Below, piece after piece: positions 1-64,000 of a stretch of 64,000 nt of DNA. The notes beneath the pieces were generated by a model that worked only from the letters and a program-made list of their open reading frames with translations, had not been told where the DNA came from and searched no databases. This DNA comes from Sinomonas susongensis (GTDB lineage Bacteria; Actinomycetota; Actinomycetes; Actinomycetales; Micrococcaceae), in NCBI RefSeq assembly GCF_005877005.1, contig NZ_SSNH01000002.1:310001-374000 (forward strand), written 5' to 3'. Numbering within the stretch: position 1 is the stretch's first letter; each line of letters opens with the position of its first letter. Both the position numbers and the translations under genes were made by a program.

Positions 1-1
1 C

Positions 2-589
2 GCCCGCTCGGCGCGGCGCGCCCTCGTCGTCGCCGACCTGCCCTTCGGCAGCTACGAGATGTCACCGGCCCAAGGCGTCGAGACGGGCGTTCGCTTCCTC
101 AAGGAAGGGCTCGCGCACGCGGTCAAGATGGAGGGCGGGGCCTTCTACGCCGACACCGTGCGGGCCATGGTCCAGGCCGGCATCCCCGTCATGGCCCACA
201 TCGGGTTCACCCCGCAGAGCGAGCATGCCCTCGGCGGCTACCGGGTCCAGGGAAGGGGCGACGACGCCGCGCGCCTCGTCGAGGACGCGAAGGCCCTCGA
301 GGCCGCAGGCGCGTTCTGCGTGCTCATGGAGATGGTTCCGGCGGAGACTGCGGCTGCAGTGGACGCCGCTGTGAGCGTCCCTACCATCGGCATCGGCGCC
401 GGGGCCTCGACGACCGGCCAGGTGCTCGTGTGGCAGGACATGGCCGGCCTGCGGGGCGGCGAGGGCACGAGGATCGCGAAGTTCGTCAAGCAGTACGCGG
501 ACCTGCGCGGCACGCTCCTCGACGCGGCCCGGCGCTACGGCGACGAGGTCCGCTCCGGCACGTTCCCGGGCCCGGAGCACAGCTTCTGA
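2..589 (+). CDS. panB: 3-methyl-2-oxobutanoate hydroxymethyltransferase (PanB), 5' end outside window
   Basis: PanB transfers a hydroxymethyl group from 5,10-methylene-tetrahydrofolate to alpha-ketoisovalerate, the first committed step of pantothenate and CoA synthesis in the cytoplasm. The reading frame is open from base 2, so the N-terminal part lies outside the window. About 195 codons remain, against about 265-290 for the family. The visible family signatures are [12 protein letters not shown] at the left edge, VKMEGG (catalytic and substrate-binding region), [12 protein letters not shown], and the catalytic-glutamate stretch LMEMVPAE followed by IGIGAG. The methionine at 59 is internal to the conserved core and is not a start. 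The gene ends 30 bases before the stop codon of the opposing small SPOR-like gene. Confidence 0.93.
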
Positions 590-619
590 CGAGGACCGCC
601 TTCTGACGCGGACCGCGAC

Positions 620-808
620 TCAGTCCCGGTCAGACCAGCCGTCGCCGTTGGCGTCGTCGGGGTCCCACGAACGGTTGCGCTCCTTGACCTTCTCGAGCGC
701 GTGCTCGGCCTCATCCCGGGTCTCGTAGGGCCCGAGTAGCTGGGTCCAATCGCTCATCGCGTCCTCTTCGACCTGATGGGTGCGGACGTTGTACCAATAC
801 TGTGTCAT
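620..808 (-). CDS. small SPOR-like conserved protein
   Basis: This 62-residue protein begins [15 protein letters not shown], has the pattern [25 protein letters not shown] in its middle and ends in an acidic Asp/Gly tail. The middle resembles the end of SPOR-type peptidoglycan-binding repeats (a Gly-Pro-Tyr turn, then a helix starting Thr-x-x-Glu-Ala). The family is common in Micrococcaceae, but I know of no demonstrated role. I chose the start at 808 because an AGGGAGG sequence lies 9 bases upstream; the longer form from 832 would overrun that site. It has no signal peptide or membrane segment. It is divergent from map, with about 40 bases between the two starts, so the promoters must overlap. 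Confidence 0.72.
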
Positions 809-835
809 GCCGCTCGCCCTCCCTTCCGTCACGAG

Positions 836-841
836 TACACT
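836..841 (+). promoter_or_regulatory. -10 element of map, leaderless layout
   Basis: TACACT is followed by six bases and then the ATG of map. This places the expected transcription start at or within a base of the start codon. There is no Shine-Dalgarno sequence in front of map, which agrees with a leaderless transcript. No convincing -35 hexamer is visible. Confidence 0.5.
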
Positions 842-847
842 CAGCCT

Positions 848-1726
848 ATGCCTTCACCGTCAACCACGGCACCTGTGGGCGGCCTCGTGCCAGGGACCGT
901 CTCGCCCCTCCGTGCCGTTCCAGGGTCTATCCCCCGGCCGGAGTACATCGGCAAGGACGGCCCGGAGCAATACCAGGGGAACGACGTGTACTCGCCGGAG
1001 CAGATCGCACGGATCCACGCCGCGGGAAGGATCGCAGCCCAGGCCACCGTCGAGGTCGGCCAGCACATTCGCCCGGGCGTGACAACGGACGAGCTCGACC
1101 GGATCGGCCACGAGTTCCTCGTCGCCCATGGCGCCTATCCCTCGACCCTCGGCTACCGCGGCTTCCCCAAGTCGCTCTGCACCTCGCTCAACGAGGTCAT
1201 CTGCCATGGCATCCCGGATACGACGGTCCTCGCCGACGGTGACATCATCAACATCGACATCACGGCCTACAAGGACGGTGTCCACGGCGACACCAACTAC
1301 ACCTTCCTCGTGGGAGACGTCGACGACGAGTCGAGGCTTCTCGTCGAGCGGACGCAGGAGTGCCTGCGCAGGGCGATCAAGGCCGTCGCCCCCGGACGCG
1401 AGATCAACGTGATCGGCCGCGCGATCGAGTCGTACGCCAAACGGTTCGGCTACGGAGTCGTGCGCGACTTCACCGGCCATGGAGTGGGCGAGGCCTTCCA
1501 CTCCGGGCTGATCATCCCCCACTACGACGCCGCGCCGGCCTACAGCCGGGTGATGGAGCCCGGGATGGTCTTCACGATCGAGCCGATGCTCACCCTCGGC
1601 ACCATCCAGTGGGAGATGTGGGACGACGGCTGGACCGTCGTCACGCGCGACCGGCGGCGGACCGCCCAGTTCGAGCACACCCTGGTGGTCACGGAGACGG
1701 GCGCCGAGGTCCTGACCCTCCCTTAG
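848..1726 (+). CDS. map: type I methionine aminopeptidase
   Basis: Removes the initiator methionine from new proteins in the cytoplasm, using two metal ions. The protein is 292 residues. A roughly 40-residue Pro/Ser-rich N-terminal extension contains [20 protein letters not shown], a feature of actinobacterial MetAP1c enzymes that interacts with the ribosome or SH3-like partners in the family. The metal ligands are visible: two aspartates in [20 protein letters not shown], the histidine in [13 protein letters not shown], and glutamates in FTIEPML and QFEHTLVV. I chose the ATG at 848 because it follows a leaderless -10 box and starts the known family N-terminus; the upstream in-frame start at 776 would run into the divergent gene. 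ppgK follows after 74 bases on the same strand. Confidence 0.95.
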
Positions 1727-1800
1727 CCGGCTCCGCCTTCTGCCCAACTGCACCTGCCCCACCCCACGAACCCCTCCCCGAACCGCGAGAGGCGCAACGC

Positions 1801-2598
1801 ATGTCCAAAGACGACAAGAAGAAGTCCACCCACCTCATCGGTGTCGACATCGGCGGCACAGGGATCAAGGGCGGCATCGTCGATCTCAAGAAGGGGAAGC
1901 TCGTCGGCGACCGCGTGCGGTTCGACACGCCACAGCCGGCGGCGCCCGAGCCAGTGGCGGAGATCGTCGCCCGCGTCGTCGAGGAGCTCTCAGCACGCGA
2001 CGGCGCGCCGACCGACGACGCCCCGGTCGGCGTGACCTTCCCCGGGATCATCCAGCACGGGGTGGCGCACTCCGCGGCGAACGTCGACAAGTCCTGGATC
2101 GACTTCGAGATCGACAGGTTCTTCAGCGAGCGGCTGGGGCGCCCCGTCGAGGTCATCAACGACGCCGACGCCGCCGGCCTCGCCGAGGCCCGCTACGGGG
2201 CGGGCAAGGGAGTCGACGGCACGGTCCTCGTCATCACGCTGGGGACCGGCATCGGCTCAGCCTTCGTCTTCGACGGCAGGCTCGTACCCAACGCCGAGCT
2301 CGGCCATCTCGAGATCGACGGCTTCGACGCCGAGAGCAAGGCGTCCGCCGTCGCCCGCGAGCGGGACGGCATCGGCTGGGAGGACTACAGCGTCCGCCTC
2401 CAGCGCTACTTCTCCCACGTCGAGTTCCTGTTCTCGCCCGAACTGTTCATCGTGGGCGGCGGCATCTCGAAGCGGGCTGACGAGTACCTCCCGCGGCTCA
2501 AGCTGCGCACCCCGATCATCCCGGCCGAGCTCAAGAACGAGGCCGGGATCGTAGGCGCCGCGCTCCAGGTTGCGATCCACCACAAGCTCAGGAAATGA
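1801..2598 (+). CDS. ppgK: polyphosphate glucokinase
   Basis: Phosphorylates glucose to glucose-6-phosphate using inorganic polyphosphate (and usually ATP); typical of actinobacteria. The 265-residue protein starts MSKDDKKKSTHLIGVDIGGTGIKGG, which carries the phosphate-binding loop GVDIGGTGIKGG. It continues with VTFPGIIQHG, the sugar-binding NDADAAGLAE, and the second phosphate loop ITLGTGIGSA. The C-terminal HLEIDGFDAESKAS and GIGWEDYSVRLQRYF segments are typical of PpgK rather than of ROK glucokinases. The zinc-ligand cluster of ROK proteins is missing, as expected. The start has GAGAGG eight bases upstream. The gene is convergent with nrdR. A ROK-type glucokinase is also present at 42156-43187, so the organism has two glucose kinases in this window. 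Confidence 0.94.
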   Translation: MSKDDKKKSTHLIGVDIGGTGIKGGIVDLKKGKLVGDRVRFDTPQPAAPEPVAEIVARVVEELSARDGAPTDDAPVGVTFPGIIQHGVAHSAANVDKSWIDFEIDRFFSERLGRPVEVINDADAAGLAEARYGAGKGVDGTVLVITLGTGIGSAFVFDGRLVPNAELGHLEIDGFDAESKASAVARERDGIGWEDYSVRLQRYFSHVEFLFSPELFIVGGGISKRADEYLPRLKLRTPIIPAELKNEAGIVGAALQVAIHHKLRK

Positions 2599-2604
2599 GC
2601 CGCG

Positions 2605-2642
2605 GCAGGACGGGTCAGTCCGCGCTGACCGGCTCGTCCTGC
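2605..2642. terminator. stem-loop between convergent ppgK and nrdR
   Basis: GCAGGACG at 2605-2612 and GGTCAG at 2613-2618 pair with CTGACC at 2625-2630 and CGTCCTGC at 2635-2642, giving a 14-bp stem with a 4-base bulge. It begins just after the ppgK stop codon and covers the last codons of nrdR, so it can serve both strands. There is no U tract, so factor-independent termination is uncertain. Confidence 0.45.
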
Positions 2643-3094
2643 GCGGCCCCCTGTTCCGAGCGGAGGAGCTCAATCGCCGCCTCGAAATCCTCGAGGGAGT
2701 CGAACGACTGGTAGACGCTCGCGAACCGCAGGTAGGCGACGTGGTCCAGCTTGCGGAGCGGTCCGAGGATGGCCAGGCCGACCTCATGGGCCTGGATTTC
2801 GGCGGCGCCACTCCCCCGCACCGTCTCCTCGACCTCCTGGGCGAGCATCGCGAGGTCGTCTTCGGTCACGGGCCTGCCCTGGCAGGCCTTCCGAACGCCG
2901 TTGATGACCTTCGAGCGGCTGAAGGGCTCACCGACTCCCGAACGCTTGATGACCGTCAGGCTCGTCGTCTCGATAGTCGTGAAGCGCCTGCCGCATTCGG
3001 GGCACTGCCGCCGCCGACGGATCGCGGAGCCGTCATCTTGGATGCGGCTGTCGACGACGCGCGAGTCGGGATTGCGGCAGAAGGGGCAGTACAT
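2615..3094 (-). CDS. nrdR: transcriptional repressor NrdR
   Basis: NrdR represses ribonucleotide reductase operons by binding NrdR boxes when its ATP-cone domain senses dATP/ATP. The 159-residue protein has an N-terminal zinc ribbon with Cys3, Cys6, Cys31 and Cys34 (MYCPFC ... QCPECGRRF), then an ATP-cone starting near residue 46 ([20 protein letters not shown]) and ending around residue 136. The C-terminus is a short acidic tail. It lies 68 bases downstream of hisD. Its start is preceded by TAGAAT at the leaderless distance, and an NrdR-box palindrome lies further upstream, which suggests autoregulation. Ribonucleotide reductase genes are not in this window. Confidence 0.96.
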
Positions 3095-3100
3095 CCTTCA

Positions 3101-3106
3101 ATTCTA
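3101..3106 (-). promoter_or_regulatory. -10 element of nrdR, leaderless layout
   Basis: On the minus strand TAGAAT is followed by six bases (TGAAGG) and the ATG of nrdR. TTTGCG at 3124-3129 lies 17 bases upstream of the hexamer and could act as a weak -35. A transcript starting six to seven bases after the hexamer would begin at the start codon. Confidence 0.5.
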
Positions 3107-3137
3107 GGGTGCGCAGAAGGCCCCGCAAAGGAGATGA

Positions 3138-3153
3138 CCACTATATGTAGTGG
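3138..3153. promoter_or_regulatory. candidate NrdR box upstream of nrdR
   Basis: The 16-base near-palindrome CCACTATATGTAGTGG matches the published NrdR-box pattern ACACWATATATWGTGT at 13 of 16 positions (compared by eye). It sits between the hisD stop and the nrdR promoter, just upstream of the -35 position. A second box at the usual spacing was not seen. Confidence 0.6.
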
Positions 3154-3162
3154 TGGCCCATA

Positions 3163-4542
3163 CTAGGGACGGGGGTCGAACTCGCGTTCCTCGAAACGCC
3201 GGTCCACCGCGTCGCCGTGCCCCGGGAGGTCCTCGGCATCGGACAGGCTCCTGATGTGGCGGGCCACGGCGTCGAGCGCGGCCTCGCTGTAGTCGATGAT
3301 CTGGACCGCCTTGAGGAACGTTGCGACGTTCAGGCCGGACGAGAACGCCGCCGTCCCGCTCGTGGGGAGGACGTGGTTGGACCCCGCCGTGTAGTCGCCG
3401 AGGCTCACGGGGCTGTAGTCGCCCACGAAGATCGCCCCCGCATTCCGGATCCGGCTCGCGACGGAAGCAGCATCCGCGGTCATGATCTCGAGGTGCTCGG
3501 CCGCGTAGGCGTCGCACACGGCGATGCCCTTGTCGACGTCGTCCACGAGCACGGCCCCGGACTGCCGGCCGGACAGCGCGGTGAGCACCCGCTCGCGGTG
3601 TTTCGTCGCCTCGGCCTGTTCGGCGAGCTGGGCGCGGACGGCTTCGATGAGCTCGGGCGAGTCCGTGACGAGGACCGAGCCCGCGCGGGTGTCGTGCTCG
3701 GCCTGGCTGATGAGGTCGGCCGCAACCAGCTCGGGCCTGGCACTGCAGTCGGCGAGGATGGCGATCTCGGTCGGGCCCGCCTCAGCGTCGATGCCCACGA
3801 TGCCCTTGACGAGGCGCTTCGCCGTCGCGACGAAGATGTTCCCGGGCCCGGTGACCACGTCGGCGGGCTCGATCGCGGGCAGCGGCCCCTCGGAGTCCTC
3901 CCCCGCGGGAATGCCGTAGGCGAACGTGACGACAGCCTGCGCCCCGCCGATGGCGTAGACCTCGTCGATGCCGAGGAGGGCCGCGGCGGCCAGGATGGTG
4001 GAATTCGGGAGCCCCCCGTTGTCGCGCTGCGGCGGCGACGCGAGCGCGATGGACCCCACGCCCGCGGCCTGCGCCGGAATGACGTTCATGATGACGGAGG
4101 ACGGGTAGACGGCGAGGCCCCCGGGGACGTAGAGCCCCACCCGGCGCACGGGCACCCAGCGCTGCGTCACAGTGGCGCCGTCGCCGGGCCGCACCGTCAC
4201 GTCCACTGGACGCTGAGCCTCGGCAAAGAGCCGTGCCCTGCGGATCGACTCCTCGAGGGCGGCGCGCACGGACGGATCGACGGCTTCGAGCGCCCGGGCA
4301 ATTGCCTCCGCCGGCACGCGCGGGTGGCGCTGCGCGACGCCGTCGAACTTCTCGGCGAACATCGAGAGCGCCGCGAATCCGCCAGAGCGGACGTCTGCAA
4401 TGATCCCGCGGACCGCATCCTCGACCGCCGCGCCCTGCTCGGCCTCGAGCCGCGGCACGAGCGCCCTGAGCTCGGCGAGTCCGAGGCTCCTGCCCCTGAG
4501 GTCGATCGTGCGGAAGTCGAGGGCGGGTGCTGGCGATGTCAC
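3163..4542 (-). CDS. hisD: histidinol dehydrogenase
   Basis: Catalyses the last two oxidations of histidine synthesis, L-histidinol to L-histidine, with NAD and zinc. The protein is 459 residues, close to the usual 430-450. Recognisable segments are [43 protein letters not shown], the catalytic Glu-His pair in [12 protein letters not shown], and the zinc- and substrate-binding [13 protein letters not shown]. The start is GTG at 4542, preceded at the leaderless distance by TAGACT. Other his genes are not adjacent here; hisD sits between the membrane protein at 4568-5041 and nrdR on the same strand. Confidence 0.96.
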
Positions 4543-4548
4543 GCGCCC

Positions 4549-4554
4549 AGTCTA
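4549..4554 (-). promoter_or_regulatory. -10 element of hisD, leaderless layout
   Basis: TAGACT, then six bases (GGGCGC), then the GTG start of hisD. The same TAGACTGG-N4-GTG arrangement occurs before dnaE and glk. No Shine-Dalgarno sequence lies before hisD. Confidence 0.55.
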
Positions 4555-4567
4555 CGTGGCGAAGAGG

Positions 4568-5041
4568 TCAGCGGCGCGCTGGAGGGCTCCACAGGACCGT
4601 CACGAGCGCGAGGACGACAATGGCGACAATGGCCGGCCAGAGCGCGATCGCGCTGAGCGCGTCGAGCCCGAACGCCGAACCGTCCACACTCGGATCCTTG
4701 CGCGACGAACCGAGCAGCTGACCGAGGCCGGTTCCCGTGAGCCACATGAAGACGCTCCCGATGCCCGAGCCGACGAGCGCCGCGAGGTAGCGGGCGGCGA
4801 AGCCGAAGCGGATGTGCGCGCGGACCACGAAGACCACGACGACGATTGCTGCCAGCGCCGCGAGCCCTTCGAACACGAGATCGCGAGGGAGCCACTGCTG
4901 ATAGTCCGAACCATTGCCGTAGAGCCGGCCACCCGGTGCGGCGAGCCACCACACGACGCCGAGCACGATGCCTGCAACGAGGGGTGCGAGCAGCCAGCGG
5001 AGGACGACCGGCCAGCCGGGCCAGATCGTGGGCTCACGCAT
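4568..5041 (-). CDS. small integral membrane protein of unknown function
   Basis: This 157-residue protein has four predicted membrane segments: around residues 12-32 (VVLRWLLAPLVAGIVLGVVW), 55-73 (LVFEGLAALAAIVVVVFVV), 82-102 and 130-150. A short polar stretch with GNGSDYQQWLPRD lies after the first. I see no catalytic motif or signal peptidase site and cannot assign a function. Its start codon overlaps the last eight bases of dnaE, so it is probably translated by coupling from the dnaE message. Position and size match small conserved membrane proteins next to dnaE in related genomes, but that is recalled context, not a database result. Confidence 0.75.
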   Translation of the reverse strand: MREPTIWPGWPVVLRWLLAPLVAGIVLGVVWWLAAPGGRLYGNGSDYQQWLPRDLVFEGLAALAAIVVVVFVVRAHIRFGFAARYLAALVGSGIGSVFMWLTGTGLGQLLGSSRKDPSVDGSAFGLDALSAIALWPAIVAIVVLALVTVLWSPPARR

Positions 5042-8000
5042 CGAGGCACGCGGGGCCGAGGAGGACCTTGAGGTCTCCGAAGAGTGCAGGATTCGGATTC
5101 ACGCGCAGATGGACTCCCAGTTTCATGACTTCGATGCTCCGCGTCCCGTGGAGCCGGAGCTGGACCTCGCTGTGGCCCGGATGCGTCTTGAGCACCTCGC
5201 CGAGCCGCGTCACGACGCGCTCGGTGGCCTTGTGGGTCGGCATCGAGATCACGACGGGACCGCCGTCGGCCTGGCTCAGGTCGGGGACGGTGAGTTCCAT
5301 GGCGCTCAGCATGACGGCGCCGTCGTCCCGCCGCTGGAGGCGGCCCTTGACCACGACGATGAGATCCTCCGCGAGGATCGACGAGATGGGCCCGTAGACC
5401 TGGCCGAAGAACATGACTTCCATGGACGCCCCGAGGTCCTCGATCTCGGCGCGGGCATAGGCGTTGCCGCTCGCCTTGGCGATACGGCGGCTGAGCGAGG
5501 TGATCATGCCCGCAATCGTGACGATGGCACCGTCGGCCGGACCTTCGTCCGAGATGAGCTGGGAGATCGCGTGATCCGCGTGGCCCTCGAGCACGCCCTC
5601 GAGCCCCTGGAGCGGATGATCCGAGACATAGAGCCCCAGCATGTCGCGCTCGAACGCGAGCCGGTCCTTCTTCTCCCACTCCGGGAGATCGGGGATCTCG
5701 ACTGCGAGCCCGGACGGGAGTTCGCTGTCCGCGCCGCCTTCGAACGCGCTGAAGAGGTCGAACTGGTTCGCCGCCTCGTTCCGCTTGAGGACGATGACGG
5801 CGTCGACCGCCTCTTCGTGGATCATCGCAAGCGAGCGGCGCGGGTGGCCGAGCGAATCGAAGGCTCCGGCCTTGATGAGCGACTCTATGGTGCGCTTGTT
5901 GCAGACGACAGCCGGCACCTTCTGGAGGAAGTCGCTGAAGCCGGTGAAAGCCCCCTTCTCCGCGCGGGCCTCGACCATCGAATGCACGACGTTCGCACCC
6001 ACGTTGCGGATCGCGCCCATGCCGAACCGGATGTCGTTTCCGACCGGGGTGAAGTTGAGCGCGGACTCGTTGACGTCCGGCGGCAGGACGGTGATGCCCA
6101 TGCGCCGGCATTCGTTGAGGTACATGGCGCACTTGTCCTTGTCGTCGCCCACGGACGTCAGGAGCGCCGCCATGTATTCGGCCGGATAGTGGGCCTTGAG
6201 ATAGGCGGTCCAGTAGGAGACCACGCCGTAGGCCGCCGAGTGCGCCTTGTTGAAGGCGTAGTCAGAGAACGGAAGCAGGATGTCCCAGAGGGTCTTGACC
6301 GCATCGGCGGAGTAGCCGCGATCGCGCATGCCGGCCGAGAAGCCCGCGAACTGCTTGTCCAGCTCGGACTTCTTCTTCTTGCCCATCGCCCGCCGGAGGA
6401 TGTCTGCCTGGCCGAGCGAGTAGCCGGCGAGCTTCTGCGCGATGGCCATGACCTGCTCCTGATACACGATCAGGCCGTAGGTACCACCGAGGATGTCTTC
6501 GAGCGGCTCCGCGAGCTCGGGGTGGATCGGCGTGATCTCCTGGAGCCCGTTCTTGCGCAGCGCGTAGTTGGTGTGCGCGTTCGCGCCCATCGGCCCTGGA
6601 CGATACAGCGCCAGGACGGCGGAGATGTCCTCGAAGTTGTCCGGACGCATGAGCTTGAGCAGCGACCGCATGGGGCCGCCATCGAGCTGGAAGACTCCCA
6701 GCGTGTCGCCACGGGCGAGCAGGTCGTACGAGGCCTCGTCGTCGAGCGGGAGGCGTTCGAGGTCGAGTTCTTCGCCCCGGTTGAGCTTGATGTTGTCGAG
6801 CGCGTCCGTGATGATCGTGAGGTTCCTCAGGCCGAGGAAGTCCATCTTGATGAGGCCGAGGCCCTCGCAGGTCGGGTAGTCGAACTGCGTGATGATCTGG
6901 CCGTCCTGCTCGCGGCGCATGATCGGGACGATGTCGATGAGCGGATGCGACGACATGATGACGCCGGCCGCGTGCACGCCCCATTGGCGCTTGAGCCCCT
7001 CGAGTCCGAGCGCTGTCTCGAAGACGCGCTGAGCGTCCGCGTCGGAGCGCAGGAGTTCGCGCATCTCCTCGGCCTCGCCGTAGCGCTTCGCCTCGGGATT
7101 GTGGATGTCGACGAGCGGCATGCCCTTGCCCATGACGTCGGGCGGCATGGCCTTCGTGAGCCGCTCGCCTACCGAGAAGGGGTACCCGAGCACACGCGAG
7201 GAGTCCTTGAGCGCCTGCTTGGCCTTGATCGTGCCGTACGTGACGATCATCGCGACCCGGTCGTCCCCGTACTTCTCGGTCACGTACTTGATGACCTCCG
7301 GACGACGGCGATCATCGAAGTCCACGTCGAAGTCAGGCATCGACACGCGGTCCGGGTTGAGGAAGCGCTCGAAGATGAGGCCGTGGTCGAGCGGGTTGAG
7401 GTCGGTGATGCGCATGGCGTAGGCAGCCATGGAGCCGGCACCGGAACCGCGGCCCGGGCCGACTCGGATGCCGTGGTCCTTCGCCCAGTTGATGAAGTCG
7501 GCGACGACGAGGAAGTAGCCCGGGAACCCCATCTGGGTGATGATCCCGATCTCGTACTCCGCCTGCTTGCGGACGGCGTCCGGAATGCCCTCGGGGAACC
7601 GGTAGTGGAGGCCCCGCTCGACCTCCTTGACGAACCACGTCTCCTCGTTCTCCCCCTCCGGGCAGGGGTAGCGCGGCATGTAGCTGGCCTTGGTGTTGAA
7701 CTCGACGTTGCACCGCTCGGCGATGAGCAGCGTGTTGTCGCAGGCCTCGGGGTGGTCGCTGAAGATCGCTCGCATCTCGGCCGGCGACTTCAGGTAGAAC
7801 TCGTCGGCATCGAACTTGAACCGCTTCGGATCGGCGAGTGTCGAGCCCGACTGCACGCACAGGAGCGCCGCGTGGCTCGAAGCGTCCTCGGCGTGGGTGT
7901 AGTGGAGGTCGTTCGTCGCGACGAGCGGGAGCCCGAGGTCTTTGGCGAGCTTGATGAGATCCGCCTGCACGCCGCGCTCGATGTCCAGGCCGTGGTCCAT

Positions 8001-8570
8001 GACCTCGCAGAAGAAGTTCTCCTGACCGAAGATGTCGCGGAACTCTGCGGCGGCCTCCCTGGCTTCCCTGTAGAGGCCGAGGCGCAGCTTGGTCTGCACT
8101 TCGCCCGAGGGGCAGCCGGTGGTGGCGATGAGCCCCTTGCCGTAGGTCTGCAGGAGTTCCCGGTCCATGCGCGGCTTGTAGAGGTATCCCTCGAGGGAAG
8201 CGAGCGAGGACATCCGGAACAGGTTGTGCATGCCCTGGGTGTTCTCGGCCCACATCGTCATGTGCGTGTACGCCCCGGCGCCTGAGACGTCATCGCGGCC
8301 GCCGTCTCCCCAGCGGACACGGGTCTTGTCCCGACGCGCAGTGCCCGGTGTGAGGTAGGCCTCGACCCCGATGATGGGCTTGATGCCGGCGTCGGTCGCC
8401 TTCTTCCAGAAGTCGAAGGCTCCGAAGACGAAGCCGTGGTCGGTCGTCGCGACCGCGTTCATGCCGAGCTCTTCCGCGTGGCTGAACAGGTCACCGAGGC
8501 GCGCGGCCCCGTCGAGCATCGAGTACTCGGTGTGGTTGTGGAGATGAACGAACGACCCGGTGGAACTCAC
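5034..8570 (-). CDS. dnaE: DNA polymerase III alpha subunit (DnaE1)
   Basis: The replicative polymerase catalytic subunit, 1178 residues, full length for DnaE1. It begins with the PHP domain (FVHLHNHTEYSMLDGAARL, later TTDHGFVFGAFDF), the proofreading or metal-binding domain of actinobacterial DnaE1. The palm carries the catalytic aspartates in MPDFDVDFDDRRR and a nearby GPGRGSGAGSMAAYA loop. The region ANAHTNYALRKNG through AHSAAYGVVSYWTAYLKAHYP is the fingers segment. A C-terminal OB-fold domain follows (VTIAGMITSLSRRIAKASG). The start is GTG at 8570 behind a leaderless -10 box. It is the distal housekeeping gene of the minus-strand cluster, separated from rluD by 30 bases. Confidence 0.98.
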   Translation of the reverse strand: MSSTGSFVHLHNHTEYSMLDGAARLGDLFSHAEELGMNAVATTDHGFVFGAFDFWKKATDAGIKPIIGVEAYLTPGTARRDKTRVRWGDGGRDDVSGAGAYTHMTMWAENTQGMHNLFRMSSLASLEGYLYKPRMDRELLQTYGKGLIATTGCPSGEVQTKLRLGLYREAREAAAEFRDIFGQENFFCEVMDHGLDIERGVQADLIKLAKDLGLPLVATNDLHYTHAEDASSHAALLCVQSGSTLADPKRFKFDADEFYLKSPAEMRAIFSDHPEACDNTLLIAERCNVEFNTKASYMPRYPCPEGENEETWFVKEVERGLHYRFPEGIPDAVRKQAEYEIGIITQMGFPGYFLVVADFINWAKDHGIRVGPGRGSGAGSMAAYAMRITDLNPLDHGLIFERFLNPDRVSMPDFDVDFDDRRRPEVIKYVTEKYGDDRVAMIVTYGTIKAKQALKDSSRVLGYPFSVGERLTKAMPPDVMGKGMPLVDIHNPEAKRYGEAEEMRELLRSDADAQRVFETALGLEGLKRQWGVHAAGVIMSSHPLIDIVPIMRREQDGQIITQFDYPTCEGLGLIKMDFLGLRNLTIITDALDNIKLNRGEELDLERLPLDDEASYDLLARGDTLGVFQLDGGPMRSLLKLMRPDNFEDISAVLALYRPGPMGANAHTNYALRKNGLQEITPIHPELAEPLEDILGGTYGLIVYQEQVMAIAQKLAGYSLGQADILRRAMGKKKKSELDKQFAGFSAGMRDRGYSADAVKTLWDILLPFSDYAFNKAHSAAYGVVSYWTAYLKAHYPAEYMAALLTSVGDDKDKCAMYLNECRRMGITVLPPDVNESALNFTPVGNDIRFGMGAIRNVGANVVHSMVEARAEKGAFTGFSDFLQKVPAVVCNKRTIESLIKAGAFDSLGHPRRSLAMIHEEAVDAVIVLKRNEAANQFDLFSAFEGGADSELPSGLAVEIPDLPEWEKKDRLAFERDMLGLYVSDHPLQGLEGVLEGHADHAISQLISDEGPADGAIVTIAGMITSLSRRIAKASGNAYARAEIEDLGASMEVMFFGQVYGPISSILAEDLIVVVKGRLQRRDDGAVMLSAMELTVPDLSQADGGPVVISMPTHKATERVVTRLGEVLKTHPGHSEVQLRLHGTRSIEVMKLGVHLRVNPNPALFGDLKVLLGPACLDA

Positions 8571-8576
8571 TGCTCC

Positions 8577-8582
8577 AGTCTA
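8577..8582 (-). promoter_or_regulatory. -10 element of dnaE, leaderless layout
   Basis: TAGACT, six bases (GGAGCA), then the GTG of dnaE. The GGAG could also be read as a Shine-Dalgarno sequence, but it lies only two bases from the start codon, too close to be typical. Confidence 0.5.
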
Positions 8583-8600
8583 GGCTCGACGTCCGACGCC

Positions 8601-9527
8601 TTAGGGCCGGTCGCCACGCAGCGTGTCGACCGCGTACTGCAGGTCAGCCGGGTAGGGGCTCGTGACCTGCACCCACTCCCCCGTGCGAGGGTGCGCGAAG
8701 CCGAGACGGTGCGCATGGAGCCACTGGCGGGTGAGGCCGAGCTCGGCGGCCAGCCTCGGGTCGGCGCCGTACGTGAGGTCCCCGGCGCAAGGGTGGTGGA
8801 GGGCGGAGAAATGGACGCGGATCTGGTGCGTCCGCCCCGTCTCGAGGTGGATCTCGACGAGACTCGCCCTCCCGAACGCCTCGAGCACCTCGTAGTGGGT
8901 CACGGAGGCGCGCCCGTCCTCGACGACGGCGAACCGCCAGTCGTATCCGGGGTGCCGCCCGATCGGGGCGTCGATCGTCCCCTCGAGTGGATCTGGGAGT
9001 CCCTGCACGACCGCGTGGTAGACCTTGTCCACCGTCCGCTCCTTGAAGGCGCGCTTGAGCGCGGTGTAGGCAGGCTCCGTCTTCGCCACGACCATGGCGC
9101 CCGACGTTCCCACGTCGAGGCGGTGCACGATGCCCGCCCGCTCAGGAGCCCCGGAGGTCGAGATCCGGAATCCGTCGGCCGCGAGGCCACCGACGACGGT
9201 CGGCCCCACCCACCCGGGAGAGGGGTGCGCAGCCACACCCACCGGCTTGTCCACGACCACGAAGTCCTCGTCGTCGAGGAGGATCTCGAGGCCGTCCACG
9301 TGCTCCACCACCACTTCCAGGGGATCGCGCCTCTCGGGCGCGTCGATTTCGATCACTTCGCCGGCAGACAGGCGTCCCGACTTGGCCAGAGGGTGTCCAT
9401 TCACGGTCACGTGGCCCTCGGCGAGCAGCTGCGCCGCCGCAGAACGCGAGACGCCCAACAGCGCCGAGAGGCCGGCGTCGGCCCGCGTGCCGGCGAGCTC
9501 TTCCGGCACGGTGTGGGACTCAGGCAC
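8601..9527 (-). CDS. rluD: RluA/RluD-family 23S rRNA pseudouridine synthase
   Basis: Converts uridines to pseudouridine in 23S rRNA (RluD-type). The 308-residue protein has an N-terminal S4 RNA-binding domain (residues about 15-70: [18 protein letters not shown]) and the catalytic domain with the signature [16 protein letters not shown], whose aspartate is the nucleophile. [20 protein letters not shown] is the conserved C-terminal family motif. It begins with GTG at 9527 and overlaps the last eight bases of lspA. The pair lspA-rluD in this order is common in many bacteria. Confidence 0.93.
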
Positions 9528-10155
9528 GCGGCGTCTCCCCGCCGTCGCCCGCGGAACTCTCTGAACCCCGCGCAGGCCCCGTGTCCCTTGCGCCCGCCCC
9601 TGCGTCCCTCCGGTGCCGTGAGCCGTCCGCCCCGATCCCGAGGAGGGTCAGGAGGCAGATGAGTGCGACGCCGGTGACGACCGCCGAATCGGCGAGGTTG
9701 AAGATGGCGAAGTTCGGGAGCTGGATGAAGTCCACGACGTGCCCCATGCCGAAGGACGGCTCGCGGAAGAGCCGGTCGGTGAGGTTGCCGAGCGCCCCGC
9801 CGAGCACGAGGCCCAGGGCCACGGCCCACCCGAAAGAACGGACCCGACGCGCAAACAGGACGATCGCGACCGCGACGACGGTCATGATGATGCTGAAGAC
9901 CCACGTCACGTTCTCCCCGATGGAGAAGGCGGCCCCGGAGTTGCGGATGTAGTACCAGTGCAGGAGCGGCGGAATCACAGGGATGCGCTCTCCCTCCACC
10001 ATCGTGCTGGTGACCCAGTGCTTCGTGGTCTGGTCGAGCACGTAGGCGACGACGGCGAGGGCCGCGAGGACCCCCAGGACCCGGCGGTCGACCCGCCGAC
10101 GCTCAGGTGCGGGCTGCTGATTCCGCGGAGGCGTCATCGAGGAGGAATTGTCCAT
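9520..10155 (-). CDS. lspA: lipoprotein signal peptidase (signal peptidase II)
   Basis: Cleaves the signal peptide from diacylated prolipoproteins at the membrane. Four membrane segments are visible, with the conserved [14 protein letters not shown] and the catalytic aspartates in TDRLF...[20 protein letters not shown]. The protein is about 211 residues, with a proline- and arginine-rich cytoplasmic N-terminus ([17 protein letters not shown]) and a 40-residue polar C-terminal tail longer than in E. coli. I prefer the ATG at 10155 because GGAAAG lies six bases upstream; an in-frame ATG at 10173 adds six residues without a visible ribosome site. It overlaps rluD by eight bases. A lipoprotein that could be a substrate is encoded at 32223. 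Confidence 0.94.
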
Positions 10156-10225
10156 ACTGCTTTCCGTTGGCATGCCGAAGCCGGCGACCGCAAAGTACGC
10201 GGCCGCCGGCTCTGGACTTCGGTTC

Positions 10226-10849
10226 TCAGACCTCGGCGTTGTCGGGGATCTCGCTCGACACGACGGAGCCGCGTGCGTCGAGATCGCGGAGCTGGCCCTC
10301 GATGTAGGCCTTCAGCCGTGCGCGGTAGTCGCGCTCGAAACCGCGGAGCTGCTCGACCTTGCGCTCGAGCACCGAACGCTGCTGCTCGAGAGCGCCGAGC
10401 GTCTTGCGGGACTTCTCCTGGGCCTCGCTCACGAGGCTGCTGGCCTCGATCTGTGCCTCGGCGATGATCTTGTCGCGCTGCTCGATGCCGTCCTGCACGT
10501 GCTTGTCGTGCATCTGCTGCGCCATCGCGAGGAGACCGGCAGCCGATTCGGCCGTCTGGCTCACATTCGACTGGGCAGGGGCCGGCGCTGCGGCGCGAGC
10601 CGGCTCCGGCTTCACAACCTCAGCCTGCTTCGTCTCCTGCGCAGCGGGCTTCTCTGCCGGAACGGCGGAGCCACCCTTCGAGGTGAGCTCGGCGACCTTC
10701 TTGCGGAGCTCGTCGTTCTCCTGGTTCAGGCGGCGAAGCTCGATGACGATCTCGTCAAGGAAGTCATCAACCTCGTCCTGATCGTATCCTTCGCGGAACT
10801 TCGTCGGCTGGAAACGCTTGTTGACGACATCTTCTGGCGTCAGAGCCAT
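10226..10849 (-). CDS. wag31: DivIVA/Wag31 polar growth scaffold
   Basis: Coiled-coil protein that marks cell poles and directs peptidoglycan synthesis in actinobacteria; also called Wag31 or antigen 84. The 207-residue protein has the conserved N-terminal membrane-targeting domain (MALTPEDVVNKRFQPTKFREGYDQ, DEVDDFLDEIVIELRRLNQEN), a low-complexity Ala/Pro/Lys linker at about 65-105, and a second coiled coil (about 115-190, ending RDLDARGSVV). The start has GAGGTGAG eight bases upstream. TACGGT at 10900-10905 (minus) could be a -10 element for its own transcript. The gene follows yggT after 127 bases, so it may have its own promoter as in other actinobacteria. Confidence 0.95.
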   Translation of the reverse strand: MALTPEDVVNKRFQPTKFREGYDQDEVDDFLDEIVIELRRLNQENDELRKKVAELTSKGGSAVPAEKPAAQETKQAEVVKPEPARAAAPAPAQSNVSQTAESAAGLLAMAQQMHDKHVQDGIEQRDKIIAEAQIEASSLVSEAQEKSRKTLGALEQQRSVLERKVEQLRGFERDYRARLKAYIEGQLRDLDARGSVVSSEIPDNAEV

Positions 10850-10976
10850 CTGCTCACCTCTTTGGTCTAGTCAGTCAGGGGCTTGCCGCCACCTTGACTA
10901 CCGTAACTGACTTGCGCCCGCACGCTCCACTTCACGGCCTTGAGCCGCCCCGTGGCGTCGGGACTCTGCTATGAAA

Positions 10977-11264
10977 CTACGCGAGATTCCTAACGATTGC
11001 CATAGCGATGTTGACGGCAATCGCCAGGACGATAAAGCCGAGATCGAGACTCATCGAGCCGATCCGGACGGGCCGCAGAAGGCGCCGCGACAACCTCATC
11101 GGGGGATCCGTCACCGAGTAGATCGCGCTCGCGGCGACGAGCGAAGCACCTTTGGGCCGCCATGAGCGGGCAAACGACTGCACCCAGTCATAGACCAAGC
11201 GCCCCAGGAGCGCCACGAAGAACAGCTCGAGGAGCAGATAGACGACCGCCCACAGGATGCTCAC
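10977..11264 (-). CDS. yggT: YggT-family membrane protein
   Basis: A 95-residue protein with two membrane segments, at about residues 3-25 (ILWAVVYLLLELFFVALLGRL) and 70-92 (GSMSLDLGFIVLAIAVNIAMAIV), and the family pattern SVTDPPMRLSRRLLRPVRIG between them. YggT proteins are found in division clusters of Gram-positive bacteria and cyanobacteria and are thought to affect division or nucleoid positioning; the molecular role is not established. It starts with GTG five bases after the sepF stop codon, so it is in the same transcription unit. Confidence 0.9.
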   Translation of the reverse strand: MSILWAVVYLLLELFFVALLGRLVYDWVQSFARSWRPKGASLVAASAIYSVTDPPMRLSRRLLRPVRIGSMSLDLGFIVLAIAVNIAMAIVRNLA

Positions 11265-11269
11265 AGAAC

Positions 11270-11800
11270 TCAGCTCTGGTTGAAGAAGGTGGCCTGGCCC
11301 TCGCTGACCTTCTTGTCCTCGCCGAGAACTTCGATGGTCGCGGGCGTGAGGAGGAAGACCTTGTTGGTGACGCGCTCGATGCTGCCATGGAGGCCGAAGA
11401 CAAGGCCCGCCGAGAAGTCCACGAGGCGCTTGGCATCGGCCTCGCCCATGTCTGTCACGTTCATGATGACCGGAATGCCGTCACGGAAGCTCTCGCCGAT
11501 GACCTTCGCGTCATTGTAGGAACGCGGGTGCACGGTCGTGATCTGACGGAGCCCAGAGTCCTCACGGACTGCCGCGGCGCGCTTGATGGGGGTCACGGGG
11601 GCGCGGTACTCCTCTACCTCGGCAGCAGCCGGCTCACGGGTGGCAAGCGCCTGGCGGCGTTCTTCGCGCTCGTTGTGCACCGGCTTGTCCTCTTCCGTAT
11701 GTACGTGTTCCGTGCGGGCGTTCTGGGGCTCAGCCTCGAACTGCTCATCGCTGTCCGCGAGGCCGAGGTAAACCATGGTCTTCCGCATAACTCCGGCCAT
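11270..11800 (-). CDS. sepF: cell division protein SepF
   Basis: SepF anchors FtsZ filaments to the membrane and organises the Z ring; it replaces FtsA/ZipA in actinobacteria. The 176-residue protein has the amphipathic membrane-binding N-terminus [18 protein letters not shown], an acidic, Glu-rich linker (about 20-85), and the globular SepF domain from about residue 88 ([55 protein letters not shown]). The ATG at 11800 has AGGAG eight bases upstream. It lies 74 bases downstream of yggS. Confidence 0.95.
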
Positions 11801-11874
11801 GCTCGACTCCTGTACTCGGGCCGCGCGGTCCTCATGCACCGGGTCCCGGCCCTGAAGGTCCCGACTCTTCGACG

Positions 11875-12612
11875 CTACAACACGCGGGGCCTCGGACCGA
11901 GCACATCCGTACCGATCCGAACGTGTGTCGCGCCCGCGGCAATCGCCTGCTCCAGATCCTGGCTCATGCCTGCAGACACCATGGTCGCATGGGGATGGCT
12001 GTTTCGCAGTCCGGCGGCGCAGTCTGCGAGGCGGGCGAAGGCCCGGGCCGGGTCCTCGCCGAGGGGCGCCACCGCCATGATGCCCGCGAGCCGGAGCGCC
12101 GGGGAGGACTCGATGAGGTCGGCGAGGCCCGGGATTTCGCCGGGCAGCGCGCCACCCCGCCCTGAGGCTGCGTCCTGGTCGAGGTTCACCTGGATGAGGC
12201 AGGCGAGCGGGGGGCGGCCTTCGCGCGCCGGCTCGGATGCGGCCGCCTTCGCAAGCGCCGAGGCGAGTGCGGGGCGATCCACCGAATGGACCGTGTCGGC
12301 GTACCTCACCACGCTCTTGGCCTTGTTGGTCTGGAGTTGGCCGATGAAGTGCCACGAGAGCTCGAGGTCGGCGAGTTCCCCCGCCTTCGCGGACGCCTCT
12401 TGGTCGCGGTTCTCCCCCACCTCGGTGACTCCGAGCTCGGCCAGGGCGCGGACGTCGCTCGCCGGATGGAACTTTGTGACCACGATGAGCTGAGGGGCCG
12501 AGCTGCGCCCCGCGGCACGCGACGCCGCCTCGATGCGTTCCCGTACCCGGGCCAGATTCGCCCGGAGTTCGGCGCGGCGCTCTGCCGTGGCCAGGGACGG
12601 GCCGTCACCCAT
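11875..12612 (-). CDS. yggS: YggS-family pyridoxal 5'-phosphate homeostasis protein
   Basis: A PLP-binding alanine-racemase-fold protein without racemase activity that controls free PLP levels and affects amino-acid pools. The protein is 245 residues. The PLP-binding lysine is in [16 protein letters not shown]; other family signatures are [27 protein letters not shown] and [17 protein letters not shown]. The ATG at 12612 overlaps the pgeF stop by eight bases, which fixes the start; the long in-frame extension upstream is antisense-like shadow over pgeF. The order ftsZ-pgeF-yggS-sepF-yggT-divIVA is the standard actinobacterial and firmicute arrangement. Confidence 0.94.
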
Positions 12613-13342
12613 GGGACCACACCACGCCGACGAACCGGCCCTCGCCCGGAGCCCGGCGATGCGAGAACAGTCGCGGCTCCTCGAGCGTGCAGGCGATGGC
12701 ATCGGTATGCGAAGGGACGCCCAGAGCGTCGAGTTCGCGCAGGACGCCGGCGGGCACGTCGAGCGCAGGCGTGCCCCACGAGGTCGTCGAGGCCGTGCCT
12801 GGAGCGAGCGCCGACACCTCGTCACGGAGCGCGGCGGGAACCTCGTAGCAGCGGCCGCAGATGCTCGGGCCAACCCAGGCCTCGACGCCTGACGCTCCCC
12901 TGCCCCGAATCGCGTCGACGGCCGCGGTGACGACGCCGGCGACGAGCCCCGCACGTCCGGCGTGGACGGCACCGAGCGCAGGTCGGCCGTCGTCGAGCTG
13001 GCCCGCGAGGAGGATCGGCACGCAGTCCGCGACCATGACGGCCACCGGAACGCCCTCCGAGAGGAGAGCGTCTGCCACTGGAGCGTTCCCGCCCTCCTCG
13101 GCCCAGACGGTGGCGGAGCCGTGCACCTGCTCCATGTACTGCACGCGCTCGGCGCCCACCGCGGCCGCGAGCGCTGCGCGATGACGCCGGACCGCGTCGT
13201 CGTCCGAGCCGACGTGAAAGGCGAGGTTGCCCGCGGCGACCTGCGTGAACGCGGCAGTGACTCCGGGACGGACGTCCCGGCGCCACCAGAAGAGGTCGCC
13301 TGCTCCGGCAGTCTCCGGGCCCTGCCCGGATGCGTCGGTCAC
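12605..13342 (-). CDS. pgeF: purine nucleoside phosphorylase/laccase-domain protein YfiH (PgeF)
   Basis: Members of this family (DUF152, once called polyphenol oxidase) correct peptidoglycan errors by removing L-Ser-containing UDP-MurNAc in E. coli (PgeF) and act on purine nucleosides in other bacteria. The 245-residue protein shows the metal site: a histidine in [11 protein letters not shown], a cysteine in VADCVPILL and a histidine in [10 protein letters not shown], followed by [12 protein letters not shown]. The GTG at 13342 overlaps the ftsZ stop (GTGA), which sets the start. The family assignment is firm; which of the two activities applies here is open. Confidence 0.9.
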
Positions 13343-14544
13343 TTGAGGAAGTCGGGCACGTCGAGGTCGTCGCGCGAACCGGTGAGGTCGTGCTCGACCA
13401 CGGCGGGCAGTTCGACGTCGAACCCGGAGTCCGCCGGCGTCGTGTGGGACTGGCTCCACTGGCTGAGGCCGCCATGACCCTGCGCGGGCTGCGCCACAGG
13501 GCGCGTCGGGGCCTGCTGCTGGGCGGACGACGGCGGCGTGGCGGGCGCGGCAGGCGCCGCCTTGGCCTTGGTGTCCTCGAGCGACGGCGACGTGGCCTTC
13601 ACGTCGTCGAACCCGGCCGCGATGACCGTCACGCGAGCCTCGTCGCCGAGCGCGTCGTCGATCACGGCACCGAAGATGATGTTCGCCTCCGGGTGCGCGA
13701 CCTCCTGCACGAGCCGGGCCGCCTCGTTGATCTCGAAGAGGCCGAGGTCGCTGCCGCCCTGGATCGACAGCAGCACGCCGTGCGCGCCGTCGATCGAGGC
13801 CTCGAGGAGCGGGGACGCGATGGCGAGCTCGGCGGCCTTGACCGCCCTGTCCTCGCCGCGGGCGGAGCCGATGCCCATGAGGGCCGAGCCCGCGCCCTGC
13901 ATGACCGACTTGACGTCGGCGAAGTCGAGGTTGATCAGGCCGGGGGTCGTGATGAGGTCGGTGATGCCCTGGACGCCGGAGAGCAGGACCTGGTCGGCGG
14001 ACCGGAAAGCGTCGAGGACGGAGACGTTGCGGTCGCTGATGGAGAGCAGTCGATCGTTGGGGATGACGATGAGCGTGTCGACCTCGTCGCGGAGCGCCTC
14101 GATGCCGTTCTCGGCGGAGCTCGCCCGGCGGCGGCCCTCGAACGTGAACGGGCGCGTGACGACGCCGATGGTGAGCGCGCCGAGCGAGCGTGCGATCCGG
14201 GCGACGACGGGCGCGCCGCCGGTGCCGGTTCCGCCGCCCTCGCCGGCGGTGACGAAGACCATGTCGGCCCCTCGCAGGACCTCCTCGATCTCGTCCGCGT
14301 GGTCCTCCGCCGCCTGGCGTCCGACCTCGGGGTTGGCGCCCGCGCCGAGACCACGGGTGAGTTCACGCCCGACATCGAGCTTGACGTCCGCGTCGCTCAT
14401 GAGCAGCGCCTGGGCGTCGGTGTTGATGGCGATGAATTCCACCCCTCGCAGACCGACTTCGATCATGCGGTTGACTGCGTTCACGCCACCGCCGCCAATG
14501 CCGACGACCTTGATGACGGCCAAGTAGTTCTGCGGTGCTGCCAC
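13339..14544 (-). CDS. ftsZ: cell division GTPase FtsZ
   Basis: Tubulin-like GTPase that forms the Z ring. The 401-residue protein has the N-terminal [18 protein letters not shown], the tubulin signature [13 protein letters not shown] and the T7 synergy-loop region [11 protein letters not shown]. The globular part ends near residue 315. A Pro/Ala/Gln linker follows, and the C-terminal peptide [10 protein letters not shown] matches the conserved tail that binds SepF and FtsW. It starts with GTG at 14544 and has AAGGGAC eight bases upstream. A 174-base gap separates it from ftsQ and holds an inverted repeat that may be an activator site. Confidence 0.97.
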
Positions 14545-14604
14545 GTTGAGTGTCCCTTGTTCGAAAGCCTGCTAGTTCTGCAAGAGGCTGGATCCCACAA
14601 CCTT

Positions 14605-14623
14605 AACCCTCAACTGGAAGGTT
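14605..14623. promoter_or_regulatory. inverted repeat in the ftsQ-ftsZ intergenic region
   Basis: AACCCTC at 14605-14611 and GAAGGTT at 14617-14623 form an imperfect inverted repeat with a 5-base centre. On the minus strand it is preceded by TATAAC (14626-14621) and TTGACA (14636-14631), so it lies in the presumed ftsZ promoter region. Actinobacterial FtsR, a MerR-type activator of ftsZ, is encoded at 51137-51865 in this window; MerR-type dimers bind such sites. The link is inference. Confidence 0.4.
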
Positions 14624-14718
14624 ATAGTTATGTCAACTAGCTCTTGGTGAAGACGGTATTTCCCGTCATTCGTGGGCGCAACGACCATGACAGCGTGTCG
14701 CCCGCATTGTGTCGCGCC

Positions 14719-15918
14719 CTACCGTGTCACCGGGTGCCACGGCGTGCTCACGTCGAACACGCTCACGGGAGCCTGTCCCTGCGGAGGATTCTGGGCGCTC
14801 TTCATGAGTGCCTCGAGCACCTTCGCCTTGAGGTCGCGGTCCTGCGTATTGCCCCAGACGACGGTCTGGCCGTTGGAGAGCTTGAGCTGCACGGAGTCCA
14901 CGGTCCCCGCCGAGGCTGTCGCGAGCTGCGCGAGGACGTCCGCGGGAAGCGCGGAGAGCACCCCGGTCACGGCCAGGAATGTTTCGTGCGACATGTGCGC
15001 GCCCTGGGGGTCGATGACCGGAAGGGGATGGCCGGACGGATCCTTCGCCGTCGCGATCTGCACGCCGTCGCCGTCGACCACCGAGTACCCGTCAGTCTGC
15101 TTCACGAGGGCCACCGGCACGCGCTCGACCACGGTGACGAGGAGCGTGTTCGGTGGGACTGCCCGGCTCTCGACGGACTTCACCTGGACGATGGGAGCGA
15201 CGAGCCGGCTCACGTCTGACGGCCCGACGAGCGGCAGCGGCCTCCCCTCGAGCGGCGCGAGGGCCGCTTGAACCTGCGCGGGCGTCAGCATCTTCGTGCC
15301 CTGGACGGTGATCGTGCGGACCGCGAGCACGGGAGTGAAGAGGACGAGCGCCATGACGCACGCCACGAACGCGACGACCGAGACAACGGCGAGGATCACG
15401 CGCCGTCGGACGCGCTTGGCGCGGGGAACTGGGAAGGCGAGCACCTCGCCCGAACCTGCAGCCGCTGCCCGGCCCGCGTCAGGGGCCGCCCTCCGAAGGA
15501 GGCGCACGCGGTGCGGCGAGGGGCGGCTGGGCTCTCGGTCCTCGGGCCCGGCGAAGCTGCCAGCGCGGTCGGCGACGTCGCCGTGGGCTCCGAGGTCATC
15601 CTCTTCGACGTCGCCTGCTCCGAGGCCGTCAGAGCCCAAGTCGTCTGCTTCGCGGTCGCCTGCTTCGAAATCGTGTGCTTCGCGGTCGTCCGATTCGAAG
15701 CCGCCCGCGGGATGAAGCACGGTGACCTTCGCAGAGCGGCCCACCGAGACACGGGCTCCGGGCGCGTCCTCAGAGGAACCCCTCGTCGGCGCCCCGTCGC
15801 GGGAGGCCCCGTCGAAGGAGGCTCCGTCGAAGGAGGCCCCGTCGTCGTCGTCCCTCGAGGAGGGAGAAACCGGCGATCCGAGCCGGGGAACCCTCGGCTT
15901 GCGTGGGCTAGGCGCCAT
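14719..15918 (-). CDS. ftsQ: cell division protein FtsQ with long repetitive N-terminal tail
   Basis: Single-pass divisome protein linking FtsZ-side and periplasmic parts of the machinery through FtsB/FtsL. The 399-residue protein has a cytoplasmic tail of about 172 residues, a membrane segment near 174-197 (VILAVVSVVAFVACVMALVL), a POTRA domain (VRTITVQGTKMLTPAQVQAAL) and the FtsQ domain (PNTLLVTVVERVPVALVKQT). The tail is unusually long and repetitive: SFDGASFDGASRDGA near 29-43, and acidic Asp/Glu/Ala runs at about 75-118. Most FtsQ tails are under 100 residues. The ATG at 15918 overlaps the murC end by 11 bases. Confidence 0.93.
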   Translation of the reverse strand: MAPSPRKPRVPRLGSPVSPSSRDDDDGASFDGASFDGASRDGAPTRGSSEDAPGARVSVGRSAKVTVLHPAGGFESDDREAHDFEAGDREADDLGSDGLGAGDVEEDDLGAHGDVADRAGSFAGPEDREPSRPSPHRVRLLRRAAPDAGRAAAAGSGEVLAFPVPRAKRVRRRVILAVVSVVAFVACVMALVLFTPVLAVRTITVQGTKMLTPAQVQAALAPLEGRPLPLVGPSDVSRLVAPIVQVKSVESRAVPPNTLLVTVVERVPVALVKQTDGYSVVDGDGVQIATAKDPSGHPLPVIDPQGAHMSHETFLAVTGVLSALPADVLAQLATASAGTVDSVQLKLSNGQTVVWGNTQDRDLKAKVLEALMKSAQNPPQGQAPVSVFDVSTPWHPVTR

Positions 15919-17410
15919 GTTCCGCGTCCCTTCTCCCGTCTGAGCCTTCCAATGCCTTGACCAGGGCTGGCCCTAGGGCGGTCACGTCGCCCGCCCCGAC
16001 GGTGAGCAGGATGTCCCCCGGCGCGGCTATCGCAGCGAGCTCGGCGACCGCGTCGGCGGCCGACGGCGCGTAGGAGCCTGCCGGGAGGGCATCGGTGACA
16101 AGCCTGCTCGTCACGCCCGGGATCGGGTCCTCCCGGGCCGGGTAGATGTCGAGCACCCGCACACTGTCGGCACCGGAAAGCGCGGCAGCGAACTGCCGCG
16201 CGAACGCCCTCGTGCGCGAGAACAGGTGTGGCTGGAAGAGGACGTGCACGCGCCCCTCCCCCGCAACCCCGCGTGCGGCGTCGAGTGCGGCGCGCACCTC
16301 CGTTGGGTGGTGGGCGTAGTCGTCGTAGACGCGGACGCCCCGGGCCTCGCCCTTCAGCTCGAACCGGCGTGCCGCGCCGCTGAAGGTGGCGATTGACGCT
16401 GCCGCGGCGTCGGGCTCCGCACCCAGCCCGACAACGACGGCGGCGAAAGCGGCTGCCGCGTTGAGCGCGTTGTGGGTCCCGGGAACGGAGAGGGGAAGCT
16501 GAACCGAGCCGCCCTCCCATTCGAGATCCCATCCCCCACCGGCGGGCTGTGCGACGAGCCGCACGTCGGCGTCCGGTGAGGTCCCGTACAGGAGGACCCT
16601 CGGACGCCCTCCCAAGGCCGTCCGCCGCCTTCCCGCGACACCGCGGGCGCCCGGATCGTCGCCGCACGCCACGAGGACGCCCTCGGACGGCAGGAGTCCC
16701 GCGAACTCATCGAAGGCGGCATGGACGGCCTCCGCCGTTCCGTAATGGTCCAGGTGGTCGGCTTCGACGTTCGTGATGATCTCGACGAGCGGCCGATAGT
16801 TCAGGAACGACGCGTCGGATTCGTCGGCTTCGGCCACGAAGATGTCCGTGGACCCATGGGCGGCGTTGACGCCCAGGGCTGGGACGTTGGCGCCGATCGC
16901 GAAGCTCGGGTCGAGGCCCGCGCCTCGCAGCATCCACATCGCCATCGACGTCGTGGTCGTCTTGCCGTGCGTTCCCGCGACCGCGAGGACGCGGCTGCCG
17001 GCCATCGTCGCGGCAAGGGCCTCGGAGCGGTGGAGGACCGCGAGGCCCCGGGCCCGCGCCTGGGCGAGCTCCGGATTGTCGGGCCGGATCGCCGAGCCGG
17101 CGACGACCGTCTCGGCATCGCCGAGGTTGGCCGCGTCGTACCCGACGGCGATCCGCCCGCCGAGCGCGGAGAGGTCGCGCATGACCGGGAGGTCCTTCGC
17201 GTCCGAGCCGCTGACCGGAACACCCCGTGCGAGCATCACGCGGGCGACGGCGGACATGCCCACCCCACCGACGCCTATGAAGTGGACGCGACCCAGTTCC
17301 GCGAGGGCGGTGCCCACCCCGGCCGTTGCCGGCTGGTTCTGGCCGGTCTGGTTCTGGCCGTTCTGGTTCTGGCCGGTCTGGTTCTGGCCGTTCTGGTTCT
17401 GGCCGATCAT
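15908..17410 (-). CDS. murC: UDP-N-acetylmuramate-L-alanine ligase
   Basis: Adds L-alanine to UDP-MurNAc, the first peptide step of peptidoglycan precursor synthesis. The 500-residue protein shows [19 protein letters not shown] (UDP-binding fold), the ATP loop [26 protein letters not shown], and [12 protein letters not shown], all typical of MurC. The first 28 residues are a low-complexity tract, MI followed by five GQNQ(N/T/P) units encoded by 15-bp repeats, absent from other MurC proteins known to me. The ATG at 17410 overlaps the murG stop (ATGA), which supports this start; a GTG at codon 32 ([13 protein letters not shown]) would give the usual family length. Confidence 0.95.
17330..17404 (-). 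repeat. 15-bp tandem repeats at the 5' end of murC
   Basis: Five copies of a 15-base unit (GGC CAG AAC CAG then AAC, ACC, AAC, ACC, CCG) run head to tail in frame. They alternate AAC and ACC, so a 30-base higher-order period is visible. They encode [10 protein letters not shown] repeats before the conserved part of MurC. Confidence 0.9.
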
Positions 17411-18519
17411 GCCTGGGACGCCTCCATCACCATGTCCGCCATCGCATCATCCGCATCGCGGACCCCGAGGGCTTTCGCTCGCTCCGACATGTCCTTGAGC
17501 CTCGGCGAATCGGCCAGGAGCGGGAGCACCTCGCGTTCGACCCATCCCGGGGTGAACTCGGCATCCCGGACGAGCAACGCCCCGCCGGCCTCGACGAGCC
17601 CGCGAGCGTTGAGCGCCTGTTCTCCGTTGCCGATGGGAAGGGGCACGAACACGGCCGGGACCCCGACGGCTGCGACCTCGCACACCGTCCCGGCGCCTGC
17701 ACGGCACACCAGCAGGTCGGCGGCGGCGTAGGCGAGCTCCATGCCGTCCACGTACTCGACCTGGTGGTAGCCCTCGGCGGCGAGCGGCTGGCCGTCCTCG
17801 CACAGTACCGACTTCCCGCGGCCCGTGATGTGGAGTGTCTGGATGCCGGCCTGCGAGAGCGCCCGCAGGGAAGCCGCCAACGTCCGATTGATGCTCAGGG
17901 CTCCTGAGGAACCGCCGGTGACGACGAGAGTGGGCCGCTCGGTCTCGAGTCCGAGCGCGAGCCGGGCCTCGGACCGCGCCGCCTCCCGCTCCAGCCCGGA
18001 CACCTCGCGCCGCATCGGCATCCCCACGAGACGCGCGTGCCGGAGCTTCGTCTCGGGGAACGCCTTCCCCACCCGCTCGGTGAAGAGGGCACCGACCCGG
18101 TTGGCGAGCCCAGCCCGCGTGTTGGCCTCGTGGATGACGATCGGCGTCCCGCGCCTCCGCGCCGCAAGGTACATGGGGGTGCACACGTAGCCGCCGACGC
18201 CCACGAGCACGTCGGCGTCCGCCCGCTCGAGGATCTCGGCCGACTGTCGCACCGCGCCGGCGAGGCGGCCGGGCAGGCGGACCAGGTCCAGGCTCGGGCG
18301 GCGAGGGAGCGGGACCCGATCGATGACCGCAAGTTCGAACCCCGCGGCCGGGACGAGCCTCGTCTCCATGCCCGACGAGGTTCCCACGGCCAGGATCTTC
18401 GCCGAGGGATCACGACGGACGACCGCCCGCGCGATGGCCAGCAGCGGGCTGATGTGACCTGCGGTTCCGCCGCCGGCGAGGACGACGGACAGTCCGGACG
18501 ATGAGGCGTGCGCGGGCAT
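17407..18519 (-). CDS. murG: UDP-GlcNAc:undecaprenyl-PP-MurNAc-pentapeptide transferase
   Basis: Converts lipid I to lipid II at the inner membrane face. The 370-residue protein shows the glycosyltransferase signatures [19 protein letters not shown] at the N-terminus, [32 protein letters not shown], and the C-terminal donor-binding [11 protein letters not shown] and [23 protein letters not shown] chose the ATG at 18519 because GAGGA lies 10 bases upstream; an ATG at 18543, two bases after the ftsW stop, adds eight residues but has no ribosome site. It ends with a 4-base overlap with murC. Confidence 0.95.
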
Positions 18520-18545
18520 TCCAGTGGGGTCCTCAGGGGGCATTG

Positions 18546-19802
18546 CTACGTGGTGACCTTCCGCTTCGTCGCCGTCTGCGACTTCTGGGCGCGGCCGAAG
18601 ATCCGCTTCGGGCGCTCGTCGCCCGCGGGTCGCATCTCCTCGCGGGCCAGAGACAAGACTACGCCGACCGCACACATACAGCTCACGAGCGCCGAGCCGC
18701 CGGAGGAGATGAAGGGCAGCGGCACGCCGACCACCGGGAACAGGCCCGTGACCATGGCCATGTTGAGGGCGGCCTGCCCGAGGATCCACGCCATGATGGT
18801 TCCGGCGAGGACCCGCGGGAAGAGTTCCTTCTGGCGCACGACGACCCGGAAGATCGCGATCGCGAGGACCGCGAAGAGGGCGAGGACGAGCAGGGTGCCG
18901 AAAAGCCCCAGCTCCTCGCCGAGGACTGAGAAGATGAAGTCGTTCTGGGCCTCGGGGATCCAGTTGTACTTCTGGCGGCTCTGGCCGAGTCCCACTCCCA
19001 GCCAGCCTCCCGAAGCGAGACCCTGAAGGCCGTTCTGGACCTGGTACCCGAAGTCGGCGCCTTGGGTGCACATGGGCGGCGACTGGCCCAGCCACTCGTA
19101 GATGCGGCACATGCGGTTCGCGCTCGTGACGGCGAAGCCGAAGGCGCCCACGCTCAGGAAGACCCCGGTCGCAATGAAGATCTTCGTGGGGATCCCGCCG
19201 AAGAAGAGGCCGGCGGTGACCACGAGCAGGATCACGAGCGTCGTCCCGAGATCGTGGCCCCAGATCACGAGGCCCGCGACCAGGAGCCCCATCGGGACGA
19301 CGGGTATGAGGGCGTGGGTCCAGCGGTCGAGGAGTTCCGACTTCTTGTTGAGGACTGTGGCCATCCAGAGCGCCAGCAGGAGTTTGGCGAACTCCGAGGG
19401 CTGGATGCTGAATCCGGCGACGTCGATCCAGTTCCGGTTGCCGAGGACGCGGCTGCCGACGACCTGCACGAGCCCGAGGAGCACGAGGGTGACAGCCATC
19501 CCGGGCCACGCGAACCGTTTGAGCCACCGTACGTTGATGCGCGAGATCACGAGCATCCCGACGACGCCCAGCACGGCGAAGAGCGCCTGCTTGAGAGCCG
19601 CGCTGTAAGGGCTCTGGCCCAGCGAGATGCTCTCCACGCTCGACGCGGAGAGGACCATCATGATGCCGATTGCCGTGAGCGCGAGAGTCGAGCCCAGGAT
19701 GAGGTAGTAGCCCGCGCCTGCGCCGAGCCGTCCGGAGCCTTCGAGCCGCCGCCACAGCGTTTGGGCTGTCCTCGCCGGACGCTCCTGCTGCGCTGTGGCC
19801 AT
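18546..19802 (-). CDS. ftsW: FtsW/SEDS septal glycosyltransferase
   Basis: SEDS-family glycan polymerase that works with the class B PBP FtsI at the septum. The 418-residue protein has about ten membrane segments. A charged N-terminus ([19 protein letters not shown]) precedes TM1 ([20 protein letters not shown]). Family motifs are seen in [46 protein letters not shown] and [16 protein letters not shown]. The cysteine-bearing loop [19 protein letters not shown] is outside, where two cysteines could form a disulfide. The C-terminus is Lys/Arg rich ([12 protein letters not shown]). It lies three bases from murD. Confidence 0.94.
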
Positions 19803-19805
19803 CCT

Positions 19806-21350
19806 CTACTCCTTGCTCTGGGCCTTCCGCTCGACGAGCCCGCGCACGGCGTCGATGAACGTCGTGCCACGCTGCGCGTAGGACGCGAACTGGTCCATCG
19901 AGGCGGCCGCCGGCGCCATGAGCACCGTGTCGCCCGTCCCCGCGGCCTCCGCCGCGCGCTCGACAGCGGCGGCCATGATGGTCGCCCCGTCGGGCCGGTC
20001 CTCTTCAGTGTCGCCCGGGTCGATGCGGATGACCGGGACATTCGGCGCGTGTCGCCTGAGCGCCCCCGCGAGGTCGCTGCTGTCGACACCGATCAGCACA
20101 ACTGTCTTGAGCCGGGACGAGTGCCGCGCGATGAGCTCGTCGTACGTCACCCCCTTGGACAGCCCGCCGGCGATCCATACGACGGAGCCGAACGCCGCGA
20201 GTGAGGCGCTCGCTGCGTGGGGGTTGGTCGCCTTCGAGTCATTGACCCAGACGACGCCGTCGATCGTCGCCACGGGCTGGATCCGGTGATCGCCCGGGAG
20301 ATAGCTGCGCAGGCCGTCGCGGACCGCGACGGGTTCAACGCCGAAGGCGCGCACGAGGGCAGCCGCTGCGAGGGCGTTGGCCACCATGTGGCGGGGCGCG
20401 ATCTCCCCGAGGTCCGCGACGGACGCGAGCTCGGCCGCGTGGTCCCGCCGCTCCGGGATGTACGCCCGGTCCACGAGGAGTCCGTCGACCACCCCGAGCA
20501 TGCTCAGCCCAGGAGTGCGCGTCGTGAAGCCGATCGCCCGGCAGCCCTCGACGACGTCGGCTTCCTCGACCATCCGCTCGGTCTCGATCTGCTCGGCGTT
20601 GTAGACGGCGGCCTTCTGGGTGTTGCGGTAGATCTTGGCCTTGTCCGCGAGGTAGGCCTCGTACGAGCCGTGCCAGTCCACGTGGTCCTCGGCGACATTG
20701 AGCACGACCGACGCGACGGGCGAGAGGGATTCCGCCCAGTGCAGCTGGAAGCTCGAGAGCTCGACCACGAACGCGTCGTACTCCACCGGCTCTCGGATCG
20801 CGTCGAGGATCGGCGTCCCCACGTTGCCCACGGCAACAGCCTTGAGACCCGCGGCGCGGAGCATTGACTCGGCCATCCCCACCGTCGTCGTCTTCCCGTT
20901 GGTGCCCGTGACCGCGAGCCACGCGGCTGCCTTCCTGCCGCGCCGCGACCGGACTCGCCAGGCCAGCTCGACGTCGCCCCAGACGGGGATGTCCTTGCGT
21001 GCGGCCGCGGCCAGGACGGCCTGGTCCGGGCGCCAGCCCGGCGACGTGACGACGAGGTCCGGCAGTTCCCCCTCGACCCGCGGAAGCGCCTGGACCGCCT
21101 CGGGGCCGAGCAGCACGTCGACCGCCCCTACGATCCGGAGGGTCTCTGCCTGGGCCTGCGTGCGGTCTGTCACCGATCCGTCGACGACGACGACGCTCGC
21201 GCCCAGCTCGATGAGCGTGTCGGCCGCCGCGAATCCGGAGATGCCGATTCCGGTGACGACCACTCGCAGCCCTGCCCAGTCGGCGTCCCAGGAGGTGAGC
21301 GATGCGAGCCGCTCACGCCGTCGTTCCACGGAGTCCCTTCCCCCGGTCAC
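19806..21350 (-). CDS. murD: UDP-N-acetylmuramoyl-L-alanine-D-glutamate ligase
   Basis: Adds D-glutamate to UDP-MurNAc-L-Ala. The 514-residue protein shows [22 protein letters not shown] at the N-terminus, the ATP loop [54 protein letters not shown], and [20 protein letters not shown]. It is longer than E. coli MurD (438) because of insertions around residues 300-340. The start is the GTG at 21350, overlapping the mraY stop (GTGA); the in-frame extension upstream is a shadow on mraY. It is followed after three bases by ftsW. Confidence 0.95.
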
Positions 21351-22456
21351 AGTCCAGCCACCCACTCCGCGTAGAACACCGCCAGTGCGACGGCCACGAA
21401 GAGCCCCGCAAGAATCCAGAATCTGACGACAACCGTCACCTCGGCCCAGCCCTTGAGTTCGAAGTGGTGCTGGAGAGGTGCCATCTTGAACAGCCGTCTG
21501 CCCTTGGTGAGCTTGAAGAAGCCCACCTGGAGGATGACCGAGAGCGTGATGAGCACGAACAGGCCGCCCATGATGCCGAGCAGGAGTTCCGTGCGGGTGA
21601 GGATCGCGAAGCCGGCGATAGCAGCCCCGATCGCGAGCGAACCGGTGTCGCCCATGAAGATCTTCGCCGGCGACGTGTTCCACCACAGGAATCCGACCAG
21701 CGCGGCGCTCATGATCGCCGCGAGCAGCGCGAGGTCGAGCGGGTCGCGGACCTGGTAGCAGACCGAGCCGGGGACGCGAGCAGAGCCGCAGTGCTGGTTG
21801 CTCTGCCAGATCCCCATGAGCGTGTAGGCGCCGAAGATCATGATCGATGCCCCCGCGGCGAGGCCGTCGAGGCCGTCCGTGAGGTTCACGCCGTTGCTGG
21901 CCGCCGTGACGAGGAAGTTCGCCCAGATGACGAAGAGGATGGCCCCGAGGACCGTACCGCCGAACGCAAGGTTGAGCCACGGGACGTCGCGGAGGAACGA
22001 GATCATCGTGGACGCGGGCGTCCTGCCCTGGCCGTCCGGGAACTGCAGGACGAGCAGCGCGAAGACGATGCCGATCGCGCCCTGCCCGATGAGCTTGGCT
22101 CGGGCGCTCAGGCCAAGACTGCGCTGCTTCGAGATCTTGATGAAGTCGTCCAGGAAGCCCACGACCCCCATGCCCACCATGAGGAACAGGAGGAGCATGC
22201 CGGACATGGTGGGGCCACCTGCGTCCGGATGCATGAGCCACACGATCAGATGCGCCAGGAAGTACGAGATCACCGTCGCGAGGACGAAGACCGCCCCGCC
22301 CATGGTCGGTGTGCCGCGCTTCGTGTGGTGGCTCGTCGGTCCATCGTCCCGGATGAACTGCCCGTAGCCCTTGTGGACCAGCAGCCGGATAAACACCGGC
22401 GTGCCGACGAAGGCGAGTACGAGGGCGAGCCCGGCACCGATCAGCAGTGCGATCAC
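21347..22456 (-). CDS. mraY: phospho-N-acetylmuramoyl-pentapeptide transferase
   Basis: Transfers phospho-MurNAc-pentapeptide to undecaprenyl phosphate, making lipid I. The 369-residue membrane protein has about ten TM segments. Active-site motifs seen are [20 protein letters not shown] (Asp-Asp pair), [13 protein letters not shown], and [22 protein letters not shown] near the C-terminus carries the HxxxKG region. [11 protein letters not shown] is the cytoplasmic loop-1 motif. It overlaps murF and murD at either end (ATGA and GTGA). Confidence 0.97.
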
Positions 22457-23958
22457 ATGAGCTCCGTTCGCGCGGTGTCAGTGGGCTGAGCCTGCGCGGC
22501 CCATGCTATCCGATCGCCGAGGTGCCGCAGTCCAACCCCGTTGGACGACTTCACGAGGACGAGGTCGCCGGGTTCGAGTTCGCTCTCGAGGAGCGCGTAG
22601 GCCTCGTCGATGTCCTCGACGAACGAGCATTCGTCGCCCCAGGAGCCTTCGTTGATCGCGGAGATGTACAGCGGGCGGGCCTCGCGCCCGACGACGACGA
22701 GACGGTCGATGTTGAGCCGCACGACGAGGGTGCCGACGGCCGTGTGGGCGGCGATCGATTCGTCGCCCAGTTCGAGCATCGCGCCGAGCACGGCCCACGT
22801 GCGTCGGCCGGGCCCGAGGGCGGCGAGCGTCTGGAGGGCCGCACGCATGGACTCGGGGTTGGCGTTGTACGCGTCGTTGATCACGGTCACGCCGTCAGGG
22901 CGGTCGGTGCGCTCCATGCGCCAGCGGCTCGCGGCCCCCTGGGCGGAGAGGGACTCCGCGATGGCCTCCGTCGGCACGCCGGCCGCGTGGGCCGCGGCCG
23001 CGGCGCCGAGGAGGTTCCCCACGTGGTGGGCTCCGATGAGCCGGCTGTGGACCGGCACCGGCGCGTCTCCCCCGATGCTCAGCCCGAACACCGGCCTGCC
23101 CTCCGCATCGGTGTGGCTGTCGACGGCGGCGACGAGGGTGCCTCGCCCGGCCGCCTCCTCTGCCGTCTCGGGGTGGACGGTGAAGAACGACTTCCGTGCG
23201 GAGGTCCTGGCTTCCATGGCCCGGACCCGGGGGTCGTCGAAATTCAGGACGGCGGTCCCCTCGGGGGCGAGTGCCTCGACAAGTTCGCCCTTGGCGATCG
23301 CGATGTTCTCGACGCCCCCGAACTCACCGGCGTGCGCACTGCCGACGACGAGGACGACCCCGATGTCGGGGACGACGATGTCGGCGAGGTACCGGATGTG
23401 CCCGATGCCCGTCGCACCCATCTCGATCACGAGGTAGCGGGTCGATTCGTCGGCGGTGAACACCGTGAGCGGGACCCCGACCTCCCCGTTGTACGAGCCT
23501 TGGGGCGAGATCGTCGCGGCCTCACCGGCGGAACCATCGGGAGTCGAGCGGAAGATCCCCGCGACGAGGTCCTTCGTGGTCGTCTTCCCGGCCGAGCCTG
23601 TGATGCCCACGACCGTGAACGCCTGCCCACGCGCGGCGCGAGCTTCACGGATCCGCCGGACGGCTTCCTTCGCAAGCGCGCCCATGGCGAGCACCGCGTC
23701 GGTCACGACGACGGCGGGGAAGGGGATCCCGGCGTCGTCGGTCACCTCGCGCTCACTGAGCGCCAGCACCGCGCCGGCCGCGAATGCTGCCCCGACGAAG
23801 CTGTGCCCATCGGTGCGTTCGCCCGGCTTCGCGACGTACAGCGAGCCCTCACGAGCCTCCCGCGAATCCGTCGTCACGTGGGTGGGGATGGTCTGCGGAT
23901 CGCCCACGAGGCGCCCGCCGGTGATGCGGGCGATCTCCGCCGCGCTGAACTCAATCAT
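22453..23958 (-). CDS. murF: UDP-MurNAc-tripeptide-D-alanyl-D-alanine ligase
   Basis: Adds the D-Ala-D-Ala dipeptide to complete the pentapeptide. The 501-residue protein begins [20 protein letters not shown], has the ATP loop [18 protein letters not shown], then [30 protein letters not shown] and [17 protein letters not shown], all MurF signatures. It overlaps mraY by four bases and murE by eight, so the three genes are tightly coupled. Confidence 0.96.
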
Positions 23959-25606
23959 CGGTTCTGGACTCTATCTGCTCATCGACGGGGCCGAGGAATC
24001 CGCGCGCCACGAGGGCCTCGCGGAGCTCGACGCGGTCGTCGAGGGCGTGGTTGACACCCTTGACTTCCTGGAACACCTCATGGCCGCGGCCGGCAACGAG
24101 GACGACGTCGTCCTCATGGGCGAGTTCGACGGCGCGTCGGATGGCCTCCGCGCGGGAGGCGACCTCCTCGATCGTACGGCCGAGGGACCGTGCACCGTCT
24201 TCGCTCCGGGCGCCCTCCACGACGTCCTGGCGGATTGCTGCCGGATCCTCGTCGTGCGGGTCGTCGTCGGTCACGATGACTACCTCGGCCCCGCGGACGG
24301 CCACGGCTCCCATGAGCGGCCTCTTGCCCTGATCGCGCTGCCCCGTGGCGCCGAAGACGACGATCACGCGGCCGCTCCCCTCGGCTGGGCGCACCGCGGC
24401 GAGAGCCCGCTCGAGCGCATCGGGGTTGTGGGCGAAGTCGACGACGGCCGCGGGCCGCGTGCCCACGAGCTGCATCCGGCCGGGGACCTCGACGCTGAAG
24501 GGGTCGGCGTCGTCGGCCGCCTGCTGGATCCTGTCGAGCGGGACGCCCGCGGCGTGGACCAGGAGCGCGGCAAGGGACGCGTTGGCGACGTTGAACGCCC
24601 CTGGCAGCCCGGTTCGGAGCCGCAGGGAACTGCCGTCCGGGCCCGCGAGTTCGAAGGCCGTCCCTAGGCCCTCGCGGCGGCTGTCCGCGAGCGTCCAGTC
24701 GGCCGGGGCGCCTGCGAGCGAGAGCGTCGTGACGGGGATGGGAGCAGTGTCCGCAAGGCGGCGCCCCCACGAGTCATCGACGACGACGACGCCGCGGCCC
24801 GTGCGCTCAGGCGTGAAGAGGCGCGCCTTGGCCGCGAAGTAGTCCTCCATCGTCACGTGCAGGTCGAGATGGTCCTGGGTCAGGTTCGTGAAGCCGGCAG
24901 CGTCATAGCGGACGCCGTCGACCCGGCGGTACTCGATCGCGTGCGACGAGACCTCCATCGACGCCGCCGTGACGCCCTTCTCCCGCATGAGCGCGAGCAG
25001 AGCGTGGACATCGGTCGACTCAGGAGTGGTGAGACGGCTGGGAATCGCTTCGCCGCCCGCCACGATCTCGATCGTCCCGATGAGCCCAGTCCGGTGCCCG
25101 AGGGCCTCCAGGAGCGAGTTCGCGAAGTAGGTCGTGGTCGTCTTGCCGTTGGTGCCCGTGACCCCGATGAGCACCGGGCGGGAAGCAGACTCCGGCTGGC
25201 TCTCGAAGACGAAGGCGGCGACGGGTCCGACGGCGGCTCTCGCGTCGTCGACCACGAGGACCGGGATGGTCTCGTCCTCGTCGAGTGCGAGGAGATGTGC
25301 GCCGGCCGCGTCCGTCAGGACCGCGACGGCGCCGGCCTCGACGGCCTGGGGCACGAACGAGGCCCCGTGCCGGCCAGTCCCGGGCACCGCGACGTAGAGG
25401 TCACCGGGCTCGACGCTCCGGGAGTCCAGGGACACTCCGGTGAGCTCGACGTCAGCAGTGCCTTCGCGCGGAAGCCCGAGCAGTTCTGCCACCTCGGCGA
25501 GCGGGACGGGTCTGGTGTGCTGTGGACGGAAAGCCGATCTCGGCACCGCGCCTCCGTGGGGCGCGGACGGATTGTCCGCAGAACTCGCGTGCTCGCTCAC
25601 ATTCAC
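23951..25606 (-). CDS. murE: UDP-MurNAc-dipeptide ligase MurE (third-position diamino acid)
   Basis: Adds the third residue of the stem peptide. The 551-residue protein shows [20 protein letters not shown] (ATP loop), EVSSHAIEYRRVDGVRYD, TNLTQDHLDLHVTMEDYFAAKARLF and VDFAHNPDALERALAAV. The substrate-selecting loop reads DDPHDEDP, whereas diaminopimelate-adding MurE enzymes have DNPR. Loss of the arginine fits an L-lysine-adding enzyme, as expected for Micrococcaceae with Lys-type peptidoglycan; this is inference. GTG starts occur at 25606 and 25600; the second has GAAGGTG about three bases upstream, the first lacks a clear site. It is 121 bases downstream of ftsI. Confidence 0.95.
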   Translation of the reverse strand: MNVSEHASSADNPSAPHGGAVPRSAFRPQHTRPVPLAEVAELLGLPREGTADVELTGVSLDSRSVEPGDLYVAVPGTGRHGASFVPQAVEAGAVAVLTDAAGAHLLALDEDETIPVLVVDDARAAVGPVAAFVFESQPESASRPVLIGVTGTNGKTTTTYFANSLLEALGHRTGLIGTIEIVAGGEAIPSRLTTPESTDVHALLALMREKGVTAASMEVSSHAIEYRRVDGVRYDAAGFTNLTQDHLDLHVTMEDYFAAKARLFTPERTGRGVVVVDDSWGRRLADTAPIPVTTLSLAGAPADWTLADSRREGLGTAFELAGPDGSSLRLRTGLPGAFNVANASLAALLVHAAGVPLDRIQQAADDADPFSVEVPGRMQLVGTRPAAVVDFAHNPDALERALAAVRPAEGSGRVIVVFGATGQRDQGKRPLMGAVAVRGAEVVIVTDDDPHDEDPAAIRQDVVEGARSEDGARSLGRTIEEVASRAEAIRRAVELAHEDDVVLVAGRGHEVFQEVKGVNHALDDRVELREALVARGFLGPVDEQIESRTDD

Positions 25607-25727
25607 CTTCGTTGCATTTCGGGGATTCCAACTCTAGCCGCTGGACGGGAGGCAGATCGGGCCCGCCCCCGCGGCCCGGGGGATGCCGGATCGCCCCTGC
25701 TCCCCGCCAGCGGCTGGCTGTTCTGGA

Positions 25728-27596
25728 CTACTGCGCGTACTGCGGGTAGGCGACCGGGGTCCCAGTCGACGGAGGGACGTTGTAGAGCCGCAGCGCCTGC
25801 GACATGATGCTCCGGAAGACCGGGCCCTGAGTGATGCCGTAGATGTTGCCCTGCGGGCGCTGGATGACGACCGCCACGATGAACCGCGGGTTCTCGATCG
25901 GCGCCATGCCGATGAGCGAGGCCGTGTACCCGTCGTAGCCCGGCGTCCCGTCGTCGCGTGGCGCCTGCGACGTGCCCGTCTTCGCACCCACCCGGTACCC
26001 CGGAATGCCGGCGTCCTTGACCTCGCCCATCGTCACGTCGCTCTCGAGCATGTTCTTGACGAGCTGCGCAGTCTGCGGGCTCACGACCTGGGTGCCCGGC
26101 TTCGCCGGAGACTTGCTCTCGACGCCGTTCGATCCGACGTAGCCGTCGATGAGGCGGGGCTGCACCATCGTGCCGTTGTTGGCGATCGCGTCGTAGGCGC
26201 GCACCGTCTGCAGCGTCGACTGAGTGACGCCCTGACCGAACAGGACGGTGTTCTGCTGGCGGACGTCCCACTTGTCAGGAGTCGCGAAGATGCCCGATGC
26301 CTCGCCGGGAAGACCGATGTCCGGCGTCTGGCCGATGCCGAACTTCGTGAAGTAGTCGTAGCGCTGCTGGTTCGTCAGCGCCTGACCGGCCAGGACGGTG
26401 CCGGTGTTCATCGAGTAGCCGAGGATGCCGGCGAGCGTGCGGTTCTCCGTCCCGTGGGTGAAGGCGTCGCTGAAGGTCTGCCCATCGATCGTCACGGTCG
26501 GCGGGACGGTGTATTGGCTCAACGGGTTCGCCTTGCCCTCTTGGATGAGGGCCGACATCGTGAGCGCCTTCTCGACCGATCCGGGCTCGTAGGTGGCGCT
26601 CACCGCGCGAACTCCCCTGTCCTGTGCAGCGGTCTTCGACGGGTCGTTCGGATCGACCGGGTTCGTGTCGGCCATCGCGAGGATGTCTCCGGTCTTGGCG
26701 TCCATGACGATCGCGTTGCCCCATTCCGCGTGGAGCTGGTCGACCGAGGACTGCACCGCCTGCTGAGCGAAGTACTGCAGGTCGGAGTTGATGGTCAGCT
26801 TGACGGTCTGCCCGTTCTGCGCCGGCTTCAGGTCATCCGTTGCAACCGGGATGCGCAGCCCGTCGGCCCCTATCTCGTACGTCCGCTTTCCGTCCGTGCC
26901 CGAGAGCAGCGAGTTCTGCGTCTGCTCGATGCCGGCGAGGCCGGTTCCGTCGCTCCCGACGAAGCCGACAAGGTTGCCTCCCACGGCTCCCTGAGGATAG
27001 ACGCGTTGGGACGTGCCTTCCGAGAAGATGCCCGGGAAGGCCAGGTCGGAGACGCGCGACTCGACGTCCGGCGTGACGTTCCGGGCCACGTAGTTGAACT
27101 TCTTGCCTCCGGTCACGGCCGCTGTGACGCCGTCCACCGTCATGCCCAGCGCGCTTGCGAGGTCCGAGATCGCCTGGCTCCTGGTCACGGTGACGAGCTT
27201 CGTTCCGTCGCCGTCCTTCTCCGTGCGCTGGTAGTCCTTGAAGTTCGAGGACACGGTCTGGTCGACTGTGATGTTGTAGCGGATGACGCTCTGGGCGAGG
27301 ATCTTGCCGGACGCGTCGACGATCTCACCGCGTTCGGCCGGAAGCACGGTCGTCTGGAGCCGTTTGTCGAGCGCGGCCTGGGCATAGCCGCCGATGTCCA
27401 GCCCCTGGACCATGACGAGCCGGCCGCCGATGACCAGCAGCAGCACGAGCATGAGGCCGACTCCGAGGCGGAGCCGACGGGTGACGTGTGGAATCCGCAG
27501 GGGTGCACGCGAGCCGCCCCGGCCTGCCATCGTCCGCCCCGTCTGCGCCGTGCTCCTGCTCGCTCTGGCCACGCTCACGTCCCTCGCTCGTTCCAT
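25728..27596 (-). CDS. ftsI: septal class B penicillin-binding protein FtsI/PBP3
   Basis: Transpeptidase that crosslinks septal peptidoglycan. The 622-residue protein has a 40-residue Arg/Ser-rich cytoplasmic tail, a membrane anchor at about 44-63 (LGVGLMLVLLLVIGGRLVMV), a dimerisation domain starting LPAERGEIVDASGKILA, and the penicillin-binding domain. Active-site motifs are EPGSVEK (serine near 341, SxxK), SMNTG (SxN, near 395) and GAKTGTS (KTG, near 538). It follows ftsL by 23 bases. There are no PASTA domains, which distinguishes it from PBP2x of firmicutes. Confidence 0.96.
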   Translation of the reverse strand: MERARDVSVARASRSTAQTGRTMAGRGGSRAPLRIPHVTRRLRLGVGLMLVLLLVIGGRLVMVQGLDIGGYAQAALDKRLQTTVLPAERGEIVDASGKILAQSVIRYNITVDQTVSSNFKDYQRTEKDGDGTKLVTVTRSQAISDLASALGMTVDGVTAAVTGGKKFNYVARNVTPDVESRVSDLAFPGIFSEGTSQRVYPQGAVGGNLVGFVGSDGTGLAGIEQTQNSLLSGTDGKRTYEIGADGLRIPVATDDLKPAQNGQTVKLTINSDLQYFAQQAVQSSVDQLHAEWGNAIVMDAKTGDILAMADTNPVDPNDPSKTAAQDRGVRAVSATYEPGSVEKALTMSALIQEGKANPLSQYTVPPTVTIDGQTFSDAFTHGTENRTLAGILGYSMNTGTVLAGQALTNQQRYDYFTKFGIGQTPDIGLPGEASGIFATPDKWDVRQQNTVLFGQGVTQSTLQTVRAYDAIANNGTMVQPRLIDGYVGSNGVESKSPAKPGTQVVSPQTAQLVKNMLESDVTMGEVKDAGIPGYRVGAKTGTSQAPRDDGTPGYDGYTASLIGMAPIENPRFIVAVVIQRPQGNIYGITQGPVFRSIMSQALRLYNVPPSTGTPVAYPQYAQ

Positions 27597-27619
27597 CTGC
27601 CCGGCGCCGGGCCTCTCGG

Positions 27620-28267
27620 CTACTGGCCGGGCGTCTTCTGCTTCGGCGCGGGTACCGTCCCGCCGTTGAGCACCACCGGCGGGGCCGGGGCGGCCGGTGC
27701 CGTTGCCTTCGGCGCCGGAGATGCGGCTGGCGTCGCCTTGACCGCGGCATTGGTCTGCTTCAGCGCGTCCGCGGCGGGCGCAGGGCTTGCGGGAGTCGCG
27801 CTGTACCCGGCAACTTCGGGTGCCGCGATGACCGCGCCCTGCGGCGTGCCCTTCGCGGCAGGCTTCGGCTGGCCGGTGACCAGAAGCGTCTTGAGGTCGA
27901 TCTGACCCTTCGACGTCGCCGCCACCATTCCCAATTGTGCCGCCCGGGCAGCCAGATTCTGGGGAGCCTCGTAGTTTTGGACACGCTGCTGCAGGTCCTG
28001 GTTCTGCTGCTCGAGCCCGAGCTGCTCGCTCCGGAGCTGGACGAGCTGGTACTGACCGGACGTGACGGAGATGTTCAGCACGAGCACAGTGACGAGCGCC
28101 GCTGCGAGGACGCCGAGGCAGAAGATGGCAAACGGGGCCCGCCGCCGGACGGGGAGGGTGCTGACGAGCGAGAGGGGTGCCCGTTGGGGCGCACTGGCCG
28201 GTGCGGGGCGCCCCGCTACGGCTGAGGTGCCCGACGTCATGGCCTTCGCCTGGGCTGCTGCGCTCAT
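27620..28267 (-). CDS. ftsL: FtsL-like divisome protein
   Basis: The 215-residue bitopic protein has an Ala-rich N-terminus, a membrane segment at about 45-68 ([20 protein letters not shown]), and a short coiled coil ([20 protein letters not shown], then [22 protein letters not shown]), the classic FtsL/DivIC pattern. After the coiled coil is an unusual 90-residue Ala/Pro/Lys-rich tail. The assignment rests on position between rsmH and ftsI and on topology, since FtsL sequences are weakly conserved. The ATG at 28267 overlaps the rsmH stop by four bases; the longer upstream frame is a shadow of rsmH. Confidence 0.88.
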
Positions 28268-29262
28268 CGTGTGCTCCTGACCTTGATGCGTTCGGCGGCT
28301 CGCAGTCGGGCCGAGGCGGCCCGGGGGTTCTCTTCGATCTCTTCGGCAGTCGGGACCTCGGTGCCCCGTGTCACGAGCTTCAGCTCCGGTCGGTGCTCCT
28401 CGAGTTCGACCGGGAATCCGGGCGGCGCGGTGGAGCGCGAGCGGGACTGGAGGGCGTTCTTGACGATCCGGTCCTCGAGGGAGTGGTAGGACATGACGAC
28501 GATCCGTCCGCCGAGGCGAAGCGAGTCGACCGCAGCCGGCACGGCCCGCTCGAGCACATCGAGTTCTTCGTTGACCTCGATCCGCAGCGCCTGGAACGTC
28601 CGCTTTGCGGGGTGACCGCCCGTGCGCGCCGCGCTGGCCGGCACGACGGACCGGATCGCATCGACGAGCTCGCCCGTGGTTGCGAATGGTCGGGTCGCCC
28701 GCTCCTCGACGATCTTCCGCGCGATACGGCCCGCGAACTTCTCCTCGCCCCATGCCCGGATGATCCGAGTGAGGTCCTCGACGGGATACGTGTTGACCAC
28801 GTCCGCGGCGGTGTGCCCTCGGCTCGTGTCCATCCGCATGTCGAGCGGCGCGTCGTACGAATAGGCGAAGCCCCGCTCGCGCTCGTCGAGCTGGAGCGAG
28901 GACACCCCGAGGTCCATGAGGACGCCATCGGTGCCGTCCAGTCCGAGTCCGTCGAGGACGTCGGGGATATCGTCGTAGACGGCGTGGACGAGCCGAGCAC
29001 GCTCGCCGAACGGCTCGAGGCGTCCACCGGCAAGGCGAAGCGCCTGCTCGTCACGGTCGATGCCCACGAGCGTCACGTCCGGAAAGCGTTCGAGGATGGC
29101 CTCGCTGTGGCCGCCCATCCCCAGCGTCGCATCCACGACGACCGGGCTGCGCCCGGCACTGCGTGCCGCCTCGACTCCGGGCGTGAGGAGGGCGACGCAG
29201 CGCTCCTTCAGCACGGGAACGTGCCGCTCTGATGTCGGGCGGTCGTCGTCCTGCTGCGGCAT
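28264..29262 (-). CDS. rsmH: 16S rRNA (cytosine1402-N4)-methyltransferase
   Basis: Methylates C1402 of 16S rRNA in the P site. The 332-residue protein begins with [21 protein letters not shown] and has the SAM-binding [55 protein letters not shown], and [19 protein letters not shown] plus [11 protein letters not shown] near the end. All are signature stretches of MraW/RsmH. It is the second gene of the dcw cluster, 141 bases after mraZ, and overlaps ftsL by four bases. Confidence 0.97.
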
Positions 29263-29403
29263 GTCCCCTCCTTCGCTGCGTTGTCCCGATACTGCGGCTG
29301 GCCGGGATCCCCCTCCGCACCGTGGGTCCCTCCCTGGCTCCGGGGAAGGTGAGCCAGGATGGGGCCGCGGGCGGCTGGAGATCTCGGTCCGCCGACCGTT
29401 GCC

Positions 29404-29835
29404 TCAGAGGAGCCCGGGCAGGGCATCCTCGTCGGTGTCCGAGAAGGAGGCTTCCTTCTCGGCGAGGTAGTCCTCCCATGCCTGGGCGTCCCAGATCTCC
29501 GCCCGGGTTCCCACACCGATCACGGCGAGGTCCCGGTCCAGGCCTGCATACTTCCGCAGGTTCTGGGGGATCGTGACGCGCCCCTGCTTGTCGGGCACCT
29601 CATCAGAGGCTCCAGACAGGAAGACCCGGAGGTAGTCACGCGACTGACGCGAGGAGATAGGGGCTTCTCGCATCTGCTCGTGAATCCGTTCGAACTCTTT
29701 CTGGCTGAAGACGTAGAGGCAGCGTTCCTGGCCCCGTGTCAGAACCAGCCCTTCGGCCAGTTCGTCGCGGTACTTCGCCGGGAGGATGAGCCGCCCCTTC
29801 TCGTCCAGGCGTGGCGAATGCGTACCGAGCAACAC
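29404..29835 (-). CDS. mraZ: MraZ transcriptional regulator of the dcw cluster
   Basis: SpoVT/AbrB-type DNA-binding protein that represses the dcw operon, including itself, by binding repeated TGGGN boxes. The 143-residue protein has two copies of the fold: [24 protein letters not shown] at the N-terminus and [27 protein letters not shown] near the middle. Four in-frame GTG codons (29847, 29844, 29841, 29835) could start it; I took 29835 because family members begin one or two residues before LGTH. A promoter with GTGG repeats lies about 70 bases upstream. Confidence 0.93.
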
Positions 29836-29881
29836 CGGCACCACCACCCGTCTGGTCCGAGGGGCAGCACGTCCCTATCCG

Positions 29882-29926
29882 CCCACTTCCCTCTTACAAC
29901 CACCACTTTACTCCACTCTTCCCCAC
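29882..29926 (-). promoter_or_regulatory. MraZ operator: GTGG repeats at 10-bp spacing
   Basis: On the minus strand GTGG begins at 29926 (GTGGGG), 29916 (GTGGAG), 29906 (GTGGTG) and 29886 (GTGGGC), so steps are 10, 10 and 20 bases. MraZ is known to bind direct repeats of TGGGN with this 10-base period at mraZ promoters. The repeats lie on the same face of the helix and cover the promoter spacer, -10 and start region. Confidence 0.68.
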
Positions 29927-29932
29927 CGTCAA
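29905..29932 (-). promoter_or_regulatory. mraZ/dcw promoter
   Basis: On the minus strand TTGACG (29932-29927) is a -35 element, followed after 16 bases by TAAAGT (29910-29905) as -10. This is the clearest two-element promoter in the window and faces mraZ. The spacer and -10 are covered by GTGG repeats. Confidence 0.65.
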
Positions 29933-30076
29933 TGCGACACGGGCCGATTCTTCTGTCAATGCACACGTAAAAACCGCGGAATCTCGCGAGAGATCCGGGG
30001 TGGGGGGAAGTGGGGGGGCTGGTGGACGGGCGGGGAGCGGGATTGGAGGTGGACGGGGAGCCTCAGGACTTAAACG

Positions 30077-30107
30077 CCGAAGGACCCGCGAGAAGCGGGT
30101 CCTTCGG
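30077..30107 (-). terminator. rho-independent-type terminator downstream of DUF3040 gene
   Basis: CCGAAGGACCCGC (30077-30089) and GCGGGTCCTTCGG (30095-30107) form a perfect 13-bp stem around GAGAA. On the minus strand it is followed by a short GTTTAA stretch. It would insulate the dcw promoter from upstream transcripts. Confidence 0.65.
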
Positions 30108-30125
30108 GAGCTCTGCACTACGCGA

Positions 30126-30188
30126 GGGGAGGAAAGTGGGGGTGGGGGCGGGGAGGAAAGTGGGGCGCCTCCGGGGAGGAAAGTGGGG
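30126..30188 (+). repeat. three 16-bp direct repeats GGGGAGGAAAGTGGGG
   Basis: Perfect copies start at 30126, 30150 and 30173 (periods 24 and 23). They lie between the DUF3040 stop codon and the terminator. The core GGAAAGTGGGG resembles the reverse-oriented GGGAAGTGGG in the mraZ operator region, so a link with MraZ binding is possible. Confidence 0.85.
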
Positions 30189-30206
30189 CTGGCTCCTGCG
30201 CCGGCC

Positions 30207-30566
30207 TCAGCCCTGTTCCCGCCGGCGCTCATCCCATCTGGCTTCGAGCCGAGAGAGGAATCCGCTCTTCCCGCGACCGGGGCGCGGTTGGCGCATTCGG
30301 CCAGGGCGCCTCAACGTCCCGTAGTAGACGCTCGCGCCCATGATGAGGAATCCGACGACCCCGACGAACACGTTCGAGAATTGGACCCCGCCCAGGAGCA
30401 GGACCAGAAGTCCCACGATGCCTCCGAGTACTCCGAGCACGACGTGGCGCGTCGAGAATCGCCGTAGGGCGTCGGCGCCCATGGAGTCTGCGAATTTGGG
30501 GTCTTCCTCGTGCAGCTGCTTCTCAAGCTGCTCGAGCATCTTCTGTTCGTGCTCGGAGAGAGGCAT
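30207..30566 (-). CDS. DUF3040 membrane protein
   Basis: This 119-residue actinobacterial protein begins MPLSEHEQKMLEQLEKQLHEEDPKFADSM (the DUF3040 signature), has two adjacent membrane segments (about residues 42-60, VVLGVLGGIVGLLVLLLGG, and 66-83), and a basic Arg/Pro/Gly-rich C-terminus. Function is unknown; the gene usually sits beside the dcw cluster in actinobacteria. AAGGAG lies six bases before the ATG. A terminator hairpin follows about 100 bases after the stop. Confidence 0.9.
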   Translation of the reverse strand: MPLSEHEQKMLEQLEKQLHEEDPKFADSMGADALRRFSTRHVVLGVLGGIVGLLVLLLGGVQFSNVFVGVVGFLIMGASVYYGTLRRPGRMRQPRPGRGKSGFLSRLEARWDERRREQG

Positions 30567-30762
30567 CGCGACTCCTTCATGCTTAATGCGACGGACACAG
30601 GACCGCCATCAGCACAACGCACCGGACCGACGTCCAGTTCCGCGAGCATCGGTTGGGGCTCAACGAGCTGCTGCCCCGCCCGTCTGTGATAGTTCTACGG
30701 CTGCCCGCCGATTCGATGCTTCACCAATATTCAAGGTCTTTTAAGGATAGGCTTTCGGGTTC

Positions 30763-32046
30763 TCATCCAAAAGAGGTGGAAGGTCCGTCGGGCCCTTCGG
30801 AGACGCCGGGGAGGGAAGGCGGACGACGCCGGTCATCGCCGTCGTCGAGGAGGCTCGCCGGGCGCAGGGAGGCCTGTCCGAACCGAGCCGTCACGGCGTC
30901 GAGCGTCTGCTCCGCGGTGCGCCAATTGTCGTCTCGCCGTTCGAGGCTCAGCTGTACCGCTCCCCCGCTGCGGGCGAGCCGCTCGCCCCGAAGGCCGATC
31001 AGTCGAACGCTCTGCGGCCGGGGACCGAGGCTCGCCAGCAGGCGGACTCCCTCCTCGAACAGCACCTGGGCCGAGTCCGTCGGGACGGTCAGCGCCCTCG
31101 ACCTCGAGAGTGTCGAGAAATCGGCGTAGCGCAGCTTGAGCGCGACCGTTCCTGCCTCGACCCCGGTAGAGCGGAGCCGGCCCGCGACGCGGTGGGCCAG
31201 TCGGAGGAGCTCTCGGCGCAGGACGGCGTCGTCCGCCACGTCCGCGCCGAAGGTCTCCTCGGCTCCCACGCTCTTCTCTTCCCGCTCGGGGGTGACGCGC
31301 CGATCGTCGATTCCCCAGCTCAGCGCCTTTGCGTGCAGCCCCGAGGCACCGAGAACCCGTTGGAGCGTCGAGTCAGGCGTGTGGGCAAGGTCCGCGACCG
31401 TATGGACGCCGAGCCGTGCGAGCGCCTCTGCGGTCTTGCCACCGATGCCCCAGAGCGCGTTGACGGGCAGCGAGTGGAGATACGGCACCGTCTCCTCGGG
31501 ACGGATGACAAGGAGCCCGTCCGGCTTGCAGCGGGCCGACGCGATCTTTGCCACGAACTTCGTGGCAGCGACGCCCACGGAGGCAGCCAGGCCCAGGCGC
31601 TCCCGCACGGCCGCCTTGATCGAAGCCCCGATCTGCTCGGGCGCCCCGAGCCTGCGGACGGCTCCCGAGACGTCGAGGAACGCTTCGTCGACGCTCAGCG
31701 GCTCGACGAGGTCCGTGAATTCGCCGAGAAGCCCCATGAGCTCCCGTGATACCTCGTAGTACAGCTTGTGCCTCGGCTCCACGACGATCGCGCGAGGGCA
31801 CAGCCGCAAGGCGTTCGCCATGGGCATCGCGCTCCGCACCCCGTACGCGCGCGCCTCGTAGCTGGCGGAGAGCACCACCGAGCGTTCCGACGGGAAGCCG
31901 ACGATGACCATCCTGCCGCGCAGCTCGGGTCGCTCCCGCTGCTCGACCCCGACGAAGAACGCGTCCATGTCGACGTGCAGGATTCCCCGACGCCGGAGGG
32001 CAGCGAGGGGCTCAGCGCCTGCTCCCCCGCCATCCCGCCTGTCCAT
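30763..32046 (-). CDS. dinB: DNA polymerase IV (DinB, Y-family)
   Basis: Translesion polymerase. The 427-residue protein has the catalytic ILHVDMDAFFVGVEQRERP (first acidic residue), VVLSASYEARAYGVRSAMPM, and the second acidic pair in PLSVDEAFLDVSG. It also has helix-hairpin-helix GIGGKTAEALARLGV, and the little-finger domain (FSTLSRSRAL, VRLIGLRGERL). The C-terminus lacks an obvious beta-clamp motif that I can identify with confidence. The ATG at 32046 follows GGAGGA, but the preceding TAGCAT is at the leaderless distance as well. No LexA box of the type GAAC-N4-GTTC was seen before it. Confidence 0.94.
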   Translation of the reverse strand: MDRRDGGGAGAEPLAALRRRGILHVDMDAFFVGVEQRERPELRGRMVIVGFPSERSVVLSASYEARAYGVRSAMPMANALRLCPRAIVVEPRHKLYYEVSRELMGLLGEFTDLVEPLSVDEAFLDVSGAVRRLGAPEQIGASIKAAVRERLGLAASVGVAATKFVAKIASARCKPDGLLVIRPEETVPYLHSLPVNALWGIGGKTAEALARLGVHTVADLAHTPDSTLQRVLGASGLHAKALSWGIDDRRVTPEREEKSVGAEETFGADVADDAVLRRELLRLAHRVAGRLRSTGVEAGTVALKLRYADFSTLSRSRALTVPTDSAQVLFEEGVRLLASLGPRPQSVRLIGLRGERLARSGGAVQLSLERRDDNWRTAEQTLDAVTARFGQASLRPASLLDDGDDRRRPPSLPGVSEGPDGPSTSFG

Positions 32047-32052
32047 TCCTCC

Positions 32053-32058
32053 ATGCTA
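32053..32058 (-). promoter_or_regulatory. -10 element of dinB, leaderless layout
   Basis: TAGCAT, then GGAGGA, then the ATG of dinB. If transcription starts about seven bases after the hexamer the message has no leader and GGAGGA is not transcribed. Confidence 0.45.
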
Positions 32059-32130
32059 GGCCGCGTCGGCGACCCCCTCCTGCGCCCCGACCCGGCAGCC
32101 ACCGCGGCAGGCGACGGAAACAGCGGCCCG

Positions 32131-32136
32131 TAGACT
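32131..32136 (+). promoter_or_regulatory. -10 element upstream of the lipoprotein gene
   Basis: TAGACT, identical to the hexamer before hisD, dnaE and glk, but here about 86 bases before the start codon. A GACCGGG/CCCGGTC hairpin (32138-32168) would be in the leader. Confidence 0.4.
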
Positions 32137-32222
32137 TGACCGGGGATCCGGCCCGGGTTGTCCCGGTCGGAGCCCCGAAACGACTCGAACAGGACAGCGT
32201 CAGACACGAGCGGAGGATGCGA

Positions 32223-32837
32223 GTGACCGTGCCGAGGGTGACAGTGCCGAGAGCGACATCGACGAAACCAGCTGCGACAAGAGTGGCACCGCGTTCTGGG
32301 AATCGCCGTGGTGGGCTCGTCCCAGTCTTCTTCCTCGCCGGCCTGCTTCTCGCGGGCTGCTCGGACACTGGCGCGACGAACGCGCAGTCCACCACGAGCA
32401 CAGCGCCCTCCGCCTCTGCGACAGTGTCCTCGGCGGCGACCAGCACGGCGTCGCCCACTGTGAGTGCGAGCGACACGCCGTCGTCGTCCGCCTCCTCGAC
32501 CGTCAACGCTCTCGTGCCCGGATTCCCGACCAAGGTGATTCCGATCATGCCCGGCTCGACCCCCCTCTCGACGAGCTACGACGCGACGACCAACCCGGCA
32601 AAGGCCTCTCTCGTCGCCTCGACCGGTTCGGCCTCGGCGCAGATCCTCTCCTACTACTCCGGGCAGTTCACCGGCCAGGGCTTCACTGCCGTGGCCCCGA
32701 CGAGGGTCGGTACGACCGACAGCCAGGATTTCGTGCGGTCGAACGGCAAGGAGACGGTCAACGTTGCCGTCGTCGTCGTCGACGGCCGCACGACCTACAC
32801 GGTCGGCGCCTCCGTGAATCCCTCGGCCCTCAAGTAG
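32223..32837 (+). CDS. putative lipoprotein
   Basis: A 204-residue exported protein of unknown function. A basic N-terminus (TSTKPAATRVAPRSGNRRGG) is followed by a hydrophobic stretch and a lipobox LLLAGC, so the cysteine near residue 41 would be lipidated after LspA cleavage. A Ser/Thr/Ala linker of about 55 residues leads to a folded C-terminal domain (GFPTKVIPIMPGSTPLSTSYD, ILSYYSGQFTGQGFTAV, DGRTTYTVGASV) with no motif I recognise. GTG at 32223 was chosen because GGAGG lies six bases upstream; ATG at 32217 touches that site. idsA follows after two bases, so they share a message. Confidence 0.8.
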   Translation: MTVPRVTVPRATSTKPAATRVAPRSGNRRGGLVPVFFLAGLLLAGCSDTGATNAQSTTSTAPSASATVSSAATSTASPTVSASDTPSSSASSTVNALVPGFPTKVIPIMPGSTPLSTSYDATTNPAKASLVASTGSASAQILSYYSGQFTGQGFTAVAPTRVGTTDSQDFVRSNGKETVNVAVVVVDGRTTYTVGASVNPSALK

Positions 32838-32839
32838 CC

Positions 32840-33943
32840 ATGTCAGCCGAAGCAGCCATGTCAGCCCCGCACGAAGAGCAGGCCCGCTACCGCGAGTTCC
32901 TTGCGCGCGAGCTCAACGGCTTCCTCGAGGCGCGGGCCGCGGCCATGGCGTCCGTGTCTGCCGAGGTCGCGCCGCTCATGGACGCGATCTCGGGACTTGT
33001 GACCGGGGGCAAGCGGCTGCGGGCACTCTTCTGCTACTGGGGCTGGCGCGGCGCAGGAGGCGACGTCCTCGGCCGCGACGCCGTCCAGGCCGGCGTCGCA
33101 CTCGAGCTCTTCCAGGGGGCGGCGCTCATCCACGATGACATCATCGACCGGTCAGATATCCGCCGGGGTGGCCCGAGCGTGCACCGACGCTTCGGGCAGC
33201 TCCATCGCGACCGGGGTTGGGCCCTCGACGAGGAGCGGTTCGGGCAGGCGGCCGCCATCCTCACGGGCGACCTGTGCCTCTCCTTCTGCGAGGAGGCGTT
33301 CACCGCCATCGGGCCGGCCGCCGGATCGACGACGTCCGCCCGCCGCATCTTCAACACCATGCGGGCCGAGGTGATGGCCGGACAGTACCTCGACATCCTC
33401 GAGGAGGTCGCTGGGCCGAGCCGCCCCCGCAGCGAGGCCGTCGCTACCGCCGCCAACGTGATCCGCTACAAGTCCGCCAAGTACTCGACCGAGCATCCGC
33501 TCGCCATCGGCGGCGCTCTCGCCGGCGCTGACGCCGGACTGCTCGACGCGTACTCGCGCTTCTCGCTGCCGCTCGGGGAGGCCTTCCAGCTGCGCGACGA
33601 CGTCCTCGGAGTCTTCGGGGACCCGCAGACGACCGGGAAGCCCGCGGGCGACGACCTCCGCGAGGGCAAACGCACCGTGCTCGTCGCCTATGCGCTCGAG
33701 CGGACGACGGCGGAAGGTGCCGCGCTCCTCGAGGCGAGCCTCGGCAGGCAGGACCTGACGGACGACGACGTCGAACGCCTCCGGGAGGTCATCGGCGGGA
33801 GCGGCGCACTCGATGCGACGGAGGCCCTCATCGACGGCCTCTCGACTCGCGCCTTCGAGGCCCTCGCCGAGCTCCCTGTGCCCGAGGACGTCCGCGCCGC
33901 GCTCCAGAGCCTCGGCCTCGCCGCAGTCCAGCGGGCGTCCTGA
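32840..33943 (+). CDS. idsA: polyprenyl diphosphate synthase (geranylgeranyl type)
   Basis: Chain-elongating isoprenyl diphosphate synthase making C15-C20 or longer precursors for menaquinone, carotenoids or lipid carriers. The 367-residue protein has GGKRLRALFCYWGWRG, the first Asp-rich motif LIHDDIIDRSDIRRG, the KYSTEHPLAIGGALAG region and the second motif FQLRDDVLGVFGDPQTTGKPAGDDLREGK. Product length cannot be read from this alone. Two in-frame ATG codons (32840 and 32858) lie in a short duplicated CATGTCAGCC sequence. Its place near aroG, the PASTA kinase and an Rv2175c-like gene matches the order idsA2-Rv2175c-pknL-aroG in mycobacteria. Confidence 0.9.
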   Translation: MSAEAAMSAPHEEQARYREFLARELNGFLEARAAAMASVSAEVAPLMDAISGLVTGGKRLRALFCYWGWRGAGGDVLGRDAVQAGVALELFQGAALIHDDIIDRSDIRRGGPSVHRRFGQLHRDRGWALDEERFGQAAAILTGDLCLSFCEEAFTAIGPAAGSTTSARRIFNTMRAEVMAGQYLDILEEVAGPSRPRSEAVATAANVIRYKSAKYSTEHPLAIGGALAGADAGLLDAYSRFSLPLGEAFQLRDDVLGVFGDPQTTGKPAGDDLREGKRTVLVAYALERTTAEGAALLEASLGRQDLTDDDVERLREVIGGSGALDATEALIDGLSTRAFEALAELPVPEDVRAALQSLGLAAVQRAS

Positions 33944-33949
33944 GGCGAC

Positions 33950-34303
33950 CTACCAGGCGAGGATCTGGGCCCGTCGGCGGATTTCAGTCTTGCGGCCCTG
34001 TCGGAGGGCATCGATGGGACGGCCGCCTAGCGACTCGTCCGGGGTGAAGAGCCACACAATCAGCTCTTCGTCCGAGAACCCGGCGTCAGCGAGGACCGCG
34101 ATCGTGCCCTTGAGGCTGTCCACCACGTGGTCGCCGTCAATGAAGAGGGCAGGAACGGAACGGATGCCGCGCTCGCCGATTCTCAGGGCGACGAGCGCCC
34201 TCTCATCCAGGAGCCCGTGCACCTTCGTGATCTTGCAGCCGAGCCTTTCGGCCACCTCGGGCAGCGGAAGCCACTCTGACACCAGATCCTCAATCTCACT
34301 CAC
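33950..34303 (-). CDS. Rv2175c-like DNA-binding protein, putative PknL substrate
   Basis: This 117-residue protein has a winged helix-turn-helix start (VSEWLPLPEVAERLGCKITKVHGLLDERALV), then a short beta-rich part (IRSVPALFIDGDHVVDSL) and a C-terminal helical part (FSDEELIVWLFTPDESLGGRPIDALRQGR). In M. tuberculosis, Rv2175c binds DNA and is inactivated by phosphorylation by PknL, encoded next to it; a PASTA kinase gene lies at 35691 here. It is divergent from the transglycosylase gene and convergent with idsA, six bases apart. Confidence 0.8.
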   Translation of the reverse strand: MSEIEDLVSEWLPLPEVAERLGCKITKVHGLLDERALVALRIGERGIRSVPALFIDGDHVVDSLKGTIAVLADAGFSDEELIVWLFTPDESLGGRPIDALRQGRKTEIRRRAQILAW

Positions 34304-34392
34304 TGGACAAGCGTGCCATGGAGCAGGCCACCGCTCCTAGTCCGGCTCCTGGCGCCTTGTGCTCGCCCGGGATCCGTGAGAGATTCACTTTG

Positions 34393-34453
34393 GTCACATC
34401 CGTATCTGAAGTTGTCAAGCGACACTCCAGTCACACAGGAATCATTGGTCACA
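34393..34453 (+). promoter_or_regulatory. three GTCACA repeats upstream of the transglycosylase gene
   Basis: GTCACA occurs at 34393-34398, 34430-34435 and 34448-34453, the last directly before the GGGAGGA ribosome site. Two copies are within TTGGTCACA. MtrA, the actinobacterial response regulator of cell-wall hydrolase genes, binds GTCACA-like repeats in mycobacteria; the assignment here is inference. Confidence 0.45.
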
Positions 34454-34465
34454 GGGAGGACTTTC

Positions 34466-35611
34466 ATGTCGGCCACACGCCAGGCTCTGCCCGGGTACAG
34501 GTCCAAGCTGCCAGCCGTCGCCGTCACCACGGCAACCCTCCCCGCCGTGGTCCTCTCCTCCCTTGCGCTGGCCGAGCCTGCCTCCGCAGCAGCGACCCCC
34601 GCGCAGCTCCAAGGTGCGCAGGCCGACGCACACGCGGCGGCCCCTCAGGCCGAGATCGTGCCGGCGTCGCAGATCGCAGCCCTCGTCCCAAGCCGCCTTG
34701 CGCCCTCGGCTGTTCCCGCGGCTCCGTCCGCACCCGAGCAGTACACGGTGGCAGAGGGCGACACGGTCTTCGGCATCGCGGCGCGCTTCGGGCTCGACTG
34801 GCATCAGGTCCTCGAGCGCAACGGGCTCCATGAGAGCTCGCTCATCTTCCCCGGCCAGAAGCTGGCCCTCGCCGGCAGCCCTGACTCGTCGCCTTCCGTC
34901 GCCCCGGCAGCCTCGCCGGCCCCCACCGCCCCGGAGGCGGCTGGGAGCTACACGATCCGGCCGGGAGACACGCTCTACGGCATTGCCACGAGGCTCCGCG
35001 TGCCCCTCGGAGACCTCCTCGCCGCGAACGGCCTCAGCCTCTCCTCGGTGATCTACGCGGGTCGCTCGCTCAAGCTCCCGGGTACGCCGACGGTCACAGC
35101 TGCGTCGGCCGCGCCAGCGCAGCCCCTCGTCGGAAACAGCTTCCTCGGCTTCACCTATCCGGATGCCGTGGTCTCCTCCGCCAACGAGAACAAGCAGATC
35201 CTGAACGCCTCCCCGGTGCCGACGCGGGAGCAGATGAAGCAAATCGTCGCGGACACGGCCAGGACCATGGGCGTCGACCCCGTGCTCGCGCTGTCCCTCG
35301 CCTACCAGGAGTCCGGCTTCAACCAGCGGGCCGTCTCCCCCGCGAATGCAATCGGCGTCATGCAGCTCGTGCCCTCATCGGCAGAATGGGCTTCCGCCCT
35401 CGTGGGCCGCAAGCTCAACCCCCTCGACCCCCGGGACAATGCGACCGCCGGCATCGCGATCCTGCGCGCACTCCTCGACGCGGGTCCGTCCCGGGACGTC
35501 GCCATTGCCGGCTACTACCAGGGCCAGACCTCGGTCGCTAAGCGCGGAATGTTCGACGACACCAAGGCATACGTCAAGGCCGTCACGGCGAACATGTCGC
35601 TCTTCCGCTGA
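34466..35611 (+). CDS. secreted LysM-containing lytic transglycosylase
   Basis: Predicted to cleave glycan strands in the cell wall. The 381-residue protein has a signal peptide (about residues 1-42, ending ASAA), two LysM peptidoglycan-binding domains at about 92-136 (YTVAEGDTVFGIAARFGLDW) and 161-205 (YTIRPGDTLYGIATRLRVPL), an Ala/Pro linker, and a C-terminal SLT domain from about 250. The domain has the catalytic glutamate in LALSLAYQESGFNQRAVSPA and the motifs GVMQLVPSSAEWA and AGYYQGQ. GGGAGGA lies five bases before the ATG. The long frame upstream (to 34313) lacks a ribosome site. Confidence 0.9.
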   Translation: MSATRQALPGYRSKLPAVAVTTATLPAVVLSSLALAEPASAAATPAQLQGAQADAHAAAPQAEIVPASQIAALVPSRLAPSAVPAAPSAPEQYTVAEGDTVFGIAARFGLDWHQVLERNGLHESSLIFPGQKLALAGSPDSSPSVAPAASPAPTAPEAAGSYTIRPGDTLYGIATRLRVPLGDLLAANGLSLSSVIYAGRSLKLPGTPTVTAASAAPAQPLVGNSFLGFTYPDAVVSSANENKQILNASPVPTREQMKQIVADTARTMGVDPVLALSLAYQESGFNQRAVSPANAIGVMQLVPSSAEWASALVGRKLNPLDPRDNATAGIAILRALLDAGPSRDVAIAGYYQGQTSVAKRGMFDDTKAYVKAVTANMSLFR

Positions 35612-35622
35612 GCCCGAGGACC

Positions 35623-35650
35623 GCGGGCCGGCCATCCTGCACCGGCCCGC
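35623..35650 (+). terminator. stem-loop after the transglycosylase gene
   Basis: GCGGGCCGG (35623-35631) pairs with CCGGCCCGC (35642-35650) around a 10-base loop, 12 bases after the stop codon. No U tract follows. Confidence 0.4.
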
Positions 35651-35678
35651 CTCCGGGCCCGACGGCTCCCGTTCGGCT

Positions 35679-35684
35679 TAGGAT
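35679..35684 (+). promoter_or_regulatory. -10 element of pknL, leaderless layout
   Basis: TAGGAT, six bases, then the GTG start. There is no Shine-Dalgarno sequence at a normal distance. Confidence 0.5.
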
Positions 35685-35690
35685 CGTAGG

Positions 35691-37718
35691 GTGAACGCAG
35701 AGCACACGGACGGCCTCGTGGGCGGAATCGTCGGCGGGCGCTACGAGGTCGAGTCGCTGCTCGGGACGGGCGGAATGGCGACGGTCTACCTCGCCATCGA
35801 CACGAAGCTCCAGCGGCGGGTCGCCCTCAAGGTCCTGCATCCGCATCTGAGCCGGGACCGGAACTTCGCCGAGCGCTTCGAGCGCGAGGCCATTGCCGCG
35901 GCGCAGCTTTCGCATCCGCATGTCGTCTCCATGCTGGACCGCGGTCAGGACGGCGGGGTGCTGTACCTCGTCATGGAGTTCGTCGCGGGGCGCACGCTGC
36001 GCGACCTCCTGGACGAGAACGGGGCCCTGGCACCCAAGCAGGCGCTCGCGCTCATCGACGCGGTGGTGGACGGGCTCGCGGCTGCCCACGCAGCCGGCAT
36101 CATCCACCGCGACGTCAAGCCGGCGAACGTCCTCCTCGCGGACGACGGCCGCGTCAAGGTAGGCGACTTCGGACTTGCGCGAAGCCTCGCCGCCACGCAC
36201 GTCACGGACACCCTCTTCGGCACCGCAGAGTACATCGCCCCGGAAATGCTGACCGGGCATCCCGTGGATGCCCGCACCGATCTCTACGCAACGGGCGTGA
36301 TGCTGTACGAGATGCTCACGGGGCGTCCGCCGTTCACAGGCGGCGACAGGAGCTTCGTCGCATACCGCCACGTCAATGAGGATGTGCCCGCTCCCTCGGC
36401 CCTCGCCCCCGGGCTTGCCCCCGAGCTCGACGAGCTCGTCGGGTGGATGACCCGACGGGATCCCGACGGCCGGCCGCCGAGCGCTCTCGCCCTGCTCGGC
36501 GAGGTCCGCGACATTCGGCGCTCGCTCACGGACGAGCAGCTCGACTACCGTGCACCGGGCGCGAAGACCCGTGCCGGAGAGGCTGCCACGAGCGTCATCG
36601 GGCCGCACGAGTCCCTGACCGAGAGGATGGCGGGAAGCCGGACACAGGCCCCCGCGCGGGGCACCGAAGTCATCGCGGCAATGGGCTCCGGCCACACGAG
36701 CGTGATGCCACGACCCGCGCCGCCCGTGCCGCTCAGTCCGCGCGAGCAGCGGCGGCAGGCCAAGGATTCCGACCGTGCGGCGCGCGCTGCAGCGGCTCGC
36801 CCGACTCATCAGCTCGGCAGGGGAAGCTCCCGGAGGCGCGGGGCGATCTGGCTCGCCGTCGTCGTCGTGCTCGCGCTCCTCGCGGCCGCGCTCGGCTGGT
36901 TCTTCGGCTTCGGGCCCGGCGCCCTCGCGACCGTGCCGCCCGTCAAGGACCTCACGTTCGCCCAGGCCCAGTCGGTCCTCCAGCAGTCCGGACTCGCCTA
37001 CAAGAGACAGGACGTCTACGACGACACTGTCTCCTCGGGCCTCGTCGTCGCGAGCGTGCCGGGCGCTGGCAGCCAGGTGCGCAAGTTCGAGGGCGTGCAG
37101 GTGATGGTGTCGAAGGGCCCGGAGCTCTTCCCCCTCGCCGACCTCACGGGCAAGTCGGTGAGCACCGCCAAGACCTCGATCTCGGACGCACAGATGACGC
37201 TCGGAACAGTGAGCGAGGCGTACAGCGACAGCGCCCCGCCGGGGACCGTGATGGTGCAGAGCCCGCCGCCCGGGGCACCCGTCAGGCACGGCACCGCGGT
37301 CTCGCTCACCGTCTCCAAGGGACCCCAGCCCGTCGCCGTCCCGCGCGTGGTGGGCCTCAGCCAGGACAGCGCCGTTGCCGCGGTCCAGGCAGCGGGCCTC
37401 CAGCCCGCGATCGCCGGGACCCCCGTGTTCGATCGCAATGTCCCCGCAGGCTCGGTCGCCGCGCAGACGCCCAATGCGGGCCAAGACGCTCCCAAGGGGT
37501 CGACCGTGACGCTGACCCTCTCCAAGGGGCCCCGCATGGTGCACGTCCCGAACTTCGTCGGCCAGCAGGTGACCGTCGCCAAAGCGGCGCTCGAGAAGCT
37601 GGGCTTCACCGTCAGTGTGCAGGACGTGCTCGGCGGCTTCTTCGGCACGGTTCGGGCTCAGGAGCCCGTGGACCGCGACGTTCCCGAAGGCTCGACGATC
37701 AACCTCACCGTCGTCTAG
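35691..37718 (+). CDS. pknL: Ser/Thr protein kinase with four PASTA domains (PknL-type)
   Basis: Membrane kinase sensing the cell wall. The 675-residue protein has a kinase domain at about 15-275: glycine loop GTGGMATV (25-32), Lys47 in VALKVL, HRDVKPAN (139-146), DFG (159-161) and APEMLTG. A Thr/Ser/Pro juxtamembrane region follows, then a membrane segment at about 384-405 (AIWLAVVVVLALLAAALGWF) and four PASTA repeats from about 414 to the end, each with VPxVxG-like starts and PPPG or PxxG turns. PASTA domains bind muropeptides or lipid II. I name it PknL from its neighbours (idsA, Rv2175c-like, aroG) rather than from sequence alone; PknB is usually in the oriC region. Confidence 0.9.
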   Translation: MNAEHTDGLVGGIVGGRYEVESLLGTGGMATVYLAIDTKLQRRVALKVLHPHLSRDRNFAERFEREAIAAAQLSHPHVVSMLDRGQDGGVLYLVMEFVAGRTLRDLLDENGALAPKQALALIDAVVDGLAAAHAAGIIHRDVKPANVLLADDGRVKVGDFGLARSLAATHVTDTLFGTAEYIAPEMLTGHPVDARTDLYATGVMLYEMLTGRPPFTGGDRSFVAYRHVNEDVPAPSALAPGLAPELDELVGWMTRRDPDGRPPSALALLGEVRDIRRSLTDEQLDYRAPGAKTRAGEAATSVIGPHESLTERMAGSRTQAPARGTEVIAAMGSGHTSVMPRPAPPVPLSPREQRRQAKDSDRAARAAAARPTHQLGRGSSRRRGAIWLAVVVVLALLAAALGWFFGFGPGALATVPPVKDLTFAQAQSVLQQSGLAYKRQDVYDDTVSSGLVVASVPGAGSQVRKFEGVQVMVSKGPELFPLADLTGKSVSTAKTSISDAQMTLGTVSEAYSDSAPPGTVMVQSPPPGAPVRHGTAVSLTVSKGPQPVAVPRVVGLSQDSAVAAVQAAGLQPAIAGTPVFDRNVPAGSVAAQTPNAGQDAPKGSTVTLTLSKGPRMVHVPNFVGQQVTVAKAALEKLGFTVSVQDVLGGFFGTVRAQEPVDRDVPEGSTINLTVV

Positions 37719-37745
37719 AAGCCACCCTCACGGCCGTGCAGGGCG

Positions 37746-39140
37746 TCACGACCTCTGCGTCAGCGCCTCGGAGACGAGGAACGCCATCTCGAGCGACTGC
37801 ATGTGGTTGAGCCGGGGATCGCACACCGACTCGTAGCGGTCCTCGAACGCGGCCTCGTCGATGGGGTCCGAACCGCCGAGGCACTCCGCAACGTCGTCGC
37901 CTGTCATCTCCATGTGCAGGCCGCCGGGCACCGTGCCGAGCGCGTGGTGGACCTCGAAGAAGCCGCGCACCTCGTCCACGACGTCGTCGAAGCGGCGCGT
38001 CTTGTACCCGTTGCGCGACGTCACCGTGTTGCCGTGCATCGGGTCCGTGACCCACAGCACCTGGGCGCCGGAGGCTGTGACCTTCTCGACGACGGGCGGG
38101 AGCTTCTCCCGGATGTTCTTGGCGCCCATCCGGGTGATGAACGTGAGCCGGCCCGGCTCGCGGTCGGGGTCGAGCCTGTCGATGAGCCTGAGCGCGTCGT
38201 CGCCCGTCACGCTCGGGCCGAGCTTGACCCCGATCGGGTTCCGGACGCGCGAGAGGAAGTCGACATGGGCGTGGTCGAGCTCGCGGGTCCGCTCCCCGAT
38301 CCAGAGGAAGTGGCCGGAGGTGTCATAGGGAAGGCCCGTGCGTGAGTCGATGCGCGTCAGTGCCCGCTCGTAGTCGAGCAGGAGGGCCTCGTGGCTCGCG
38401 AAGAACTCGACGCGCCTGAGCGCCTCGAAGTCCGCCCCGCACGAGTCCATGAACTTGACCGCACGATCGATCTCACGGGCGAGCGACTCGTAGCGTGCGT
38501 GGGCCGGGTTCCGGGTGAAGCCCTGGTTCCAGGCGTGGACGAGCCGAAGGTCCGCGAAGCCGCCCTGCGTGAACGCCCGGATGAGGTTCAGGGTCGCGGC
38601 CGAGGTGTGGTACGCCTGCAGCATGCGAGCGGGGTTGTGGGCCCGCGATTCGGGGGTGAATTCGTAGCCGTTGACGATGTCGCCCCGGTAGGCGGGCAGA
38701 GTCACGCCCTCGCGGGTCTCGGTGTCGGACGAACGCGGCTTGGCGAACTGGCCCGCCATCCGGCCCATCTTGATCACGGGCGTCGCGGCGCCGTAGGTCA
38801 GGACGACGGCCATCTGGAGGATCGTGCGGATCCGGCCGCTGATCCTGTCCGCCGTCGCAGCCTCGAACGTCTCCGCACAGTCGCCCCCCTGGAGGAGGAA
38901 GGCTCGGCCCTGCGCCGCGTCTGCGAGCCGGTGCCGCAGGAGGTCCACCTCGCCCGCGAAAACGAGCGGCGGGAGGATCGAAAGCTCGGCGACCGCGCGC
39001 TCGAAAGCGGCGGCGTCAGACCACGACGGCTGCTGCGACACGGGGAGCGACCGCCAGTCGTCGAGACCCGGATAGTCCGCGGCGCCGCTCTGGGAGGTGC
39101 TCGTGAACGGGGCCGGCGGGGGCGTGGAGAGTTGAGTCAC
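37746..39140 (-). CDS. aroG: class II 3-deoxy-7-phosphoheptulonate synthase
   Basis: First step of the shikimate pathway: phosphoenolpyruvate plus erythrose-4-phosphate to DAHP. The 464-residue, plant-like class II enzyme shows LSILPPLVFAGEVDLLRHRL, LQGGDCAETF, KMGRMAGQFAKPRS, YDTSGHFLWIGERTRELDHAH, PIGVKLGPSV and WVTDPMHGNT, all signature segments with PEP- and metal-binding residues. GTG at 39140 follows TAGCCT at the leaderless distance. It is convergent with pknL, 27 bases apart. Feedback control by aromatic amino acids is known for the mycobacterial enzyme but cannot be read here. Confidence 0.96.
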   Translation of the reverse strand: MTQLSTPPPAPFTSTSQSGAADYPGLDDWRSLPVSQQPSWSDAAAFERAVAELSILPPLVFAGEVDLLRHRLADAAQGRAFLLQGGDCAETFEAATADRISGRIRTILQMAVVLTYGAATPVIKMGRMAGQFAKPRSSDTETREGVTLPAYRGDIVNGYEFTPESRAHNPARMLQAYHTSAATLNLIRAFTQGGFADLRLVHAWNQGFTRNPAHARYESLAREIDRAVKFMDSCGADFEALRRVEFFASHEALLLDYERALTRIDSRTGLPYDTSGHFLWIGERTRELDHAHVDFLSRVRNPIGVKLGPSVTGDDALRLIDRLDPDREPGRLTFITRMGAKNIREKLPPVVEKVTASGAQVLWVTDPMHGNTVTSRNGYKTRRFDDVVDEVRGFFEVHHALGTVPGGLHMEMTGDDVAECLGGSDPIDEAAFEDRYESVCDPRLNHMQSLEMAFLVSEALTQRS

Positions 39141-39146
39141 GACACA

Positions 39147-39152
39147 AGGCTA
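39147..39152 (-). promoter_or_regulatory. -10 element of aroG, leaderless layout
   Basis: On the minus strand TAGCCT, six bases (TGTGTC), then the GTG of aroG. No ribosome site is visible. Confidence 0.5.
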
Positions 39153-39193
39153 GCTCAGCGGCGGCGAGGCCTCCGCAGCATGACGACGGCGCC

Positions 39194-39934
39194 TCACCCG
39201 CCCGCCGGCGTCTGCTCTCCGTGCTCCTTTTCGCCGGCGGCGCGGGCGGCCCGTTCTGCCGCGAGCTGCGCTTTGACGGTGGCGGCGTACACGTCGACGT
39301 ACTCCTGCGCGGAGAGCCGTTGGAGCTCCTGCATGATGCGGTCTGTGACCATCCGCTGGACTGCCCTGTCGCCGGCGTTCTCGTAGAACTCGGAGAAGTC
39401 GAGCGGCTGCCCGAAGATGATGCCGACCCGTCGGATGCTCGGGAAGCGCTGGCCGATGGGCTGGACCTTCTCCGTGCCGATCATCGCGACGGGCACGACC
39501 GGGACGCGGGCCTCGAGCGCAAGCCGGGCGACGCCCACCTTCCCGCGGTAGAGGCGGCCGTCCGGCGAGCGCGTCCCCTCGGGATAGATCCCAAGCAGGC
39601 CTCCGCCCCGGAGCACAGCGGTGCCTGCCCCGAGCGAAGCGCTCGAGGCCGAGCCGCCGGAACGGTCCATCGGGAGCTGGTTCGTGAGCCTGAAGAAGGC
39701 TGCGGTCAGGCGCCCCTTGAGGCCCGCGCCCGTGAAGTACTCCTGCTTCGCGAGGAACACGACCGGCCGGCGGACCATGACCGGCATGAAGATCGAGTCC
39801 GAGAACGAGAGGTGGTTCGAGGCAAGGATTGCGGGGCCCGCGTCCGGGACATTGGCTCGGCCCTTGACCCACGGCCGGAACAGCAGTCTGACGATCGGCC
39901 CGATGAAGATCCGTTTCAGAATCCAGTAGATCAA
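39194..39934 (-). CDS. plsC: 1-acylglycerol-3-phosphate acyltransferase (PlsC family)
   Basis: Acylates lysophosphatidate in phospholipid synthesis or a related lipid. The 246-residue protein has the NHLSFSDS motif (HX4D, near residue 38) and LLGIYPEGTRSPDGRLYRG (the EGTR substrate-binding motif), with an amphipathic N-terminus (IYWILKRIFIGPIVRLLFRP). The start is TTG at 39934: GGAAGG lies six bases upstream and no ATG or GTG fits. It is divergent from the hydrolase at 40003. In mycobacteria a plsC-like gene (Rv2182c) also lies near aroG. Confidence 0.88.
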   Translation of the reverse strand: MIYWILKRIFIGPIVRLLFRPWVKGRANVPDAGPAILASNHLSFSDSIFMPVMVRRPVVFLAKQEYFTGAGLKGRLTAAFFRLTNQLPMDRSGGSASSASLGAGTAVLRGGGLLGIYPEGTRSPDGRLYRGKVGVARLALEARVPVVPVAMIGTEKVQPIGQRFPSIRRVGIIFGQPLDFSEFYENAGDRAVQRMVTDRIMQELQRLSAQEYVDVYAATVKAQLAAERAARAAGEKEHGEQTPAGG

Positions 39935-40002
39935 CGCTTGCCTTCCGGTCGACAGCGCGAGCGTGCTTCCTGAGTTCACTCTAGCGATGCCACGATGAGT
40001 CC

Positions 40003-40776
40003 ATGAGTCCCCGCGCCGACGAGTCCCGGCCCCGCTGCGGCGTGGCCATCTGCCACGGCTTCTCGGGCGCGCCGTCGTCCGTCCTGCCCTGGGCGGAGGG
40101 CCTCGCGGCCCGCGGCTTCGACGTCGAGGTGCCACTCCTTCCGGGGCACGGGACCAACTGGGAAGACCTCGAGAGGAGGCAGTGGCGCGAGTGGGCGGAA
40201 TGCTTCGAGGACGCATGCTCCCGAGTGGCGGCGCGGACCGACCTGCTGTTCGTCGCGGGACTCTCGATGGGCGGGGCGCTGGCCCTGCGTGCCGCGACGA
40301 GGCTCAACGTCGGGGGCGTCGCCGTCGTCAATCCGGGGCTGGGGTTCTACGACTGGCGGGTCCGCTACCTCGGCGCGATCCGGCTCTTCCGCCGCACGAC
40401 CCTGCCCATCGACGAACCGGCGGCGCCCGACTCGGTGGGCGACGAGGGAGACTACCAGGTCACGCCACTCGCGGCCGTCCACGAGCTCCGGCTCCTGTTC
40501 CGGGACACCGAGCGCACCCTTCGTCGCGTCACCGCCCCGCTCATCGCGTTCAAGTCCGACGTCGACCCGGTCGTCCCGCCGTCGTCGATGCGCCGCATCC
40601 TGGGGAAGGTCGCGAGCCGCGAGGTGGACTTCGTGCCGCTCCACTCGAGTCCGCACGTGGCGACCCGAGGCGTCGAGGCGCACCTCATCGTCGAACGGAC
40701 CGCGGAATTCTTCACACGTTGCGCCGAGCGTCCCGAGACCGATACGCCCGTAACCCGATCGGGGCATAATGCTTGA
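40003..40776 (+). CDS. alpha/beta hydrolase (carboxylesterase/monoacylglycerol lipase-like), copy 1
   Basis: The 257-residue serine hydrolase has GVAICHGFSGAPSSVLPWAEGLAARGF (oxyanion loop HGFSG), FVAGLSMGGALALRAA (nucleophile GLSMG), an aspartate in FKSDVDPVVPP and a histidine in HSSPHVATR. Proteins like this hydrolyse medium-chain esters or monoacylglycerols (carboxylesterase Est30 type). The next gene is a close homolog with the same motif order, so the pair is a tandem duplication. It overlaps that gene by eight bases. Confidence 0.9.
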   Translation: MSPRADESRPRCGVAICHGFSGAPSSVLPWAEGLAARGFDVEVPLLPGHGTNWEDLERRQWREWAECFEDACSRVAARTDLLFVAGLSMGGALALRAATRLNVGGVAVVNPGLGFYDWRVRYLGAIRLFRRTTLPIDEPAAPDSVGDEGDYQVTPLAAVHELRLLFRDTERTLRRVTAPLIAFKSDVDPVVPPSSMRRILGKVASREVDFVPLHSSPHVATRGVEAHLIVERTAEFFTRCAERPETDTPVTRSGHNA

Positions 40777-41533
40777 CATGAACAGCGTCTCGGCGCCGGT
40801 GGGTGTCGTCCTGGGCCATGGCTTCACGGGCAGCCTCACGCCCGTCGCCCCGTGGGCCGAGGCCCTCCGGGCCGAGGGCTTCCGCGTCGCGACACCGCTT
40901 CTCCCCGGTCATGGCACGACATGGGGAGACCTCGCGAGGCGCAGCTGGCACGAATGGTACGACGCGTTCGAGTCGGCGTACCTCGAGCTTTCCGAGGAGT
41001 GCCCGGTCGTCGCCGCCGCGGGCCTCTCGATGGGCGGGGCCCTCGCCCTGCGCCTCGCCGCGCTGCACCCGGTCGCGGCCGTCACCGTGGTGAATCCAGC
41101 GCTCGTGGTCGACGATCCGCGCTCCCACGTCTCCGGCGTCATGCGCTATGCCCTCCGGTCCGTCCCGGCGATCGGCAACGACATCAAGCGGCCTGGCCAG
41201 GACGAGCACGCCTACGACCGCACTCCCGTGGCCGCCGCGCACCAGCTCAAGCTCCTGTTCCGCGACACCGTCGCGCTGCTCCCCCGCGCGACCGCGCCGC
41301 TCCAGGTGTTCCGCTCGGCCGTCGACCACGTCGTGACGAGTGAGCGCAGCGTAGGCGCCATCACGCGCCGCTACGGCGGTTCCGACCTTCGCTTCGTGCG
41401 GCTGCCGGACAGCTACCACGTCGCGACCCTCGACAACGATGCCGAGTCGATCTTCACGAGGTCCGCCGCGTTCATCCACGAGGTCACGGCGCCCCTCACA
41501 GCAAAGCCTGAGCCCACCGAGGAGCACGCATGA
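40769..41533 (+). CDS. alpha/beta hydrolase (carboxylesterase-like), copy 2
   Basis: The 254-residue paralog of the preceding gene shows GVVLGHGFTGSLTPVAPWAEALRAEGF, VAAAGLSMGGALALRLAAL, an aspartate in FRSAVDHVVTSE and a histidine in LPDSYHVATLD. Parts are nearly identical in pattern to copy 1 (LLPGHGTTWGDLARRSWHEWYDAFE against LLPGHGTNWEDLERRQWREWAECFE). Substrate is unknown; the vicinity of plsC, idsA and fadD suggests lipid turnover. It ends in an ATGA overlap with the next gene. Confidence 0.9.
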   Translation: MLDMNSVSAPVGVVLGHGFTGSLTPVAPWAEALRAEGFRVATPLLPGHGTTWGDLARRSWHEWYDAFESAYLELSEECPVVAAAGLSMGGALALRLAALHPVAAVTVVNPALVVDDPRSHVSGVMRYALRSVPAIGNDIKRPGQDEHAYDRTPVAAAHQLKLLFRDTVALLPRATAPLQVFRSAVDHVVTSERSVGAITRRYGGSDLRFVRLPDSYHVATLDNDAESIFTRSAAFIHEVTAPLTAKPEPTEEHA

Positions 41534-42060
41534 ACGGGCGCCCAGACCCGGACCGCGCGGACCACGCTGCCGACGACGACGTCTGGCGCGATCTCGTCGC
41601 GCGGCTGAGAGCCGACGACCCGAGGCTCGGGCCCGGATTCACGGATGAGGAGTTCGGCCCGGCTCCCCTCGAGCCCTCGGCGGCCGAGCGCGCCGCGGCG
41701 GTGCGCTCGCTGGAGCAGTCCGAGGACGACGCACACACACCGGACTTCGAGGAGTTCGACCCCTTCGGGCTGACCCGGCCCCGCGGCAGGGCCGTGCGGG
41801 ACGACGAGCCTGAGGGCGACGGAGAATTCGTCCCCGAGGAACCCGAGCCCATCCTCGCCGGCGCCGACCCCGCGACCGTCCTCGCATGGCTCGGCGCACT
41901 CGGCTCGCCTCTCGGGCTCCTGCTCTCCGCGCTCTTCTGGAGAGGCATTCCGGCCTGGGCCATCGCGATCCTCGTGGCCTGCTTCATCGGCTCGGTGGGC
42001 TACCTCATCATGCGCCTGCCGCGCGAGAAGGACGAGGACGACGACGGCGCTCGCCTCTGA
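41530..42060 (+). CDS. hypothetical membrane protein
   Basis: The 176-residue protein starts with an acidic, Asp/Ala/Pro-rich cytoplasmic part (DDDVWRDLVARLRADDPRLGPGFTDEEFG). It has two membrane segments near residues 116-135 (VLAWLGALGSPLGLLLSALF) and 138-158 (IPAWAIAILVACFIGSVGYLI) and a short acidic tail (REKDEDDDGARL). The opening looks like DUF-type actinobacterial proteins translated after hydrolase genes; no function is evident. It is coupled to copy 2 by the 4-base overlap. Confidence 0.8.
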   Translation: MNGRPDPDRADHAADDDVWRDLVARLRADDPRLGPGFTDEEFGPAPLEPSAAERAAAVRSLEQSEDDAHTPDFEEFDPFGLTRPRGRAVRDDEPEGDGEFVPEEPEPILAGADPATVLAWLGALGSPLGLLLSALFWRGIPAWAIAILVACFIGSVGYLIMRLPREKDEDDDGARL

Positions 42061-42091
42061 GGCGCCCGGCTGCTGTTCCAACTCCTGCACG

Positions 42092-42169
42092 GCGCCCAAC
42101 TCCTGCTCAGCGCCCGGCAGCTGCACCCAACTCCTGCCCAGCGCCCAATTCCTGCTCAGCGCCCGGCAG
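42092..42169. repeat. 29-bp direct repeats spanning the 3' end of glk
   Basis: A 29-base unit beginning GCGCCCAA(C/T)TCCTGCTCAG occurs at 42092-42120 and 42141-42169 with one mismatch (period 49); partial copies of the ACTCCTGC core lie at 42081 and 42130. The second copy contains the glk stop codon. Confidence 0.85.
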
Positions 42170-43187
42170 CCCACCCCGCCCGCGGGCTCACGCGTGAGAG
42201 ATCGGCAGCGCCGATAAGCCCTGCCCGCGGTCCGAGCTCGGCCCGCTCGATACGGGCGGCAGGGCGGAAGCCACGGCCGGTGAGGTTGCGGGCGAACGCG
42301 CGCCGGGCGGGCTCGAGAAGGAGGTCGCCCGCGTCGCAGAGCCCGCCTCCGACCACGAAGGTGCCCGGATCGAGTGCGGCCGCCAGATTGGCGAGGCCGA
42401 GGCCGAGCCACTCGCCGACGTCCTCGAGGAGATCGCGCGAGGCCCTGTCCCCCTTGCGGGCGAGCTCGGTGACGACGGCGCCCGTGATGGCGTCGACCTC
42501 CCCGCCGACAGACTTGAGGAGCTCCTGTGCAACGGGCGAATTGGCCCGCGCAAGCTCGCGCGCCTCCCTGCCGAGGGCATTTCCGGAGGCGTACTGTTCC
42601 CAGCAGCCGCGGTTCCCGCACTCGCAGCGGTGGCCTCCGGGCATGATGACCTGATGCCCGAACTCGCCCGCGACGCCGTAACGACCGCGCTCGAGCCGCC
42701 CGCCGATGACCATCGCGCCGCCGATTCCCGTGCCGAGCGTGATGCAGACGAGCCGCTGCTCGCCGCGCCCGGCGCCGAATCTCCACTCCGCCCAGGCCGC
42801 GGCGTCGGCGTCGTTCGTGAGATGGACGCGGCGACGCAGGAGCCGCTCCAGGTTGTCACGCAGCGGCTCGTTGCGCCACGCAAGGTGGGGGCTGAAAAGC
42901 ACGGTGCCGCCTTCGAGGTCCATCCACCCGGCCGCCCCGATGCCGACCGACCCGATGCGGTGGTCGACGCTCAGCTCGTCGACGAGTTCGACGATGACGC
43001 GCTCGACCTCGCGCGGCTGCGAGCCCGGCGTTGCGCGACGCGCCTCCCTGATGATCTGGCCCTCGGCGTCCACGATGCCTGCTGCGACCTTCGTCCCGCC
43101 GATGTCGATCCCGATGGCGAGTCCGCGGCGGCGGAGGCGGGGGCCGGGTGGCCGACGGGGCGGAAGCGGGCGTCGCGGAGTAGGCAC
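42156..43187 (-). CDS. glk: ROK-family glucokinase
   Basis: Phosphorylates glucose (or related sugars) with ATP. The 343-residue protein has an Arg/Pro-rich N-terminus, then AIGIDIGGTKVAAGIVD (phosphate loop), VGIGAAGWMDLEGGTVLFSP, LTNDADAAAWAEWRFGAG (sugar binding), ITLGTGIGGAMVIGG, and the zinc-ligand motif GGHRCECGNRGCWEQYASGNAL with three cysteines, as in ROK kinases. The GTG at 43187 follows TAGACT at the leaderless distance. The last residues (SPRAGWAAGR) are encoded within a repeat. The window also carries a polyphosphate glucokinase. Confidence 0.93.
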   Translation of the reverse strand: MPTPRRPLPPRRPPGPRLRRRGLAIGIDIGGTKVAAGIVDAEGQIIREARRATPGSQPREVERVIVELVDELSVDHRIGSVGIGAAGWMDLEGGTVLFSPHLAWRNEPLRDNLERLLRRRVHLTNDADAAAWAEWRFGAGRGEQRLVCITLGTGIGGAMVIGGRLERGRYGVAGEFGHQVIMPGGHRCECGNRGCWEQYASGNALGREARELARANSPVAQELLKSVGGEVDAITGAVVTELARKGDRASRDLLEDVGEWLGLGLANLAAALDPGTFVVGGGLCDAGDLLLEPARRAFARNLTGRGFRPAARIERAELGPRAGLIGAADLSRVSPRAGWAAGR

Positions 43188-43193
43188 CGAGCC

Positions 43194-43199
43194 AGTCTA
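43194..43199 (-). promoter_or_regulatory. -10 element of glk, leaderless layout
   Basis: TAGACT, six bases (GGCTCG), then the GTG start. The pattern TAGACTGG-N4-GTG is the same as for dnaE and hisD. Confidence 0.5.
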
Positions 43200-43355
43200 G
43201 TGGGGCCGGTGGGACTTCCCGGGGGTGGCCATCTCCAAGGCTGGCCAGTAATGTTACTCGCCAGTAGCATCCGGAACGTGGCGTGAACCACACGAGCAGC
43301 GGCCTTGACTATGGTTGAGGTACGCACCTTTCGAGGGCAGAACAAAGGAGTCAAC

Positions 43356-45170
43356 GTGCGAGAGAAGATCGTCCCTCCCCTCGTCCCCCACGCGGTAGCA
43401 CGGAACATCACCGACTTCGTCATCGAGCAGGCGGAGAAGCCCGCGAACCCTGCCCTCTTCGCGCGCCGCGGTCCCACCGGCACATGGCACGACGTCCGGG
43501 CGACGGAGTTCCGCGCCGACGTCGAGCGGCTCGCGAAGGGTCTCATCGCGAGCGGAATCGGACAGGGCGACCGCGTGGGCATCATGGCCCGCACCTGCTA
43601 CGAGTGGGTCCTCGTCGACTTCGCCATCTGGTTCGCCGGCGGGGTCTCGGTGCCGATCTACGAGACGTCCTCCCCGTCCCAGGTCGCGTGGAACCTGGGC
43701 AACTCGGAGGCTGTCGCCGCGTTCGGCGAGACGGCCCATCACGAGGACATGATCCACGTCGCGATCGAGTCCGAAGGGCTCTCGGTCTCGAACGTCTGGC
43801 AGATGACGCCCGCCGGACTCGACCAGCTCCGGTCCGCCGGGGAGCGCGTGAGCGACGAGCAGCTCGAGGCCCGCCGTGCGGCCGCTGGCCTCGACTCCCT
43901 CGCGACTATCATCTACACCTCGGGGACCCTCGGCCGGCCCAAGGGCTGCGAGCTGACCCACGGCAACTTCGTGAGCCTCTCGGAGAACACGATTGCCGCC
44001 GTCCCCGAGGTCTTCACGCCCGGCGCGAAGACCATCATGTTCCTCCCCCTCGCCCACGTCTTCGCACGGTTCATCTCGGTGCTCTGCGTCGCCGCGGGCA
44101 TCCAGGTCGGTCATACCCCCGACATCAAGAACCTGCTCCCCGACCTCCAGAGCTTCCAGCCGACGTTCATCCTGGCCGTCCCGCGCGTCTTCGAGAAGGT
44201 CTACAACTCCGCGGCCACAAAAGCCGAGAACGAGGGCAGGGGACGCATCTTCTCGCTCGCAGCCGAGACCGCGATCGCATGGTCGGCGGCGCACGACGAC
44301 GGCGGCAGCCCGAGCCTCGGCCTGCGACTCCGGCACCGGCTCTTCGACGCGCTCGTGTACCGGAAGCTGCGCGCCGCCATGGGAGGCCACATCCGTTTCG
44401 CCGTCTCCGGGGGTGGTCCGCTCGGGAAGCGGCTGGGCCATTTCTTCCATGGCATCGGCCTGCTTGTCCTCGAGGGCTACGGCCTCACGGAGACGACCGC
44501 GCCCATCGGCGTGAATACGCCGTCGCGCATCAAAATCGGCACCGTGGGGGCGCCGCTCCCCGGCAACTCGGTGCGCATCGCCGACGACGGCGAGATCCTC
44601 GCCAAGGGCGTGTGCGTCATGCGGGGGTACTACAGGCTGCCGGAGCTGCAGGCCGAGACGTTCACCGACGGCTGGTTCCACACGGGCGACATCGGAGAGC
44701 TCGACGACGACGGGTTCCTGACCATCACGGGGCGCAAGAAGGACCTCATCGTGACCGCCGGCGGGAAGAACGTGGCCCCGGCACCGCTCGAGGACCAGAT
44801 CCGCAGCGACGCGCTCGTCTCGCAGGTCGTCGTCGTCGGCGAGGGCCGCCCCTTCATCGCCGCACTCGTGACGCTCGACGAGGAGGCACTGCCGGGATGG
44901 CTCGAACGGCATGAGCTGCAGACGATGGCCCTCGCTGCGGCGGCAGAGAACGAGACGGTGCGGAAGCATGTCCAGGCCGTGATCGACCGCGCGAACGACT
45001 CCGTGTCCAAGGCCGAGGCGATCAAGGCCTTCCGGATCGTGCCCAGCGACTTCACTGAGGAGTCCGGGCACCTCACCCCGTCGCTCAAGGTCAAGCGCGC
45101 GCAGATCATGACGGATTTCGCCACGGTCGTCGAGGAGATCTACGCGACGCCCCGGCCGGCGTCTGTCTGA
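43356..45170 (+). CDS. fadD: long-chain fatty acyl-CoA ligase (AMP-dependent)
   Basis: Activates fatty acids to acyl-AMP and acyl-CoA. The 604-residue protein has the adenylate motif TIIYTSGTLGRPKGCELTH (A3), LPLAHVFARFISVLCVAAG, EGYGLTETTAPIGVNTPSRI (A5), GWFHTGDIGELDDDGFLTITGRKKDL (A7-A8) and a C-terminal lysine region (RAQIMTDF). This is the FadD15-type subfamily common in actinobacteria (FadD15 also follows the aroG/plsC region in mycobacteria). I chose GTG at 43356 because AAAGGAG lies five bases upstream; earlier in-frame starts (43305, 43311) have no site. It is divergent from glk. Confidence 0.93.
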   Translation: MREKIVPPLVPHAVARNITDFVIEQAEKPANPALFARRGPTGTWHDVRATEFRADVERLAKGLIASGIGQGDRVGIMARTCYEWVLVDFAIWFAGGVSVPIYETSSPSQVAWNLGNSEAVAAFGETAHHEDMIHVAIESEGLSVSNVWQMTPAGLDQLRSAGERVSDEQLEARRAAAGLDSLATIIYTSGTLGRPKGCELTHGNFVSLSENTIAAVPEVFTPGAKTIMFLPLAHVFARFISVLCVAAGIQVGHTPDIKNLLPDLQSFQPTFILAVPRVFEKVYNSAATKAENEGRGRIFSLAAETAIAWSAAHDDGGSPSLGLRLRHRLFDALVYRKLRAAMGGHIRFAVSGGGPLGKRLGHFFHGIGLLVLEGYGLTETTAPIGVNTPSRIKIGTVGAPLPGNSVRIADDGEILAKGVCVMRGYYRLPELQAETFTDGWFHTGDIGELDDDGFLTITGRKKDLIVTAGGKNVAPAPLEDQIRSDALVSQVVVVGEGRPFIAALVTLDEEALPGWLERHELQTMALAAAAENETVRKHVQAVIDRANDSVSKAEAIKAFRIVPSDFTEESGHLTPSLKVKRAQIMTDFATVVEEIYATPRPASV

Positions 45171-45274
45171 CAGGCCGTCCGTGGGTCCTGCGAAGGGCGG
45201 GGCGGACGACGCGGTGGCGCCGCCCGCCCCGGTCCTAGGACCGCAGCCGGCTCAGCGGGTGGTTCCCGCGCGGA

Positions 45275-48200
45275 TCAGGAGCTCTTGACCACCAGCAGGA
45301 GATCTCCGCCCTGGACCTGCTGTACGCCGTTGATCGCGATCCGTGAGACCGTGCCCGCGACCGGCGTCGTGATCGAGGCTTCCATCTTCATCGCCTCGAT
45401 GGTCGCGACGGTGTCCCCGGCCTGCAGGACGTCTCCCTCCTTCGCGGTCACGTTCACGGCGCCCGCGAATGGCGCGGCCACGTGGTTCGGGTTCGCCGGA
45501 TCGGCCTTCTCCGCCTGCGCGATATTGCTCTCGACCGACCGGTCGCGCACCGACACCGGCCGCGACTGGCCGTTGAGGAGTGCGAGAACCGTCCGCATGC
45601 CCTTCTCGTCAGGCTCGGAGACGGCCTCGAGCTGAGCGATGAGGCGGACGCCCCGCTCGAGCTCGATCACGTGCTCCTTGCCACGCTGGAACCCGTACAG
45701 GTAGTCACGGGTATCGAGCACGGAGAGGTTGCCGAAGGCCTCGCGGTTCGCGAGGTACTCCTTGGTCGGCCCCGGGAAGAGGAGGCGGTTGAGGGTCGCA
45801 CGCCGTGTCGCCGAGTCCCCGCGGAGCGCCTCCGAGTCCTCGGGGCTCAGGGCCTCCTCGCGGACCTTCACTGTCCGCCCCTGCAGCGCCTTGCTGCGGA
45901 ACGGCTCGGGCCAGCCCCCGGGCGGGTCGCCGAGCTCCCCGCCGAGGAAGCCGATGACCGAGTCGGGGATGTCGTACTTCTGCGGATTCTCCTGGAACTC
46001 CGCCGGGTCGGCGTTGATGCCCACGAGGTGCAGGGCCAGATCCCCCACGACCTTCGACGACGGCGTGACCTTCACGAGGTGGCCGAGGATCCGATCCGCC
46101 GCCGTGTACATGTCCTCGATCGCCTCGAAGCGCTCGCCGAGGCCGAGCGCAATGGCCTGCTGGCGCAGGTTCGAGAGCTGGCCGCCGGGGATCTCGTGGC
46201 GGTAGACGCGGCCCGTCGGGCCCGGAAGACCGGACTCGAACGGTGCGTAGACGCGGCGCACTGCCTCCCAGTACGGCTCAAGGGCGCTCACGTCTTCGAG
46301 CGAGATGCCCGTGTCCCGCGGAGTGTGCGCGAGGGCCGCCACCAGGGCCGACGCCGGCGGCTGGCTCGTGGTGCCCGCAAGGGACGCTGAGGCGACGTCG
46401 ACGGCGTCGACCCCGGCGTCGACCGCGGCGAGGAGTGTCGCGAGCTGCCCGCCCGCCGTGTCGTGCGTGTGCAGGTGGACCGGGAGGTCGAACCGCTCGC
46501 GCAGCGCGGACACGAGCTTGGCGGCGGCCGCCGGCCGCAGGAGACCGGCCATGTCCTTGATCGCCAGGATGTGGGCGCCGGCGTCGACGATCTTCTGTGC
46601 CAGCTCGAGGTAGTAGTCGAGGGTGTAGAGCTTCTCGTTCGGGTCGAGGAGGTCGCCCGTGTAGCAGAGGGCGACCTCGGCAACCGCGGTGCCGGTGTCG
46701 CGGACGGCTCGGATGGCGGGCGCCATCTGGTTCACGTCGTTGAGCGCGTCGAAGATGCGGAAGATGTCGATTCCCGTCTCGGCGGCCTCCTTGACGAAGG
46801 CGTCGGTGACTTCCTCCGGGTAAGGGGTGTAGCCGACCGTGTTGCGACCGCGCAGGAGCATCTGGATGCAGATGTTGGGGATCGCGGCGCGCAGGGCGGC
46901 GAGGCGCTGCCACGGGTCCTCGCCGAGGAAGCGGAGCGCGACGTCGTACGTCGCACCCCCCCAGGCCTCGACCGAAAGCAGCTGCGGCGTGAGGACCGAG
47001 ACTGCCGGTCCGGCCGCGACGAGGTCGCGCGTCCTGACCCGCGTCGCCAGGAGCGACTGATGGGCGTCGCGGAACGTCGTGTCGGTCACTGCCACCGGGG
47101 TCTGCTCGCGGAGCGCCTTCGCGAAGCCCTCGGGGCCGAGTTCGAGCAGACGCTGCCGGGAGCCGGCCGGCGCACTCGAGACGTCCACGGCGGGAAGCTT
47201 GTCGCGCGGATCGGCGTGCACCGTGAGTTCGCCGTTGGGCTTGTTCACCGTGACGTCTGCAAGCCAGCTGAGCAGCTTGGTTCCCCGGTCGGCCGAGCTG
47301 CGGGCGTGCAGCAGTTCGGGGCGCTCGTCGATGAACGACGTGGCGACGTTGCCCTCGACGAAGTCCTTGTCGTCGAGCACGGCCTGAAGGAACGGGATGT
47401 TCGTCGAGACGCCGCGGATGCGGAATTCGGCGAGGGCACGACGGGCGCGCTTGACGGCGGTCGCGTAGTCGCGCCCACGGCACGTGAGCTTGACGAGCAT
47501 CGAGTCGAAGTGGGGGCTGATCTCGGCCCCCTGGTACACCGTGCCGCCGTCGAGCCGGACGCCGGCGCCGCCCGCGGACCTGTATCCCGTGATCTTCCCG
47601 ACGTCGGGACGGAACCCGTTCGCCGGGTCCTCCGTCGTGATGCGGCACTGGAGGGCCGCCCCCCGGAGCCGGATCGACTCCTGGGAGAGCCCGAGGTCCG
47701 CGAGCGTCTCCCCCGAGGCGATGCGGAGCTGCGCCTGGACGAGGTCGACGTCGGTGACCTCCTCCGTGACCGTGTGCTCGACCTGGATGCGGGGGTTCAT
47801 CTCGATGAACACGTGCTGGCCCGCACGGTCGCCGACGGTGTCGACAAGGAATTCGACGGTGCCCGCGTTCACGTAGCCGAGGGCTTTCGCGAACTTGACC
47901 GCATCCGCGTAGAGCGCCTGACGGATCGACTCGTCGAGCTGGGGCGCCGGAGCGATCTCGATGACCTTCTGGTGCCGCCGCTGAAGCGAGCAGTCCCGCT
48001 CGAACAGGTGCACGACGTTGCCCTCGGCGTCGGCCAGGACCTGCACCTCGATGTGACGGGGACGCAGGACGGCCTGCTCGAGGAAGACCGTCGGATCGCC
48101 GAAGGCCGCGTCGGCCTCGCGCATGGCGGCGTTGAGCGCTTCCGGAAGAGCCTCGCGTGCATCGACGCGCCGCATGCCGCGGCCACCGCCGCCCGCGACG

Positions 48201-48676
48201 GCCTTGACGAAGATCGGGAACCCGATCGTATCGGCGGCCTCGATGAGCTCCTCCGGGTTCGAGCTCGGCGCGCTCGACTTGAGCACCGGGATGCCCGCCT
48301 TGCGCGCAGCCTCGAGCGCGTGGACCTTGTGGCCCGCCAGTTCGAGCACCTCGGCAGGCGGCCCGACGAAGGTGATGCCCGCATCGGCTGCGGCACGCGC
48401 GAGCCCTGGATTCTCGGAGAGGAAGCCGTAGCCCGGGTAGATCGCATCGGCGCCGGCTTCCTGGGCGACGCGGATGATCTCCTCGATGTCGAGGTAAGCG
48501 CGGACAGGGTGGCCCTCCTCGCCAATGAGGTAGGCCTCGTCCGCCTTCTGACGATGGATGGAGTTGCGGTCTTCGTACGGGAAGACGGCAACGGTCTTGG
48601 CACCTAGTTCGTAGCCTGCGCGGAACGCTCGGATGGCGATCTCTCCGCGGTTGGCCACCAGAATTTTCGAGAACAC
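45275..48676 (-). CDS. pyc: pyruvate carboxylase
   Basis: Biotin enzyme that makes oxaloacetate from pyruvate, refilling the TCA cycle. The 1133-residue single-chain enzyme has a biotin carboxylase domain (about 1-450: FSKILVANRGEIAIRAFRA, ATP-grasp region KAVAGGGGRGMRRV, FIEMNPRIQVEHTVTEEVT), a carboxyltransferase domain (about 520-800: DTTFRDAHQSLLATRVRT, a metal-binding HLHTHDTAGGQ), and a C-terminal biotinyl domain with EAMKMEA, whose middle lysine carries biotin. It starts with GTG. It is divergent from parA with a 211-base gap. Confidence 0.98.
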   Translation of the reverse strand: MFSKILVANRGEIAIRAFRAGYELGAKTVAVFPYEDRNSIHRQKADEAYLIGEEGHPVRAYLDIEEIIRVAQEAGADAIYPGYGFLSENPGLARAAADAGITFVGPPAEVLELAGHKVHALEAARKAGIPVLKSSAPSSNPEELIEAADTIGFPIFVKAVAGGGGRGMRRVDAREALPEALNAAMREADAAFGDPTVFLEQAVLRPRHIEVQVLADAEGNVVHLFERDCSLQRRHQKVIEIAPAPQLDESIRQALYADAVKFAKALGYVNAGTVEFLVDTVGDRAGQHVFIEMNPRIQVEHTVTEEVTDVDLVQAQLRIASGETLADLGLSQESIRLRGAALQCRITTEDPANGFRPDVGKITGYRSAGGAGVRLDGGTVYQGAEISPHFDSMLVKLTCRGRDYATAVKRARRALAEFRIRGVSTNIPFLQAVLDDKDFVEGNVATSFIDERPELLHARSSADRGTKLLSWLADVTVNKPNGELTVHADPRDKLPAVDVSSAPAGSRQRLLELGPEGFAKALREQTPVAVTDTTFRDAHQSLLATRVRTRDLVAAGPAVSVLTPQLLSVEAWGGATYDVALRFLGEDPWQRLAALRAAIPNICIQMLLRGRNTVGYTPYPEEVTDAFVKEAAETGIDIFRIFDALNDVNQMAPAIRAVRDTGTAVAEVALCYTGDLLDPNEKLYTLDYYLELAQKIVDAGAHILAIKDMAGLLRPAAAAKLVSALRERFDLPVHLHTHDTAGGQLATLLAAVDAGVDAVDVASASLAGTTSQPPASALVAALAHTPRDTGISLEDVSALEPYWEAVRRVYAPFESGLPGPTGRVYRHEIPGGQLSNLRQQAIALGLGERFEAIEDMYTAADRILGHLVKVTPSSKVVGDLALHLVGINADPAEFQENPQKYDIPDSVIGFLGGELGDPPGGWPEPFRSKALQGRTVKVREEALSPEDSEALRGDSATRRATLNRLLFPGPTKEYLANREAFGNLSVLDTRDYLYGFQRGKEHVIELERGVRLIAQLEAVSEPDEKGMRTVLALLNGQSRPVSVRDRSVESNIAQAEKADPANPNHVAAPFAGAVNVTAKEGDVLQAGDTVATIEAMKMEASITTPVAGTVSRIAINGVQQVQGGDLLLVVKSS

Positions 48677-48843
48677 GTCGACTCCTGATCGGGGGCACTG
48701 AAGGGCGCGGCTAGGTGGTGCCTAGTCTCTACACGAGCAAACTACCAACTCAAGGCCGTGTGGCCGGAAATCACAGCGTCCCGGCTTGTAATGTGCGGGA
48801 CGGAACGCCGGGCGTGTGGCCCCGAGCGGTCGCCGCGCCCCAC

Positions 48844-48849
48844 TAAGAT
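48844..48849 (+). promoter_or_regulatory. -10 element upstream of parA
   Basis: TAAGAT lies 38 bases before the chosen GTG of parA in the gap between pyc and parA. No clear -35. The rest of the gap (48677-48843) shows no gene; it should also hold the pyc promoter. Confidence 0.4.
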
Positions 48850-48887
48850 GGTGGGGAGTCGGCCAGCGGATAGGTGTGGATTCTCCA

Positions 48888-49712
48888 GTGCAAGTAATCA
48901 GCATTAGCAGCCTCAAAGGCGGGGTTGGTAAGACGTCTGTGACCACGGGACTGGCCTCGGCGGCGCTCGCCGCGGGGATCCCGACCCTCGTCGTCGACCT
49001 CGACCCGCACGCCGATGCCTCGACCGCACTCGGCGTGGCCTCGGACGGCAAGCTCGAGGTCGGCCGGATGCTGAAGTCCCCGCGTCGGGTGAAGCTCTTC
49101 GACAACATCGTGAGCAGCAGCTGGGTCCGCCGCGCAGCGAATTTCGAGGGCCGTGGCATCCGCAGGCTCGACGTCGCCTTCGGCGGGTCCCTCAGCAGCC
49201 TGTACGACCGGCCCGACCTCGGGCGACGGGATCTTCGCCGCCTCTCCCAGATCCTGGACGGCCTCGACGACTACGGCCTCGTGCTCATCGACTGCCCGCC
49301 CTCGCTCAACGGCCTCACCCGCATGGCGTGGAACGCGAGCAACCGCGTCCTGCTCGTGGCGGAGCCTGGCCTGTTCTCAGTCGCCGGCACCGAACGCACC
49401 ATGCGGGCGATCCAGCTCTTCCGGCAGGAGTTCGCGCCGAAGCTCGCACCCGCGGGAATCATCGCGAACCGCGTCCGCGCCTCCTCGACCGAGCACGCCT
49501 ACCGGCTCGAGGAGATGAAGCAGATGTTCGGCCCGCTGCTCCTGGCCCCGCACATTCCCGAGCTTGCGAACTGGCAGCAGATCCAGGGCGCTGCCCACGC
49601 AGTCCACCACTGGCCGGGTGACGCGGCGCGGACGACCGCCGCGCTCTTCGACCAGCTCCTCAAGGCCATCGTGAAGCAGGGCCAGGACCTTCGTCCTCGC
49701 GCCTCCCGCTGA
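48888..49712 (+). CDS. ParA/Soj-family ATPase (orphan)
   Basis: A 274-residue P-loop ATPase with the deviant Walker A motif ISSLKGGVGKTSVTTGLASAAL, LVVDLDPHADASTAL, and VLIDCPPSLNGLTRMAWNAS (Walker B with aspartate). ParA proteins position chromosomes, plasmids or protein complexes. No parB-like gene is adjacent, so this is an orphan, perhaps moving other cell-pole cargo. The GTG at 48888 gives the usual family start (QVISISSLKGG); upstream starts overlap the promoter. It is followed by a 50-base perfect palindrome and convergent merR. Confidence 0.88.
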   Translation: MQVISISSLKGGVGKTSVTTGLASAALAAGIPTLVVDLDPHADASTALGVASDGKLEVGRMLKSPRRVKLFDNIVSSSWVRRAANFEGRGIRRLDVAFGGSLSSLYDRPDLGRRDLRRLSQILDGLDDYGLVLIDCPPSLNGLTRMAWNASNRVLLVAEPGLFSVAGTERTMRAIQLFRQEFAPKLAPAGIIANRVRASSTEHAYRLEEMKQMFGPLLLAPHIPELANWQQIQGAAHAVHHWPGDAARTTAALFDQLLKAIVKQGQDLRPRASR

Positions 49713-49740
49713 CAGGGGCTTCGGTCCGCCTCCGATTCCT

Positions 49741-49790
49741 CTTGATATGCGAAAGGGCACCCCTCACGGGGTGCCCTTTCGCATATCAAG
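49741..49790. terminator. bidirectional terminator, perfect 23-bp stem
   Basis: A 50-base palindrome: arms at 49741-49763 and 49768-49790 pair without mismatch around a 4-base TCAC loop. Ends are AT-rich (CTTGATATG / CATATCAAG), so either strand ends with a stem then TATCAAG. It separates convergent parA and merR. Confidence 0.85.
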
Positions 49791-49830
49791 CCTGTGCCCC
49801 CCGTCGTGGACTCCGACGGCGGCCGCTCGG

Positions 49831-50424
49831 TCAGCCCGTCTTCCGGGCCGCCCGTCGCCGGCCCAGCTCGTCGCCCGGGAACGTCTGGTCCTCGGCGTGC
49901 TCGCTCGGCAGTTCGGCGAGGCTGCCCTCGACCTCACGCCAGACACGGCCCACGGCAATGCCGAAGACGCCCTGGCCGCCCTGGACGAGGTCGATGACTT
50001 CATCCGCGGAGGTGCACTCGTACACCGAGGCGCCGTCGCTCATGAGAGTGATCTGGGCGAGATCCTCGACGCCGCGTTCGCGCAGGTGGCCTACCGCGAT
50101 CCGGATCTGCTGGAGGGAGACACCCGTATCAAGCAGGCGCTTGACCACCTTGAGGACGAGGATGTCGCGGAAGCCGTACAGGCGCTGGGAACCGCTGCCG
50201 GCCGCCCCCCGCACTGTCGGTTCGACCAGACCCGTGCGGGCCCAGTAGTCGAGCTGCCGATAGGTGATGCCAGCCGCCTTGCAGGCGGTTGGGCCGCGGT
50301 AGCCCGCTTCTTCGTCGAGCACAGGCAGGTCCTCACTGAACAACAGGCCCTGCTCGCCGACCGGGACTTCAACGCCGGGTCCGCTGATCTGACGCAGCTT
50401 TCCCGACTCGCCCTTGGGACTCAC
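49831..50424 (-). CDS. MerR-family regulator (Rv1830-like)
   Basis: The 197-residue protein has a MerR helix-turn-helix (GPTACKAAGITYRQLDYWARTGLVEPTVR, then QRLYGFRDILVLKVVKRLLDTGVSLQQIRIAVGHLRE, residues about 45-110) and a C-terminal ligand or oligomerisation region. Family members lie in the gcvH-garA-ftsR-DUF151-merR group, in the same order as Rv1826-Rv1830 of M. tuberculosis. The GTG at 50424 has GGAGGGTGAC just upstream. The N-terminus lacks a signal sequence. Its ligand and targets are unknown. A 209-base gap separates it from DUF151 and contains a palindrome. Confidence 0.85.
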   Translation of the reverse strand: MSPKGESGKLRQISGPGVEVPVGEQGLLFSEDLPVLDEEAGYRGPTACKAAGITYRQLDYWARTGLVEPTVRGAAGSGSQRLYGFRDILVLKVVKRLLDTGVSLQQIRIAVGHLRERGVEDLAQITLMSDGASVYECTSADEVIDLVQGGQGVFGIAVGRVWREVEGSLAELPSEHAEDQTFPGDELGRRRAARKTG

Positions 50425-50493
50425 GTCACCCTCCTTCTCTCGCCCCCCGCGGGGATGCCGCACCGCCCCAGAGAGGGAGGCTACTGAAGAGCA

Positions 50494-50518
50494 GCACTGT
50501 AATTACATTCAGCAGTGC
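50494..50518. promoter_or_regulatory. inverted repeat upstream of merR
   Basis: GCACTG (50494-50499) and CAGTGC (50513-50518) are separated by 13 bases (TAATTACATTCAG on the plus strand). The AT-rich centre is unusual for this genome. It is 70 bases upstream of the merR start and could be the regulator's own operator. Confidence 0.4.
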
Positions 50519-50633
50519 AACTACCAGTGTCACCCGAGCCGGTCGGCGATGCAATGGGAGCTTCCATCGATGACGTTAGAACCGACGGGAGGCGAAAGCA
50601 AAGACCAAGGCCCCGAGCGGAAGCCGTGTCGGA

Positions 50634-51140
50634 TTACTCGTCGAAGTCCTCGGGCTCCACGTCGGCAAGGAACTCGCGGAAGCGACGCATCTCGCGCTCC
50701 TCCTCCTCGGGGCTCGGCGACGCTTCCTCCGTGCCCTCCTCGCTGCCCTCTGCGAGCTGGACGCCGGCCTCCTCGAGGACGGCGTCCGCACACCAGATGC
50801 GGCAGTTGACGCGCAGCGCGACGGCGAGGGCGTCCGAAGCACGCGACTCGATGACCGTGCCGTCGTCGAACCCCAGCTGGGCATAGAAGACGCTGTCCTG
50901 GACAGCCACAATCGTGGCGCTGACGACCTGGCGGCCCAACCCGTGCACCACGTTCACCAGCAGATCGTGCGTAAGCGGCCGTGGAGGGACGACGTGCTGC
51001 TGGGCGAGCGCTATCGCGCTCGCCTCCGCGGTGCCGATCCAGATCGGCAGATGCCTTTCGCCCTGCTTCTCCTTGAGGAGTACGAGTGGCTGGTTGGACG
51101 GCAGCTCGATGCGCACGCCGACAACCTCTACTTCGATCAT
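50634..51140 (-). CDS. DUF151 / bifunctional nuclease family protein
   Basis: The 168-residue protein opens MIEVEVVGVRIELPSNQPLVLLKEK and contains LPIWIGTAEASAIALAQQHV and VQDSVFYAQLGFDDGTVIESRASDALAVALRV, the BFN domain seen in many bacteria. A plant homolog has DNase/RNase activity; the bacterial role is not established. The last 40 residues are acidic (GSEEGTEEASPSPEEEER). The ATG overlaps the ftsR stop (ATGA), so it is coupled to ftsR. Confidence 0.87.
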   Translation of the reverse strand: MIEVEVVGVRIELPSNQPLVLLKEKQGERHLPIWIGTAEASAIALAQQHVVPPRPLTHDLLVNVVHGLGRQVVSATIVAVQDSVFYAQLGFDDGTVIESRASDALAVALRVNCRIWCADAVLEEAGVQLAEGSEEGTEEASPSPEEEEREMRRFREFLADVEPEDFDE

Positions 51141-51865
51141 GACCCCTCCATCCTCGAGATGCGGCCGTGCACGAGGGCACGGTGGAGCGTGAGGCACAGG
51201 TCGCTGATCTCCCGCGCCGCCTCGGCAGTCCGCGCCCGCGCCGCTTCATCACGGCGCGAGGCGATGGGTGCCACCGCCCGTTCCACGAGCCCGAACTCGC
51301 GCTCGGCCGCGGCACGAAAGGGCCCGAGATGCCGCGGCTCGATCCCGTGGGACTCGAGCTGAACGCAGGCCCGGGCCACCTGGAGGGCATGCTCGTCGTA
51401 CCGGCCGTCTTCTTCGGAGATGAGTCCGTAGCTCCTGAGGGACTCCACGAGGGAGGCGCTCGCGCCCGATTCCGCGCGGAGCTGTTCCTCCGAGAGTGCG
51501 CGCGATCTCATGGCCTGGAGCTCGTTGGCGACGTCATCGCTCACGGCCCGCGGCGCAAGGGTCAGGCCGCCGGGAAGGCTCTCAGGCCGCTCGCCGCGAT
51601 CGATTGCGTCCAAGTAGTCCTTGATCACCTTGAGGGGGAGGTATTGGTCCCGTTGGAGGGCGAGCACGAACCTCAGGCGCTCCACATCCCGCTCTCCGTA
51701 CTGCCGGTAGCCCGCGGGCGTCCTCTGGGGCGAGATGAGGCCCTTCTCCTCGAGGAAACGGATCTTCGACGCCGTCATGCTCGGGAACTCCTCGGCCAGC
51801 GAGGCCAGGACTTCACCGATATTGAGGCTCGAGGCCCCCCTGCGCTCCGAATGAGCGAGTGCCAT
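51137..51865 (-). CDS. ftsR: MerR-type regulator FtsR
   Basis: In Corynebacterium glutamicum the homolog (beside odhI) activates ftsZ transcription. The 242-residue protein has a MerR helix-turn-helix at about 14-85 (NIGEVLASLAEEFPSMTASKIRFLEEKGLISPQRT, AGYRQYGERDVERLRFVLALQRDQYLPLKVIKDYL) and a long helical C-terminal domain. It follows garA (9 bases) and overlaps DUF151. Its proposed target ftsZ lies at 13339-14544, with a candidate inverted repeat in front. Order and motif support FtsR; activity in this organism is inferred. Confidence 0.82.
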   Translation of the reverse strand: MALAHSERRGASSLNIGEVLASLAEEFPSMTASKIRFLEEKGLISPQRTPAGYRQYGERDVERLRFVLALQRDQYLPLKVIKDYLDAIDRGERPESLPGGLTLAPRAVSDDVANELQAMRSRALSEEQLRAESGASASLVESLRSYGLISEEDGRYDEHALQVARACVQLESHGIEPRHLGPFRAAAEREFGLVERAVAPIASRRDEAARARTAEAAREISDLCLTLHRALVHGRISRMEGS

Positions 51866-51874
51866 GCGCGCCCC

Positions 51875-52363
51875 CTAGGCGGAGTGCCTCACCGTGCTCG
51901 TTGCAGGGCTCTGGTAGTACGTGAGCCTGAACTTGCCGATCTGCACTTCGGCACCCGTGCGCAGGACCACGCGGTCTACGCGGTCGTGGTTCACATAGGT
52001 GCCGTTGAGGCTGCCTGCATCGACCACTTCGAAGGCGCCGGTCGGCGTGCGGCGGAACTCTGCGTGCCGCCGCGACACTGTCACGTCGTCGAGGAAGATG
52101 TCGGCGTTGGGATGGCGGCCCACCGTGGTGGCCTCCGAGTCGAGAAGGAATCGCGCGCCGGAGTTCGGCCCCGAATGGGCTATGAGAAGAGCCGAACCGA
52201 ACGGCAGCGCGTCGATGGCCGCCTGCTCCTCCGAGGTCAGCTGGCGTGCCGCCAGCGGCTCCTTGCCAATCGGCGGCAGGTGGATCGACGTCGTTTCAGA
52301 CGCAGAGATCTCGCGCTCCGTGGCCTCTCCCGCGCCAAGACCACGACGCTCCTCGCTGCCCAT
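51875..52363 (-). CDS. garA: FHA-domain metabolic regulator GarA/OdhI
   Basis: In mycobacteria and corynebacteria, the unphosphorylated FHA protein inhibits 2-oxoglutarate dehydrogenase and glutamate dehydrogenase, and phosphorylation by PknB/PknG turns it off. The 162-residue protein has the phosphorylation motif ETTSIHL near residues 24-30 and an FHA domain from about 70 (GARFLLDSEATTVGRHPNADIFLDDVTVSRRHAEFRR, GSLNGTYVNHDRVD) with conserved Arg, Ser and Asn. A strong GAGGAGGAACG precedes the ATG. It follows gcvH by 31 bases. A PASTA kinase of PknL type is encoded at 35691. Confidence 0.92.
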   Translation of the reverse strand: MGSEERRGLGAGEATEREISASETTSIHLPPIGKEPLAARQLTSEEQAAIDALPFGSALLIAHSGPNSGARFLLDSEATTVGRHPNADIFLDDVTVSRRHAEFRRTPTGAFEVVDAGSLNGTYVNHDRVDRVVLRTGAEVQIGKFRLTYYQSPATSTVRHSA

Positions 52364-52394
52364 CGTTCCTCCTCGTCGGTGTATCCCCAGATGT

Positions 52395-52781
52395 CTACCC
52401 TACCTGCTGTTCATACTGGGATGCACTGAGCAGATCGTCGACCTCGGCGGCGTCCTTGAGCTTGACCTCGATGAGCCAGCCCTCACCGTAAGGATCGCTG
52501 TTCACGAGGGCGGGATCGCCGTCGAGCGCCTCGTTGCGCGCCACAATGGTGCCGCTCACCGGGGCGTAGATGTCGCTGACGCTCTTGGTCGACTCGACCT
52601 CCCCGACGACCGCGTTGGCGCTCACCTCGGTGCCCACCTCGGGCATCTGCACGTACACGACGTCGCCGAGCGCGTCCTGCGCGAAGTCGGTGATGCCGAC
52701 GCGGACGACGCCGTCGCCGCCCGCAGCCGAAATCCACTCGTGTTCGGCGGTGTAGGAGAGGTCGCCAGGGACATTGCTCAT
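52395..52781 (-). CDS. gcvH: glycine cleavage system H protein
   Basis: Lipoyl carrier of the glycine cleavage complex. The 128-residue protein has LSYTAEHEWISAAGGDGVVRVGIT, DVVYVQMPEVG and GEVESTKSVSDIYAPVSG, in which the lysine carries lipoate. DPALVNSDPYGEGWLIEVKL is the conserved C-terminal part. AAAGG lies seven to eight bases before the ATG. A TATACT hexamer at 52839-52844 is a candidate -10 element. gcvT and gcvP are not in the window. Confidence 0.95.
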   Translation of the reverse strand: MSNVPGDLSYTAEHEWISAAGGDGVVRVGITDFAQDALGDVVYVQMPEVGTEVSANAVVGEVESTKSVSDIYAPVSGTIVARNEALDGDPALVNSDPYGEGWLIEVKLKDAAEVDDLLSASQYEQQVG

Positions 52782-52838
52782 GGTGCGCCTTTCATCGAAG
52801 CGGTGCCCTCGGAATCCCGCGGGGCCGTGTCCGCTGAA

Positions 52839-52844
52839 AGTATA
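52839..52844 (-). promoter_or_regulatory. -10 element of the gcvH-garA-ftsR unit
   Basis: TATACT on the minus strand, 57 bases before the gcvH start; the -35 is not clear. It is in the 198-base divergent gap with the Fpg/Nei gene. Confidence 0.4.
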
Positions 52845-52979
52845 GGCATAACGAAACCCCTGCTCAGGGCCGGGTTTTCTGGCACGATGGACGAGTCACG
52901 AGGGGGCGTCGGCGGCGAACCGGCTGATCGCCCGGCTGCCCTTTCCGTGAACTCGTGGTCAGCGACGAAAGGCAGCGCG

Positions 52980-53891
52980 ATGCCGGAGCTCCCCGAAGTC
53001 ACAGCACTGGCAGCGTACCTCGACGGTCGCCTGCGCGGCGCTCGGATCGAACGCGCCATCTTCCCGTCGATCCACGCCCTCAAGACGGCCGACCCTCCGT
53101 TCTCGACCCTCGTCGGCCGCCGCGTGGAATCGGTCGGGCGGCGCGGGAAGTTCGTCGTCCTCGGGACAGGGCCGGGGGAAGGCGGGGCCAAGAGCCCGGA
53201 GGACGACGGCGCGGGCCGGCTTTCCGTCGTCGTCCACCTCGCGCTCGGCGGGTGGGTGCGGGTCTCCGACAAGCTGCCCGAGCCGACCCTTCCCCGCGGC
53301 AAGGGGTATGTGGCGGCGCGGCTCGGATTCGAGCGCGACGGAGAGGTGACGGGGATCGACCTCACCGAGTCGGGGACGTGGAAGCGCCTCGCGGTGTTCA
53401 TCGTGCGCGAGCTAGACGACGTGCCGGCGATCGCAGACCTCGGGCCCGAGCCGCTCGAACCCGAGTTCACGCTCGAGACGTTCCGGGCGCTCCTCAACCA
53501 CCGCCAGCAGATCAAGGGCCTTCTCCGGAACCAGAAGGTCATCGCCGGGATCGGCAACGCGTACAGCGACGAGATCCTGCACGCCGCGAAGCTCTCCCCA
53601 TTCGCGATTGCCTCGACTCTCTCGGACGAGGAGACGGAGCGCCTGTACGAGTCGATGCGAAGCATCCTGCAGGGAGCCATCGAGGACGACCTCGGCCATC
53701 CGCCGGAGGAGCTCAAGGACGAGAAGCGGCGTAACATGCGCGTCCACCGCAGGACGGGAGAAGCGTGCCCCGTCTGCGGTGACACCATCCGCGAGGTCAC
53801 CTTCTCGGACAGCGCGCTCCAGTACTGCCCGACGTGCCAGACCGGCGGGAAGATCCTCGCCGACCGGACCACCTCGAAGTTCCTCAAGTAA
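52980..53891 (+). CDS. Fpg/Nei-family DNA glycosylase
   Basis: Removes oxidised bases and cuts the abasic site. The 303-residue protein starts MPELPEVTALAAYLDGRLRG, with catalytic Pro2 and Glu3 conserved. It has the helix-two-turns-helix NQKVIAGIGNAYSDEILHAAKLSP and a C-terminal zinc finger CPVCGDTIREVTFSDSALQYCPTCQ with four cysteines. It is not clearly MutM or Nei; another Fpg is usual near the rnc/smc genes. The ATG at 52980 is fixed by Pro2; AAAGG lies upstream. Its last 19 bases are duplicated just after the stop. Confidence 0.9.
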   Translation: MPELPEVTALAAYLDGRLRGARIERAIFPSIHALKTADPPFSTLVGRRVESVGRRGKFVVLGTGPGEGGAKSPEDDGAGRLSVVVHLALGGWVRVSDKLPEPTLPRGKGYVAARLGFERDGEVTGIDLTESGTWKRLAVFIVRELDDVPAIADLGPEPLEPEFTLETFRALLNHRQQIKGLLRNQKVIAGIGNAYSDEILHAAKLSPFAIASTLSDEETERLYESMRSILQGAIEDDLGHPPEELKDEKRRNMRVHRRTGEACPVCGDTIREVTFSDSALQYCPTCQTGGKILADRTTSKFLK

Positions 53892-53953
53892 GCTCGAAGT
53901 TCCTCAGGTAAACGAGAAGTAGGGCCCATCCAGGAAGTCGGGCCCATCCAGGA
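53873..53953. repeat. short tandem duplications after the Fpg/Nei gene
   Basis: CTCGAAGTTCCTCAAGTAA (53873-53891, the end of the gene) is repeated at 53893-53911 with one change. GGGCCCATCCAGGA occurs at 53922-53935 and 53940-53953. Periods are 20 and 18 bases. Confidence 0.8.
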
Positions 53954-53964
53954 GGCCCGAGGCC

Positions 53965-54540
53965 TCAGACCGTGTCCAGGAGCGCAAGCGCCCGCTCGAG
54001 CAGCAGCCCGGCCGCGAGGGAGTCGTAGTCCGCCAGGCTCGCGTCCGCGAAGAAGTGCTCGCTGCCCTCGTAGAGGAACAGCTCCGCGTCCGGCATCATC
54101 GCAACAAGCTCCCGCGCCGCCCCGAGGTCGCCGTCGGCCGCGAAGTACGGGTCGGCGGCCTTGCCGTGGATCTGCACCGGGATGCCCGGGGGCCACGTCG
54201 TGCCGAACTGCGCCACGGGAAGACACGCTGCAATGAAGAGCGCGCCCCGCGCCCCCGGGCGCGTCTGGGCGAGCTGCTGGGCTGGCATGACGCCAAGCGA
54301 GTAGCCCGCGTAGACGAGCCCGGGCGCGAGATCCTCGACCGCGCGCGCACCCCGCGAAAGGAGCTCGCCGAAGCCGAGCTCCTCGGCGTGCGCCACGCCG
54401 TCGTCCACGTTCTCGAAGGTCTTGCCGTCGAAGAGGTCCGGGGTGTGCACGACATGGCCCGCACGCCGCAGCTCCTCGGCAAAGTCGAGCAGTCCCGGCG
54501 TGAGCCCGAGCGCGTGATGGAAGAGGACTGCTTCAGCCAC
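53965..54540 (-). CDS. dienelactone hydrolase family protein
   Basis: The 191-residue alpha/beta hydrolase has LFHHALGLTPGLLDFAEELRRAGHVV, the nucleophile elbow YAGYSLGVMPAQQLAQ, an aspartate in PYFAADGDLGAARELV and a histidine in YEGSEHFFAD. True dienelactone hydrolases use cysteine; here the nucleophile is serine, so a carboxylesterase-like activity is more likely. It starts with GTG at 54540. It is convergent with the glycosylase gene and follows the MFS gene by 20 bases on the same strand. Confidence 0.88.
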   Translation of the reverse strand: MAEAVLFHHALGLTPGLLDFAEELRRAGHVVHTPDLFDGKTFENVDDGVAHAEELGFGELLSRGARAVEDLAPGLVYAGYSLGVMPAQQLAQTRPGARGALFIAACLPVAQFGTTWPPGIPVQIHGKAADPYFAADGDLGAARELVAMMPDAELFLYEGSEHFFADASLADYDSLAAGLLLERALALLDTV

Positions 54541-54560
54541 TGTTCACAGCCCCCTTTCGC

Positions 54561-55982
54561 TCATGCGCGTCCAGCCTCGGTCGCCGTCCGCTCCTCCTGA
54601 TCTACGTACCCGTAAAGCTCCGGGAGAATCAGCCACGCCGAGAGGAAGCCGATGAGCGAGAGGACCGAGACGGCGAGGGTCGCGCCGACCTTGCCCCACG
54701 CGGCGGTCATGACCGGGAAGATGAACGCTCCGAAGAAGGAGGCACCCTTCACGAACACGTAGCCGAAGCCGGACGCCGTGGCGCGGAAGCGGGCCGGGGC
54801 GACCATCGACGTGATGGTCATGCCGTTGGAGGCATCCCAGTAGTGGCCCCACATGAGCACGCAGGCGCCCAGGACGATGAGCCACTTGATATCGGCTCCG
54901 AGCGCGAACGCCCCGACGAGGAGGCCGACGAACGCGAGGCCGAACCCCCACATCGCAACGCCCTTGTGCCCGATCTTCGCGATCATGATCGGTGCCACGA
55001 AGCCAGAAATGGTCGCGAGGACGTAGATCGCGGCGGTCACCAGATTGGTGCCCGTGATGTTCGAGCTGCTGCCGCTGCCGGCAACGCCGACGCCGGCGGT
55101 GACGAGGATGACCGGGAGGTAGAACCCGAACGCCGTGAACTCGGCACCCTGGCAGGCGTTGGAGATCCAGCCGAAGATGGTCGCGCGGCGCTTGATCCGG
55201 TCGGCCCAGATGACCTTGAGGAAGTCGCTCACCTTCGGCTTCTCGATCTCGACATCGTGGTTCGGGAGCATCTCGAGCGGGTCGTCGAAGAGGCGCTGGG
55301 AGACCTCCTTCGCCTTGACGAACTGGCCCCGGTTGATGAGCGACATGGGCGTCTCGGGCAGGTTGAGGCGGGCCAGCAGCAGGATGAGGGCCGGGATCGC
55401 GCCGATGGCGAGCGCGACGCGCCACAGGATGTGGTGGTCCATGCCGGACGCGTACATGATCGTGATGACGACGATGGAGAAGACCTCGCCGAGGCCGAAC
55501 ATGAACTGCCAGCGGCTGCCCATGACCTCGCGGGCGCCCTTCGACATGGACTCCATGATGTAGGCGTAGCCGTTGGAGATGTCGCTGCCGAGCGGGATGC
55601 CGATCAGGAAGCGGATGATGATCAGGTCCCAGATGCCCACCGAGAAGCCCTGCACGATCGCGAGCACGATGAAGAGCACCATCGTGAGGATGAAGACGGC
55701 CTTGCGGCCGAGCTTGTCCGCCACGTAGCCACCGATGAGGGCTCCGATGAGCGCCCCGCCCTGGACGCCGGCGGTGATCAGGCCAAGCTCGGCTGCGTTC
55801 GGGTGGTATTCCGCGCTGATGAAGACGAGGACGAACGAGATCGCGTACAGGTCCCATGCCTCGATGAGGATGGTCGCAATCATCATCCAGCCGCCCCTGA
55901 AGCTGGATACCGTTCCTGTCTTGTTCAAGAGGGTTTGTGTTGCCTCGTCGGACAGCCGACGGATAGTCGCTTGGTCCATCAT
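54561..55982 (-). CDS. MFS transporter, metabolite/proton symporter type
   Basis: The 473-residue protein has 12 predicted membrane segments. The loop 2-3 signature is GGYVADKLGRKAVFILTMV and the loop 5 region has RFLIGIPLGSDISNGYAYI, as in phosphate/sugar-porter families. A charged N-terminus (DQATIRRLSDEATQTLLNKTG) precedes TM1. The central cytoplasmic loop (NLPETPMSLINRGQFVKAKEVSQRL ... DFLKVIWADRIKRR) is large. Substrate unknown; aromatic acids or sugars are plausible for the family. ATG ATG pair at 55982 and 55979. Confidence 0.88.
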   Translation of the reverse strand: MMDQATIRRLSDEATQTLLNKTGTVSSFRGGWMMIATILIEAWDLYAISFVLVFISAEYHPNAAELGLITAGVQGGALIGALIGGYVADKLGRKAVFILTMVLFIVLAIVQGFSVGIWDLIIIRFLIGIPLGSDISNGYAYIMESMSKGAREVMGSRWQFMFGLGEVFSIVVITIMYASGMDHHILWRVALAIGAIPALILLLARLNLPETPMSLINRGQFVKAKEVSQRLFDDPLEMLPNHDVEIEKPKVSDFLKVIWADRIKRRATIFGWISNACQGAEFTAFGFYLPVILVTAGVGVAGSGSSSNITGTNLVTAAIYVLATISGFVAPIMIAKIGHKGVAMWGFGLAFVGLLVGAFALGADIKWLIVLGACVLMWGHYWDASNGMTITSMVAPARFRATASGFGYVFVKGASFFGAFIFPVMTAAWGKVGATLAVSVLSLIGFLSAWLILPELYGYVDQEERTATEAGRA

Positions 55983-56118
55983 CGCCCCTCGTGTCGGGGG
56001 GTCACGTGAAGCGCTCGCGAGACCCCTTGCTCGCGGAAGACCGGGCAGATGGGTGCAGCCCAGAGAACCGCTCCTCGAATCGAGAACGGTGCAACCCTAA
56101 GCACGGCCCCCTACACCG

Positions 56119-57171
56119 TCAAGGCTTCGCGGGATACCCCTCCACGGGTCCTTCGGTGTTCGGCTTCCAGCCCAGTGCCGGGGCCACGTGTTCGGCAAAC
56201 GCCTCCAAGATGTGGAGGTTGTACTCGACTCCGAGCTGATTCGGGACCGTGAGCATCACGGTGTCGGCCGCGGCCACCGCGCTGTCCTTCAAGAGTTCCT
56301 CGGCCAGCTCGTCGGGCTCCCCCGCGTAGGTCTTGCCGAAGGTCGAGCGGAACCCGTCGATGATGCCGACCTGATCGCCGTCGGGGCGGGACCCGAAGTA
56401 CATGGCATCCCGGGAGCTCACGATCGGGAAGATGCTGCGGCTCACCGAGACGCGAGGGCGGCCCGTGTGCCCCGCGGCAACGTAGGCGTCGCGGTAGCGG
56501 TCGATCTGCTGGCGCTGGAGCTCGTGGAACGGGACTCCGGCATCCTCCGTGAGGAGCGTGGAGCTCATGAGGTTGAGACCGAGCCGCCCCGCCCACTCGG
56601 CCGTGTCACGCGTGCCGCTCCCCCACCAGATACGCTCTCGCAGGCCGGGCGACTGCGGCTCGATCGGCAGGCGGGTTCCGTTGGGGAACTGGTGCGGGTC
56701 GCCGTCGGCCACGCCCTCTCCGTCGATGGCGCGCAGGAAGAGGGCGAACTTCTCGCGGGCCAGATCCGCGCCTCGAGCGTCGGCGGAGCCCGTGTAGCCG
56801 AACGCCTCGTAGCCGCGGAGCGCGGGCTCGGGTGAACCCCGGCTGATGCCGAGGGCGATCCGGTTCCCGGCGATGATGTCGAGGGCCGCGGCCTCCTCGG
56901 CGAAGTACAGCGGATTCTCATAGCGCATGTCGATCACGCCCGTGCCGACCTCGATGCGCTGCGTCCGCGCCGCCATCGCGGTGAGCAGCGGAATCGGCGA
57001 GGCCTGCTGGGGCGCGAAGTGGTGCACCCGTACATACGCACCGTTGACGCCCAGCTCGTCGGCGCCGACGGCGAGGTCTATGGCCTGGAGGATCATGTCC
57101 TTCGCGGACTGCGTCTGGGAGCCGCGGAAGGGAGCGTAGTGCCCGAACGAGAGGAATCCGAAAGCCTTCAC
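56119..57171 (-). CDS. LLM-class flavin-dependent oxidoreductase
   Basis: Bacterial-luciferase-like monooxygenase using FMN or F420. The 350-residue protein opens KAFGFLSFGHYAPFRGSQTQ, has YVRVHHFAPQQASPIPLLTAM, RIEVGTGVIDMRYENPLYFAEEAAALDIIAGNRIALGISRGSPEPALRGYEAFG, and GGSGTRD-like cofactor residues (WWGSGTRDTAEWAGRLGLNL). A C-terminal domain follows. The start is uncertain: GTG at 57171 fits most family members; ATG at 57204 or the frame from 57234 adds repeats of VPAG encoded by a duplicated GTGCCCGCGGGA. It lies downstream of ligD after a hairpin. Confidence 0.85.
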   Translation of the reverse strand: MKAFGFLSFGHYAPFRGSQTQSAKDMILQAIDLAVGADELGVNGAYVRVHHFAPQQASPIPLLTAMAARTQRIEVGTGVIDMRYENPLYFAEEAAALDIIAGNRIALGISRGSPEPALRGYEAFGYTGSADARGADLAREKFALFLRAIDGEGVADGDPHQFPNGTRLPIEPQSPGLRERIWWGSGTRDTAEWAGRLGLNLMSSTLLTEDAGVPFHELQRQQIDRYRDAYVAAGHTGRPRVSVSRSIFPIVSSRDAMYFGSRPDGDQVGIIDGFRSTFGKTYAGEPDELAEELLKDSAVAAADTVMLTVPNQLGVEYNLHILEAFAEHVAPALGWKPNTEGPVEGYPAKP

Positions 57172-57242
57172 ATGAGCGGGCAACCATGTCGTGGCCCCAC
57201 GCATTCCCGCGGGCACGACAAATCCCGCGGGCACAGCAAAGG

Positions 57243-57265
57243 CCGCTGACCTGATGGGTCAGCGG
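57243..57265 (-). terminator. hairpin at the 3' end of ligD
   Basis: CCGCTGACC (57243-57251) pairs with GGTCAGCGG (57257-57265) around TGATG. It contains the ligD stop codon and, on the minus strand, is followed by CCTTTGC. Moderate terminator. Confidence 0.5.
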
Positions 57266-59430
57266 GTCAGGACCGAGGCGAGGTCGTAGCTGACGGGTTC
57301 CTCGAGCTGGTCGTAGGTGCACGACTCCGGCGAGCGGTCCTCGCGCCATCGGACCCATTGCGCGGTGTGGCGGAACCGCTCGCCCTCCATGTGGTCGTAC
57401 TTGACCTCGACGACGCGCTCCGGCCGCAGCGGGGTGAAAGAGAGGTCCTTGTCTGCATTCCAGCGGGACCGTGCGGCCGCCGTAGGAGTGCGAGGCGCGG
57501 GCTGGTCGCGGTTGTCCGGCAGCACCTGGGCGGCCTCCGCCCACGCCCAGGGGTGCCCCTCGAACGTGGTCACGAGCGGCTGCAGCTCCTCGAACAGCTC
57601 CTTGCGGCGGGCCATGGGAAACGCCCCGATGACGCCCACCGAGTTGAGCCTGCCCTGGGTGTCGTACAGGCCCAGGAGCAGGGATCCGATGGCGTCTGGC
57701 TCGTTCTTGTAGAGCCGGTACCCGGCGAGGACGCAGTCGGCCGTCCGCTCGTGCTTGAGTTTGGACATGACCCGCTTGTCCTCGGCGTAGAGCTCTCCGA
57801 GGGGCTTGGCGATGACGCCGTCCAGGCCGGCGCCCTCGAAAGTGCTGAACCACTCCAGCGCGACGGCGGGGTCGTTGGTCGCCTGAGTGAGGTAGACCGG
57901 GGGCTTGGCGTCCTTGAGTGCCTCCTCGAGGGCAGCGCGCCGCTCGCCGAACGGACGCTCCACGTAGTTGGTCTGGCCCAGGGCGAGCAGGTCGAAGGCC
58001 ACGAAGCTCGCCGGCGTCGCGGCACTCAGCTTTGCGATCCGGGAGGCCGCAGGGTGAATGCGCTGCTGGAGGGCATCGAAGTTGAGCCGGTCGCCCGTGT
58101 CCGGGTCCACGAGGATGATTTCGCCGTCGATGACCGAGTGGTCGGGGACGCTTGCAACGATGGCTTCGACGAGTTCCGGGAAGTAGCGCGTCATCGGCAG
58201 TGCGTTGCGCGATCCGATCTCGACCCGATCACCGGAGCGCCACACGATCGAGCGGAAGCCATCCCACTTCGGCTCGTACAGGTACTCGCCGATCGGGAGC
58301 TTCTTGACCGGCTTGGCCAGCATCGGCCCGTAAGGCGGAGCGATCGCGGTGCCCCACTCGGCGTCGCGCTCCGCTTTGGGCGCCGAATAGTCGTCGTCCG
58401 CTCGGTCAGCCTTGCGCTTGCTCGGCGGCACCCGCGGCGGCTCGCCGGGCATCTTGGGGTAGTCCGGCGGGAAGTTGAGCTCGCCGAGCCCGCGCTCGAG
58501 GTCCGCGTCCCAGAGGGCGAGTGCCCCCGAAATGTCGCCCGGCGCGGCGTCGATGTCTGCCCACGGGCAGCTGCGGGCGGCCAGGAGCGCGGGAACCGTA
58601 CGGACCGTGAAGTCGCGCGGGTCAGCGTCGGGGAGCTCGTCCCAGGTCAGCGGGGTTGAGACGGGCGCGTGGGGCAGGGGGCGGGGCGAATAGGCAGCGG
58701 CGATCGTCCGGTCGCGGTTGGCCTGGTTGAAGTCGACGAAGACCCGCTCGCCGCGCTCCTCCTTCCACCACGCGGTGGTCACGAGGTCCGGCATGCGTCG
58801 CTCCAGCTCGCGTGCGATCCCGATGACGGCGTGGCGCACCTGAAGGAACTCGTGGGTGGGCCGGATGCGCGCGTAGACGTGGACGCCCCGGTTGCCCGAC
58901 GTCTTCGCGTAGGCCGTGAGCCCGGCCTCGGCCATGACCTCGCGCAGCGCGAGCGCGGCGGTGACGGCGTCCCGGAAGTCGCGCCCGGGCTGGGGATCGA
59001 GGTCGATCCGCAGCTCGTCCGGGTTGTCCAGATTGGCCGTGCGCACCGGCCACGGATGGAAGGTGATCGTTCCCATCTGCGCCGCCCAGGCGAGGGCGGC
59101 GGCCTCGTCGAACACGAGCTGGTCGTGGCGCCTGTGGGACGGGTAGGTGCAGGTCACCGTCCTGAGGTAGGAAGGAGCGCCCCGCGGCGGCCGCTTCGAG
59201 AAGAACTCCTCGCCGTCGATCCCTTCGGGGAAGCGCTGCAGAGTCATGGGCCGGTCGCCGTTGAGCCGCAGAAAGGGCGATGCCACTGAGATCAGGTAGC
59301 TGGCCAGGTCGCGCTTGGTGAGGGGCTGATGCCCTTCGACGCCGGGCCACAGCACCTTCTCCGGGCTGCTCAGCTTGACCTCCCGCGCACCGTCGGGGCC
59401 GTCCACGTACAGGATCTCAGAATCCGCCAT
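57259..59430 (-). CDS. ligD: non-homologous end-joining polymerase-ligase LigD
   Basis: ATP-dependent DNA ligase fused to an archaeo-eukaryotic primase-like polymerase. The 723-residue protein has the polymerase domain first (about 1-290: metal aspartates in ELRIDLDPQPGRDFRD), a Lys/Arg-rich linker, then the ligase domain with catalytic lysine near residue 386 in YEPKWDGFRSIVWRSGDRVE, motif III (FDLLALGQTNYVERPF), and an OB fold to the end. No 3'-phosphoesterase nuclease domain is visible, and no ku gene is in the window. The ATG at 59430 (MADSEILYVDGPDG) follows TACCGT at the leaderless distance; upstream extension is not supported. Confidence 0.93.
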   Translation of the reverse strand: MADSEILYVDGPDGAREVKLSSPEKVLWPGVEGHQPLTKRDLASYLISVASPFLRLNGDRPMTLQRFPEGIDGEEFFSKRPPRGAPSYLRTVTCTYPSHRRHDQLVFDEAAALAWAAQMGTITFHPWPVRTANLDNPDELRIDLDPQPGRDFRDAVTAALALREVMAEAGLTAYAKTSGNRGVHVYARIRPTHEFLQVRHAVIGIARELERRMPDLVTTAWWKEERGERVFVDFNQANRDRTIAAAYSPRPLPHAPVSTPLTWDELPDADPRDFTVRTVPALLAARSCPWADIDAAPGDISGALALWDADLERGLGELNFPPDYPKMPGEPPRVPPSKRKADRADDDYSAPKAERDAEWGTAIAPPYGPMLAKPVKKLPIGEYLYEPKWDGFRSIVWRSGDRVEIGSRNALPMTRYFPELVEAIVASVPDHSVIDGEIILVDPDTGDRLNFDALQQRIHPAASRIAKLSAATPASFVAFDLLALGQTNYVERPFGERRAALEEALKDAKPPVYLTQATNDPAVALEWFSTFEGAGLDGVIAKPLGELYAEDKRVMSKLKHERTADCVLAGYRLYKNEPDAIGSLLLGLYDTQGRLNSVGVIGAFPMARRKELFEELQPLVTTFEGHPWAWAEAAQVLPDNRDQPAPRTPTAAARSRWNADKDLSFTPLRPERVVEVKYDHMEGERFRHTAQWVRWREDRSPESCTYDQLEEPVSYDLASVLTR

Positions 59431-59437
59431 GCGCCCA

Positions 59438-59443
59438 ACGGTA
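59438..59443 (-). promoter_or_regulatory. -10 element of ligD, leaderless layout
   Basis: TACCGT, seven bases, then the ATG of ligD. No ribosome site is visible. The promoter lies between ligD and the hairpin at 59487-59518. Confidence 0.45.
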
Positions 59444-59486
59444 GCTGCCACAGCGCCATCGGGGCAGATCGGACTCACCAACGCAA

Positions 59487-59518
59487 AAGCCGCGGGAACG
59501 ATTGAGTTCCCGCGGCTT
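59487..59518 (-). terminator. 13-bp terminator hairpin at the island boundary
   Basis: AAGCCGCGGGAAC (59487-59499) pairs perfectly with GTTCCCGCGGCTT (59506-59518) around GATTGA. On the minus strand the stem is followed by TTGCGTTGG, giving a TTTT run with the stem end. It stops transcription toward ligD from the low-GC region and marks the end of backbone sequence. Confidence 0.7.
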
Positions 59519-59564
59519 CGTGGTCGAGGTCCTGACACAGTATTCAAAGCAGGGCCTCCACAAA

Positions 59565-59954
59565 ATGCGCCAGCTGGAGGCAGTGGCCGCCGCCACTACT
59601 CAACTAGCCCAGAACGAACAGTGGAAGCCACATCAGGAGCCGAAACCACGCTACCGCCTCAACGACCGCCTCGGCCTAGAGGTGCTGGACCAGATCGTTG
59701 CCCGCTATGAGGCAGGCGAGCCGACGACTGCGCTTGCGGCCGAGTTTGGAGTCGCCAAGTCATCCTTGCTACGCCTTCTTGAAGTCCGCGGCATTGCCAT
59801 GCGCAACCAGCGCCTGACATCCGACCAAAAGCAGCAGATCCTGCAACTCAGGAAACAGGGAACGGCCATCCGTGCGATCGCAGCCCGGGTAGGCTGCAGC
59901 TACGGTACCACCCAGGCCTTCCTCAAGGTGCAGTCGGATCCGACGTCTCGTTAG
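59565..59954 (+). CDS. small protein with two helix-turn-helix motifs
   Basis: The 129-residue protein (from ATG 59565; alternative start at 59502) begins MRQLEAVAAATTQLAQNEQW and has two HTH segments: EAGEPTTALAAEFGVAKSSLLRLLEVRG (about 60-85) and LRKQGTAIRAIAARVGCSYGTTQAFLKV (about 100-125). These look like the DNA-binding arms of Hin-type serine recombinases, without any catalytic domain, and similar proteins occur next to recombinases in actinobacterial islands. Base composition is lower in GC than the chromosome. Its stop codon interleaves with that of the ATPase gene (TTAG), so it is convergent with it. Function unknown; could be a regulator or recombination factor. Confidence 0.68.
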   Translation: MRQLEAVAAATTQLAQNEQWKPHQEPKPRYRLNDRLGLEVLDQIVARYEAGEPTTALAAEFGVAKSSLLRLLEVRGIAMRNQRLTSDQKQQILQLRKQGTAIRAIAARVGCSYGTTQAFLKVQSDPTSR

Positions 59955-62900
59955 TCGTGTTGTCGCTCGGACGCTTCGACCAATGAATCGACGCCGTACG
60001 CACCTGAGATCAGAAGCTGGTCAACTAGGTCGAGAACGGCTGCACGCTGCTGGTCGGTCACGGCTTGCGCGTATGCGCGTATGAGCAGCGCGCCGACCTC
60101 TCGCGCATCGCCTGCCGCGGCCGTCCGGATGTCCGCGACATCTCGGTTATTGATTTCAAGGAATCTCCGCGCGGCGGCAATGGCGAGGTCGTCGACCCGG
60201 TCGGGGGCCGCTTCAAGTGTCAAGAACATCTGAACCGACATGTCGGAGAAGGTCGGAGAGTTGATCATCGACAGCAGCAGGCCTCGATACGGAGCTAAGC
60301 GCTCTCCTCGGAGCTGAACAGCTACCTCCGCTGACGCCTCACGGACCTCAGGCGATTGGTCGTTACAAAATTCGGTCAGTGCCAAGGCGATTTGGCCTCG
60401 ATTGGTTGTGCCTACCAATTGATATACACATCCACGTGCCGCCCCTATACGAGCTTCCCGGTCGGATCCAGAACGAACCCGTTGCAGCGGTCCGTCGAGT
60501 CCCCATTGAGCTGATGCCATGGCGGCTAACTCACCACCGCGTTCGCGGGCACCATCCACCGTCGAACTTAGCATCCGATCGATTAGCAGTTTGACCGTGT
60601 CGATGTCCGTATAGCCGACGGCATGAATCAGCCTTCGCACAGTGGAGGCAGAGAGAATGCTATCGCTGAAATCGATAAGGATCTTGAATGCTGTAATTGC
60701 TTGCTCGGGCTGGAATCGCAAGCAAGTAAGAATAACGTCGGCTACGGCAGCGCGCACGCCAACCACTGGGTCTGATGCCATCTGCGAAAGAGAGCCCACT
60801 ACAGCGTTCGTCAGTATTCCGTCGGTATCAGCAGACAACAGGACAGCAAGATCCAAAGCGAGGGCTCCGCGTGCGCAATTCATCGACTGACTCTCGATCT
60901 TGTCAGCTGTAGACGGTTGCTCCTCATCGTCGCTAAATTCCGGATCTGGGCTCGTAAGCACTTTGTCCGCGACCAGCTGTACCATATCAACTGGAACATG
61001 GCCGCGAAACCGCTTCAGGGGCAATCCCAACCACTGGTCGTTCTCCGGATGCCCCAAAGAGGCGATGTGTCGCACCGCAGCAAAGACGGCCTCCGATGAT
61101 TCGCACTTCTCTGCTTGGGAAACTCCCAATAGTATGGCATTGGCGTAATTCGGGTTCACATTTGATGTTAGTTTCAGCGCTAGAACTAGGAACCGATCAG
61201 TGTTTTCACTTGCGCTTTTTTGGAGCATGGAGGCAAGCTCATGAACGCCGCCGGTGAATGTGGCCCAGTTCGCGCCCTCTTGGTTGTGCTTTATGAAGGC
61301 TCGAATCCATTGGTCGTCTGTCAGCAGCCTCGCCTTGTCCGGTGGGATAGGCGAGCGGATGAAGCCGGATGCCATCGAATCAATTGTCTCGGTCGACTTT
61401 GGTGAAAACTGGCGTCTGAACTCCGCGAGCTTCTTGCGACCGGTGGGCGACAACTTGCTTTCGCACAGGGCGCTCAACAAATCGTATCTGTATCTCAGTT
61501 TGTATTGCTTGTCCCAAGGGAGACGAAAATCCAGGATCTGACGCTCTAAGCTCTGATGCTGCGTATCCGTGATATGCGCGCAGATCGCAGACAGGACGGA
61601 TGCTGCCAGTTCGAAGGCGTCTGTTCCTCTGAATCTGTGAGGACCTTCAAGCATTACGTCGGCAATACGTAGGGCGAGGGCCGATGGCTGCAGCAGGGCA
61701 ACTTTGTATAGGATCCACTGGGCAACATCATGATCATCTCGAGCGAAGGGCTCGAGTAGTTCCCACGTTGCAGCGTCATCGCTAATGAGCTTGCCAAACG
61801 CGCGGACCAGACCGACGATGATCGCCTGATCTAGCTCGTGCGTTCCAAAGCTAATGTAGTGAGCAGAGAACTGCCGTGACGGTTTCGGAGCCTCGCTATC
61901 TGCAACCTCGGTTGTCTTGAGAAGCCCGAGAATATACGGAGCAAACTTCTCGACGAACAGAGTTGGAGCAGCGTCGGATGCGTGCTGGACCAGGTCAATG
62001 ACGGTATGGTCGTTGTCTTTCAGTGCTTCGAGAGTGCCATCTGGTCTCGGCTCCATCGCACCGGAACGATCGATGAGGAAGGCACCTAAGAGCTCAGCTG
62101 CCCAGTCTGGCTTCTTCTGCGCCAGCCCGTAAGAACTGAGCCAGAGCGAGTGGGCTTCAGTGTCGTAAACTCCGCGTCGGACGGCCTCCAGCAGGACGTC
62201 AAAGAGCGGACGGCTTTCGCTGATATCAGCGAATCGGACTACCCATCGGACCCAAGAAGCAATCTCGGGATTATGGGCGTGAGCACGAAGCACCTCAGCC
62301 AGGCGGTCTGCCTTCGTACGCGCGACAGTCGGCATCAGTTCAAGGGCGTGCCTCTGCTGTTCCTCGTCCATGCCGAGCCAGTCCATAATCATGCCATCGC
62401 TGTCGAGGCGATCAAACCAATCATCCGTCCGGAGGGCCGTCCAGACATGCTCACTAAAATCCGGATTCGTGTCTAGGACCATCTGCACGATGGTCCAGTC
62501 TGTCGTCGTTGGGCTTGCTAGTGACTTCAAGACCGCCAATGCGACAGCCTTGATATGAAACCGGACCGATGGTTCTGTGAGCAGAGCAAGTAATTCAGAG
62601 CGAAACCTGTCAGCGTTGACCTCGCGAAGGTAGTTCAGCACCTGCCGAACTTGAGACCGGCGGAAAAGCTCTTGCTTGGTGCCATTAACGAAGTCGACCA
62701 GCGACTGCCCCGACTGCATCCATCGACGGGCGAATGCGTAGTCAAAGAAGGATTCATGGAAGAAGGCAATCTTCGAGCCATCACGAACCAGCACATTCTC
62801 GGACACAAGGTATGCCGCATCGGCGGAGAGGTCGTCGCCGTCAAGGACGCTCATCGGCACGGCCAAAGATTGTTCTGTGCTAATCGAGTCGACAATCTTG

Positions 62901-64000
62901 AAGATGATAGCGTCGAAGCGCACTTGTCGGCCTGACCGACGCCGACACTCGTTGGCCTTCCGTTCCCAGAAGACGTCAAAGAGTTGGTTCGCGCTCTCGA
63001 ATTGGGGGAATGCCGCTTGCGACACTATGCCGCCCAGCATCCTGAGGTTTAATGGTGACGACAGAAGCTCAAACTGTGATTGCTCCAGTCCAGCCGGATC
63101 AACCCCCATTGCTAGGAGGACCTCCTGGACTTGATCACTCGTGAGGTTCCCGACCTCAAACAAGTCCGACTCTGGTTTGGTCGACAATTGCCGCATCCGA
63201 GGGTCGTTTTCGATGTCGAATTTCCGCGAGCCGAAGACCAATTGGATATTTTCGAACGCGGAGGCTTCGCGGACGAGGTCCTCTATGCTTGCAAGATTTT
63301 CCGGGAGTCGCCCTGAAAGTAAGCTCGCAGCGTCAAGTTGATCAATGACGAGGACGGCCGCCTGGCCGTTGATGTGTTCGGCAACTACGGCTACGGGTGA
63401 CGCCGACAGTCCAAGAACACGGCCAAGATCGTCTGTCGACGAAAAGCTATCGAGCCTGTCAAGACGAAATGCGAAAACCGATATGCCGTCGTCCTGAAGG
63501 CGCCTGGCAGCTTGCGCCAACACCGCGCTCTTACCAGAACCGCCCGCTCCGACGACAAAGTGCGTCCGGTGCGAGGCGCCGATGATCGTGGCAGCAAGAT
63601 CAGAAGCTTCCTGCCTCGGGATAGCCGGGTCGAGAGATGCCTCGCTGACCGAGGCGAACCAGTTGTTGGTAACGACGGTAAACCGATCAACGTCCGTTCG
63701 GCTGGCCTCGTGATATCTGGGGACAATGCCGTATGAACGTAGGCCAGCCTCAATGGAAGGTGAATCAAGAATCTTACCTAGGCTATTGAGAGCGAAATTG
63801 CCTAGGCCCGCTGCGATTAGCTTTCCGGTTAAGTCACCAGATTCCCCTCGAAGCATTGCAGCCGCGATTGCAGCATTCTGTAGTTCAAGATCCCTCTCGT
63901 CGGACCAAGAAATGTGGAATCCGCGAAGCAGTGTCCACGCGGCTTCAGGTGAGTCGACTACTTGAAGGACCTGATCTCGAGTCTGATTCAACTTTTCTGA
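59951..64000 (-). CDS. STAND/NACHT-like P-loop ATPase with long helical-repeat tail, 5' end outside window
   Basis: At least 1349 codons are open to the window edge; the visible TTG at 63991 is not a convincing start, so the N-terminus lies beyond. Counting from 63991, the P-loop HFVVGAGGSGKSAVLAQ sits at 144-160, Walker B AAVLVIDQLD at 211-220, the arginine/sensor region IQLVFGSRKFD near 250, a winged-helix-like stretch with NLTSDQVQEVLLAMGVD, and a conserved FFHESFFDYAFARRW near 415 as in NACHT and other STAND proteins. From about 450 to the end (about 900 residues) are alpha-helical, HEAT-like repeats. This layout (NTPase plus large sensor repeats) is that of anti-phage Avs-type and other conflict ATPases; the effector part would be upstream. 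GC is clearly lower than the surrounding chromosome. Function is inferred. Confidence 0.75.
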   Translation of the reverse strand, partial: SEKLNQTRDQVLQVVDSPEAAWTLLRGFHISWSDERDLELQNAAIAAAMLRGESGDLTGKLIAAGLGNFALNSLGKILDSPSIEAGLRSYGIVPRYHEASRTDVDRFTVVTNNWFASVSEASLDPAIPRQEASDLAATIIGASHRTHFVVGAGGSGKSAVLAQAARRLQDDGISVFAFRLDRLDSFSSTDDLGRVLGLSASPVAVVAEHINGQAAVLVIDQLDAASLLSGRLPENLASIEDLVREASAFENIQLVFGSRKFDIENDPRMRQLSTKPESDLFEVGNLTSDQVQEVLLAMGVDPAGLEQSQFELLSSPLNLRMLGGIVSQAAFPQFESANQLFDVFWERKANECRRRSGRQVRFDAIIFKIVDSISTEQSLAVPMSVLDGDDLSADAAYLVSENVLVRDGSKIAFFHESFFDYAFARRWMQSGQSLVDFVNGTKQELFRRSQVRQVLNYLREVNADRFRSELLALLTEPSVRFHIKAVALAVLKSLASPTTTDWTIVQMVLDTNPDFSEHVWTALRTDDWFDRLDSDGMIMDWLGMDEEQQRHALELMPTVARTKADRLAEVLRAHAHNPEIASWVRWVVRFADISESRPLFDVLLEAVRRGVYDTEAHSLWLSSYGLAQKKPDWAAELLGAFLIDRSGAMEPRPDGTLEALKDNDHTVIDLVQHASDAAPTLFVEKFAPYILGLLKTTEVADSEAPKPSRQFSAHYISFGTHELDQAIIVGLVRAFGKLISDDAATWELLEPFARDDHDVAQWILYKVALLQPSALALRIADVMLEGPHRFRGTDAFELAASVLSAICAHITDTQHQSLERQILDFRLPWDKQYKLRYRYDLLSALCESKLSPTGRKKLAEFRRQFSPKSTETIDSMASGFIRSPIPPDKARLLTDDQWIRAFIKHNQEGANWATFTGGVHELASMLQKSASENTDRFLVLALKLTSNVNPNYANAILLGVSQAEKCESSEAVFAAVRHIASLGHPENDQWLGLPLKRFRGHVPVDMVQLVADKVLTSPDPEFSDDEEQPSTADKIESQSMNCARGALALDLAVLLSADTDGILTNAVVGSLSQMASDPVVGVRAAVADVILTCLRFQPEQAITAFKILIDFSDSILSASTVRRLIHAVGYTDIDTVKLLIDRMLSSTVDGARERGGELAAMASAQWGLDGPLQRVRSGSDREARIGAARGCVYQLVGTTNRGQIALALTEFCNDQSPEVREASAEVAVQLRGERLAPYRGLLLSMINSPTFSDMSVQMFLTLEAAPDRVDDLAIAAARRFLEINNRDVADIRTAAAGDAREVGALLIRAYAQAVTDQQRAAVLDLVDQLLISGAYGVDSLVEASERQHD

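What the first reader, a model, noticed from the sequence alone, without database searches (positions are those of the whole stretch)
59951..64000. Low-GC giant STAND ATPase: candidate uncharacterised defence system
A more than 1346-residue protein with a P-loop (GAGGSGKS), Walker B (VLVIDQLD), an FFHESFFDYAF motif as in STAND/NACHT proteins, and a roughly 900-residue helical-repeat tail. Such proteins sense phage proteins and activate an effector. I do not recognise the specific family, and no nuclease, TIR or protease part is visible inside the window; it may be encoded upstream of the right edge or in a neighbour. Hand count of 61141-61200 gives 27 of 60 GC, against 43 of 60 at 47041-47100, so it was probably acquired.
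Basis: partly seen in the sequence, partly recalled or inferred. Interest (0 to 1): 0.85.

Follow-up and report, generated by a model that had tools for sequence, protein, structure and literature searches.

The report
Nuclease-armed bacterial NLR-like defence gene
The open reading frame is most of a large single-gene bacterial immune sensor, a DNA-cutting domain joined to an NLR-type switch and a long sensing tail, sitting at the end of an acquired defence island next to a small DNA-binding gene that often turns up at the ends of other defence operons.

Summary
Observation confirmed. The ORF is on the minus strand and runs past the right edge; the complete protein has 1478 residues. Then come an NLR-like STAND switch and an all-helical tail of about 880 residues. 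Top Foldseek matches are Avs3 and Avs4, then NLRP3/NLRC4. A relative of known structure exists (9n00), and PADLOC holds the STAND core as an unnamed candidate (PDC-M54A), so this is a new member of a known kind: an Avs-like sensor, probably abortive. It ends a low-GC run of genes (type I restriction-modification, Abi_C protein, STAND) beside ligD and is absent from 14 of 14 congeners. Its relatives show no constant partner gene.

More novel is the small convergent gene overlapping its stop codon. This tandem-HTH "cap" recurs convergent with unrelated defence operons (CBASS, Gabija, Qat, HerA, PDC-S06) in Micrococcaceae, in same-orientation arrays, often starting flush against a strong hairpin. 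Outside that family the defence link was not seen (0 of 5). Three literature searches aimed at it found no description. Functions are inferred for both genes.

The parts
59951..64000 (-). STAND gene, residues 130-1478 plus stop codon (the first 129 codons lie beyond the window edge, up to G000:C12:374387)
63527..63550 (-). P-loop GAGGSGKS (residues 280-287)
   Evidence: for the residue number; G283, G285, K286 invariant in 75 rows, G280 0.97
63332..63355 (-). Walker B VLVIDQLD (residues 345-352)
   Evidence: D349, Q350, D352 invariant in 75 rows
62732..62764 (-). FFHESFFDYAF motif (residues 542-552)
   Evidence: F542, H544, E545 invariant in 75 rows; this motif was one of the two search patterns, so its conservation is biased
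59954..62590 (-). all-helical repeat tail, residues 600-1478, presumed sensor
   Evidence: AlphaFold model of window 59954-62590, pLDDT 89.8
59520..59954 (+). convergent tandem-HTH 'cap' gene (ORF open from TTG 59502; GTG at 59520 where the family alignment starts, taken as the start); overlaps the STAND stop codon by 4 bp
59487..59518 (.). stem-loop of 13 Watson-Crick pairs (14 with a G-U in the minus-strand RNA), flush against the cap start codon
   Evidence: fold of 59470-59520 minus strand gives -28.1 kcal/mol, z -5.0; the strict terminator scan did not list it
57259..59430 (-). ligD-like ATP-dependent DNA ligase, core-genome flank of the island (product name is my reading of the sequence; 15 of 15 genomes of the genus have a match)

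Best explanation
A single-gene, Avs/NLR-like immune sensor and executioner. Residues 1-130 form a PD-(D/E)XK (Cap4-type) DNA nuclease, about 220-600 a STAND/NACHT-like nucleotide switch with winged-helix part, and about 600-1478 a helical-repeat sensor. Most likely mechanism: at rest the protein is ADP-bound and autoinhibited; the helical tail binds a conserved phage (or other invader) protein; nucleotide exchange lets protomers oligomerise; the clustered nuclease domains cut DNA and the infected cell stops or dies before phage release. Shown here: gene, domain order, fold prediction, conserved nuclease and ATPase residues, patchy distribution, defence-island setting. Inferred: phage trigger, oligomerisation, DNA as the target, abortive outcome. 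It probably works independently of its neighbours (type I RM and Abi_C protein), which are island mates.
Against: No phage data. The window protein's own N-terminus matches no Pfam family even at E 10 nor in the alignment run (member 1); the nuclease call rests on relatives, motif and predicted fold. All Pfam STAND, NACHT and HEAT matches are below gathering score. No named Avs model in PADLOC matches. TM-scores to Avs3/Avs4 are low (0.24-0.27 by query, rmsd over 20; NLRP3 0.42), as the domains do not superpose together. The N-terminal model is of a relative, because the window's own N-terminus lies outside the window; the VIA search barely tested residues 1-222. No relative was found on phage records or viral contigs.
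Confidence: 0.82

Rival explanations
1. Accessory of the type I restriction system: the STAND and Abi_C genes act only together with HsdMSR, for example as a backup killer when restriction fails.
For: One run of genes on one strand: HsdM, HsdS, HsdR, Abi_C, STAND, with gaps under 100 bp or overlaps. Aeromicrobium and Geodermatophilus relatives (L081, L065) also follow an HsdR and a 239-247 aa gene. In a congener (L052) the same hsdR (85.9% over 3219 bp) is followed by a different candidate, PDC-S06, in the place of Abi_C and STAND.
Against: Only 4 of 80 relatives have an HsdR relative nearby and none of the 80 has an Abi_C relative at E 1e-6 (some loci are cut short by contig ends). The Rhizobium and Sinorhizobium plasmid relatives have no RM gene listed within 8 kb (that gene table is incomplete).
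Confidence: 0.1
2. A STAND regulator or transcription factor with no nuclease output (NLR-like fold, degenerate N-terminus).
For: No direct sequence match of this protein's N-terminus to any nuclease family.
Against: E39, E49 and K64 kept in 74 of 75 rows; predicted nuclease fold; 9 of 67 members match Cap4_nuclease; no DNA-binding family among the 11 Pfam matches at E 0.5.
Confidence: 0.05
3. Defence against plasmids or other mobile DNA rather than phages (same protein machine, other target).
For: The island lies beside mobile-element genes: Replic_Relax, coupling protein and serine recombinase; related single genes sit on large plasmids.
Against: Top Foldseek matches are phage terminase and portal sensors. 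A fold does not settle the trigger, so this stays open.
Confidence: 0.15

Closest known systems
Avs3 / Avs4 (AVAST STAND proteins; PDB 8dgc, 8dgf)
   Same: Order nuclease, STAND NTPase, long sensor in one chain (recalled for Avs3/Avs4); top Foldseek matches of the N-terminal 677 residues.
   Different: 12-14% identity over the match and low TM-scores; not among the five PDB sequence hits at E 10; no Avs model hit in PADLOC; trigger unknown.
Avs2 (Cap4-type nuclease STAND; recalled, not compared here)
   Same: Recalled to carry a Cap4 nuclease N-terminus.
   Different: No PADLOC Avs model matched; no structure or sequence of Avs2 was compared by name.
PDB 9n00 / 9n01 / 9yix, 'AAA family ATPase', 1523 aa
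   Same: Sequence relative over nuclease and STAND parts, E 2.3e-50 with the family profile, 3.5e-10 with the single protein; the N-terminal profile alone aligns weakly around K64 and W73 (E 0.067).
   Different: Tail hardly similar by sequence; title and function not available here, and no paper naming it was found.
PADLOC candidate PDC-M54A
   Same: STAND core, 9.5e-19.
   Different: Match covers residues 276-558 only of a 1621-residue model; the letters M and A suggest a multi-gene candidate (recalled naming habit; one PADLOC paper has no mention of PDC), whereas this family shows no constant partner.
Cap4 / DUF4297 nuclease family (PF14130)
   Same: N-terminal domain of nine of 67 relatives matches.
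   Different: Here fused to a STAND switch; this protein itself is below detection.
Defence-island regulators RptR, BrxR, type II C proteins (for the cap gene; the last two recalled)
   Same: Small HTH proteins beside defence operons.
   Different: RptR is the first gene upstream of its operon and acts at its promoter (PMC12255303, passages read); the cap gene is convergent at the 3' end and is found with many unrelated systems.

Membership tests
STAND / NLR-like NTPase | P-loop, Walker B and conserved switch motifs in one NTPase module | tested here: met
   Motifs at 280, 345, 542, conserved in 75 rows
STAND / NLR-like NTPase | NACHT/NB-ARC-type fold with winged helix | tested here: met
STAND / NLR-like NTPase | Pfam NACHT or nSTAND model above gathering score | tested here: not met
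   Best nSTAND5 22 bits against cut-off 34; NACHT 13.7 against 26.7
Avs (AVAST) types 1-5 | Sequence match to a named Avs model | tested here: not met
   PADLOC hmmscan at E 0.1 returned only two PDC-M54A models; the library does hold an Avs4 model (seen), its other Avs models are recalled
Avs (AVAST) types 1-5 | Effector, STAND and sensor in one chain with Avs-like fold | tested here: met
   Avs3 and Avs4 are the top Foldseek matches by E-value, though with TM 0.24-0.27; domain order
Avs (AVAST) types 1-5 | Activation by phage terminase or portal | not testable with these tools
   Needs co-expression or binding assays
Cap4-type PD-(D/E)XK nuclease | Catalytic acidic residues and QxK | tested here: met
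   E17, E39, E49, K64 in 74 of 75 rows, Q62 in 68 of 75
Cap4-type PD-(D/E)XK nuclease | Match to PF14130 | tested here: inconclusive
   9 of 67 members, best 3.3e-6; the window protein itself none
Cap4-type PD-(D/E)XK nuclease | Cleaves double-stranded DNA | not testable with these tools
   Biochemistry needed
PADLOC PDC-M54A | Full-length match and partner gene(s) | tested here: inconclusive
   Partial match, residues 276-558; partner genes of PDC-M54 not known here
Type I RM accessory | Constant linkage to hsdMSR | tested here: not met
   HsdR relatives in 4 of 80 loci, HsdM in 3, HsdS in 1
Serine recombinase / resolvase (for the cap gene) | Resolvase catalytic domain | tested here: not met
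   Pfam at E 0.5 lists HTH families (HTH_7 in two stretches) and two weak DUFs, no Resolvase domain

The most novel reading that the evidence does not exclude
The window holds one unit of a cassette-like system of defence islands. A small tandem-HTH 'cap' gene, convergent with the last gene of a defence operon, punctuates Micrococcaceae defence islands whatever the defence type. Units [defence operon -> <- cap | hairpin] stand in same-orientation arrays. The cap protein acts at the hairpin-flanked boundary, either as a recombination or homology tag that lets operons be swapped, or as a boundary regulator that limits read-through and antisense transcription between modules. (Scope narrowed from Actinobacteria to Micrococcaceae on recheck, since 0 of 5 scanned cases outside the family had a PADLOC match.)
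Probability: 0.35. Interest if true: 0.72.

Novelty: new member of a known kind. Interest (0 to 1): 0.5.

Why it matters
The STAND family extends nuclease-armed NLR-like immunity: 217 stretches in one-genome-per-species data encode relatives, the 80 kept coming from Actinobacteria, Cyanobacteria, Chloroflexi and others. None of its members seems to have been tested, apart from whatever lies behind PDB 9n00: a reservoir of phage-protein receptors to assay. The cap gene, if its link to defence operon ends holds up, would be a marker for finding new defence operons in Micrococcaceae and would make it testable how such islands gain and swap modules.

Tried and rejected
Housekeeping ATPase: rejected on matches and distribution. 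Obligate partner of the STAND family: none was evident by eye from sizes and strands of up to three genes on each side in 80 loci and from the printed first upstream co-directional genes; I did not cluster the neighbours. Type I RM subunit: rejected. Phage-borne gene: no match in phage records or viral contigs. Cap gene on plasmids or phages: no match at 1e-8 and 1e-6; two weak viral-contig matches at 29-30%, not followed. Cap-defence link outside the family: of five first convergent genes scanned from class-level genomes (L193, L196, L213, L217, L218) none matched PADLOC. Conserved DNA site at the cap's 5' end: same-codon fraction 0.62 in the first ten alignment columns, but 0.62 in the next ten and 0.64 in columns 40-49, so inconclusive. 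Intrinsic terminator at the hairpin: the strict scan of window 59300-60100 listed none; only 6 of 23 caps have a strong hairpin with four or more T at its end. Identity of PDB 9n00: not among the 50 rows shown of either structure search, and not in the paper library; unresolved. Absence of a family is no evidence against it. Searches for the cap gene in print found no description; I saw listings only, of one open-access library.

Full report
WHAT IS THERE. The ORF of the finding is on the minus strand, 59951-64000, and open at the right edge. The window is G000:C12:310001-374000 of a 3.77-Mb, 36-contig genome. Reading on gives a 1478-residue protein with a TTG start, of which the window holds residues 130-1478.

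DISTRIBUTION. 4 of 294 other family genomes carry it, two at 40% and two at 26-27% identity, and 0 of 14 congeners. In a phylum sample 7 of 395 other genomes matched, two of them marginal at 4-5e-4. In one-genome-per-species contigs 217 stretches encode relatives; the best 80 were kept, from Actinobacteria, Cyanobacteria, Chloroflexi, Bryobacterales, Geobacteraceae and others. None on viral contigs or phage records; 12 plasmid records match, none with one place over 80% of the query. More distant plasmid matches cover only the STAND part in proteins named caspase family, pentapeptide or SEFIR, as expected if effectors are exchanged.

NEIGHBOURS. Upstream on the same strand are Abi_C, HsdR, HsdS and HsdM genes, at 55-59% GC. 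Of 80 relatives 4 lie near an HsdR relative, 3 near HsdM, 1 near HsdS, 0 near an Abi_C relative at E 1e-6 (flanks up to 10 kb, many cut by contig ends), so the STAND gene is not bound to them. Left of it is the ligD-like gene of the core genome, matched in 15 of 15 genomes of the genus. Of 13 other flanks upstream of ligD examined, the own flank matches one beyond 40 bp, over 42 bp only, although several of these congeners have 94-96% identical LigD; so this is a variable site. Further right are mobile-element genes, Replic_Relax, a coupling protein and a large serine recombinase, and a second type I RM operon.

THE CAP GENE. The plus-strand gene at 59520-59954 overlaps the STAND stop codon by 4 bp. 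It encodes 144 residues with HTH_7 matched in two stretches and no recombinase domain. In Arthrobacter MYb213 it has two homologues, one downstream of and convergent with the STAND relative and one with an AAA operon. A profile of 11 homologues found matches at 1e-15 in 31 of 295 family genomes and 13 of 296 class genomes, own genome included in both. I took stretches around all of these. 54 ORFs in 45 of 46 loci match at 1e-12 (none in L220), two loci (L210, L217) contributing overlapping ORFs; 51 have over 500 bp on the 3' side; 31 of 51 have a convergent gene within 450 bp and 20 of 51 within 60 bp. Gene calls come from my own script, not a gene finder.

Of those 31 first convergent genes, 29 were scanned match PADLOC at 1e-5: PDC-S06 twice, QatD, GajB, CBASS cyclase twice, HerA twice, a 2TM effector, AbiJ, PDC-S66 twice, PDC-M34B, Ppl, and a weak LmuA. 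The window's STAND is a sixteenth; the L088 STAND was not scanned. 14 of 29 did not match. All 15 matches are among the 24 from the window's own family; 0 of 5 from outside it matched. Across the first up to three convergent genes, 68 proteins (of 69) hit 327 PADLOC families, the commonest in 10. The control, 90 proteins from the other side of the same genes, hit 20 families with at most 22 proteins in all. That control lies in the same islands, so it is conservative, but its proteins are shorter (about 300 against 470 residues on average, from the totals), and six genes that were also convergent genes were left out of it; four of the six were scanned singly and had no match.

Nine of nine pairs of caps within about 7 kb are in the same orientation: L052, L055, L088, L185, L187, L188, L190, L193 and G700 (the second copy in L190 matches at 7.8e-12 and that in G700 has a stop inside). 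dN/dS is 0.12-0.34 in 11 pairs, so the protein is selected. Among four loci from three genera (L055, L088, L182, L183) cap DNA is 81-85% identical over 409-434 bp with the match largely confined to the gene. In a congener (L052) the same hsdR (85.9%) is followed by PDC-S06 instead of Abi_C and STAND, then by a cap: the operon end differs between hsdR and cap.

HAIRPIN. The window's cap start codon is flush against a stem of 13 Watson-Crick pairs (59487-59518; -28.1 kcal/mol, z -5.0). Of 23 caps, a subset that I chose for reaching the start of the profile (not every such cap was included), 12 have a hairpin of -15 kcal/mol or better within 10 bp of the start, against 5 of 143 control ORF starts even when the most favourable start is allowed (Fisher p about 1e-8). 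In a wider set 19 of 32 against 17 of 220 have such a hairpin within about 110 bp. Control starts are those of long ORFs picked by script, some perhaps not genes. T-runs in the direction of the defence operon are seen in some, but the strict terminator scan of the window found none. So a hairpin boundary is supported; a terminator is not proven.

MECHANISM. For the STAND protein I commit to trigger binding by the tail, nucleotide-driven assembly and DNA cleavage with abortive outcome (0.82 for an Avs-like nuclease sensor). Domain order, conservation and setting are shown; trigger, assembly and cleavage are inferred from Avs1-4 (PMC12931631, passages). For the cap I think a boundary function, regulatory or recombinational, is more likely than a passive remnant, because it is selected and recurs with unrelated cargo. 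I cannot choose between regulation and recombination.

NOVELTY. The STAND protein is a new member of a known kind; by sequence it matches none of the named Avs models in PADLOC. The cap pattern is, as far as three searches aimed at it show (listings seen), undescribed. RptR, the nearest regulator that I read about, is upstream of its operon and represses its own promoter (PMC12255303, passages).

Noticed in passing
window 59520-59954 and loci L052-L056, L088, L182-L219: Tandem-HTH cap gene convergent with the ends of unrelated defence operons, in same-orientation arrays.
   Followed up: partly
L003 (G000:C12:384000-403999): Second type I RM operon (HsdM, HsdS, HsdR, then a 555-aa gene) convergent with a large serine recombinase about 130 bp away, beside Replic_Relax and coupling-protein genes; no cap gene there (one cap match in the genome).
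   Followed up: partly
L052, L088, L185, upstream of one cap each: Three caps have their hairpin 33-36 bp from the start codon, with a palindrome such as TGAGAATCATTCT between that resembles a Zur/Fur box (resemblance recalled, not tested).
   Followed up: no
L206-L208, L214-L216: Several caps lie near contig ends, as expected if caps are repeated within a genome and break assemblies.
   Followed up: no
L187 6812-11977, L188 4980-10148: A 1721-1722 aa protein beside caps in two genomes, co-directional with the cap; its N-terminus reads like another nuclease fusion (impression only).
   Followed up: no
L002 17460-18245 (just right of the window): 261-aa protein upstream of hsdM with no Pfam, PADLOC or NCBIfam match.
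   Followed up: no
L185 10598-13317: Five pilin-like genes (GFTIVELLIVIVVIAIL) between two caps: cargo that is not obviously defence.
   Followed up: no
L028 4857-6878: Beside the Sinorhizobium numidicum STAND relative: multiubiquitin, ThiF-like and DUF6527 genes, a bacterial ubiquitin-like operon.
   Followed up: no
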